Below are positions 1-39,107 of a DNA stretch of 39,107 nucleotides, piece by piece. Position 1 is the first letter of the stretch. The number at the start of each line of letters is the position of its first letter. Below the pieces are notes generated by a model that was not told where the DNA came from, ran no database searches, and saw nothing but the letters and a program-made list of their open reading frames with translations. Position numbers and translations under genes: made by a program. Source of the stretch: Ignavibacteriae bacterium HGW-Ignavibacteriae-3. GTDB lineage: Bacteria > Bacteroidota > Ignavibacteria > Ignavibacteriales > Melioribacteraceae. The stretch is taken from positions 1-39,107 of the forward strand of contig PGYS01000013.1 of the NCBI GenBank assembly GCA_002839795.1, written 5' to 3'.

Positions 1-902
1 ATTGCCGGGGAAAGATCTGCCGCGGCTCCGGCATTCTGATAATAAGTTGCCTCGAAGGCCAAAATTTTCCCGTCTTTTTTCAATCCGATCTTATAGTCGG
101 ACGAGTACGGATGACGCTTACCTGTAAGGCGAATATCATCCTGGCGATTAAGAACGAGCTTCACCGGTTTATTAAGTTTGAATGCGGCAAGTGCGGCCAT
201 ACATGCCCATGCAGTTGCCTGATCCTCTTTTCCGCCAAACCCTCCGCCTAATCTCTGAACATCAACTTCCACCTTATTCATAGGCAGACCCAATACATTG
301 GCTATAGTTCTCTGGACGGCTGTAGGCGCTTGTGTCGCCGATGAAACTTTAATTCCGTCGTATTCAGTACGGACTGCCACAGCCCCTTGAGTTTCCAGGT
401 ATAAATGTTCCTGTCCTCCGCTCTCGGCACTTCCTTCGATTATAAAATCACAACTTGTCCACGCCGCATCGACATCTCCAGTTTCAAACTTTCGGGGAGG
501 AATAATTAATTCATTTTTCGCAGCCGCTTCTCTCGGATCCAGCAAAGCATAAAGTTCTTCAATATCTATCTTTATTTTTTTCGATGCTTCATGAGCATTC
601 AAATATGTGTCAGCCACTATAAATGCAATCGGGTGGCCGATGAAATGAAGAGTCTCTTCGGCAAATAAATTTTCATCGCGAATAATTCCGCCGATCTGAT
701 TTTCTCCGGGAATATCTATATGTGAGAAGACTCCAAAAACGCCGGTTGAATTTTGAGCGGCGGAAAAATCAATTTGGCGGATTTTACCATGAGCTACTTT
801 TGAATAATATACATATCCGATAAGGGTTCCGTCGAGAACCGGAATATCATCTATAAACTTTGATTCCCCTCTAACATGCCGGATTGAGTCGTAATTTTTC
901 AT
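1..902 (-). CDS. xdhB: Xanthine dehydrogenase molybdopterin-binding subunit, 3' end off window
   Basis: Large molybdenum-cofactor subunit of xanthine dehydrogenase, which hydroxylates hypoxanthine and xanthine to urate in purine catabolism. I translated the minus strand from ATG at 902-900: 300 codons are present and the rest lies beyond the left edge. The N-terminal a/b hammerhead domain spans about residues 1-125. QEHLYLE (164-170) and GGGFGGKED (219-227) are the cofactor/substrate-pocket motifs, and E226 aligns with the substrate-binding Glu of bovine and Rhodobacter enzymes. TGKRHPY follows at 260-266. The catalytic C-terminal Glu is outside the window. The start overlaps the xdhA stop by one base (TAATG), so the two are translationally coupled. 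The split XdhA/XdhB arrangement is the bacterial Rhodobacter capsulatus type. Another purine or aldehyde hydroxylase of the family is possible. Confidence 0.9.
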   Translation of the reverse strand, partial: MKNYDSIRHVRGESKFIDDIPVLDGTLIGYVYYSKVAHGKIRQIDFSAAQNSTGVFGVFSHIDIPGENQIGGIIRDENLFAEETLHFIGHPIAFIVADTYLNAHEASKKIKIDIEELYALLDPREAAAKNELIIPPRKFETGDVDAAWTSCDFIIEGSAESGGQEHLYLETQGAVAVRTEYDGIKVSSATQAPTAVQRTIANVLGLPMNKVEVDVQRLGGGFGGKEDQATAWACMAALAAFKLNKPVKLVLNRQDDIRLTGKRHPYSSDYKIGLKKDGKILAFEATYYQNAGAAADLSPA

Positions 903-2323
903 TAAAATATCTCCCCGCCTTTCAACAGTGCAATCTCATCTATCTTGTCCGGAAACAGAACCAGAAAATGGGAATAGATAAGTTGTCTTAGAAGAAGTTT
1001 TTTATATTCGGCGGAACCTCTGGCATCACTGATGGGAGAAATTTCAGTCAGGGCCATTTCAGCAGCGGATCTGACCGTCTCTGTCGAAATGAGTTTATCT
1101 CTTAATAATTCTGATGTATTTTTAAGATACATCGGAATGGGACCAACTCCGCCGGCTGATAATCCGGCTGATTTAATCAAGTTCTTTTGAGTTAAAAAAT
1201 AAATTGAAGAATTAACACTCGCGATATCGAGATATGTTCTTTTAGAGACCTTTTCAAAATTAAAGTGAAAATCCCCATGCGGAATATTAAATGTGATCCA
1301 TTCAATGAATTCATCTTTCTTTTTATCAACCAGCTTGTAGCCTTTATAAAAATCACGGATCCTTACACTGCGTTTTTCACTGCCCTTTTTTAGATGTAGG
1401 TCTGCATCAAGGGCTATAAAAATGTTTGTCAAATCCCCGATTGGAGATGCGTTGACGATGTTGCCTGCTGCGGTAGCACGGTTCCTAATCGGAAGAGATC
1501 CGAATAGTTCAAGATCTTCCGGAAGTGCGGGAAAATATTTTTTGATAATCTTTGATTCAAGTATCTGCTGGATGGTAGTTGCGCCGCCAATTTTAATTTT
1601 GGTTTTTGTCGAAATTATTTCATTTGGGATTTTTTCATCAGACGCGAAATCTGCATCAGCCCGTACTACATTTTCCCACTGCTGCACATATAAGTCCGTC
1701 CCGCCGCTAACAAAATATTTAGCTTTCTTAGCTTTTAAACTCTTCCTTTTGATCTTTTTGAGCTGATCTTTTACAGATTTGAAAATTGGAGGAATAAAAT
1801 TTGCTTCAATTAGTCTTTCTATATGGTTTTTCCCTGAGGAGGCCCGGTTGTATGAAACTATCGCCCGTTCAGCAGCCCGCTCTATACCGCTATATCCGGT
1901 ACATCTGCATATATTTCCGCTCATGGCATCCACAGCATCATCAACAGAAAACTTTTTATTGTTAAGAAAATAGCCTGTCATAGAGACAACGAATCCGGGA
2001 GTACAGAAGCCGCACTGAGTTCCTCCTTCTTCTACCATTGCTTCCTGGACAGGAGTTAACTCATTCTGATTGAGGGCTTCAACAGTAACAACGTGTCTGC
2101 CGTGTGCATCGGAAAGCGGCATCAAACATGAGTTGGCAGACTTGTATTGAACTGTTCCGTCAACTAATTCTCCCAGAAGGATTGTACATGCACCGCAATC
2201 GCCCTCCCTGCATCCCTCCTTGGTCCCGGTTAATTGTTTTTCGCTACGTATAAAATCCAAAAGTACCGTTGTCGGTGATGATTCGGTAAGAACTTCTTCA
2301 TTATTAAGAATAAATTGTATCAT
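902..2323 (-). CDS. xdhA: Xanthine dehydrogenase small subunit (2x[2Fe-2S] plus FAD)
   Basis: Electron-transfer subunit of xanthine dehydrogenase that passes electrons from the Mo centre through two [2Fe-2S] clusters to FAD and NAD+. The plant-type ferredoxin domain (1-75) carries C38, C43, C46 and C66. The helical second cluster domain carries C104, C107, C139 and C141 (TQCGFC, ICRC). The FAD domain follows (about 195-365, with SGGTDLYV and GNIVNASPIGD), then the CO-dehydrogenase flavoprotein C-terminal domain. Its 473 residues match the usual XdhA size. I place the start at ATG 2323 (MIQFILNN): an in-frame start exists at 2431, but those 36 residues are unlike the family and lie inside a good promoter. 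AGAGA precedes the chosen ATG. It is first in the operon, with xdhB overlapping its stop. Confidence 0.92.
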   Translation of the reverse strand: MIQFILNNEEVLTESSPTTVLLDFIRSEKQLTGTKEGCREGDCGACTILLGELVDGTVQYKSANSCLMPLSDAHGRHVVTVEALNQNELTPVQEAMVEEGGTQCGFCTPGFVVSMTGYFLNNKKFSVDDAVDAMSGNICRCTGYSGIERAAERAIVSYNRASSGKNHIERLIEANFIPPIFKSVKDQLKKIKRKSLKAKKAKYFVSGGTDLYVQQWENVVRADADFASDEKIPNEIISTKTKIKIGGATTIQQILESKIIKKYFPALPEDLELFGSLPIRNRATAAGNIVNASPIGDLTNIFIALDADLHLKKGSEKRSVRIRDFYKGYKLVDKKKDEFIEWITFNIPHGDFHFNFEKVSKRTYLDIASVNSSIYFLTQKNLIKSAGLSAGGVGPIPMYLKNTSELLRDKLISTETVRSAAEMALTEISPISDARGSAEYKKLLLRQLIYSHFLVLFPDKIDEIALLKGGEIF

Positions 2324-2400
2324 TTTGTCTCTGCTGTTTCTTAAACGGCGAAAATGCCTCAGCACTGCGGGATTTGGCAATATATTGTGATTACACTTAA

Positions 2401-2432
2401 AAAAATTAACACTTTGAAATGCCGAAATCAAA
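2401..2432 (-). promoter_or_regulatory. Promoter of xdhAB, Bacteroidota sigma-A type
   Basis: Reading the minus strand, TTTG (2432-2429) is followed by a 20-base spacer and TAATTTTT (2408-2401). This matches the Bacteroidota form TTTG-N19/21-TAnnTTTG at 7 of 8 fixed positions. The implied start of transcription near 2394 gives a leader of about 70 bases to the ATG at 2323. The site also argues against translation starting at 2431, which lies inside the -33 element. Confidence 0.55.
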
Positions 2433-2582
2433 AACTTAATTGCGCTTGATACCTAATCCCGTTTTATGAAGAGAAAAGGCACCTTGTTAATATTTTTTTT
2501 ACATCGGTACTAAACCGTTTACCCGGACCGCTAAATAAAGAAATGATGGGCCCGATCGTGGCATCTGAATTACTCTTTATAT

Positions 2583-2612
2583 TTGCAATTCCAATTTCTA
2601 TGTTCGTATAAT
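2583..2612 (+). promoter_or_regulatory. Candidate promoter for the outer-membrane protein gene
   Basis: TTGCAA (2583-2588), an 18-base spacer and a perfect TATAAT (2607-2612) lie about 50 bases before the ATG at 2661. TTTG at 2582-2585 could also serve as a Bacteroidota -33 box, but no TAnnTTTG lies at the right distance: TATATTTC at 2612 is 26 bases away. The assignment is therefore weak. Confidence 0.3.
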
Positions 2613-2660
2613 ATATTTCTAATGCTCCGGGAGAATTTTCATTAAATAGGGGTCGGCAAA

Positions 2661-3590
2661 ATGAAATTATATCTCACTTTCATCATCTGTCTTATAACAA
2701 TATTTTCAACTGTCATTGCTCAGGAAGACACCTTAAAAGCATCCTTGCTGGTTTTCTCCCTTATCGATCAAACGGAATATGTGGGAAAAATCGAGTCCTC
2801 AGAATCTAATTTTCTTAATATCATAACACGGGAGAATCAAAAAGTAAGAATAGCAAAAGAAAAAATTAAAGAAGTTGTTAAATATGAAGATTCTGATCTT
2901 TCTAGACGGGAAAAAGAAGCGATTGAAATGAAGGGAGCAGTAAAAGATTCGATTACACATAAAGAATATACAGATGCAAATTTGAACCGCATGATTATTT
3001 TTCCAACTGCAAGACCCATGAAACCGGGGCAGGGATACATACAATTGAATGAACTGTTTTTCCCTTACGCAGCAATAGGTATTGGGAAATTTTTAACTCT
3101 TGGGGGCGGGATTTCGATTGTTCCCACTTTTCAAAAACAGGTAATCTATTTTTCCCCTAAGGTCACGCCGTTACATTCGGAGAATCTTGATCTGGCAGCC
3201 GGAGTCTTCTATATGACAATGACTGACTTCAGTAACATTGGCTTTAAAGACGGTGTTGGAATTGCATATTCCATGACCACACTGGGAGATCCGAATAAAA
3301 ATATTTCAATTGGATTTGGGTGGGGATTTTCAGGGGATAATTTTTCCAAAAAACCGGTATTGATATTAGGCGGTGATATTAAAATCGGCAGAAATCTAAA
3401 ATTACTTGCCGAAACATGGACCCCCTTAGGTACAAATTTCATGTTAGGGATGGTCGGTTTCAGAGTTATTGGAAAATATGTTTCAGGAGACGCTGTAATA
3501 ATAAGACCTTTCAGCTCCCATTCCGGAGGTTCATCAATAGTACCTTGGTTTAGTCTTACTTACAATTTTGGATATGATGATGAGTTTTAA
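2661..3590 (+). CDS. Secreted protein with predicted outer-membrane beta-barrel C-terminus
   Basis: Not recognised as a named family. The first 20 residues are a signal peptide ending VIA/Q. Residues about 27-75 form an amphipathic stretch (DQTEYVGKIESSESNFLNI) resembling a small SH3/Sm-like domain. A charged helical segment around 75-100 follows. From about 110 on, alternating hydrophobic strands rich in Gly and aromatics (GIGKFLTLGGGISIVP, ISIGFGWGFSG) end in a Phe-terminated strand (YNFGYDDEF), typical of small Bacteroidota outer-membrane barrels. It is probably exported by Sec and inserted by BAM. It has its own leader and no close operon partner. The ligand or role cannot be told from sequence. 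A GGGG element precedes the ATG. Confidence 0.7.
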   Translation: MKLYLTFIICLITIFSTVIAQEDTLKASLLVFSLIDQTEYVGKIESSESNFLNIITRENQKVRIAKEKIKEVVKYEDSDLSRREKEAIEMKGAVKDSITHKEYTDANLNRMIIFPTARPMKPGQGYIQLNELFFPYAAIGIGKFLTLGGGISIVPTFQKQVIYFSPKVTPLHSENLDLAAGVFYMTMTDFSNIGFKDGVGIAYSMTTLGDPNKNISIGFGWGFSGDNFSKKPVLILGGDIKIGRNLKLLAETWTPLGTNFMLGMVGFRVIGKYVSGDAVIIRPFSSHSGGSSIVPWFSLTYNFGYDDEF

Positions 3591-3785
3591 ATCAAATTCA
3601 AATTTATTCCTATAAATAGTATTAAAAGTATGGTGAAGTTAAGCAGGCCAATAGCTATCTTTTAAATGCATTTATGATTGGATTTATGATTATGCCGGAA
3701 TATCAATATGTAATTTCTATACCTGCTTCATCTTCAGTATTTCAGCCGCTTATTTTGCAAATAAATAAATTAATCGGAGAGAAGA

Positions 3786-4196
3786 ATGAAGGCAAAATTA
3801 TTCTTACTCGTTTCTCTTGTTTTTATAACAAATCTTGCTGCTCAACAGGAAAGAGTTGATTATTCGGACCCCAAGGAAGTTGCCGGTAAATTCCTTGAAC
3901 TATATTTCAAGGGCGACTGGTTTGGCGCTTGTAAACTTTGCGCATGCGAAGGCAGCGAGGATCAGATCTCGTTCATGATCAGAAAACTTGATGAACAGGC
4001 GGAAGTGACTGACGAATCAAAGTGTACGTTTACATTGGACAAATTTGAACTTGACAAAGATCAGCTTTCGGGGAAATATTTTTATACAAAATCCTGTCCT
4101 AATTTCACTAAGCCGGTGAAGAAACATCTTACAATGAAAAAAGTTGAGGACAAATGGCTTGTAGAGTATATTTTCCGACGGGATAAGTTTTTGTAA
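3786..4196 (+). CDS. Small secreted cysteine-rich protein, DUF4878/NTF2-like
   Basis: A 136-residue exported protein with signal peptide 1-19 (LVFITNLAA/Q). The mature part has the outline of a DUF4878-type NTF2-like fold: DPKEVAGKFLELYFKGDWFGAC at the start, and a final strand pair with VEDKWLVEYIF. It carries five cysteines: C49, C52 and C54 clustered (CKLCAC), then C80 and C104. This is unusual for the family and suggests periplasmic disulfides or a metal site. GGAGAG lies directly before the ATG. It stands alone between two other envelope genes. Known DUF4878 proteins are lipoproteins or secreted proteins of unclear role, so no function is assigned. Confidence 0.6.
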   Translation: MKAKLFLLVSLVFITNLAAQQERVDYSDPKEVAGKFLELYFKGDWFGACKLCACEGSEDQISFMIRKLDEQAEVTDESKCTFTLDKFELDKDQLSGKYFYTKSCPNFTKPVKKHLTMKKVEDKWLVEYIFRRDKFL

Positions 4197-4217
4197 TATC
4201 TATTTTTTTTGAGGAAA

Positions 4218-4309
4218 GATTCTGTAACAATGATGAGTCTGCTGATAAATTCAGCTAAGAAAGAATTTCCGGTCAGATCTTTTTTAGGGAATTTAATTAT
4301 TACAGAATC
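4218..4309. repeat. 10-base inverted repeat in a 294-base intergenic gap
   Basis: GATTCTGTAA (4218-4227) recurs inverted as TTACAGAATC (4300-4309), with 72 bases between. The gap (4197-4490) otherwise has no credible gene; a minus-strand ORF across it has no family features. It could be a long-loop structure or a paired binding site, but it is short enough to be chance. Confidence 0.3.
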
Positions 4310-4490
4310 CTTTTTGTAAAGACCATTCAAGAATTAATGCTTGGCAAGGTAACTTACAATTTATATTCACCAGTGAGTATTTTATTCTTCAGACCCGGCA
4401 TGTAAATGGAGGAAACAATTTTTTTTTCGATATTAACCTGATAAAATTTGGGAGCGCTAAGAATCTGAATTTTTCTCCCATAAGGCCGCA

Positions 4491-4871
4491 ATGAACAAAA
4501 AAGTAAAAAAAAATCAATTTTCATTCGAACACAAAAATGAAGCACTGCTTCCGCTAAGACTTTTTTACAGAAGAACCGCAAAACATCTGTTAATCGGATT
4601 TGCAATCATTTTTTTATCCTTAATGTTAGGGGTAATCGGATATCATTTTCTGGAAGAATTCAATTGGACTGATTCTCTCCTAAACGCCTCAATGATATTA
4701 GGCGGAATGGGGCCGGTTGGAGAATTGAAAACCGATTCGGGCAAGATTTTTGCGTCAATGTATGCGCTTTTTTCCGGTATTGTTTTTTTAATTACAGTGG
4801 GAATTATTATAGCTCCGACAGTTCACCGTTTTCTTCACAAACTTCACATAGACGAGAAGAGCAAAGAATAA
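4491..4871 (+). CDS. Two-helix ion-channel-like membrane protein with altered selectivity filter
   Basis: A 126-residue inner-membrane protein laid out like a K+ channel pore domain (Ion_trans_2): TM1 about 33-53, re-entrant pore helix about 60-70, filter position, TM2 about 85-108, then a short basic C-tail. Aligned on the pore (WTDSLLNASMIL then GGMGP at 71-75), it has GGMGP where K+ channels have TVGYGD, keeping both Gly but losing Thr, Tyr and Asp. The segment SGKIFASMYALFSGIVFL matches channel TM2 (GKIF..YALFGI). It lacks an RCK domain. AAGG precedes the ATG. The next gene, a TonB receptor, begins 22 bases downstream, so co-transcription is likely. Channel activity and ion choice are inferred only. 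Confidence 0.6.
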   Translation: MNKKVKKNQFSFEHKNEALLPLRLFYRRTAKHLLIGFAIIFLSLMLGVIGYHFLEEFNWTDSLLNASMILGGMGPVGELKTDSGKIFASMYALFSGIVFLITVGIIIAPTVHRFLHKLHIDEKSKE

Positions 4872-4893
4872 GTCCTCTTCCATAAATCCCCTT

Positions 4894-7242
4894 ATGATTA
4901 AAGAAAAAGTCATATCACTCATTACCGTCTTATTTATTAACATCATCCCTCTGTTGGCTCAAAACAACGAGGCCACAATCAGTGGATTTGTCTATGATTC
5001 CACCACCCGCGAATCTTTGATAGGTGCAAATGTTTCAATTAAAAGCATCAATCGCGGCGCAAATTCCAACATAAGTGGTTATTTTGTATTACCGCGTCTG
5101 GAGCCGGGAAACTATGAAATAAATGTCAGTTATATAGGCTACAAAGCAAAGACTGAAAATATTTCTCTCCGGGCGGGCGCAAATAAAAGGCTCGACATTT
5201 ATTTAGAACCGCGTGATCTGGTTGGCCGGGAGATGATAGTAACAGCAGATTCATCAAGAACTATTGACGTACTATTTTCCAAACCGGTATCAAAAATTGA
5301 AATAACGTCTCTCCAGATTAGTCAGGTTCCCCAGGTAATTGAAGCGGATCTTTTGCGTACCCTGCAGACCATTCCCGGAATTGTTCCCATCTCAGATTTC
5401 TCATCGGCCATATATGTCCGAGGTGGAACCCCCGATCAGAATCTTTTTATGGTGGACGGAACGGATGTTTATAATCCGGAACATGCATTCGGATTATTTT
5501 CAACATTTAACACTGACGCGATAAAAAAGGTGGAAGTGTTTAAAGGTGGTTTTGGATCTGAATACGGCGGCCGTCTGTCGGCAGTAATTAATATTACTAA
5601 TAATGACGGTGACAGAAATCAATTTAAAGGCAAGGCATCTTTAAGCATGCTTGCATTAAATACAACATTGCAAACCCCTCTCGGCTCATTCGGCTCACTC
5701 TCCGGCTCTATCCGCAGAACATACATTGACCAGACACTTGCTAAATGGATAAAGGATGTACCGGATTATTATTTTATTGACGGAAATATAAAAGCATTTT
5801 TTGATCTCGGGGAATCAAACAAATTGAGTGCAAGTTATTTCGGAAGCAAGGATAATCTGGATTTTATACTCGATAAAGAACGCAGCGAATCTTTCGGCTT
5901 CGATTATATATGGGGGAATCAAACCGGTAGTTTAAATTGGAAGACGATTATTACACCTAAAATTTTCGGGAATCTGTGGCTGACTTATAGTCATTTCTAT
6001 TCCGATTTCAGTTTTGACCAAGTCCAGTTTCTGGAACAGAATAAAATAAACGATATTACTTTTAAGGGAAGTGTCGAATACTTCTACAGTGATCTGTTGA
6101 ATTTCAAATTCGGATTCGAACATAAAAATGTTACAGGCGGTTTGAAACAAAATTTTGGCGGCGGAAAAGTTGATGTTTGGAGGCACAGGCTCTTGTACTC
6201 CCTCTATTTTTCAGCAAACTGGACCCCTTCCCCGCTCTGGGATATTGATGCGGGAATACGCGGAGATTATTTTGTCTCGGACAAAGATTTTACAAACCTG
6301 GATCCGCGCCTCACGGTAAAATACAGATTAACGGAAAGATCTAATCTGAAATTTTCAACCGGCATTTATCACCAGTATGCTAACAGAATTCCAAGATTAT
6401 TTTTTGTGAGCATCTGGACAACCGCCGATGAATATGTTCAGGGCTCATGGGCAGATCATTTTGTACTCGGTTATCAGCTGGCTCTTGCCGAAAAATTAGA
6501 GCTGGAAATTGAAGGATATTATAAAAATTATAAAAATATATATACTTACAATCCTACGTTTCTGGTAGATCTGTCTCCCGAGGATTACGATGAGAATAAT
6601 CTGCCTATCTACAGGAATTCCAGGGGTTTATTTAACAGAGGAGACGGTAAATCACTTGGAATAGAAGTTCTTCTTCGCAAAGATTACGGTGCATTTACCG
6701 GCTGGATGGGATATTCCTTTTCCAGAACGGAGTATTCACTCGACCGCGTGAATCAGGGAAATGGATTTCCCCCGCGGCACGACAGAACTCACGCCGTCAA
6801 TATTGTAGCTAACTTCGATCTGAATAATTTTTTCAGGGAAATGAATAATGATCAATTTGTGAAAAGTGATAAAAAATGGTCGCTGGGATTAAACTTCACA
6901 TATTTTTCGGGACAGCCGATTACGCTTCCGGGTTCTGTATACATTGCAAATAACTCGCCTGATTGGGAAATAAATAAGAACAGTCTTGCCATTTATCCTT
7001 CAGCCATTAACGAATTCCGCTTGCCCTATTATTCACGGCTTGATTTCAGTCTCACTTATGAAATTCAATATGACGGTTGGTCTCTTTCCCCCTATATGCA
7101 GATTTTTAATGTACTTAACCGAAAGAACGTTTGGTTTATTCAATACAAGAATAAAATTGAAAAAAATACGATCAAGCAGGAAGTAAATAATATTAACATG
7201 TTTCCGATCCTGCCAAGCATTGGTGTTCATGTGAGATTTTAA
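4894..7242 (+). CDS. TonB-dependent receptor with carboxypeptidase-regulatory-like domain
   Basis: Outer-membrane active transporter of 782 residues. A signal peptide (1-22, IIPLLAQ) leads into a carboxypeptidase-regulatory-like/CNA-B-type domain (about 27-110, SGFVYDSTTRESLIGANVSI), usual in Bacteroidota receptors. A plug domain (about 144-236) has IYVRGGTPDQNLFMVDG and EVFKGGFGSEYGGRLSAVINI. A 22-strand-type barrel with many aromatic strands ends at a terminal Phe (GVHVRF). The partner DUF4249 lipoprotein starts 13 bases after its stop. This pairing is frequent in Bacteroidota, and the substrate is usually unknown. There is no SusD, so it is not a classic glycan-uptake pair. An iron-chelate, metal or peptide substrate is possible but unproven. 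Confidence 0.9.
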   Translation: MIKEKVISLITVLFINIIPLLAQNNEATISGFVYDSTTRESLIGANVSIKSINRGANSNISGYFVLPRLEPGNYEINVSYIGYKAKTENISLRAGANKRLDIYLEPRDLVGREMIVTADSSRTIDVLFSKPVSKIEITSLQISQVPQVIEADLLRTLQTIPGIVPISDFSSAIYVRGGTPDQNLFMVDGTDVYNPEHAFGLFSTFNTDAIKKVEVFKGGFGSEYGGRLSAVINITNNDGDRNQFKGKASLSMLALNTTLQTPLGSFGSLSGSIRRTYIDQTLAKWIKDVPDYYFIDGNIKAFFDLGESNKLSASYFGSKDNLDFILDKERSESFGFDYIWGNQTGSLNWKTIITPKIFGNLWLTYSHFYSDFSFDQVQFLEQNKINDITFKGSVEYFYSDLLNFKFGFEHKNVTGGLKQNFGGGKVDVWRHRLLYSLYFSANWTPSPLWDIDAGIRGDYFVSDKDFTNLDPRLTVKYRLTERSNLKFSTGIYHQYANRIPRLFFVSIWTTADEYVQGSWADHFVLGYQLALAEKLELEIEGYYKNYKNIYTYNPTFLVDLSPEDYDENNLPIYRNSRGLFNRGDGKSLGIEVLLRKDYGAFTGWMGYSFSRTEYSLDRVNQGNGFPPRHDRTHAVNIVANFDLNNFFREMNNDQFVKSDKKWSLGLNFTYFSGQPITLPGSVYIANNSPDWEINKNSLAIYPSAINEFRLPYYSRLDFSLTYEIQYDGWSLSPYMQIFNVLNRKNVWFIQYKNKIEKNTIKQEVNNINMFPILPSIGVHVRF

Positions 7243-7255
7243 AAAAATAAGAGAA

Positions 7256-8167
7256 ATGGAAAAAACAAAAAATATCGCCTTTATTTTTCTCATCCTTTCC
7301 GTTTACGTTTTTTATTCATGCGGTCAAAGCAGTTTAGAAATAGGAGAGAACACGTATGTGCCTAAAATTGTAATCGACGGCTATCTCTATCCCGGTCAGA
7401 AAGTGGAAAAAATTAAAATCACGAGAAATATTCCGGTGAACACTTATCCCGATCCCGCATCTCTGATACTTTTTAACTCGGATGTTAGAATTACCGATCT
7501 TCAAAACGGGAAAGAATACAAACTCACGTATAATTTTCAGAAATTGTATTTTGAATACAATGGCAATGATCTCATAATTGGATATGATAAGAGTTACAAA
7601 TTGTCGGTTTCCTCTATGATCGATGGAAAATCATTGTCGGCAAGCTCAACCACACTGGTACCGAGGAAAGGTTTCAAAATAATCGATGAACTTTCAAGTT
7701 CGAAATCCATTAATTATAGAGAGACGGATCCAACCGGAAATGAAAAGAAGATCTCTATTACATTCTCTCCTTCTCATGGCACAGGATATTATTTTTTCTC
7801 GATTGTATCTCTTAATGCGAGTGATTCTTCTTTCATTTATAATAATCCTTACGTTCAGGTTAAGAACAGCGATGTAGGTAAAAATTTGGACCAGTATAGA
7901 TATCGGTTCAGGTGGCTCCAGAATGTCAATTGGGAAGGAACATTTGTAAGTTATTCGCTGGAGTGGATAAATTTCTGGTTTTACGGTGATTATAGAATAA
8001 TTGTATACGCTTGTGATGAAAATTTCCGGCTTTATAATCAGACTTATAAAAATGTACAGGAATTTGACGGTAATTTTCATGAACCCCGCATGAATATAAA
8101 CGGTGACGGAATCGGAATTTTCGGTTCGGCTATTACTGATACTCTTTACATAAAAGTAAATAAATAA
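7256..8167 (+). CDS. DUF4249 domain lipoprotein, TonB-receptor partner
   Basis: A 303-residue exported protein with signal peptide and probable lipidated Cys at C22 (VFYSC, a weak lipobox). The mature N-terminus (PKIVIDGYLYPGQKVEKIKI then TRNIPV) is the DUF4249 opening, an immunoglobulin-like beta region. The body has further beta strands and the C-terminal ITDTLYIKV. The family nearly always follows a TonB-dependent receptor, as it does here with a 13-base gap and GAGAA just before the ATG. It probably sits at the outer membrane as a surface or periplasmic accessory to the receptor. No enzymatic motif is visible. Confidence 0.8.
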   Translation: MEKTKNIAFIFLILSVYVFYSCGQSSLEIGENTYVPKIVIDGYLYPGQKVEKIKITRNIPVNTYPDPASLILFNSDVRITDLQNGKEYKLTYNFQKLYFEYNGNDLIIGYDKSYKLSVSSMIDGKSLSASSTTLVPRKGFKIIDELSSSKSINYRETDPTGNEKKISITFSPSHGTGYYFFSIVSLNASDSSFIYNNPYVQVKNSDVGKNLDQYRYRFRWLQNVNWEGTFVSYSLEWINFWFYGDYRIIVYACDENFRLYNQTYKNVQEFDGNFHEPRMNINGDGIGIFGSAITDTLYIKVNK

Positions 8168-8280
8168 AATTACTTTTCTTATTTTAATGCCGGCAAGTAA
8201 ATGGGAACGATACGAATAGAATATTTTACGGTATCATTGCACTTGGCTTTGTTTTTTAGCCACGGGATATTCCTGCATTA

Positions 8281-8308
8281 CAGCATATATAGTGCTGGTT
8301 ATTTTTTT
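8281..8308 (+). terminator. Candidate terminator after the receptor/DUF4249 operon
   Basis: CAGCA (8281-8285) pairs with TGCTG (8293-8297) around a short AT loop, followed by a T-rich run at 8299-8308. The stem has only 5-6 base pairs, so it is a weak call. It does sit where the receptor operon should end, before the separate leader of the next gene. Confidence 0.35.
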
Positions 8309-8382
8309 ATAGTGATTGTTAAAGTTAAAAAAGAATAAAAGAATTTTAAAAATTTCAAATCCGACAACAGTATGGAGAACTC

Positions 8383-8883
8383 ATGAAAAGTATAAAGATT
8401 GCCCTATTAGGGTTCTCTCTCATTACGCTCATCCTTTTAGAAGGATGCGGAAAGAATAATAAGGATGAACTGAAAGAAAGTTCTTTTATGATTTATCTTG
8501 TCGCGCTTGAGGGGTCAAATCTTCAGGGTAAAAACATCGGATGCAATGATATACTCGTTCCCGTTTCTAAATTAAGTCTTGTAGAAAAGAACGTGGTGGA
8601 AACGTCTATGAGAGAATTATTCTCCGCTAAAAGCACAGAAGAACTTACAAATTTTATCAAAGGACCGGGACTTTTTTTTTATCAGGCAACCCTTTCCAAT
8701 GGAATAGCGGAGATTTATATCAAAGGGGATTTTGCAATTTCCAGTAAATGCGATATATACCGAATAAGAGAGCAACTCTATGAAACGGCCAGGCAGTTCA
8801 GCGAGGTAAATAATGTTAAATTTTTTATGAATGCACAATCGTTAGAATCGTATCTCTCTCTTGCAGAGAAAGGATTCAAGTAA
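8383..8883 (+). CDS. GerMN-domain lipoprotein
   Basis: A 166-residue lipoprotein: signal peptide with lipobox LLEGC and lipidated C22, then one GerMN domain. The domain is recognised from the strand/helix pattern SFMIYLVALE ... NGIAEIYIKGDF ... CDIYRIREQLYETARQFSEV and NVKFFMNAQSLESYL, equivalent to the GerMN signature (G.A.V.L..F....C...R...QL..T...F..V..V.....G..L). The domain was named from Bacillus GerM but is widespread in non-sporulating bacteria, where its role is unclear. GGAG sits 6 bases before the ATG. Its TAA overlaps the ATG of the gdx exporter (TAATG), so it heads a coupled three-gene operon. Confidence 0.78.
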   Translation: MKSIKIALLGFSLITLILLEGCGKNNKDELKESSFMIYLVALEGSNLQGKNIGCNDILVPVSKLSLVEKNVVETSMRELFSAKSTEELTNFIKGPGLFFYQATLSNGIAEIYIKGDFAISSKCDIYRIREQLYETARQFSEVNNVKFFMNAQSLESYLSLAEKGFK

Positions 8884-9206
8884 TGTCATGGATCTATATT
8901 TTAATTGCATCCCTTTTTGAGATTTCATGGGCGGTTGGTTTGAAATACTCAGAAGGTTTTACTCAGTTAAAGGCGTCTGTCTTTACGGCAGTTACAATGA
9001 TTCTCAGTTATATTTTTCTTTCGCTGGGCGTGAGGGACATTCCTATCGGGACGGCCTATGCGGTTTGGACCGGTATCGGAGCGGTTGGAACAGCCGTTTA
9101 CGGGATTCTTTTTTTTGATGAATCGCGGGATCTGATACGTGTATCTTTTATTTTTCTAATAATAATCGGAATCATTGGTCTTCGTCTAACTTACAAATCG
9201 GTCTAA
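8883..9206 (+). CDS. gdx: SMR-family guanidinium exporter (Gdx/SugE)
   Basis: Small multidrug-resistance family inner-membrane antiporter of 107 residues and four helices. It is very close to E. coli SugE/Gdx: MSWI..., essential E13 within E-x-x-W (FEISW), VGLKY, and the Gdx signature GTAYAVWTGIGAVG. This marks the guanidinium-exporting branch rather than EmrE-type multidrug pumps. Known members export guanidinium in exchange for protons as antiparallel dimers. Many gdx genes are controlled by guanidine riboswitches, but here the gene is internal to an operon (start overlaps the upstream stop; the next gene begins right after its TAA) and no such riboswitch was noticed upstream. Confidence 0.9.
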   Translation: MSWIYILIASLFEISWAVGLKYSEGFTQLKASVFTAVTMILSYIFLSLGVRDIPIGTAYAVWTGIGAVGTAVYGILFFDESRDLIRVSFIFLIIIGIIGLRLTYKSV

Positions 9207-9746
9207 ATGAAAAAACTTACTCACGGGGAAATTTCCAGAAATCGTACAACATTAGAGAATATTGAATCTGTAAAAAAGCTTCCCGTTAAAGTTATCCTTA
9301 ACAGTATACGCAGCAGTTATAATGTCGGCTCAATTTTCCGCACTTCCGACGGCGCAATGATAGAGAAACTTTTCTTATGCGGTTACACTCCCCACCCGCC
9401 CCAGAAGGAAGTACTTAAAACAGCCCTTGGCTCGCACGAGAGCGTTAAATGGGAATATGTAAAGGATGCCAGAGAATTAATTTTGGAATTGAAGAGTCAG
9501 GGGATAAAAGTATGTGCTCTTGAGCTTACCGAATCGAGCATTCCTCATTACAGTCTAAGTAATGATGTTTTCCCGATGGCTCTGCTGATAGGGAATGAGA
9601 TAAGCGGTGTATCCCAGGATCTTTTGGATCTGTGCGATCTTTCGATTGAAATACCTCAATTCGGAATAAAACAGTCTCTAAACGTAGCAGTAGCTTACGG
9701 AATAGCCGTCTTTGAACTTAGAAGAATATTTAATACAAGTTTATAA
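9207..9746 (+). CDS. SpoU/TrmH-family RNA 2'-O-methyltransferase
   Basis: A 179-residue SPOUT methyltransferase. The three SpoU motifs are visible: motif 1 IRSSYNVGSIFRT (about 36-48), motif 2 ALLIGNEISGVS (about 129-140) and motif 3 IPQFGIKQSLNVAVAYGIAVFE (about 155-176), which build the knotted S-adenosylmethionine site. The length fits a catalytic domain without an L30e-like N-terminal extension, like TrmH/TrmL-type or uncharacterised short members. The target RNA (tRNA or rRNA) cannot be set from sequence. The ATG follows the gdx TAA immediately, so it is the last gene of the GerMN-gdx operon. It is convergent with the minus-strand gene ending at 9775. Confidence 0.85.
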   Translation: MKKLTHGEISRNRTTLENIESVKKLPVKVILNSIRSSYNVGSIFRTSDGAMIEKLFLCGYTPHPPQKEVLKTALGSHESVKWEYVKDARELILELKSQGIKVCALELTESSIPHYSLSNDVFPMALLIGNEISGVSQDLLDLCDLSIEIPQFGIKQSLNVAVAYGIAVFELRRIFNTSL

Positions 9747-9774
9747 AATATTGAAAACATTTTTTCGAAAGTTT

Positions 9775-10464
9775 TTATCTTCCGGCGTATGTAAAATAAC
9801 TTTCTCCATTATCTTTCTGATGAATCAGTAACAGATTAGCCCGAACAAGTTTAATTAATGTACGGGAAGCACGCCGGTCCGAGATGTTTGCGAGTTTGCT
9901 TAATTCCTTTACACTGATTGTTTCATTCTTGTCAAGCAGATTAAAAACAATTTTTTCCATAGAACCAACCACATATTTTTCCAAAGATTTCCCGGCGGTT
10001 TGAGTCTGAAGCAATTTTATCATCTCCTTGCTCGCCAGGACACTCTTATCATTAATCCTTACATATACCTGGCAAGAGTTAAGATCGAGATCTTTTTTAT
10101 AATCTTGGATGCGGTGCGGTTTGTTTTTGGATTCGGGGACTTCAACAATAAGCAGCTCTTTGTTTTCAATCTCAAAATTATCGGTGGTGACTACAATGGG
10201 GGGTTCGCAAAATTTTTCCGCGGCCTCATGCACCAGATAAAGCACACTCTTCTCACTATCAATTCCATAAATTGACTTATCGTCATCAACTCCGAAGAAT
10301 ATTATCCCGCCGCTTGTATTGGCGAATGCAATCAGTTCTTTCGCAATTTTTTCGTGCGATGAAAACCGCTGTTTAAATTCAACATTTAATCCTTCCCCCT
10401 GCTCAATTAAATCCAGAATTCGTCGGCGACTTTTCATAGGACTCGAATCAGGATATTTAATCAA
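9775..10464 (-). CDS. AlbA_2 domain protein with C-terminal winged helix
   Basis: A 229-residue cytosolic protein. The N-terminal half is an AlbA_2 (Schlafen-like) domain: EGLNVEFKQRF, IAKELIAFANTSGGIIFFGV, then DDDKSIYGI and a beta strand ELLIVEVPESKNKPH. The C-terminal 70 residues look like a winged helix-turn-helix (ISVKELSKLANISDRRASRTL). Proteins of this layout are usually annotated as putative transcriptional regulators or nucleic-acid binding proteins; there is no direct evidence of a target. It overlaps the 3' end of the TPR lipoprotein gene by 8 bases. A later Met (10437) is an alternative start. It is last in the secA-glnB-TPR run. Confidence 0.75.
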   Translation of the reverse strand: MIKYPDSSPMKSRRRILDLIEQGEGLNVEFKQRFSSHEKIAKELIAFANTSGGIIFFGVDDDKSIYGIDSEKSVLYLVHEAAEKFCEPPIVVTTDNFEIENKELLIVEVPESKNKPHRIQDYKKDLDLNSCQVYVRINDKSVLASKEMIKLLQTQTAGKSLEKYVVGSMEKIVFNLLDKNETISVKELSKLANISDRRASRTLIKLVRANLLLIHQKDNGESYFTYAGR

Positions 10465-12928
10465 TAATTTTTTTAGGCTTTACTTTAGAAGTATCCAGCT
10501 GAGGGATTGATCCCGCCGCTAAGGAATCTTTATCAATACTGATTTTGCTGCTGTCCTTGATACCTGTAGTATCATTCTTCATCCTGTTTTTTAGCAAAAG
10601 ATCGTCGTCTATGCCCTCTGCGTTAGGCGGACTGATTTTTTCAGTAACATCAGTTTTTATTTTGTCGGATATTTTTGCTTCTTTTTCTATACGTTTCTGT
10701 TCGGCCTCTTTCTGGATTCTTTCCCTTTCCAGCCGTTTATTTTCTTCTTCTTTTAACAGCCGGTCTTTCTCGTTTTTATATTCACTATACTTGGGCATTA
10801 CTGCTGAGGCCAACTGCGATTTTGAATAATCAAGTGTCAGAGATTTATATGCCGATGCAGCGGAATCATACATTTTTAGATTTTTTTCATAAATGATGCC
10901 CATATAATAAAGTGATTTAGGCGCGAACTCCGATTCGGGAAATCTTTTATAAACACTTCGGAACGAATCGATTGCTTCGTGATAATTTTTATTAAAATAG
11001 ATATCCTCGGCATTAACATATGACGGCTCTGCCGGATCTTCTTCTTTTTTAAGAAGCGTTTTCTGCGGTTCTTTTTTAACTAATCCAAGTTTATCTGCGG
11101 CAGCGTTTCTTAATGGATCCTTTTCAAAATTATCATATATATGCCTGAAGAGACTATCAGCTTTTACAGAATCATTATTAGTCTCGTAAAAAGTCCCAAG
11201 AGCAAACATTGTCTGCGAGAGTACGCTTCTTTTAGTCGGGAACTCCTTAATTATTTTTTTAAAGTAGTAATGAGCAGAATCCGGTACATCGAGCTCCGAG
11301 TAGAAAAGACTTGCGAGATTATAAAGACTTTTGGAAAGAATGGTTTTTATAGAGTCTGCTGACAGAACGGGGCGTTCGGGCTTCTTGTATTTCCCCAGGC
11401 CGATTTTCTCCGCCTCAGTTAAAACCAAACCCTTTCTCGGTCTCTGCATAAGAGCAATAAGCTGCTGTTTATACTGCTGTTCCTGCGACGCAAAACTAAT
11501 TTCGACCTGACTGATTAAATTCGGATCCGATTTTTGTGTTTCACTAAACGCTTTGACATTATCGAGATATTCCCTGTACGCTATCGCATAATCAATCGAG
11601 TCCCTCACATAGTTACTTATATCTTCAAGATAATCCAAATCACGGTTTAGATATTTTTCTTCATCTTTATACCCAAAGTATTTATTAAAATTTACCGCTT
11701 GTTTTGCGGCAGCGGTTCTAATCTCGCTTGAAGATATTGAGATAGAAGCTTTTGTATAATTGACCGAGGCGCTGTCATACTGCCCCAGTTTACGGTGATA
11801 GGTTTCAGCAAGTTTTAGCGCAGCAATTCCCGAAGTAGGCTTCTGTTTGTAAGTCGTATCAACCTCGCGGAAAAGATCTATTGCCTTTTCCGACTCGTTT
11901 TTATCATAATAAATCTGGCCAAGTTCAATCATTACCTCATCGACATAATTTTTATATTTTCCGAGATAACGGAGCTCCTCCAACAGAGCTTCGCTTTCAT
12001 CTACCCTCTTAAGATTTTTTAGAATCTTGGCGGATTCAAACCTGCTTTTGAACTCTACATCAACAGTCGGTTCATACTTAAGTACGTCTAGAAAAGCGCT
12101 GAGAGCCGCCTGCTGATCATTAAGACTCAGCGATATCATACCCATTTGATAGGACACCAGCGCCGCAATCTCTTCGTCTTTGGATTCCTTGAGAAAATTT
12201 TTGCACTCAATTATGGCACCGGGGAAATCCTTGCGGAAAATCAGAAAAGATATTTTTGTGATAGAGGCATCGTTAAATAATTTATCATTCGAATCATTTA
12301 TGGCTTCCACTTTCACTTCATCTATCAGTCTTAATCCTTCATCAAAATTTCTCAACTGAAGATCTGTTTTGGCAAGCCACAGTTTATTTTCGGAAGAATA
12401 TTTTGTTTTTCCAAGTCCTGCAAGCTCGTTAAATTTTCTTTGCGAGCGGGCGTACTCCTGCTGATAATAGAGGGCTTTTCCCGTTATAAAGAGAGCATCC
12501 GCGAAGTAAGATGAATTCTTTTCATACTGAAGAATTTTAGAACACTTTTCAATTACCTTTTTCAGGTTCTCATTGATTGATCCGCTCAATATAGGACTGC
12601 TTCTTAGATCTCCCTGTTGAGAAGAAAATTGCGGGTTTTGATTTTGCTGGCTGAACGGTGTTCCGCCCTGAACACCGGGTTGCTGATTAAATTGCGTTAT
12701 ACCGGGGCCGCCTAAAAGTGAACCGGTCTGCAAGTCCTCTCTAAAAACAAATATGTCTTTCTTCTGTAAAAGAATTTCTTCTTCAACCCGGTCGAAAAGA
12801 GTTTTGGCGTTGTAATAAGTATTGAAATAGGTAGTAAAATCTGTCCAGACGCCGCAACCTGAAAGAATAAGGAGCAATGTGATTAAGGATGCCGTCGCAA
12901 ATAGTTTTTTTGCTTTCTTATCAAACAT
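10457..12928 (-). CDS. Large TPR-repeat lipoprotein
   Basis: An 823-residue exported lipoprotein: signal peptide with lipobox LSGC and lipidated C25, followed by WTDFTTYFNTYYNAKTLFD. A low-complexity Gln/Asn/Gly stretch lies around 75-110. Many tetratricopeptide repeats fill about 130-680 (e.g. ASLFYSELDVPDSAHYYFKKI, YMGIIYEKNLKMYDSAASAYKSL). A charged Glu/Lys/Arg coiled segment follows near 705-755, then a Ser/Asp/Lys-rich tail. Size, lipidation and the N-terminal motif resemble the PorW/SprE lipoproteins of the type IX secretion system, but this is similarity by eye and may be wrong. It follows glnB by 73 bases, with AAGAGA ahead of its ATG, and overlaps the AlbA gene. Confidence 0.75.
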   Translation of the reverse strand: MFDKKAKKLFATASLITLLLILSGCGVWTDFTTYFNTYYNAKTLFDRVEEEILLQKKDIFVFREDLQTGSLLGGPGITQFNQQPGVQGGTPFSQQNQNPQFSSQQGDLRSSPILSGSINENLKKVIEKCSKILQYEKNSSYFADALFITGKALYYQQEYARSQRKFNELAGLGKTKYSSENKLWLAKTDLQLRNFDEGLRLIDEVKVEAINDSNDKLFNDASITKISFLIFRKDFPGAIIECKNFLKESKDEEIAALVSYQMGMISLSLNDQQAALSAFLDVLKYEPTVDVEFKSRFESAKILKNLKRVDESEALLEELRYLGKYKNYVDEVMIELGQIYYDKNESEKAIDLFREVDTTYKQKPTSGIAALKLAETYHRKLGQYDSASVNYTKASISISSSEIRTAAAKQAVNFNKYFGYKDEEKYLNRDLDYLEDISNYVRDSIDYAIAYREYLDNVKAFSETQKSDPNLISQVEISFASQEQQYKQQLIALMQRPRKGLVLTEAEKIGLGKYKKPERPVLSADSIKTILSKSLYNLASLFYSELDVPDSAHYYFKKIIKEFPTKRSVLSQTMFALGTFYETNNDSVKADSLFRHIYDNFEKDPLRNAAADKLGLVKKEPQKTLLKKEEDPAEPSYVNAEDIYFNKNYHEAIDSFRSVYKRFPESEFAPKSLYYMGIIYEKNLKMYDSAASAYKSLTLDYSKSQLASAVMPKYSEYKNEKDRLLKEEENKRLERERIQKEAEQKRIEKEAKISDKIKTDVTEKISPPNAEGIDDDLLLKNRMKNDTTGIKDSSKISIDKDSLAAGSIPQLDTSKVKPKKIID

Positions 12929-13001
12929 CTTTTTATCTCTTCATTAGTGATAAAATTGTAAAAACTATTATACGCTCTTCCTCTTATTGGTTGATAAATA
13001 A

Positions 13002-13349
<348 letters not shown>

Positions 13350-13352
13350 TTA

Positions 13353-16300
13353 TCAGGCATCTTTGCCGTGACAATTTTTATATTTTTTCCCGCTGCCGCA
13401 CGGGCATGGTTCATTTCTTCCGGTTTTCTGTTCCACCTTTATCGGCTGAAGTTTAGGTCTGCCTCCTCCGTCTCCATCTCCTGATGATGCGCGCAATCCC
13501 AAATTATCCGCCGAATCCTTTATAGTCTGCATTCTCTGAACAGGGGTTGTTCTTCTGCTCTGAACTTCGGCCGGAGCTTGAGGCCAGAATTTGAAGCAGA
13601 ATCCGACAACTTCATTCCGTATCATTTCAAGTAAATTTAAGAACAAAGTATAAGATTCTCCTTTGTATTCCAGTAGAGGATCTTTCTGACCGTAGGCACG
13701 TAATCCGATTCCTTCCTTAAGATCATCCATTTCACGGAGATGCTCTTTCCACTTATCATCTATCACACTAAGAACGGCATACCGCTCAAGACGCGCCATG
13801 AGGTCGCTTCCCAGCATCTCTTCCTTACGATGATAAAAATCTTTGGCCGCTTCTAAAAGTTTTTCGGCAACACCGTCTTTTCCCAAAGCTTCAAAAGCCT
13901 GCGGCTCAAATTTCAGATCCACCAGAAGAGTTTGAAGGACCTCAGAGTGAATCCCGTCAATATCACCGTTATCATAATATTTATTTACTATACTATCAAC
14001 AACTTCTTCGAGGTAATCGAAGACTTCACCTTTAAGACGCTCTCCTTCGAGTGCCTGCCTTCTGCGGGCATAAATAACTTCCCGCTGCTGATTCATAACG
14101 TTATCAAATTCAAGAAGACGTTTTCTTATTGCAAAGTTGTTCTCTTCAACTTTTTTCTGAGCGCGCTCCACCGACTTTGTGATCATTGGGTGCTGAATAG
14201 CTTCCCCATCCTCCATTCCTATACGGCCCATTATACTGGTTATACGATCACTTCCGAAGATACGCATTAAATCATCTTCGAGGGAGATGAAAAATTTAGT
14301 AGTACCGGGATCTCCCTGACGGCCGGAACGACCGCGCAGCTGGCGGTCTATTCGGCGCGATTCATGACGTTCGGTACCGAGTATATAAAGACCTCCCGCA
14401 TCCACAACACCGGCGCCTAATTTAATATCCGTTCCGCGTCCGGCCATATTAGTGGCTATTGTAACAGCTCCGGGCTGGCCGGCAAATGCCACAATCTCCG
14501 CCTCTCGCTGGTGCTGTTTGGCATTCAACACATTGTGTGTAACATTCTGCCGCTTAAGCATTCTGCTGAGCGTCTCAGAGACATCTACGCTCGTGGTACC
14601 AACGAGAACAGGGCGTTTCTCCTCTTTCAGTTCTTTGATTTTCTCAATTATCGCGTTGTACTTTTCTCGTCTGGTTTTAAATATGGAGTCATCTTCATCA
14701 TCTCTGACAATAGGACGATTGGTAGGGATAACGATAACCTCAAGTTTATAAATTTCAAAAAACTCGCCTTCTTCGGTTTCCGCGGTACCTGTCATTCCCG
14801 CAAGTTTTTTATACAGACGGAAATAATTCTGCAATGTAATTGTGGCAAGAGTCTGTGTATCGCGCTCAACTTTAACGCTTTCCTTGGCCTCGATTGCCTG
14901 GTGCAGGCCATCAGAATATCTTCTGCCTGGCAAAACGCGGCCGGTGAATTCATCAACGATTGCAATCTTGCCTTCCTCGGTAATTACATATTCAACATCT
15001 TTTTCAAAAAGTGCGTAGGCCTTAAGCAATTGATTCAGTGTGTGAATGCGGTCCGACCGTTCAGAATATGTATGATATAACTCATCTTTTCTTTTCAGTC
15101 TATCTTCGGGAGTCATCGATGGATCATTTTCGATTTTACTTATCTCAAGACCCAGATCCGGAAGAATAAAAAATTCCTTTTGTTCCGAGGAGCCCATTGC
15201 AAGATCCTCTCTTCCCTTTTCGGTGAGATCCATCTGATTATTACGCTCTTCAATTGCAAAGTATAATTCCTCATCAATCTCGGGCATTCTTTTGGCATTT
15301 TCACGGAGAAATTCAAGTTCAGTCTGCTGAAGGAGTTTCTTAAATTCGGCTTCCGAGAGAAGTTTCATCAAAGCGTTATTTTTGGGAAAACCGCGGAAAG
15401 CTCGGAGCAACAGAATTCCTGCCTTCTCTCTGTCTTTAGCATCACCGGAATTCAAAAGCTGTTCTGCTTCTTTTACAATAGATGCAACAAGATTAGACTG
15501 TTTTCTGAACAGCCGTTCAACACGGGGTTTCATTTCATCAAATTTATGCTCCATTGATCCGACAGGTCCCGAAATAATCAAAGGAGTTCTGGCCTCATCG
15601 ATCAGCACGGAATCCACCTCATCCACTATCGCATAATTGTGGCCGCGCTGAACACAAAAACTTTTTTCACTTGCCATGTTATCACGGAGATAATCGAAAC
15701 CGAATTCATTATTTGTACCGTAAGTGATATCATTAGCGTACATCTTTGCCCGCTGCTCGGGATCCATTGTATTGATAATACAACCTACAGTCAATCCGTG
15801 AAATTTATAAATCTCACCCATCCATTCGCTATCCCGTTTTGCCAGATAATCATTTACCGTAACAAGATGCACTCCGCGGCCGGTTAACGCATTAAGATAG
15901 ACGGGAAGTGTGGCTACAAGTGTTTTACCTTCACCGGTCGCCATCTCTGCGATTTTTCCTTTGTGAAGAACAATTCCGCCCATCAACTGAACATCATATG
16001 GAATCATTTCCCAGTGAATTTTATTTCCCGCCGCATCCCAGGATTTCCCGACAAGTCTTTTACAGGTTTCTTTAACAACCGCAAATGCTTCGGGAAGAAG
16101 TTCGTCGAGAACTACCGCGTAATGTTCCGTCAACTCATTCTCAAGCTTTTCTATCTCGTCGTAAATTTCATGCTTATCTACAGTAAACTGATCATCCAGG
16201 AGTTTATTTTTCAACTCTGAGAGTGGAATCTGAATATCTTTTGTCGCTTCATAGATACGTTCTTTGAATTCGGTGGTTTTATTCCGGAGTTCATCGTCGG

Positions 16301-16415
16301 TGAGACCATTAAGTTTTTCAAATTCTACATTTATCTGCTCTACAATAGGCCAGTATTCCTTTACCGCACGCTTGTTTTTATCGCCAAAAATATTTTTGAA
16401 CAGCGTACTTATCAT
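13353..16415 (-). CDS. secA: Preprotein translocase ATPase SecA
   Basis: Motor ATPase that drives precursors through SecYEG. Of 1020 residues, NBD1 has GEGKT at 161-165 and the DEAD-type VDEVDSVLIDEART. The preprotein-binding domain, NBD2 (GRGTDIKLG), helical scaffold and C-terminal zinc tail RNEPCPCGSGKKYKNCHGK for SecB/ribosome contact are all present. It is about 120 residues longer than E. coli SecA, largely from an extra helical segment after the DEAD region (about 290-400: EAEQLLNSGDAKDREKAG and following), as in other Bacteroidota/Chlorobi SecA proteins. I chose ATG 16415, with AGGAG 7 bases upstream, over the adjacent in-frame TTG at 16418. glnB follows in the same operon; glnE is divergent across a 203-base gap. 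Confidence 0.97.
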   Translation of the reverse strand: MISTLFKNIFGDKNKRAVKEYWPIVEQINVEFEKLNGLTDDELRNKTTEFKERIYEATKDIQIPLSELKNKLLDDQFTVDKHEIYDEIEKLENELTEHYAVVLDELLPEAFAVVKETCKRLVGKSWDAAGNKIHWEMIPYDVQLMGGIVLHKGKIAEMATGEGKTLVATLPVYLNALTGRGVHLVTVNDYLAKRDSEWMGEIYKFHGLTVGCIINTMDPEQRAKMYANDITYGTNNEFGFDYLRDNMASEKSFCVQRGHNYAIVDEVDSVLIDEARTPLIISGPVGSMEHKFDEMKPRVERLFRKQSNLVASIVKEAEQLLNSGDAKDREKAGILLLRAFRGFPKNNALMKLLSEAEFKKLLQQTELEFLRENAKRMPEIDEELYFAIEERNNQMDLTEKGREDLAMGSSEQKEFFILPDLGLEISKIENDPSMTPEDRLKRKDELYHTYSERSDRIHTLNQLLKAYALFEKDVEYVITEEGKIAIVDEFTGRVLPGRRYSDGLHQAIEAKESVKVERDTQTLATITLQNYFRLYKKLAGMTGTAETEEGEFFEIYKLEVIVIPTNRPIVRDDEDDSIFKTRREKYNAIIEKIKELKEEKRPVLVGTTSVDVSETLSRMLKRQNVTHNVLNAKQHQREAEIVAFAGQPGAVTIATNMAGRGTDIKLGAGVVDAGGLYILGTERHESRRIDRQLRGRSGRQGDPGTTKFFISLEDDLMRIFGSDRITSIMGRIGMEDGEAIQHPMITKSVERAQKKVEENNFAIRKRLLEFDNVMNQQREVIYARRRQALEGERLKGEVFDYLEEVVDSIVNKYYDNGDIDGIHSEVLQTLLVDLKFEPQAFEALGKDGVAEKLLEAAKDFYHRKEEMLGSDLMARLERYAVLSVIDDKWKEHLREMDDLKEGIGLRAYGQKDPLLEYKGESYTLFLNLLEMIRNEVVGFCFKFWPQAPAEVQSRRTTPVQRMQTIKDSADNLGLRASSGDGDGGGRPKLQPIKVEQKTGRNEPCPCGSGKKYKNCHGKDA

Positions 16416-16618
16416 CAATTGCTCCTTTTTTTTCGGCAGGCAAGTTAAATAAAGGGGTTCTGAAATGCAATGAAACTGCGTTTATAGGCGCATTTCTGCA
16501 CTTCATTCCTGCTTACTACATCACCGCGTGTGAACAGCCATTTATTTCGGGATTTTGCAGCGATAGTGCGATTTAATTTGACAAGAACTATTTTAACCAT
16601 CGAGACTTTAAATAGGTA

Positions 16619-19408
16619 TTGAATTTGGCCGGCAATAAATTTCATTTTTCCGCAGGATTCTTTGATAGACTTATCGAGTTAACAGATGGAGCCATTCCAT
16701 CCGTGCTGCTGGAGAACGTTATAACTCAACTGGAAAATGAAACACAAAAATATTTTTTTACAGCCTCCTCTGAATCAAATCTTATAAGGATCTTTTCCGC
16801 AGTTTACGATTCTACCTTTTTTTTCAGAGATTTATCAAAATATCCGCACCATATTGAAATTCTTGTTGCTGTAGCCGCGAACAGCAATTATCTCACGGAT
16901 ATAGTCGTTCGGAATCCTGAATTCTTATATCAAATTTTTGACCAGACTTATCTTTCTATCACACCCGGATATGATCAATTTAAAAATGATGTAGAGGGAA
17001 TCCAACGGTTCCGCTCATTCACCACAAAATTAAAATTCTTGAGACAAATCAAAAAACGGCATCTATTGCGAATCGGGCTTTCCGATATTTTGGGAATGAC
17101 AGATCTGAAATCGGTAACAGGACAACTTTCTTTTCTTGCAAAATCAATTCTTACAAAGCTGTTTGAAATAAGCCATGATGAAATATTAACTAAGTATAGA
17201 TTGCAGGACATTAATGTGAAATATTGCCTTTGTTCTTTGGGCAAACTGGGCGGGAATGAATTGAACTACAGTTCCGATGTTGATTTAATTCTTTTCTATG
17301 ATAAGAATGAATCGTTTGAATTAATAAACAAGGATTATCAGGAAATATTAGCTGAGGCCGCTCTGTTATTCATCAAGTCAGCTACCGAGATTACAGGGTA
17401 CGGATACATTTACCGGATTGATTTTAGACTGCGGCCCGACGGTAAAAACTCCCATCTCTGTAAAGAGATGGTCGAATATACTAAGTATTACGAGACAAGG
17501 GGTGAAGACTGGGAACGGCAGATGCTGATTAAACTCAATTTTATTTGCGGTGATGAAAAACTTTATTCACGATTTTATGACTTCATACAGCCATTCATTT
17601 TCCCCCAGTCTTTTTCAGAATCTGTGAAAGATAAGATCAGAGAAATGAAAATTAATATCGAGCGACAGAATGTTGAAAGCGGAAATGTAAAAACATTCAG
17701 CGGAGGAATTCGGGATATTGAATTTTCCGTTCAGGCATTGCAGATGATCAACGGTGGTAAAACCAAATCGCTTCGCAATCCGAATACTATGGAATCGATC
17801 GCGGCTCTCAGTTCATTTAAATTACTAAAAAAGAAAGAGAGCGGTCTTCTAACCAATGCCTATATATTTTACAGACGAATAGAACATTATCTTCAGCTGA
17901 TGGATGACAGACAGACGCATATAATAACAGACGATGAAGAACATTTAAACAGAATTTCATTTTTCCTCAATTTCAATTCAGTCAATGATTTTAAACAAAA
18001 GTTAACATCTTTCCGGAATGATGTGCGTTCGGTTTACAACAAAATTTTATCCGCCAAAGACACACAGGGTCAAATTTTTCTTAAGGAAATAAATATTACT
18101 AACAGGGCCAAGGCCGAGAAAAACATCGCTTATCTTAGAAGCGGAAAAGGAATAATAGAGCGGAAGGAATTTGATGTACGCACAATCGAAATGTATGATG
18201 TTATTGAACCGCATCTTCTTAAGTTTTTAAAAAAGGCAGCCGATCCCGACAAGGTATTAGACAACTTTGTTAAAATTATACAAGGCACAAAATTTCCCTC
18301 GATATGGTATCATGAGTTGGCAAATAAAAAATCTTTTATAAATTTTTTAAATATTTGCCAATTCTCTCAAAACGCAGTTGATTTAATTTCTTCTGGAAAA
18401 GAAACAGAAGATCAATTTTTATCTCATCGTGTTTTCGTTAAGAATATAGAAGATATGACCGCCATTCCTATGCGGGAAACCACTCTTTGCCTTGCAGTTC
18501 AGCATTCACTAAAGCTAATAAGCGCATACCGCTTTTCGCAAATCCTTACATCTGTGATAAAGCAAAAGATCGCGTTTGTTTTGGAGAATTATAGACCCTC
18601 GTACAAATTTTTTGTCGGAGGACTTGGAAGTTTCGGCGGCTCCAACATGGCTTTTTCGTCAGACGTGGATCTGATATTCGTCGCGGACGATATCGAATCT
18701 AATCCGGGAATTCAAAAAGAATTTCAAAACCTGGCACTCAGTTTTAATGATGCGATAAAACCGTTTACAGTCGATTTCAAACTCAGGCCTGAAGGCAACA
18801 AGTCTCCCCTTGTATGCGGAATAAACGAATACGAAGATTATCTGAACAAGCGTGCGAGAGTTTGGGAATTTCAAGCGCTTCAGAAATTGAATTATGTTTC
18901 AGGCGATAAAAAATTATTTTTGAAGTTCAGAAAAATCATTTATAATCGTATTAAAGCACTGAATCCAGAGGCCGCCCGTAAAGATATAATTGACATGTAC
19001 AATGAAATACAAAGGCAAAATCTTCAAAGGGGCGGGTTCAATATAAAAAAAGACCGGGGCGGTTTGGTCACTATCGATTTTATCCTGCAATTAATTTGCT
19101 TTAATGACAATCGGGCATTCAGTAAGTATTTAGGTAAAACCGTTCCGCAATTATTTGTTTCCATTAAAGATAATATTGACGGATCCGATTTAGCTTTACT
19201 TAAAAGAAATTATAATTTTCTAAAAAACACCGCACTGGCGATCCAGAATATTTCAGGTTCCAGGAATATGATAGTATCCTCGTCCACGGCATACACCGCT
19301 GTGCTTGTTAATTTTTTGGGCTACAAGAGTTATTCCGAGTTCGAAATAAATTTGAATGAAACTATCAAATCAAATAATTTACTTTTTGAAAAATATGCTA
19401 ACAGATAA
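16619..19408 (+). CDS. glnE: Glutamine synthetase adenylyltransferase/deadenylase
   Basis: Bifunctional enzyme that adds AMP to, and removes it from, glutamine synthetase. Its 929 residues hold two nucleotidyltransferase domains: N-terminal SLGKLGGNELNYSSDVDL (about 206-223) and C-terminal GGLGSFGGSNMAFSSDVDL (about 667-685), both with the D-x-D metal pair. Each is followed by its helical domain (DFRLRPDGKNSHLC; DFKLRPEGNKSPLVC). The start is probably TTG at 16619 with a weak AGG upstream; no in-frame ATG occurs near the N-terminus, so the exact start is uncertain. It is divergent from secA-glnB and overlaps the next gene by 14 bases. GlnE is common in proteobacteria and actinobacteria but less so in Bacteroidota. 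Confidence 0.92.
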   Translation: MNLAGNKFHFSAGFFDRLIELTDGAIPSVLLENVITQLENETQKYFFTASSESNLIRIFSAVYDSTFFFRDLSKYPHHIEILVAVAANSNYLTDIVVRNPEFLYQIFDQTYLSITPGYDQFKNDVEGIQRFRSFTTKLKFLRQIKKRHLLRIGLSDILGMTDLKSVTGQLSFLAKSILTKLFEISHDEILTKYRLQDINVKYCLCSLGKLGGNELNYSSDVDLILFYDKNESFELINKDYQEILAEAALLFIKSATEITGYGYIYRIDFRLRPDGKNSHLCKEMVEYTKYYETRGEDWERQMLIKLNFICGDEKLYSRFYDFIQPFIFPQSFSESVKDKIREMKINIERQNVESGNVKTFSGGIRDIEFSVQALQMINGGKTKSLRNPNTMESIAALSSFKLLKKKESGLLTNAYIFYRRIEHYLQLMDDRQTHIITDDEEHLNRISFFLNFNSVNDFKQKLTSFRNDVRSVYNKILSAKDTQGQIFLKEINITNRAKAEKNIAYLRSGKGIIERKEFDVRTIEMYDVIEPHLLKFLKKAADPDKVLDNFVKIIQGTKFPSIWYHELANKKSFINFLNICQFSQNAVDLISSGKETEDQFLSHRVFVKNIEDMTAIPMRETTLCLAVQHSLKLISAYRFSQILTSVIKQKIAFVLENYRPSYKFFVGGLGSFGGSNMAFSSDVDLIFVADDIESNPGIQKEFQNLALSFNDAIKPFTVDFKLRPEGNKSPLVCGINEYEDYLNKRARVWEFQALQKLNYVSGDKKLFLKFRKIIYNRIKALNPEAARKDIIDMYNEIQRQNLQRGGFNIKKDRGGLVTIDFILQLICFNDNRAFSKYLGKTVPQLFVSIKDNIDGSDLALLKRNYNFLKNTALAIQNISGSRNMIVSSSTAYTAVLVNFLGYKSYSEFEINLNETIKSNNLLFEKYANR

Positions 19409-21323
19409 GAAAAAATTTGTTCTGAAATATTATCCGTTCATAACATCTCTTTTTGTTTTTATTGTTTATCAGTTCACAATTGCTCCGGGTGTTATACAAA
19501 TCGATTCCGGGGAGCTGGCATCCGTGCAAGCCACTCTTGGGATTGCCCATCCGACCGGTTACCCTCTTTTTACATTGATTGGATATTTTTTTCTCAAAAT
19601 TCCGCTTCCATTTACAAAAATATTCCAGGCTAATTTATTAGCCGCTATCTGGTGCGCCCTTGGAATTCTGTTCTTTATTAAATCCGCAAAGTTGATTTTG
19701 GATGAATCGGGAAGAAAAAAAGAAGGGACGAAAAGCAAAAAAACCGGAAGTGTTCCCGATTCAGAAAAAATATTGAATGATAGCGGTAACCATTTAATCC
19801 CTGCCGCATCGATTTTGTGCGGGAGTTTAACTCTCGCTTTCAGTTCGACCTACTGGTCTCAGTCCACATCTGTTGAAGTTTATTCATTACAGATATTTCT
19901 GTTCAATTTGATAATTTTTTCTATTCTGAAGGCCTATCAGTCGAAAGAGGGCAAATTTATTAATTGGCTGTATGTTTCTGCGGCGCTCGCGCTCGGATTC
20001 GCAAATCATATGACAACTTTGCTGGTTCTCCCGTTTATTACAATTCTCTTCTTTCATAAAGAAAAATTTAAAAAGGAATCATTCATAAAAATTTTGCTGA
20101 TGCTTCTCCTCTTTTTTACTTTGTTGGCAGGATTCTATGCTTATCTACCTTTGCGAGCGGCGGCAAACCCTCAGATAAATTGGGGAAATCCAATAAATTT
20201 TGAAAACTTTTTTAGACATGTTTCCGGAAAACAGTATCAGGTCTGGCTATTCGCTTCATTTGAGGCTGCCGGTAAGCAGCTTAAATATTTCCTTGCAGAC
20301 TTTCCATCTGAATTCGCTTATTCGGGTATGATAATTGGCCTATTGGGTTTAGCCGCAGTTTTTAATAAATCCAGAATTATTTTTTCAACGTTGACAACAA
20401 CGCTGATATTCGCGCTTCTTTATTCAATAAATTACGATATAGTTGATATAGACTCATACTTTCTTCTGGTGTATATACTGTTTTCATTTTTTGCCGTTTA
20501 CGGGTTCTACCATATACTTGTTATTTTCGAAAATAAATTGGGTGTAAGAAATGCACTAATAACCGGCACTATTATATCGATGGCGCCTCTCGGATTAAAT
20601 TTTAATCATGTAGATCAAAGCAATGTTCATACCTTCGAGGATTATACTAAGGTAATATTGCGAAGTGTTGAGGAGAACTCAATTGTTTTCAGCTACCAAT
20701 GGGATTATTTTATATCCCCCTCATACTATTTTCAGTATGTAGAAAAATACCGCACGGATGTCGTTGTAATAGATAAGGAACTGCTAAGACGATCGTGGTA
20801 CTATAATCAGCTGAGTATAAATCATCCGAATCTGTTTGACAATATGAATGATGAGGTCGCAAACTTCCTCAGATCTGTTCAGCCATTCGAGCGGGATGAA
20901 CCATTTGACTCAAACGTTATCGAGAAATACTACCGAACTGTAATGACGAACTTAATTTCATCGAACGCAGTTACGAGGAATTATTATATAGGGCAGGAAT
21001 TAGCACAGAATGAGATGCAGAGAGGTGAATTTTCGCTGCCGGAAGGATTACATATTGTACCGCATCTTTTGCTGATAAAGGTAGTTAAGGGAAACGAATA
21101 CGTGCCCGCTCCTGATCCTGATTTCGTAATCCGTTTTCCCTCTGTACGAAACAAATATCTGGATTCAATCGAAAGTTTAATATACAACATGCTGCTTTAC
21201 AGGACTTATTACGAACTGCAATTCGACAAACCCGATAGGGCCAAAATTTATGTTGATAAAATTAAAAAGGATTTTCCTTCTCGTCACATTCCGATCGATA
21301 TAATCAATAAAATTATGCGATAA
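19395..21323 (+). CDS. DUF2723 membrane glycosyltransferase (TMEM260/GT117-like)
   Basis: Polytopic inner-membrane protein of 642 residues: about ten hydrophobic helices over 1-400, then a soluble C-terminal region of roughly 200 residues. The family signature follows the first helix: APGVIQIDSGELASVQA, then GIAHPTGYPLF. The acidic pair in IDSGEL is the probable GT-C catalytic/metal site. DUF2723 includes human TMEM260, a protein O-mannosyltransferase (CAZy GT117), so transfer of a sugar from a lipid-linked donor to exported proteins or glycans is plausible but not shown. Many Bacteroidota members are much longer. I chose ATG 19395, which overlaps the glnE end by 14 bases; an in-frame ATG at 19356 would add 13 residues. 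Confidence 0.8.
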   Translation: MLTDKKKFVLKYYPFITSLFVFIVYQFTIAPGVIQIDSGELASVQATLGIAHPTGYPLFTLIGYFFLKIPLPFTKIFQANLLAAIWCALGILFFIKSAKLILDESGRKKEGTKSKKTGSVPDSEKILNDSGNHLIPAASILCGSLTLAFSSTYWSQSTSVEVYSLQIFLFNLIIFSILKAYQSKEGKFINWLYVSAALALGFANHMTTLLVLPFITILFFHKEKFKKESFIKILLMLLLFFTLLAGFYAYLPLRAAANPQINWGNPINFENFFRHVSGKQYQVWLFASFEAAGKQLKYFLADFPSEFAYSGMIIGLLGLAAVFNKSRIIFSTLTTTLIFALLYSINYDIVDIDSYFLLVYILFSFFAVYGFYHILVIFENKLGVRNALITGTIISMAPLGLNFNHVDQSNVHTFEDYTKVILRSVEENSIVFSYQWDYFISPSYYFQYVEKYRTDVVVIDKELLRRSWYYNQLSINHPNLFDNMNDEVANFLRSVQPFERDEPFDSNVIEKYYRTVMTNLISSNAVTRNYYIGQELAQNEMQRGEFSLPEGLHIVPHLLLIKVVKGNEYVPAPDPDFVIRFPSVRNKYLDSIESLIYNMLLYRTYYELQFDKPDRAKIYVDKIKKDFPSRHIPIDIINKIMR

Positions 21324-21374
21324 AGCTGGGCAAGACGAAAGTATTGGTATCGGGATAATTTTGAAAATGCTTAA

Positions 21375-21405
21375 TTTGTATAAATAAAAAACAGATATAG
21401 ATTTC
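21375..21405 (+). promoter_or_regulatory. Promoter of arfB, Bacteroidota sigma-A type
   Basis: TTTG (21375-21378), 19-base spacer, TAGATTTC (21398-21405). It matches TTTG-N19-TAnnTTTG at all but the last position. It lies about 50 bases before the arfB ATG and after the end of the DUF2723 gene. Confidence 0.55.
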
Positions 21406-21456
21406 AGCTTTCACCGGGATGGCATATCGATGTTTTAATTAAAAGACTCGTGAATT

Positions 21457-21876
21457 ATGATCAGAGTGAATAAAAATATTGAGATCAGTGAGAGCGATTT
21501 AACTTATAATTTTATCCGCTCTTCAGGACCCGGCGGACAAAACGTAAATAAAGTGTCTACGGCAGTCCAGCTCCGTTTTGGAATTAATTCGTCCGCATCT
21601 CTTTCGGAGGAGATAAAATCAAATTTAAAATCCATTGCAGGAAGAAAAGTTACAAAAGATGGCGACCTGGTTATTGAAGCTAAACGATTCAGGACTCAGG
21701 AGAAAAACCGGCAGGACGCAATTTCCAGATTGATAGTACTAATTGATAAAGCTTCCAGGAAAAAGAAAAAAAGGATAAAAACCAATCCCAGCACCGGTTC
21801 AAATTTGAGAAGAATTGAAACCAAGAAAAAGATTGGTGAAAAGAAAAAGATGAGGAGATATTCAGACCGGTGGTAA
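21457..21876 (+). CDS. arfB: Ribosome-rescue peptidyl-tRNA hydrolase ArfB
   Basis: Class-I release-factor-like protein of 139 residues that enters the empty A site of stalled ribosomes and hydrolyses peptidyl-tRNA. The catalytic GGQ is in RSSGPGGQNVNKVSTAVQL (about 22-40). It lacks the codon-recognition domains of RF1/RF2. The basic C-terminal tail (KKKKRIKTNPS ... KKKIGEKKKMRRYSDRW) would thread into the mRNA channel. Length and layout match E. coli ArfB/YaeJ (140). It appears to be a single-gene unit with its own promoter, convergent with the kinase gene ending 25 bases downstream. No other rescue system gene (ssrA, smpB) is in view. Confidence 0.9.
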   Translation: MIRVNKNIEISESDLTYNFIRSSGPGGQNVNKVSTAVQLRFGINSSASLSEEIKSNLKSIAGRKVTKDGDLVIEAKRFRTQEKNRQDAISRLIVLIDKASRKKKKRIKTNPSTGSNLRRIETKKKIGEKKKMRRYSDRW

Positions 21877-21901
21877 AATCTTTACGCCCTTAAATACATT
21901 A

Positions 21902-22570
21902 TTAATTCGGAACGTTCGGAAGGAGGAGAGGTAGTTGAGGCAAAAACAACAGATAAAGCACCCACATTGCAATGCAGACAGTAACAGGTATTGTAAAATT
22001 ATCATCAGCCCATTCGCCTGAAGCATTTTCCGCTATCGCACCAACTGCTACTGCAACAAATCCTATAAGATATTCAGTTATGTTTCCCTCAACTTTTGGC
22101 GTCAAAATAACAACAAAACAGGAAAAGAAAAAGAAAGCGAGTGTCCCTTGCAGACTTTTGAACAGGAATTTTGTCTTGCCGAATTTTCTTCCAATAAGTG
22201 CTGCTGAAATATCTCCAATTATCAGTACGGCAAAAGCAGTAATAACAAATACTTTCGGAAAGATAAAAATTACGATAACTGCCGAGATAAGCACATAGGT
22301 TGCGCCGTTGAGGTTCTTCTTCCTGGAATCCCTTTCATGTTTCCGCATCATAAAGCCGAAGAACTTGTAAATAAACTCAGCGAGTCTTTTATCGTAGTAT
22401 CTTCCGTAATCAAGAAGTAGGGAAAAGAGAGTCAAAGGAATCAGTATCGTTAATGCCAATTCCTTTGTGATGAAATAATAAATAGTCGGAATAGAAAGAG
22501 AAAACAGGTGGATCAGTTTTCTTACTACTTCGCTTTTATAGTCTATAGTTGCGCGGTCATTTGCTGTCAT
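21902..22570 (-). CDS. Diacylglycerol/polyprenol kinase family membrane protein
   Basis: Inner-membrane protein of 222 residues from ATG 22570, of the CTP-dependent SEC59/DGK1/VTE5 family that phosphorylates dolichol, phytol or diacylglycerol. Motifs: EVVRKLIHL at the start, [35 protein letters not shown] and [16 protein letters not shown]. Six or seven hydrophobic helices span the rest. I prefer the Met at 22570, which overlaps ftsH by 14 bases, because residues before it are frame-shifted ftsH sequence. The substrate is not predictable: bacterial members are often annotated phosphatidate cytidylyltransferase-like. It is last in the tilS-hpt-ftsH run. Confidence 0.78.
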
Positions 22571-24659
22571 CTTTATCGGGAGCTTTAACAGTTTCTCTTT
22601 TTTTCTTCTCTTCAAGGAGCTGCTGAACATGATCCGGAATTACAGTATCAACTGTTTTTTCCTTATCGGCCCCGTTACGCTTTACAGGAGGAAGTTCTTC
22701 CCCCCGCATAATTTTATCTATCTCTTCACCGTCAAGAATTTCACGCTCCAATAATTCTTTAGATAACTTGTGAAGCACTTCGATATTCTCAGAAAGAATT
22801 TTTTCAGCGCGATCCATTCCTGTCATAATAATTTTTTTCAGCTCTGTATCTATATCCTGAGCAGTCTGTTCACTAAAATCTTTATGTTTTGTTATTTCTC
22901 TTCCGAGGAATATTTCCTGATCTTTCTGTCCGTAAGCAATAGGACCGAGTTTTTCGCTCATTCCCCATTCACAAACCATCTTGCGCGCAATGCTTGTTGA
23001 TTTTTCTATATCATTTCCTGCGCCGGTTGTAAAACGGTTAAATACCAGTTTTTCGGCTGCGCGGCCGCCAAGAGCATATGTAATCATCGCTTCAAGATAA
23101 TTTTTCGAATAAGTGTGTTTTTCATCAACCGGCAGGTATGTAGTAACACCTAAAGCCCGTCCGCGAGGAATAATCGTGACTTTGTGAACCGGATCAGCTT
23201 CAGGAATTTTCTTTGCGACGAGAACATGGCCAATTTCATGATAGGCCGTTATTTTTTTCTCATCTTCAGAAATTATCAGGCTCTTCCTCTCAGTTCCCAT
23301 CATTACTTTATCTTTGGCTTCTTCAAAATCCTCCATCGAAACATTTTTCTTGTTTTTACGCGCAGCCAGAAGCGCCGCTTCATTCACAAGGTTTGCAATG
23401 TCTGCACCCGCAAGTCCGGGGGTTCCTTTCGCGAGTGTTTCAAGCTCAACATCGGTACCAAGTGGAATTTTTCTTGTGTGCACTTTAAATATTCCCTCGC
23501 GACCTTTAACATCTGGGCGGTCGACTACAACCTGACGGTCAAATCTTCCCGGCCTTAATAAAGCGGGATCAAGTACATCAGGTCTGTTTGTAGCGGCAAT
23601 AATTATCACGCCGCTGTTCTGTTCGAATCCATCCATTTCAACTAACAGCTGATTCAATGTCTGCTCGCGCTCATCATGCCCGCCGCCTAATCCGGCGCCG
23701 CGATGACGTCCCACAGCGTCAATTTCATCAATAAAAATTATACAAGGCGCACTTCGTTTTCCCTGTTCAAACAGATCACGAACACGGCTCGCGCCAACAC
23801 CGACAAACATTTCGACGAAGTCCGCGCCGCTGATCGAGAAGAAAGGGACTCCTGCTTCGCCTGCCACCGCACGCGCCAATAAAGTTTTTCCGGTTCCGGG
23901 AGGACCCAGCAATAACACTCCGCGCGGAATTTTTCCGCCCAGCCGTTGAAACTTGCCCGGCTCTTTTAAAAAGTCGATTATCTCTTCCAGCTCCTGTTTG
24001 GCTTCATCCGCCCCCGCAACGTCCTTGAAAGTAACTTTAATTGCAGATTCAGAAATTAACTTTGCTTTGCTCTTTCCGAAATTAAAAATGCCGCGTGTTC
24101 CGCCTCCCGCGCCGCCGCCCTGCATTCTTCTGAAAATAAAAATCCAGATTACAATAAGGCCAAGCCATGGTAAAAGTCCTAGAAATACCGTCATCCATTC
24201 GTTGGATTCTTTTACGAATGTGTATTTAATTGTTTTTTCATCCCAGGCTTTTACCTGTTCTTTAATAATCGCATCAACCATATATACCGAAAAAATCTTG
24301 ACATCAACGTAACTATCGTTGATTTTGATTTTCTGCTTTTCTTTTAATGTACCTTCAAAACGGTAATCATTGACATCAGTTTTAAATATTTTTGCATCCA
24401 CAATCTGATCGGACTTAAGGAAGTTTTCATACATATCATAAGTTACCTCAACAGTTCCGGAAGTATTAGAACGCATAACCGTCATTACAATTACAGCAGC
24501 GACAATCACAGCGCCCCAGCTGAAAACTGTTTTAATAATTTTGCTCCAGTCAAAATCGCCATCCGGTTTCTGAGGCGGACCGAATCCCTTCTTTTTATTA
24601 TTTTCTTTAGGTTTATTGTTCTCTTCTGCCATGAACAATTTATTCATGATTTCTCGCAT
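22557..24659 (-). CDS. ftsH: ATP-dependent zinc metalloprotease FtsH
   Basis: Membrane-anchored AAA protease that degrades damaged or regulatory membrane and cytosolic proteins as a hexamer. Of 700 residues: a Lys-rich N-terminus, TM1 about 47-64, periplasmic domain, TM2 about 160-178. The AAA module has Walker A GPPGTGKT (252-259), Walker [12 protein letters not shown] and an SRH with [20 protein letters not shown]; the pore loop is in EMFVGVGAS. The protease site is H474-E-I-G-H478. The C-terminal tail is charged. The first ATG (24659) has GGAGA upstream within the hpt/ftsH gap; Mets at 24647 and 24632 are alternatives. It lies 16 bases after hpt in the widespread tilS-hpt-ftsH order. Confidence 0.97.
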
Positions 24660-24675
24660 TTAATTTCTTTCTCCG

Positions 24676-25236
24676 TTATTCACTTAAAACATAAATTGAG
24701 CTAAGATTTCGATATTTCTGAGCGTAATCGAGACCGTATCCGATTACAAATTTGTTTGGAATTTTGAAGCCAATATAATCAATTCCGACGTCATATTTAA
24801 GGCTGTCCGGCTTTACAAGCAACGATGCGACCTTCATACTGGCCGGATTGTGCTCTCTGATCATCTCTTCTATGTAATTAATAGATAATCCTGTGTCAAT
24901 AATATCTTCGACAATAATTAAATGCCGGTCAGTAATATCCGCGTTGAGATCTTTGACAAGTTTTACTTTACCGGAAGATATTTTTTCATCGCCATAACTT
25001 GATAGTTTGAAAAAATCCATTTCGCAATTGATCGTTATATTTTTTAGAAGGTCGGCCATAAACATAAACGATCCGTTCAGAACTCCGATAAATATGGGAA
25101 GCATTGATTTGTATTCTTCCGAGAGCTGTTTTCCCAATTCCGCTATTCTTTTCTGAATAACATCTTCGGAAAGATATGGGACAAATTTTTCGGTTCCGAC
25201 CCATATTTCGTTTTTACTGTTTTTTATTTCACCCAT
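24676..25236 (-). CDS. hpt: Hypoxanthine phosphoribosyltransferase
   Basis: Purine-salvage enzyme that makes IMP or GMP from hypoxanthine or guanine and PRPP. Its 186 residues carry the type-I phosphoribosyltransferase PRPP loop IIVEDIIDTGLSINY (about 106-120), the PPi-loop region FIGVLNGSFMFMADLL and the C-terminal FVIGYGLDYAQKYRNL hood segment typical of bacterial HPRT. The start overlaps the tilS end by 13 bases, implying coupling, and ftsH follows 16 bases later. In this window the salvage enzyme and xanthine dehydrogenase act on the same purine base from opposite directions, but the genes are far apart. Confidence 0.94.
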   Translation of the reverse strand: MGEIKNSKNEIWVGTEKFVPYLSEDVIQKRIAELGKQLSEEYKSMLPIFIGVLNGSFMFMADLLKNITINCEMDFFKLSSYGDEKISSGKVKLVKDLNADITDRHLIIVEDIIDTGLSINYIEEMIREHNPASMKVASLLVKPDSLKYDVGIDYIGFKIPNKFVIGYGLDYAQKYRNLSSIYVLSE

Positions 25237-26585
25237 ATCTTATATACTTTTTTTGTTTTTGAATTCAATTTAACTCTTTCGTCTATTCTTAAACCAACAA
25301 TCCATACAATTTGGTTCCGATTCAACAAAACCAGCTGTTTTTCCCGTCCTGATGTTGGTATTTTTTGATCAGTCAAAAAATCCGATACCTTTTTAAAATT
25401 TTTCATTCCCAGCGGCTTGAATCTGTCTCCGCTTTTCCATCTTCGTAATACAAAATTCCGGGTCAGACCGTCCGCAGAAATAAACTCTACTCTGCCTGTC
25501 GCACCGTATTTCACTTTATTGTTATCAATCAAGTCAATTCCTATTTCCATGGCATCAATGGAAACCTTACTATCAACCTTTAGTTCCGCTCTTTCGGGCA
25601 AGGTCTTTTTAACTTCCTGCAGAAGTATATGATTTTCTTCTTTTAAAGCTGAAATTGTTTTCGATATTTGAATGTGTTTTCCCTTCTGTTTATTAATCAG
25701 AGAATTTATTTTAACTGCATCGTCATATTCAAACTGATGATTGAAATATTTTTTAAAAACTGCTTTTAATATTTCACCGGCAATTTCCCCGGCGAATAAA
25801 TCACTTAACCTGATATCTATCTCCAGCGATTTCCCTTTTTTCTTTACGAATTTAGAAGCGAGATAATCCGACAAATTTGCGTTTATCTTGAGAACGCCTG
25901 ACAAATTCGAAGAAGATTTTAACACCGCTTCGTCAATTCTAGGATTAATTTTAGAGCGGATAAGCGGAAGAATCTGATTTCTTATAAAATTCCTCCTGTA
26001 ATTATCTTCCCGGTTAGATGAATCAATTCGGTAATCGATACTCGCTTTTTTGAGGTATTCAATAATTTCCGGTTTACTTAAACAGATCAGCGGGCGGATG
26101 ATGTTTCCCCTTACTACAGGGATTCCGCTCAATCCGGAAAGTCCTGTTCCCGTAAAGAGATTCATCAAAACAGTTTCCGTGTTATCGCTCTGATTATGTG
26201 CGGTAAGAATTTTATTGCAATCAAGTTTGATTGCAACCGCTTTAAGATGTTTATACCGTAATTTTCTCGCAGCTTCTTCTACGGAGAATTTATATTTTTT
26301 CGCGAAAGTCCTGACGTTCAGTTTTTTAGATATAAACGGAATATTCCTTTTTTTACAGAATTCATCGGCAAATTTTTCATCCGCATCGGATTCCTTTCCA
26401 CGCAGGCCATGGTTAAAATGAAGCGCAGTAATTTGGATTTTATACTTTCGGTTGAACTTATTCAGGAAATGGAGAGCAAATACAGAATCCGGTCCGCCGC
26501 TGAATGCGACCAGAATCTTATCACTTCTCGAAATGAGAGCATTCCGGTCGATGAATTTAAAAACTTTCTCTTCCGTTTTTTTCAT
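25224..26585 (-). CDS. tilS: tRNA(Ile)-lysidine synthase
   Basis: ATP-dependent enzyme that converts C34 of tRNA-Ile(CAU) to lysidine, switching decoding from AUG to AUA. Of 453 residues, the N-terminal N-type ATP pyrophosphatase domain has the PP-loop AFSGGPDSVFALHF (about 28-41), plus HFNHGLRGKESDADE and HNQSDNTETVLMNL. The TilS substrate-binding and C-terminal domains follow, with LRRWKSGDRFKPLGMKNFKKVSDFL. Its length matches two-domain E. coli-type TilS. It is separated from greA by a strong terminator, so it likely begins a new transcript, though no clear promoter was found in the 35 bases left. The tRNA(CAT) at 37317 looks like elongator Met, not its substrate. Confidence 0.95.
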   Translation of the reverse strand: MKKTEEKVFKFIDRNALISRSDKILVAFSGGPDSVFALHFLNKFNRKYKIQITALHFNHGLRGKESDADEKFADEFCKKRNIPFISKKLNVRTFAKKYKFSVEEAARKLRYKHLKAVAIKLDCNKILTAHNQSDNTETVLMNLFTGTGLSGLSGIPVVRGNIIRPLICLSKPEIIEYLKKASIDYRIDSSNREDNYRRNFIRNQILPLIRSKINPRIDEAVLKSSSNLSGVLKINANLSDYLASKFVKKKGKSLEIDIRLSDLFAGEIAGEILKAVFKKYFNHQFEYDDAVKINSLINKQKGKHIQISKTISALKEENHILLQEVKKTLPERAELKVDSKVSIDAMEIGIDLIDNNKVKYGATGRVEFISADGLTRNFVLRRWKSGDRFKPLGMKNFKKVSDFLTDQKIPTSGREKQLVLLNRNQIVWIVGLRIDERVKLNSKTKKVYKIWVK

Positions 26586-26620
26586 TTATCATTATCGATC
26601 AATTTTGAACTGCTGATTCT

Positions 26621-26653
26621 AAAACAAAAAAAGAAAGTCCCTTTCGAGACTTT
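26621..26653 (-). terminator. Rho-independent terminator of greA
   Basis: Reading the minus strand: stem AAAGTCTC, GAAA tetraloop, GGGACTTT (26653 to 26634; 8 base pairs including one G-U), then a long T tract with one interruption (26632-26621). It lies between the greA stop and the tilS start and separates the two transcripts. Confidence 0.8.
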
Positions 26654-26685
26654 TCAGAATATGGAGGAAAAATTTTGAGATACAT

Positions 26686-27156
26686 TTATTCAATCTTCAG
26701 AACCTCGAACTTGATAATGCCGGCAGGAACCTTCGCCTGCACAACCTGCTTTATTTTAGTACCCATCAATGACTGTCCCACGGGAGAGGTGATAGATATT
26801 TTTCCCTGATCAATGTCGGCTTCTTCGGGAGAGACAAGAGTATATTTATAAGTTTTAGAATTGTTCAAATTTTTAACTGTAAGTGTGGAAAGTATATGCG
26901 CCTGATTCTTGGGCATATTTGTTACATCAATTACTGACGCTCTTGATAGTAAATCTTCCATTTTACTTATTCTTAATTCAAGAAGTCCCTGTTCTTCTTT
27001 CGCAGCATCATATTCGGCATTTTCAGAGAGATCGCCGTGAGAACGCGCTTCTGCAATTCTTTCGGCCATTGATTTACGCCCCCTGGTCTTCATATCGGCG
27101 AGTTCTTTTTCAAGTTCTCTGATTCTTTCTTTACTCAGATAGACAAAATTTGTCAC
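26686..27156 (-). CDS. greA: Transcription elongation factor GreA
   Basis: Cleavage factor that rescues backtracked RNA polymerase. Its 156 residues form an N-terminal antiparallel coiled coil (1-80), with the tip acidic residues in EARSHGDLSENAEYDAAKEEQ (catalytic Asp and Glu of GDLSENAEY), and a C-terminal FKBP-like domain with ITSPVGQSLMGTKIKQVV. The start is GTG at 27156 (VTNFVYLSKERI), fixed by AGGAG at 27169-27165 about 8 bases upstream; no ATG is in range. It appears monocistronic, with a predicted promoter overlapping the preceding gene's terminator and a strong terminator after its stop. Confidence 0.95.
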   Translation of the reverse strand: MTNFVYLSKERIRELEKELADMKTRGRKSMAERIAEARSHGDLSENAEYDAAKEEQGLLELRISKMEDLLSRASVIDVTNMPKNQAHILSTLTVKNLNNSKTYKYTLVSPEEADIDQGKISITSPVGQSLMGTKIKQVVQAKVPAGIIKFEVLKIE

Positions 27157-27183
27157 AGGTAAAACTCCTAATTATTGCTTAGA

Positions 27184-27216
27184 TAAAAAAAATTGCCACT
27201 GCTTTTCCGCAGTGGC
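27184..27216 (-). terminator. Rho-independent terminator of the AddB-like gene
   Basis: Perfect 8-base stem GCCACTGC (27195-27202) with GCAGTGGC (27209-27216) and a 6-base loop. On the minus strand it is followed by AATTTTTTTTAT, a T tract at 27192-27184. It sits just after the stop of the minus-strand gene ending at 27269. The predicted greA promoter lies immediately upstream of, and its start inside, this hairpin. Confidence 0.85.
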
Positions 27217-27220
27217 ATTC

Positions 27221-27252
27221 AAAAATTATAAAAAATCATGTTGGAATTCAAC
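27221..27252 (-). promoter_or_regulatory. Candidate greA promoter, Bacteroidota sigma-A type
   Basis: Minus strand: GTTG (27252-27249), 20-base spacer, TAATTTTT (27228-27221). The expected transcription start, about 7 bases downstream, falls inside the terminator hairpin at 27195-27216, so the greA leader would begin with part of that hairpin. Confidence 0.45.
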
Positions 27253-27268
27253 TTCACAAGACCGAATA

Positions 27269-30200
27269 TCAGTTGCCTTTGTCGTCAATTCTGCATACTG
27301 TCCTAAATTCGCAGAAACGGCAAACTTTATTTTCTCTTTCTTCGAGTTTTGAAAGGTGGTATTTACCCTCTGATATCGAGCTTATATAAGTTTTTATGTG
27401 TTCAATTGATACTTCTATAAGCTGTTCGATGTTCTGTATCTCATCGTCTTTTCCTCCCTTTGCCCGGACATTTTTTTTGCCGAACTCATCCGAACTGTAT
27501 TTTAATGAATAGATGAACATCTCGTTAGGGGAGTAGTTTTTCTTCATTTTTTTTGCAAGCAATTCCCTTGCTGCATACATATAAACAGGCAATTGAAGCG
27601 AAATTCCAGTTTTAAGATCGTTAAAGGAGGGTTTTGATCCGCCAAGTTTATAATCCACAATATCGAATGACTTATTTTTGTCATTCACATCTACCCTATC
27701 GATCTTACCCCGAAGTTTTATTCCATCAATTAGAATCGGTTCTTGGTCGCTTATTATTTTATCAGATTCTTCCGGGCGGACTCTTCCGAAACTAACTTCA
27801 AAATATTTTGGGATAAAATCTTTGTCCCCTTTTCTTTCGGATTCAAGGAACCGGTACAGAACAGATTCTTTTTTATCTCCCATTAAACCTAGAATCTTTT
27901 CCTTTTCATAAAAAGTTAGCGGGGATTTAAATGCGGCAGATTTTAATTGTTCGTCGGCAATCCGGAAAATCAGCTTTTCATATTCTTTAAAATCCTTCTC
28001 CGAGCAACCGGCCAGACCTATTTCTTTATCACGGATTGCAGAATAAAATTCATAAAATATGGTGTGGAGAATCCTTCCCATTTCCACAGCTTCAATATCC
28101 TCCGATGGCTCATCAATCGTCTTCACCCCGATAATACGTTCCAGGAAAAACTTGAAAGGACATTTGGCATATGTTTCGAGCTGAGAGATAGAATATTGTT
28201 TCTGTGAAAAGGTCTTGAGTTTTTCTGCAATTCCGTCCGATTCTTTACTATTATTCTTTTCTGCAAGTAAAATTCCCGCAAAAGGGGATTCCGCGTAAGG
28301 ATCACTTCTTCTTATCTTTTCCACCGAGAGTGATTTTGATATTCTCTCCATGTCAATCGTTTCATCATCAAGATAATTCGGCGAGTGTTCCAATCCGTTT
28401 TTACCTATAAATATTTGAAGACCCTCTTTAGAGAAAATGGAATCATTGTAATCGGTTTCGCCTTTCGAACGGATAGTGAACAGCTCTTCAAATTCTTTAA
28501 GAAAAGTTGATACTACTGTTTCCCTGCCTCCTTCTGAGTCCGGATAGGTTAAAAATAGTTTTTTATTCCAGCAGCAAAGAGACTGATAGAAGCGGTATCT
28601 TTCCTCATACTGATGATACTGGGCCTGTTTCTTAAATGTACCCGAAACAAATATCTCCGGCTGATAACGTGTGGGAAAATCGCCTTCGCATAAACCGGAG
28701 AGAAAGAGATAGTCGAATTTCAATCCTCGAATCTCTTCAAGGGATGTAACCTGAACACCGTAGTTCGACTTTTCCTTTACATTAAATCTGGCCCAGTTGC
28801 ATGCGGTTCTGATCTGGTCCATGTAAAAATCAATGGGGAATTTTTTGTCCGGTCCATGTTCTTTTTTAAGAAGTTCAAAAATCTCGCGAGTGGTATCAAT
28901 AAAATCAGTGAAGGCCCTTATATTCTTTTCTTCATCAATTTTGATTTCCAGAAGTCTGTAAGGGATTTTTGATCGGATCACAAACTCATTAAGATGTTCC
29001 TGAAATTCTGAAATATTAATGGCTCGCTCAAAGGGTTTCAGCAGATTCGAAATTGCTTTGATGTCATCGAGCGCTTTTACATAACTGGATTTTTTAGATT
29101 CAGATTCGTCATACTCATCACCGGAACCGCCTGAGATCGAGATAAAATCCTCAAGAATACTTATCCAGTTTTCTTTGCCTGATACAATCTTAAGCTCGGA
29201 AGCTACGCGGTATAAATTGGAAACATCTATCTCACCTGTATCTATAAACTTGCCGCTGAGAGCCCGAAAAACATTTTTAAAGTAGAAATCATTCTCAACG
29301 ATTTCCAGATAATTAACAATCGCCGTAACAGGATTCGAATTATCAAGCGGAGTCCGGTCCGTAAGATTAACGGGTATCCCGTTTTTGTTGAAAATGTCTT
29401 TGATAATTGATGAATAATTCTGAATTAGATTAAAAGCGACTCCGATTTTATGCGGTTCAATATTTTTTTCGAGTATTAATTTTTTTATTTCCATTGAGAT
29501 TACTTCAACTTCACTTTCCCTGCTGTGAGCTGAGATTTTCATTATCCGTTCTTTTTCATCTATCTGTACGCTGTCTTTTTTACTCTGGAACAGTTTCTCC
29601 TGCAAATTCCTTTTAAATGTTTCATTACCCTCCGATGAGATGCCTTCGATCTTATTATATCCCAGCTGTGTCAATTGGCCGTAGCATTTGGCGATGTGCG
29701 AGAAGATCATTTTATTTTCTGTTCCGTAGTCAAAGCGAATGTAAAGTTTTGAATTTCCGACGGACGAGAGCTTTTCTATAATTTCAACTTCGGGATTTGA
29801 GAATTCACTGAAACCATCAAGGATTATCAGGTTTACACCGGGAAATAATGATTTGAATATTCCCACAAAATCTTTGGTTTGAAGTGAATTCAGTTTTTCA
29901 TAAATATCGCCTATTTCATAAGCTTTCAGATTAAAACATTTATTCCTGTATATTTCATAAATTTCAGCAATATCAAGGGCTTTGAGTCTTTCTGATCCCT
30001 CTAATTTTTCACCTTCTTCTTTTAGTTTTTCCGGAGTTATACCGTGCCGTTTATATTCAGAGATCACACTTTTAATTCTGTCGAGGGTACCGAACGGTAT
30101 CTCTTCTTTATAAGTGGATAAATATCTGAGTTTTATCTCCTGCGCACTCTGTTTTATGAACAATGTCGCCGCTGCCTCGCTAAGTGAGTTGAACGGTTCT

Positions 30201-30421
30201 GCATACTGCAGGAGCTTGGTAGAAATTGTTCCAATAGTCTCAATGTTGAGATCCGAAGCGGCATTCAGATCATTATTGGAGATTATCTCTTTCTTAAGAT
30301 GACGGACTTTGCGGTTTGTTGGAACAATTATTAAAAGCTCGCCAAGTTTATTGTCCTTATTCTTTTGATCAGTGAGTTCGTCAAAGTTAATTGAGCGGAT
30401 ATGTTCCTTAGTCAGAATCAT
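27269..30421 (-). CDS. AddB-like PD-(D/E)XK nuclease / inactivated helicase
   Basis: A 1050-residue protein of the AddB/RexB type. The N-terminal part resembles a UvrD-like helicase fold without a clear Walker A (LLIIVPTNRKVRHLKKEII). The C-terminal nuclease has EMGRILHTIFYEF, LRGKIDRVDVNDKNKSFDIVDYKLG (the D...DYK active-site set) and the cysteines of an iron-sulfur staple: one in ETYAKCPFKFFLERI and three in VCRFCEFRTVC at the end. AddB works with AddA in RecBCD-like end processing before recombination; no addA is in the window. Its ATG overlaps the stop of the CYTH gene (ATGA), and a strong terminator follows. Conserved residues suggest an active nuclease. Confidence 0.82.
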   Translation of the reverse strand: MILTKEHIRSINFDELTDQKNKDNKLGELLIIVPTNRKVRHLKKEIISNNDLNAASDLNIETIGTISTKLLQYAEPFNSLSEAAATLFIKQSAQEIKLRYLSTYKEEIPFGTLDRIKSVISEYKRHGITPEKLKEEGEKLEGSERLKALDIAEIYEIYRNKCFNLKAYEIGDIYEKLNSLQTKDFVGIFKSLFPGVNLIILDGFSEFSNPEVEIIEKLSSVGNSKLYIRFDYGTENKMIFSHIAKCYGQLTQLGYNKIEGISSEGNETFKRNLQEKLFQSKKDSVQIDEKERIMKISAHSRESEVEVISMEIKKLILEKNIEPHKIGVAFNLIQNYSSIIKDIFNKNGIPVNLTDRTPLDNSNPVTAIVNYLEIVENDFYFKNVFRALSGKFIDTGEIDVSNLYRVASELKIVSGKENWISILEDFISISGGSGDEYDESESKKSSYVKALDDIKAISNLLKPFERAINISEFQEHLNEFVIRSKIPYRLLEIKIDEEKNIRAFTDFIDTTREIFELLKKEHGPDKKFPIDFYMDQIRTACNWARFNVKEKSNYGVQVTSLEEIRGLKFDYLFLSGLCEGDFPTRYQPEIFVSGTFKKQAQYHQYEERYRFYQSLCCWNKKLFLTYPDSEGGRETVVSTFLKEFEELFTIRSKGETDYNDSIFSKEGLQIFIGKNGLEHSPNYLDDETIDMERISKSLSVEKIRRSDPYAESPFAGILLAEKNNSKESDGIAEKLKTFSQKQYSISQLETYAKCPFKFFLERIIGVKTIDEPSEDIEAVEMGRILHTIFYEFYSAIRDKEIGLAGCSEKDFKEYEKLIFRIADEQLKSAAFKSPLTFYEKEKILGLMGDKKESVLYRFLESERKGDKDFIPKYFEVSFGRVRPEESDKIISDQEPILIDGIKLRGKIDRVDVNDKNKSFDIVDYKLGGSKPSFNDLKTGISLQLPVYMYAARELLAKKMKKNYSPNEMFIYSLKYSSDEFGKKNVRAKGGKDDEIQNIEQLIEVSIEHIKTYISSISEGKYHLSKLEERENKVCRFCEFRTVCRIDDKGN

Positions 30422-30915
30422 TTTTTCATTATTAATGTTTTATAAGAAGAGCGGATTTGCCTGCTTAAATCAAGACCAAGAAATTCAACAATTTCGGCGA
30501 ATCTTTTTTGAGCATCATTTTTACTTCCAACCTTAAGTGTTTCCAGCTCAATATATTTGCCCAGATTTTTAACATCATCAAGATGAACCCTCGTATGATT
30601 ATAGAGATATAATTTTCTGTTTTTAACAACAACTGCCTGAACATCAAAAATTTCTCCTAAGTATTTTTCAGGATTATTGCCTTCCAATTTAAGCAGCTCG
30701 TACCGGCTCCACCTTTTCCCTTTTTCATCACGCATATATTTTATAAGAGTATATGTTTTTCCTTCTACCCGAAGTTTTAGCAGACCATTTTTTATTTTAT
30801 AATAAATGTCCTTTTGACTTAGAATTCCTTTATACTCGGCTCCTATCTTTTTCAGATTGTTTATCAGAATTCTGTGGGAGTGAACCTTTAATTTCAATTC
30901 CAGATTTAACGGCAT
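30418..30915 (-). CDS. CYTH-domain protein (class IV adenylate cyclase-like)
   Basis: A 165-residue CYTH (triphosphate tunnel metalloenzyme) protein. Visible features: NLELKLKV at the N-terminus (E-x-K-x-K, the variant of E-x-E-x-K seen in many CyaB-like proteins), DIYYKIKNGLLKLRVEG, IKYMRDEKGKRWSRYEL and TRVHLDDVKNLGKYIELE. Known members make cAMP or hydrolyse thiamine triphosphate or polyphosphate; which applies here is undetermined. AAGG precedes the ATG. The stop overlaps the start of the AddB-like gene by 4 bases (ATGA), so the two are translationally coupled, with no obvious functional reason. It is divergent from the outer-membrane gene at 31047. Confidence 0.8.
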   Translation of the reverse strand: MPLNLELKLKVHSHRILINNLKKIGAEYKGILSQKDIYYKIKNGLLKLRVEGKTYTLIKYMRDEKGKRWSRYELLKLEGNNPEKYLGEIFDVQAVVVKNRKLYLYNHTRVHLDDVKNLGKYIELETLKVGSKNDAQKRFAEIVEFLGLDLSRQIRSSYKTLIMKK

Positions 30916-30986
30916 AATAGAACCTTAACTAAATTTTTGTTGTTATAAACAATGAAAATGGAACATTTTAGGAAATAATTTTACCG

Positions 30987-31017
30987 GTTGATTTTTAACA
31001 AAGAATCCATATCTTTA
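30987..31017 (+). promoter_or_regulatory. Promoter of outer-membrane protein gene, Bacteroidota sigma-A type
   Basis: GTTG (30987-30990), 19-base spacer, TATCTTTA (31010-31017), 30 bases before the ATG. It fits TTTG-N19-TAnnTTTG with two mismatches at the degenerate ends. A sigma-70 reading (TTGATT-16-TATCTT) is weaker. Confidence 0.5.
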
Positions 31018-31046
31018 GTAAGAAGCATAGCAAAAGGAAAGATAAG

Positions 31047-31688
31047 ATGAAAGTATTTTTAGTTTTTCTGTTATTACTTCCGATGAGTTTCATTAACGCT
31101 CAAAAGATTGGTGAGATGGCTCCGGAGAAACCACCTGAAGTATTTCCTGATAACAGCTGGGGAGTAGATATCATGTTTACCGAGGGCGGATTCGGGTTGG
31201 GCACCTTTTACAGAAATAAGTTAGGCCAAAATCTTACCGGTTTTGTAGACTTTTCAATCTCCGAGACCAAAGATGACCGGGAAATAAATTATATCGATTA
31301 TTGGGGTAATTCCTTTACGCCGAATAAGGTTAACCGCGCCTTCATGTTGCCATTAAATTTCGGAATTCAGTACAGGGTATTTTCAGATATATTAACTGAG
31401 AATCTTCGCCCGCATATTTCTATTGGTGTTGGACCAACAATACTTTTGACAACACCTTATGATGAGGAATTTTTCTCAGCATTCGGCAGAGGGAAAGCAA
31501 ATTATGCGATCGGAGGATATATAGGATTCGGTGCCAATATGGGTACCAGCAAATCGAACCTAATAGGACTAAATGTGCGTTATTACCATACCCAGCTTTT
31601 GGGCGACGGCATAGAATTAATGACAAATAGTTTTAAGAAAAGTTTCGGACAATTCACCTTAATGCTTACAATCGGGATAATGTATTGA
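31047..31688 (+). CDS. Small outer-membrane beta-barrel protein
   Basis: A 213-residue exported protein with signal peptide 1-19 (LLPMSFINA/Q). The rest is alternating-strand sequence rich in Gly and aromatics: WGVDIMFTEGGFGLGTFY, LPLNFGIQYRVF, PHISIGVGPTILL, YAIGGYIGFGANMG, GLNVRYYHTQLL. Terminal strands QFTLMLTIGIMY are consistent with an 8-stranded barrel of the OmpW/porin-like class. No specific family is assigned. AAGGAAAG lies upstream of the ATG. Its TGA overlaps the TTG start of the DUF2461 gene. Confidence 0.7.
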   Translation: MKVFLVFLLLLPMSFINAQKIGEMAPEKPPEVFPDNSWGVDIMFTEGGFGLGTFYRNKLGQNLTGFVDFSISETKDDREINYIDYWGNSFTPNKVNRAFMLPLNFGIQYRVFSDILTENLRPHISIGVGPTILLTTPYDEEFFSAFGRGKANYAIGGYIGFGANMGTSKSNLIGLNVRYYHTQLLGDGIELMTNSFKKSFGQFTLMLTIGIMY

Positions 31689-32416
31689 AGATTGAATCCG
31701 GGCCGTTTGCAGGATTCAGTAAAGAGCTTTTCAGATTTTTAAAGGATCTTGAAAAGAATAATTCGGTTGAATGGTTTCACAACAACAGAGACCGGTATCA
31801 GGAATATTTAGTTGAACCGGCTAAAGCATTCGTCACCGAAATGGCCCCCTTTTTCAGCCGTCTTAACCCCTCCGTAAGAACAGAGCCCAAATTCAATAAG
31901 ACTTTGATGAGAATAAATAAGGATATGCGTTTCGCCAAAGGTGAACCGTACCGTAATTATTTTTTAATTCACTTCGGCAGATTTAAGTTGGACAGCGAAT
32001 TTTTTATTTATTTTGAAGCAGACAAAGTGCAGATGGGACTATTCTTAAATCGGTCTAATGGTGAAAATCTTATTTTCCGACAGAATTTATTAAAGTATAA
32101 AAAAGAAATTATCAGCTTATTTGACAAATATGATTTAAACAACAGATTTTCGTTCGATTATTTCAGAAAGTCAGAGACTGTTCAGGCTGCCGCGAAATTT
32201 AATGCCGACAAACACATGGATCTATTTGAGAAGCATGATATGATTATCCTGCATAAAGCTAAAAAACCATCTCTAAAAATACTTGCTTCAGCTGCAATTG
32301 TAGTTGAAATGATTAATATGATTTCGTCCTTGTATCCTCTCTATTGTTTTGCTATCTCACCAAATCCTCTTGCGGAACTTCAAAAGTTTGAGGATAATTT
32401 CGGAATGGTCACTTAG
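31685..32416 (+). CDS. DUF2461 family protein
   Basis: A 243-residue cytosolic protein of the DUF2461 (TIGR02453) family, whose function is unknown. Landmarks: F..FL..L..NNSVEWFHNNRDRYQEYLVEP, LMRINKDMRFAKGEPYRNYFLIHFG and YFEADKVQMGLFLNRS, all in the usual positions for the family. The start is taken as TTG at 31685, overlapping the TGA of the upstream barrel gene; no ATG lies near. The last codons are overlapped by 8 bases by the convergent thioredoxin-family gene. The final residues (about 205-243) read less like the family core. Confidence 0.78.
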   Translation: MKIESGPFAGFSKELFRFLKDLEKNNSVEWFHNNRDRYQEYLVEPAKAFVTEMAPFFSRLNPSVRTEPKFNKTLMRINKDMRFAKGEPYRNYFLIHFGRFKLDSEFFIYFEADKVQMGLFLNRSNGENLIFRQNLLKYKKEIISLFDKYDLNNRFSFDYFRKSETVQAAAKFNADKHMDLFEKHDMIILHKAKKPSLKILASAAIVVEMINMISSLYPLYCFAISPNPLAELQKFEDNFGMVT

Positions 32417-32954
32417 TCTGTCTCCACTTAATTGTACAACCGATTGTAAAAGTTTCAGGAACAGAAATCTGTTTCCCGTCAAGCAGTTCATCAATAGCAT
32501 CGCGGAGATATTTATTTTTTACATTTTCCGGTTCGTTCCAATTGTCGTCAATTTTTCCATGAAAGACCAACCTCCTTTCAGAATTGAGCAAAAATATTTC
32601 CGGTGTATGAGTCGCGCCATATGCCTTTGCCACAGATTGGGTGCTATCGTGCAAATAAGGGAAATTAAACCCTCTTGACGAGTGGCGCTCGATCATCTTC
32701 ATGAATGAATCTTCAGGATAATTCATATCATCATTTGAACTGATAGCAATAATCTGCAAATTTGCCGAGTAATCCTCCTGTATCTCCATTATGCGTTTTT
32801 CGTATGCCTGCACATAGGGACAGTGATTACAGCTGAATATCACTACTATTGCTTTTTTTTCTTCGAATAAATTTAATGAATAGTTTTTTCCATCGGTGGC
32901 GGGTAAGTTAAAATCAGGCGCGTGTGATCCGATTTTTAATGTTTCAGTTGCCAT
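32409..32954 (-). CDS. Thioredoxin-family protein (redoxin/AhpC-like)
   Basis: A 181-residue thioredoxin-fold protein without a signal peptide. The N-terminal segment IGSHAPDFNLPATDGKNYSL is typical of AhpC/TSA-type redoxins. The active site is C42-N-H-C45 followed by PYVQAYEKRI. The cis-Pro region is ATHTPEIFLL, and GKIDDNWNEPENV sits near the C-terminus as in the family that carries CNHCPYV. It probably acts as a cytosolic thiol-disulfide oxidoreductase or peroxidase-like protein; the substrate is unknown. AGAGG lies before the ATG. Its 3' end overlaps the convergent DUF2461 gene by 8 bases. Confidence 0.85.
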   Translation of the reverse strand: MATETLKIGSHAPDFNLPATDGKNYSLNLFEEKKAIVVIFSCNHCPYVQAYEKRIMEIQEDYSANLQIIAISSNDDMNYPEDSFMKMIERHSSRGFNFPYLHDSTQSVAKAYGATHTPEIFLLNSERRLVFHGKIDDNWNEPENVKNKYLRDAIDELLDGKQISVPETFTIGCTIKWRQTK

Positions 32955-33041
32955 ATTTCCTCTATTTATAAATGAAAAATATAATAAGCTTTTTTAATAA
33001 TCATTGCCGGCTAAGTAATCATCAAGATTTTTATTTTTATC

Positions 33042-33072
33042 TTTAATTAGTCTAAATGACGAATTAAATTTG
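33042..33072 (+). promoter_or_regulatory. Promoter of the M14 peptidase gene, Bacteroidota sigma-A type
   Basis: TTTA (33042-33045), 19-base spacer, and a perfect -7 element TAAATTTG (33065-33072). Transcription would begin near 33079, giving a leader of about 40 bases that contains the GGAGA ribosome-binding site of the TTG start at 33120. Confidence 0.55.
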
Positions 33073-33119
33073 TATCAATAAGATCATAAAATCAAGAATT
33101 ATAAAATACGGAGAATAAA

Positions 33120-34334
33120 TTGCGTTCCAATCATTTGGAGAAGTCCCTTTTTGCCGGATATGAAAATTACAGGGAGACTTTATTAAATCCCAAGCTGATC
33201 CGTTATCAAGACTTGCAGCCGTGTTATGAAACTATAAAGACCGGTAATTCCTTTACTGTTCAATTGCTCGGCAAATCTGTTGAAGGACGGGATATCAATG
33301 TAATTTCATTCGGGACGGGAAAGATAAAAGTTTTAGCCTGGTCCCAGATGCACGGAGATGAACCCACAGCCACCGCGGCTTTATTTGATCTGATCAAATT
33401 CTTTTCGGCAGATGATTCATTTAACAGTACACGGAGCAGTTTAATTGAAAATCTCAACTTTCATTTTATTCCATTATTGAATCCTGACGGTGCCGAGTTA
33501 TACAAGCGGGGAAATTCATTCAATATTGATTTGAACCGTGATGCTGAAAAGCTGGAGTCTCATGAATCAAAAATACTTTGGGATTATGCCGCTAAGATTC
33601 AGCCCGAATTTGGATTTAATCTTCATGATCAGAATAGTTATTATACTGCCGGCAGAACAGATAATCATGCAACAATTTCTCTTCTGGCGCCTCCTTCGGA
33701 CCACGTGAAGAGTATAAATTACACCAGAGAAAAGAGTATGCAGGTTATCTTAAAAATATTTGAGACGCTTAATAATTTTATCCCGGATCAAATTGCAAGA
33801 TATAATGATGATCACGAGCCGCGTTCATTTGGCGATACTTTTGTAAAGAAAGGAATTAGTACAATATTAATAGAGTCAGGATACTATAAATCCGATCCTG
33901 ATAAAGAATTCGTCCGCAAATTGAACTTCATCTCTCTCATTTCAGCTTTCAATTCAATTGCAGAAAGGGATTTTGAAAAAACTGATTATACAAAATATTT
34001 TTCTATCCCGGAGAATCAGGAGCTTTTGTTCGATCTGATCTTGAGAAATCTTACACTGAACTATAAAGAGGAAAAATTCAAAATTGATATCGGTATAAAC
34101 CGTAAAAAAAAGTGGAATTCTGTAAGTAAGGAATTCATTTATACGGGAACAATTGCGGAACTTGGTGATCTCTCTTTAAATTACGGCATCGAAGATTATG
34201 ATTTAAATAATCATCAGATCAGCTGGACTGAAAAACTGGCCGTGGATGAGCCGGCAGATTTCGTCCTTGAAGGAAAAGAGAAATTGGTAATCAAAAATGG
34301 ATTTTTATATCCGCTTGGTCGATTAAATAAATAA
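33120..34334 (+). CDS. M14-family zinc carboxypeptidase-like protein
   Basis: A 404-residue metallopeptidase of the M14 fold. Zinc ligands H78 and E81 (QMHGDEPTA) and H169 (NLHDQN), substrate Arg R140 (NIDLNRD) and the general-base Glu E252 (ILIESGYY) are all in place, so the enzyme should be active. No signal peptide is seen, so a cytosolic location is likely, in contrast to many M14 enzymes. A C-terminal beta-rich region (about 300-404) follows the catalytic domain. Start: TTG at 33120, chosen because GGAGA lies 7 bases upstream and no nearby ATG fits. Substrate could be a peptide or a peptidoglycan-derived or amino-acyl amide bond; unknown. Confidence 0.82.
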   Translation: MRSNHLEKSLFAGYENYRETLLNPKLIRYQDLQPCYETIKTGNSFTVQLLGKSVEGRDINVISFGTGKIKVLAWSQMHGDEPTATAALFDLIKFFSADDSFNSTRSSLIENLNFHFIPLLNPDGAELYKRGNSFNIDLNRDAEKLESHESKILWDYAAKIQPEFGFNLHDQNSYYTAGRTDNHATISLLAPPSDHVKSINYTREKSMQVILKIFETLNNFIPDQIARYNDDHEPRSFGDTFVKKGISTILIESGYYKSDPDKEFVRKLNFISLISAFNSIAERDFEKTDYTKYFSIPENQELLFDLILRNLTLNYKEEKFKIDIGINRKKKWNSVSKEFIYTGTIAELGDLSLNYGIEDYDLNNHQISWTEKLAVDEPADFVLEGKEKLVIKNGFLYPLGRLNK

Positions 34335-34395
34335 TAAGTTGAGATCAATTTGGTTATTTTAAGCTATCAGTTATCTACTTTAATGAAAGATAAGA

Positions 34396-35001
34396 ATGCG
34401 CGCAATCAAAAAAATATTGAGCGAAAAAGAGTTACAGAAACGTTATGCCGAGTTTGAAAACGAAGCTGTCCCGCATATGGACGCTGTTTATAACTTCGCT
34501 TTACGAATGACAGGTGATGAAGATGATGCAGACGACCTGGTTCAGGAAACTTTTATGAAAGCATTCCGATTCTTCGATAAATTTGAAAGAGGCACTAATT
34601 GCAAAGCATGGTTGTTTAGAATACTGAAAAACTCCTTCATCAACGATTACAGAAAACAGAAAAAGGAGCCGGATAAAGTAGATTACGACGATATTCAAAA
34701 TTTCTACGAAAATATTAAATCGAATGAAGTTGATTCCAGACATTACGAAATGGACGCTTTCAGCAATCTGCTTGACGATGATATTTCGAAAGCTATAACA
34801 GAATTGCCTGAAGATTTTAGAACAGTCATTATACTTAATGACATAGAGGGATTTACATACGAAGAGATAGCAGATTTTGTTGATATACCCGTCGGAACTG
34901 TCAGGTCCAGGCTTCACCGGGCCAGAAAAATGCTGTACGTACAACTGTATGATTATGCCAAAGACAAGGGATTTATAAAAACCGGGAAATCAAAAACCTA
35001 A
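34396..35001 (+). CDS. ECF RNA polymerase sigma factor
   Basis: A 201-residue group-IV sigma-70 factor. Region 2 spans about 25-95 (YNFALRMTGDEDDADDLVQETFMKAF, KAWLFRILKN). An acidic linker follows, then region 4 at about 135-185 (LPEDFRTVIILNDIEGFTYEEIA, then VGTVRSRLHRARKML). It resembles RpoE/SigH-like ECF factors with cognate anti-sigma proteins. The stop overlaps the ATG of the small downstream ORF (TAATG), the usual arrangement for an anti-sigma partner. It may be autoregulated; TTTG-N19-TATCTACT upstream (34349-34379) is a poor housekeeping match. The regulon is not visible, although uspA 30 bases after the partner gene may be co-transcribed. Confidence 0.93.
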   Translation: MRAIKKILSEKELQKRYAEFENEAVPHMDAVYNFALRMTGDEDDADDLVQETFMKAFRFFDKFERGTNCKAWLFRILKNSFINDYRKQKKEPDKVDYDDIQNFYENIKSNEVDSRHYEMDAFSNLLDDDISKAITELPEDFRTVIILNDIEGFTYEEIADFVDIPVGTVRSRLHRARKMLYVQLYDYAKDKGFIKTGKSKT

Positions 35002-35219
35002 TGGAATTACAGGAAGAAATAACAGCTTATGTTGATAACCAGCTGCATGATCAATTAATCACTTTAAGGATGCGAGAGTTGATAGACCTGGATGCTGTTA
35101 TCCGTGATGAATTTTTGATCCAGAAGAAAGTTAAAATTTTGCTAAGCACAAGATTTGCGTGCGGATGTTCTTCAAAACGCCTTCAGAAGAAAATTCTATC
35201 CAATATCTCTCGGATGTGA
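35001..35219 (+). CDS. Very small putative anti-sigma factor
   Basis: A 72-residue protein translationally coupled to the ECF sigma gene (TAATG). The opening EEITAYVDNQLHDQ and the distribution VIRDEFLIQKKVKILLSTR ... LQKKILSNI resemble the anti-sigma domain of zinc-finger anti-sigma proteins (YVDG.L ... C..L...I). There is no membrane helix, so it would be a soluble anti-sigma. The usual H-x3-C-x2-C zinc motif is absent; instead there is a single histidine (H15) and a CxC pair near residues 52-54 (FACGCSSK). A redox or metal-responsive role is possible but speculative. Function rests mainly on position and size. Confidence 0.6.
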   Translation: MELQEEITAYVDNQLHDQLITLRMRELIDLDAVIRDEFLIQKKVKILLSTRFACGCSSKRLQKKILSNISRM

Positions 35220-35249
35220 TAATATTATAAAATAAATCCTACGGTAAAC

Positions 35250-35708
35250 ATGCTCAATTTAAAAAACATAATTGTTCCTACAGATTTCAGTAAAGTTTCC
35301 GCCACTGAATTCAAATATGCGAAAGATTTCGCTGAAAAAATGGGCGCAACAATTCATTTGATAAATGTTATGGAAAAAATTCCCCCGTTTCTTCAGTACG
35401 GGGCTACCAATTCCTCCGCTGCCGAAGAGGCTGAGAAGGCGGAACAAAAATGTAGGGAACGGCTTGAAGAAATTGCGGAAGAAATACGTGACGATTCTAT
35501 GTTGAATATAATCCCTGTTTTTCGCAAGGGGATTGATTATGAGGAAATAATCAGCTATTCGAAGGAAGTTAAAGGGGATATGATAATTATCGCCACTCAC
35601 GGCAGAACTGGCATATTTCATACATTACTTGGAAGTGTGGCTGAAAAGGTAATCCGCTATTCAAATTGCCCTGTTCTCGTAATATCCAATGAGGAGAATG
35701 AATCATAG
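35250..35708 (+). CDS. Universal stress protein (UspA family)
   Basis: A 152-residue single-domain Usp. N-terminal strand NIIVPTDFSKVSATEFKYA, then the ATP-binding signature G-x2-G-x9-GS in HGRTGIFHTLLGSVAEKVIR (about 117-136) and C-terminal NCPVLVIS. The ATP loop is intact, which places it in the nucleotide-binding UspFG/MJ0577-like subgroup. It begins 30 bases after the small anti-sigma gene and may share its transcript, linking it to the ECF regulon. No strong ribosome-binding site is seen. Confidence 0.9.
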   Translation: MLNLKNIIVPTDFSKVSATEFKYAKDFAEKMGATIHLINVMEKIPPFLQYGATNSSAAEEAEKAEQKCRERLEEIAEEIRDDSMLNIIPVFRKGIDYEEIISYSKEVKGDMIIIATHGRTGIFHTLLGSVAEKVIRYSNCPVLVISNEENES

Positions 35709-35713
35709 TCGGA

Positions 35714-35745
35714 TTTGATTATTTAGAATGAATTTTCTAAGTTTA
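35714..35745 (+). promoter_or_regulatory. Promoter of rpsU, Bacteroidota sigma-A type
   Basis: TTTG (35714-35717), 20-base spacer, TAAGTTTA (35738-35745). It is the best placed of the motifs in this window: transcription would start about 35752, giving a leader of about 33 bases that contains an extended SD. Confidence 0.6.
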
Positions 35746-35766
35746 GCCCTCAAAATTAAACAACAA

Positions 35767-35778
35767 TAAGGCAGGTGA
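35767..35778 (+). promoter_or_regulatory. Extended, interrupted Shine-Dalgarno of rpsU
   Basis: TAAGGCAGGTGA lies 6 bases before the TTG start. It is the full SD consensus TAAGGAGGTGA with an extra C, leaving AAGG and AGGTGA as two blocks able to pair with the 16S tail. It fixes the TTG as start and is stronger than most sites in the window. Confidence 0.6.
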
Positions 35779-35784
35779 ATTAAG

Positions 35785-35988
35785 TTGGTCGGAATCACAG
35801 TATCGGAGAACGAGAATATCGATAAAGCGCTGAAGCGTTTTAAGAAAAAATATGAGCGTTCAGGAGTACTTAAGGAATTCAAGAAAAGAACTTTCTTTGT
35901 AAAACCATCAGTTGAAAAACGATTGGAAGGCATTAAAGCCAAACGAAGAGCTTCGCGCGAGCAGTCACTGCGTGACAGAAGAGGTTAA
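35785..35988 (+). CDS. rpsU: Small ribosomal subunit protein bS21
   Basis: bS21, a basic 67-residue protein at the 30S platform near the 3' end of 16S rRNA, involved in initiation. Sequence landmarks: [33 protein letters not shown] and the Arg/Lys-rich tail ending [14 protein letters not shown]. Start is TTG at 35785 (LVGITVSE), supported by the strong SD 6 bases upstream. It has its own promoter and a bidirectional terminator after the stop, so it is monocistronic. In Flavobacterium, bS21 helps hide the anti-SD and its own mRNA has a strong SD, a form of autoregulation; the same may apply here. Confidence 0.95.
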
Positions 35989-35990
35989 TT

Positions 35991-36018
35991 AAAAAACCCG
36001 CCATTCGGCGGGTTTTTT
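35991..36018. terminator. Bidirectional terminator between rpsU and the LOG-family gene
   Basis: Six A residues, stem CCCGCC (35997-36002), loop ATTC, stem GGCGGG (36007-36012), then six T residues. The A and T runs also pair, and either strand has a T tract after the stem. It serves both the rpsU end (35988) and the minus-strand gene end (36020). Confidence 0.93.
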
Positions 36019-36019
36019 G

Positions 36020-36850
36020 TTATTTATAACTCTTATGATTATTTGCGTAGTGCTTTTTGAAATGCGAAGTGATTTTTTCAAACGCTTCGTCTACCGTACT
36101 GCAAAAATCAAATATTTTTAAATCTTCCTTACTTATCATACCATGTTCAATAAGAGCTTCAAAATTCATAACCTCGCGCCAGTATTTTTCGCCATAAACA
36201 ATGACCTTAAGGGGCTTTGAAAGCTTTCCCGTCTGTATTAATGTTATCACTTCCATCATTTCATCCAGAGTACCAAACCCACCGGGGAATGCGACGAGAG
36301 CTTTTGCAAGAAACGCAAACCAGAATTTTCTCATAAAAAAGTAATGAAATTCAAATGCAAGCGAGGGATCGACATATTTATTAACAAACTGTTCAAATGG
36401 AATGCTGATGTTCAATCCGATCGAGTGTCCATTGGCCAGACGGGCTCCTTTATTGGCTGCTTCCATTATTCCCGGACCCCCGCCGCTGCAGACAATAAAC
36501 CTTTTCTCATCGACTGGAAGGGACATTGACCATTTGGTAAGTCTCTTTGATAATTCAACTGCGTCTTCATAATACTGAGACATTTCAAGCTGCTTAAGAG
36601 CTACTTCAAAATTTTTCTTTGCCGCCGGGGTCTTTCCGTTTTTAAATTCATTTACTTTTTTCAATGCGTCTTTTTTACACAGGATGCGTGCGGAACCAAA
36701 AAATACAACGGTATCACGTATCTTATTCTTTTCGAATCTTGCCTGTGGTTCATAAAACTCGGATAATATTCTGATAGTGCGGGCATCCGTCGAATTTAAA
36801 AATTGTAAATTATTGTACGCCTTAGGCGGCGCCTTGTGTTCGATTTTCAT
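36020..36850 (-). CDS. LOG-family protein (TIGR00730, Rossmann fold)
   Basis: A 276-residue protein of the LOG family (often mis-annotated as lysine decarboxylase). Motifs: VVFFGSARILCKKDAL, SGGGPGIMEAANKGAR, and the signature PGGFGTLDEMMEV. Known LOG proteins cleave nucleoside 5'-monophosphates to the base and ribose 5-phosphate; plant and some bacterial members act on cytokinin nucleotides. The extended N-terminal part (about 1-45) and the insertion with KRLTKWSMSLPVDEKR resemble longer type-II-like bacterial members. The physiological substrate is unknown. GGTG lies before the ATG. It follows secG after two hairpins and probably has its own promoter. Confidence 0.88.
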   Translation of the reverse strand: MKIEHKAPPKAYNNLQFLNSTDARTIRILSEFYEPQARFEKNKIRDTVVFFGSARILCKKDALKKVNEFKNGKTPAAKKNFEVALKQLEMSQYYEDAVELSKRLTKWSMSLPVDEKRFIVCSGGGPGIMEAANKGARLANGHSIGLNISIPFEQFVNKYVDPSLAFEFHYFFMRKFWFAFLAKALVAFPGGFGTLDEMMEVITLIQTGKLSKPLKVIVYGEKYWREVMNFEALIEHGMISKEDLKIFDFCSTVDEAFEKITSHFKKHYANNHKSYK

Positions 36851-36895
36851 CAGTTCACCATTATAAGAAATATAGAGGGGGTAATTGAGCTCCTG

Positions 36896-36916
36896 CCATT
36901 TTACCTTTTAAAATGG
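36896..36916. repeat. Second hairpin between secG and the LOG-family gene
   Basis: CCATTTTA (36896-36903), 5-base loop, TAAAATGG (36909-36916): a perfect 8-base AT-rich inverted repeat directly downstream of the secG terminator on the minus strand. It contributes most of the poor T tract after that terminator and may help 3' end stability. Confidence 0.5.
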
Positions 36917-36938
36917 AAAAGCCCTCAAACTTGAGGGC
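36917..36938 (-). terminator. Terminator of secG
   Basis: Perfect inverted repeat GCCCTCAA (36921-36928) and TTGAGGGC (36931-36938), about 7 base pairs with a 4-base loop in practice. On the minus strand it is followed by TTTT (36920-36917), then CCATTTTA of the next hairpin. It lies 13 bases after the secG stop. Confidence 0.75.
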
Positions 36939-36951
36939 GATTTTCCCGAAA

Positions 36952-37296
36952 TTATTTTTGTGTTGGTGGTGTTGCAGAGCGTTGCTGAGGTAATGCTGGG
37001 GCAGTTGGTACTGTCTGCTTCCCACCCTGAATAATGCTTTCCCGCTGCTCACTGGTTGTTTGCCCCGGTAGAAAGAAAAGGTTTATTACTATTGCAAGGA
37101 CCATTAATAAAGAGCCCAGCCACCAGGTGATTTTGCTTAGAAAATCCGCGGTTCTTCTCGTTCCGAAAACAGTTCCGAATTGACCTGAGCCTCCGAAAGA
37201 GCCGGCTAACCCGCCCCCTTTACTGGATTGCAGCAATACAACAACAATTAACAGAACTGAAATAATTACAGAAATTGTGATTAATAATGTGTACAT
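36952..37296 (-). CDS. secG: Protein-export membrane protein SecG
   Basis: Small subunit of the SecYEG channel, 114 residues with two helices: TM1 about 1-20 (MYTLLITISVIISVLLIVVV) and TM2 about 50-72 (WWLGSLLMVLAIVINLFFL). Between them lies the conserved LLQSSKGGGLAGSFGG and FGTRRTADFLSKIT. The C-terminal tail is Gln/Pro/Thr-rich, as in other Bacteroidota members. I start at ATG 37296 because GGAG lies 6 bases upstream; an in-frame TTG at 37308 precedes that SD and is less likely. A tRNA-Met gene ends 20 bases upstream on the same strand and probably shares the transcript. secA is elsewhere in the window. Confidence 0.95.
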   Translation of the reverse strand: MYTLLITISVIISVLLIVVVLLQSSKGGGLAGSFGGSGQFGTVFGTRRTADFLSKITWWLGSLLMVLAIVINLFFLPGQTTSEQRESIIQGGKQTVPTAPALPQQRSATPPTQK

Positions 37297-37316
37297 ATTC
37301 AACTCCAAATTAGATG

Positions 37317-37390
37317 TAGCGAGGGAGGGATTCGAACCCCCGACACATGGATTATGATTCCATTGCTCTAACCTACTGAGCTACCTCGCC
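37317..37390 (-). tRNA. tRNA-Met (CAT), elongator type
   Basis: A 74-base cloverleaf on the minus strand. Acceptor stem GGCGAGG/CCTCGCT (with G1-U72), D arm GCTC...GAGC, anticodon stem ATGGA/TCCAT with loop ATCATAA (CAT anticodon), 5-base variable loop, T arm with TTCGAAT loop and A73. CCA is not encoded. The D loop (AGTAGGTTA) is like elongator Met; initiator features (C1-A72, GGG/CCC anticodon stem) are absent. A tRNA-Ile2 that is a TilS substrate cannot be fully excluded but is less likely. It sits just upstream of secG. Confidence 0.9.
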
Positions 37391-37446
37391 AAAAATTCCA
37401 CTTATCAGCCCAATCTTCTTTTAAAAGCAGGAACAAAAACGGATCG

Positions 37447-37478
37447 TAAATATAATGGTTAGAGTCCCAAACTTCAAG
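37447..37478 (-). promoter_or_regulatory. Promoter of tRNA-Met/secG, Bacteroidota sigma-A type
   Basis: Minus strand: CTTG (37478-37475), 20-base spacer, TATATTTA (37454-37447). Predicted start near 37440, about 50 bases before the tRNA 5' end. No other good match lies between the permease gene and the tRNA. Confidence 0.5.
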
Positions 37479-37492
37479 CAATTATGAACTAT

Positions 37493-37602
37493 AGAATTCC
37501 GGCATTTATCCCGTGATACCCAAACTTCTTTTGAGCCTCCCCCAACTTCTTCCACAAGATGACGAAAAGAGCACTTTTTTATACTATCTGAGCCGGAATT
37601 CT
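37493..37602. repeat. 11-base inverted repeat bracketing 88 bases
   Basis: AGAATTCCGGC (37493-37503) and its exact reverse complement GCCGGAATTCT (37592-37602) bound a 110-base block within the 258-base gap between the permease gene and the tRNA. Inside and beside it lies a loose motif CCCAA(A/T)CTTC at about 37409, 37466, 37519 and 37541. There is no gene inside and no target-site duplication, so a mobile-element origin is not supported. Confidence 0.45.
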
Positions 37603-37648
37603 CCGGGCCAGCTTGACAGCACCAATATCTATGTTATATTCAGATTCT

Positions 37649-38659
37649 TCAATATATAGAGTTGAATCGCTTTCGAAGAAGGTAGATAAAAACAGGGGCT
37701 CCAACTATGGCCGTCACCGCACCGACTGGAAGTTCAGAGGGAGATATTATAGTACGGGCAAGTGTATCGCATAGAATTAAATATGAAGCTCCTATGAAAA
37801 AAGATGCCGGTAAAACAACCCTGTTATCAATTCCAAAAATCATGCGGCAGACATGCGGCACAAGTAATCCCACGAATCCGATTATTCCGCTTACAGAGAC
37901 CAGAGTACCAATCATTATACTTGATAATAGATAAGTATAATTCTTAAAGAAAGTCGTATTCAAACCCAGCTGTTTCGCAGATTCAGTCCCGAGACTCAGG
38001 AGATTATACTTATTGGAATTGAGTATTAGAAGAAAAGACACCGCAAATGTAACGGGCAGAACAAATTTCAAATTTTCTTTATCAGCAATAGATAAATTTC
38101 CCATCAGCCAGAACACAGCGGTTCTTAAAGAATCATTCAGCATTGTCATCATAAGTAATATTGCGGCGGAGAAAAATGCGCCGACCATAACACCGGTAAG
38201 AAGCAGTACATTCGGTTCAAGTTCACCGAATCTCTTTCCAAGAAGAAAAACGATAATCATTACAATTAAAGCTCCTGAAAAAGACAGAAGCTGTGTTCCG
38301 AGAAATGAAGCTCCAATAAGAAAGGAGAGAACGGCTCCGAAAGTACCTCCGCTTGAAATACCCAAGATGTACGGTTCTGCAAGCGGATTCATCAACACTG
38401 CCTGAAATACGGCTCCGGCAATAGATAATCCTCCCCCAACCGCGACCGCATAAAGAACACGGGGCAGACGAATTTCCAGAATAATTTTTGTGATTGTCTG
38501 ATCGGAATTTCCGCCGAAAAAAGCAGAAAAAAGTTCTTTCAAACCGATATTAACAGGGCCGGAACTCAACCCGATAATTATAGTAATACACGTTAATATT
38601 AAAAATAAAACGAGTTGTAATGAGTATCGGCCACGGCTTAATCGCTTAACTGATTCCAT
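37649..38659 (-). CDS. FecCD-type iron/cobalamin ABC transporter permease
   Basis: Inner-membrane permease of 336 residues and about ten helices, of the BtuC/FecCD family that imports B12, haem or ferric siderophores with a periplasmic binding protein and an ATPase. Motifs: EIRLPRVLYAVAVGGGLSIAGAVFQAVLMNPLAEPYILGIS, SGGTFGAVLSF, the coupling segment GIIGFVGLLVPHVCRMIFG, and ELPVGAVTAIVGAPVFIYLL at the C-terminus. It starts 22 bases inside the obg 3' end. No binding-protein or ATPase gene follows: the next features are the intergenic gap, a tRNA and secG. The partners must be elsewhere, or the gene works with a distant set. The substrate is undefined. Confidence 0.92.
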   Translation of the reverse strand: MESVKRLSRGRYSLQLVLFLILTCITIIIGLSSGPVNIGLKELFSAFFGGNSDQTITKIILEIRLPRVLYAVAVGGGLSIAGAVFQAVLMNPLAEPYILGISSGGTFGAVLSFLIGASFLGTQLLSFSGALIVMIIVFLLGKRFGELEPNVLLLTGVMVGAFFSAAILLMMTMLNDSLRTAVFWLMGNLSIADKENLKFVLPVTFAVSFLLILNSNKYNLLSLGTESAKQLGLNTTFFKNYTYLLSSIMIGTLVSVSGIIGFVGLLVPHVCRMIFGIDNRVVLPASFFIGASYLILCDTLARTIISPSELPVGAVTAIVGAPVFIYLLRKRFNSIY

Positions 38660-39107
38660 AACTCATCTAATAATTCAGGGATACCGGATTTTATTGCGGA
38701 TGAAATAATAAGGATCGGGCCGTCATAACCTCGGATCTTTTTCTTTTTAATTTTAGTTAGTTCCGATTTCTCAATGAGATCCGCCTTTGTAAAGCAAAGT
38801 ATTTTTTTCTTTTTGCTCAAAACTTTTGAGTACTGGTTAAGTTCCGCCAATAAGGTTTTATAATCGCCTGCATAATCTTCAGAAGTTATATCAATCATTA
38901 TCAATAATATTTTTGTCCGCTCAATATGACGTAAAAACTTCAGACCCAACCCCTTCCCAATATGTGCGCCTTCAATAATCCCGGGTATATCCGCAACGGT
39001 TATACTTCTAAAATCTTTATACCGGACAATACCAAGATTAGGTTCAAGTGTAGTAAAGGGATAGTCTGCGATTTTCGGTTTAGCATCGGAGATTACAGAA
39101 ATGAGGG
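38638..39107 (-). CDS. obg: GTPase Obg/CgtA, 5' part off window
   Basis: C-terminal part of the essential Obg GTPase involved in 50S assembly and stress control. The first complete codon begins at 39105, and the reading frame continues past the right edge. Visible: KPKIADYPFTTLEPNLGIV (switch I, G2 Thr), ADIPGIIEGAHIGKGLG (G3 DxxG), FLRHIERTKILL, TKAD (G4, Thr in place of the usual Asn) and ISSA (G5). The glycine-rich Obg domain and P-loop lie outside. It ends at LWNQLSD without a C-terminal OCT domain. Its 3' end overlaps the permease start by 22 bases. Confidence 0.95.
   Translation of the reverse strand, partial: LISVISDAKPKIADYPFTTLEPNLGIVRYKDFRSITVADIPGIIEGAHIGKGLGLKFLRHIERTKILLIMIDITSEDYAGDYKTLLAELNQYSKVLSKKKKILCFTKADLIEKSELTKIKKKKIRGYDGPILIISSAIKSGIPELLDELWNQLSD

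Follow-up and report, generated by a model that had tools for sequence, protein, structure and literature searches.

The rpsU locus

The window (the whole 39,107-nt stretch of DNA that was analysed, contig PGYS01000013.1) includes an rpsU gene for ribosomal protein bS21, and the following features were assigned in and around it.

Ending at 35708: universal-stress-protein gene, upstream of the rpsU unit
35715–35743, + strand: promoter-like sequence TTGATT-N17-TAAGTT, inferred from a likeness seen by eye in the nearest relatives and not recovered by a sigma-70 scan
35768–35778, + strand: extended Shine-Dalgarno (SD) sequence AAGG-C-AGGTGA, with 10 pairs to the 16S rRNA tail and one extra base
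35772, + strand: extra base that interrupts the GGAGG core; relatives have C, T or A here, and none of the 63 one-base-insert matches in the order has G
35776–35778, + strand: in-frame TGA stop codon within the SD, two codons upstream of the TTG
35785–35787, + strand: TTG start codon of rpsU, 6 nt 3′ of the SD
35785–35988, + strand: rpsU, encoding bS21 of 67 aa (PF01165, 69.6 bits), with Arg at the Tyr54 position
35990–36019, + strand: intrinsic terminator, directly after rpsU

Given the position of the terminator, rpsU is probably monocistronic. An earlier note, made from the sequence alone, had placed a strong promoter ahead of the gene. The sigma-70 scan, which covered positions 35600–36060, found no promoter, but a block similar to TTGATT-N17-TAAGTT is present at a similar place in the nearest relatives when examined by eye; the strong promoter is thus supported in part, and transcription probably starts near 35750. 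The TTG start proposed in the same note is secure, as the in-frame TGA lies two codons upstream and bS21 contains no internal Met, and an ATG start elsewhere was ruled out for this gene on the same grounds. No Rfam family was matched by the leader in a search at the gathering threshold, and no notable structure was detected in it (z = +1.7 and +1.1).

Among the best 80 of 492 named records, those closest to the bS21 of the window were from Bacteroidetes and Ignavibacteriales MAGs, Stygiobacter and Melioribacter. Elsewhere in the window, a small ORF (35001–35219) adjoining the 3′ end of an ECF-type sigma gene encodes a Cys-Gly-Cys motif, has no Pfam match and is perhaps an anti-sigma factor.

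Pairing of the rpsU leader with the 16S rRNA tail

The sequence TAAGGCAGGTGA at 35767–35778 is made up of AAGG (35768–35771), the added C (35772) and AGGTGA (35773–35778) and, as the earlier note had stated, represents a near-complete complement of the anti-SD ahead of a weak start codon. The 16S rRNA 3′ end, which that note had named for inspection, is GGATCACCTCCTTTCT in the genome containing the window. This canonical tail was identical in 13 other genomes of the order, these 14 being the ones with an exact match to the search pattern among 30 compared (the other 16 were unmatched). As the tail is canonical, the extra C in the rpsU leader has no pairing partner, and a compensating 16S change facing it was ruled out for this genome and the 13 others. 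The SD is thus interrupted, as claimed, and the duplex predicted by RNAduplex consists of 4 bp, a bulged C and 6 bp, at -13.2 kcal/mol. Pairing as good as this was found for 0.17% of 40,000 random genomic 22-mers, and AAGGNAGGTGA occurs twice in 730,456 bases of the genome (both strands), one occurrence being that in rpsU.

Leaders were compared in a census of 195 loci, 169 from Ignavibacteria and 26 from Chlorobia, and 182 unique leaders remained once 13 duplicates had been removed. The Ignavibacteria loci comprise 89 from the genome set, drawn from 193 genomes with a match (30 the best-scoring, the others selected to widen the sampling), and 80 named records, the best of 492, that are without a family label. 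GGTGA was present 4–7 nt upstream of the start in 139 of the 182 unique leaders, and pairing reached -13 kcal/mol or better in 137. The remaining 45 paired more weakly, and 30 of them begin with TTG, including all eight from family f4. Broken forms of the SD had medians of about -15 kcal/mol (ranges -18.7 to -11.2), and contiguous forms a median of -18.3 kcal/mol (range -21.3 to -17.1).

One record in the census, labelled Desulfobulbaceae (L115), encodes an Ignavibacteria-type bS21 and is perhaps a misbinned contig. A further genome of the order, G125, carries two bS21 genes, L016 at C5 and a second copy at C9:69901–70059.

Start codons of rpsU

The start codon was TTG in 146, GTG in 30 and ATG in six of the 182 unique leaders, hence 176 are non-ATG. 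At the conserved site itself the codons were TTG (146), GTG (30), ATG (5) and GTA (1), the GTA, in L070, not being a start; an ATG lies 6 nt upstream of it and this leader was counted as ATG. A non-ATG codon at the site with no in-frame ATG up to the upstream stop was found in 169 leaders, and in the seven other non-ATG leaders an upstream in-frame ATG makes the start ambiguous. All 26 Chlorobia loci are non-ATG (25 TTG and one GTG). In contrast, rplI begins with ATG in 30/30 and rpsF in 28/30 genomes of the order; rpsR was not used as a control as its N-terminus is too variable for the start to be placed. Of the 148 isolated first starts in the genome containing the window, 123 are ATG.

In 41 loci from 41 other phylum genomes, the codon at the family site was ATG in 33, GTG in two and TTG in one, and the remaining five have GTG or TTG 3 or 12 nt upstream of that site. 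The start codon was also compared with the residue of bS21 at the Tyr54 position, which is Arg in the window, in all 26 Chlorobia loci and in all Ignavibacteria loci but one (168/169, the exception being a gap). All 23 loci with Tyr54 among the 41 start with ATG, whereas Arg54 loci are mostly non-ATG in Ignavibacteria and Chlorobia (the 176 of 182 leaders above) and divided in other families (9/17 ATG, 8/17 non-ATG). The association of Tyr54 with ATG tracks a few deep lineages and does not represent independent events.

Interruption of the SD core across the order and class

The genomes of the order (n=164) were searched with a pattern of AAGG, 1–3 free bases, GGTGA, 3–8 bases and a start codon followed by Val/Ile-Gly; 78 genomes gave 84 matches. 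Of these, 63 have one extra base, 14 a mismatch and seven other forms, and the contiguous sequence AAGGAGGTGA was not found among them. The extra base in the 63 was C (31), T (21) or A (11) and never G. The absence of G is telling because a G would restore the unbroken core, which the rpsF gene of the same genome uses. The start codon was TTG in 57, GTG in 23 and ATG in four of the 84 matches. The matches are rows and not independent events, and five genomes of family f1 have two rows, so that some are off-target. In f1, 65 of 79 genomes were matched; the 14 unmatched, counted by eye, include two with deviating leaders (G066 and G106) and incomplete genomes. The comparison of relatives that the earlier note had called for therefore finds the leader conserved, with both the interruption and the weak start maintained across the order.

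When the same pattern was applied to 294 genomes of the class, 103 rows lay outside the order and 43 of these were contiguous (13 in f5, nine in f14, seven in f21, six in f7, four in f20, three in f19 and one in f11), indicating that the search detects the contiguous form where it is present. Families f6, f8 and f19 contain the form AAGGGAGGTGA, and in 13 rows of f10 AAGG-A-AGGTGA is combined with TTG-Val-Gly. In f2 the inserted form is mostly absent and AAG-H-GAGGTGA, which the search pattern does not cover and which could represent either a bulge or a mismatch, or other forms were found, likewise without GGAGG.

Among unique leaders, GGAGG was found in 0/30 from f1–f3 and in 19/58 from other Ignavibacteria families. 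It was also found in 5/68 leaders of named records, one of which, the contiguous leader L144 from an Ignavibacteriales record, is an exception. In Chlorobia, GGAGG was present in 8/8 leaders outside f33 and in 0/18 within f33, which has GGGGG instead. The state of the core is fairly constant in each family, contiguous in f5, f7 and f14 and broken in f1, f3 and f10.

A non-ATG start often accompanies the contiguous AAGGAGGTGA; it was seen in 12/13 unique leaders (10 TTG, two GTG) and in 34 of the 43 contiguous rows outside the order, the other nine being ATG, and the break is therefore unnecessary for a weak start. Of the two features, the non-AUG start is thus more widespread than the broken core.

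SD use in the genome and in rpsF

SD use was assessed on a sample covering 22% of the genome, using the 148 of 397 long ORFs that have an isolated first start. Pairing at -6 kcal/mol or better was found in 45/148 SD windows as against 22/148 mock windows, and an excess of SD over mock windows was seen at all cut-offs between -4 and -12. For the class Ignavibacteria, a value of 32% is given in Table 1 of PMC10783764, cited here on SD use. The sequence AAGGAGGT precedes a start codon at 14 sites in the whole genome, against 38 for the reversed pattern, but this control differs in composition and the comparison was given no weight.

The SD of rpsU is stronger than those of all 148 ORFs (the strongest is -12.9 kcal/mol), a set that rpsF lies outside. 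When the best candidate start was taken for each ORF of at least 80 aa, a list for which rpsU is too short, 6/644 reached -13 kcal/mol, and ssb (-13.5 kcal/mol) and a few others exceeded rpsU. The strongest of the 644 was rpsF at -16.7 kcal/mol, stronger than rpsU and with an unbroken core, which rules out rpsU as the only gene with a strong SD.

The rpsF gene is the first of a stretch that also contains rpsR. Its leader includes CCRNAGGGA in 30/30 genomes (L184–L213; e.g. L209), continuous with the SD as CCRNAGGGAGG in 26, and this sequence resembles the known S6:S18 binding motif. No Rfam match was obtained for the rpsF leader in the four loci scanned.

Possible function of the rpsU leader

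Ribosomes specialised for one mRNA have, to our knowledge, rarely been proven. The rpsU gene of Flavobacterium has been presented as such a case, as in F. johnsoniae the rpsU mRNA is translated better, via an extended SD, by ribosomes that lack bS21, and SD pairing of about -13 kcal/mol is associated with autoregulation of rpsU (McNutt et al. 2023, PMC9976891). In the Flavobacterium loop, bS21, bS18 and bS6 hide the anti-SD, with Tyr54 of bS21 forming part of the sequestration.

A tentative reading is that the rpsU leader is also a conserved translational control site in this order, made up of an extended SD, a GGAGG core that is kept broken and a non-AUG start. The leader can pair with the 16S 3′ tail over about 10 nt, and the one-base break of GGAGG leaves two arms, AAGG and AGGTGA, each weak alone. 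Because two such short arms could not hold by themselves, initiation from them and a UUG codon would require the 3′ tail to be entirely free, and translation of rpsU would be favoured on 30S subunits without bS21 and damped once bS21 had bound, with UUG keeping output low. In this reading the leader would respond to the level of bS21, and the break and the UUG would serve to make it more selective and not just to reduce output.

A control site is favoured by the absence of the contiguous form from the 84 matches in the order, compared with 43/103 outside it, by an extra base that is never G (0/63) and by non-ATG starts in 176/182 leaders where rplI (30/30) and rpsF (28/30) use ATG. The analogous feedback on Flavobacterium rpsU via its extended SD was shown experimentally (PMC9976891). 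Against it, bS21 lacks Tyr54 and SDs are more widely used, so there is no sign that bS21 hides the anti-SD here, and rpsF pairs more strongly. In other families TTG is commonly found with contiguous SDs and also with weak ones, which argues against a tight link between the long SD, its break and the weak start, and ATG does occur (4/84 matches in the order and 9/43 contiguous rows outside). In E. coli, bS21 is described as aiding SD pairing (PMC10931766), which would reverse the sign of the effect unless a long SD bypasses the need.

About as likely as a bS21-responsive control site is a plain setting of expression without feedback, in which UUG lowers output, the long SD restores just enough of it and the rate of bS21 synthesis is fixed; the break would then only avoid an over-stable helix, and differences between families would reflect descent. 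The weaker median pairing of broken forms, the wider use of SDs in the genome and the fairly constant core state of each family are consistent with a plain setting, as is the finding that SDs are stronger in TTG leaders than in the rest (p = 0.007, a statistic that ignores kinship). However, two observations are left unaccounted for, namely an extra base that varies without ever being G and the retention of ATG by rplI and rpsF in the same genomes.

A broader form of the control-site reading is rather doubtful. In families without Tyr54 (those with it being taken as Bacteroidia), rpsU would carry a distinct element consisting of a long SD and UUG or GUG, in the order with a two-armed SD whose core is actively kept broken, selecting 30S subunits with a fully free tail and reporting occupancy by bS21 without a Tyr54 pocket.

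It is improbable that the Flavobacterium loop proper, in which the SD of rpsU senses release of an anti-SD hidden by bS21, bS18 and bS6, operates in this genome. The earlier note had drawn this analogy, and it holds in so far as rpsU is a bS21 gene with an intact anti-SD, extended complementarity to the 16S tail and pairing that just reaches about -13 kcal/mol, although the value of -13.2 is borderline and RNAduplex is not the program used in PMC9976891. The SD of rpsF, at the head of the stretch containing rpsR, is also the strongest among the sampled ORFs, and the loop has been suggested for Chlorobia, which also lack Tyr54 and in which strong rpsU SDs were reported for all members examined (PMC9976891). 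It breaks down at position 54, which is Arg, at the wider use of SDs and at the minimum pairing energy, which belongs to rpsF; furthermore, the helix is interrupted and the start is UUG, while the 23 sampled Tyr54-type loci are all ATG. The leader may work like that of Flavobacterium, yet it was not classed as a member because Tyr54, SD scarcity and rpsU as the strongest SD all fail here.

Sensing of initiation stringency is known from other translation genes with non-AUG starts. The E. coli rpsT gene (bS20) is, like rpsU here, a monocistronic ribosomal protein gene with a UUG start, through which autoregulation has been proposed but is unproven, and unlike rpsU it is not described as having an extended broken SD in the account in PMC10931766. 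By analogy, rpsU could sense stringency (IF3 or IF1) via its weak start with the SD merely positioning the ribosome, but this is very unlikely as, while the non-ATG starts of 176/182 leaders and rpsT would fit, the conserved break is not explained.

Relationship to other rpsU leaders

No description of a broken SD or a non-AUG start in rpsU was found in a literature search of titles and abstract openings, a scope outside which most subscription papers and all preprints lie. The main text of PMC9976891 mentions neither Ignavibacteria nor a UUG or other non-AUG start nor a bulge, and the rpsU leader is thus extended to a class that this text does not name, with two features absent from it, the widespread non-AUG start and the conserved break in the SD helix. 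Judged from sequence comparison, the leader in this order may represent an undescribed form of translational control of rpsU, for which conservation is observed and feedback is presumed, and the broken long SD and weak start suggest a conserved setting of the amount of bS21.

The rpsU leaders of Chlorobia resemble those of Ignavibacteria in their strong SD, TTG (25/26) or GTG (1/26) start and Arg at the Tyr54 position (26/26). They differ in that 18/26 unique leaders, all from f33, have the G.U wobble form AAGGGGGTGA and 8/26 have an unbroken GGAGG, and none has an inserted base. The natural broken, wobble and contiguous forms of sister families provide a comparison set for relating SD geometry to the choice of mRNA. 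Interrupted extended SDs (AAAGGAWGTGA and AAAGTGGGTGA) were also seen in rpsU leaders of the other phylum genomes but with an ATG start, at L317, L324, L325 and L337 in f39 and at L303 and L304 in f28.
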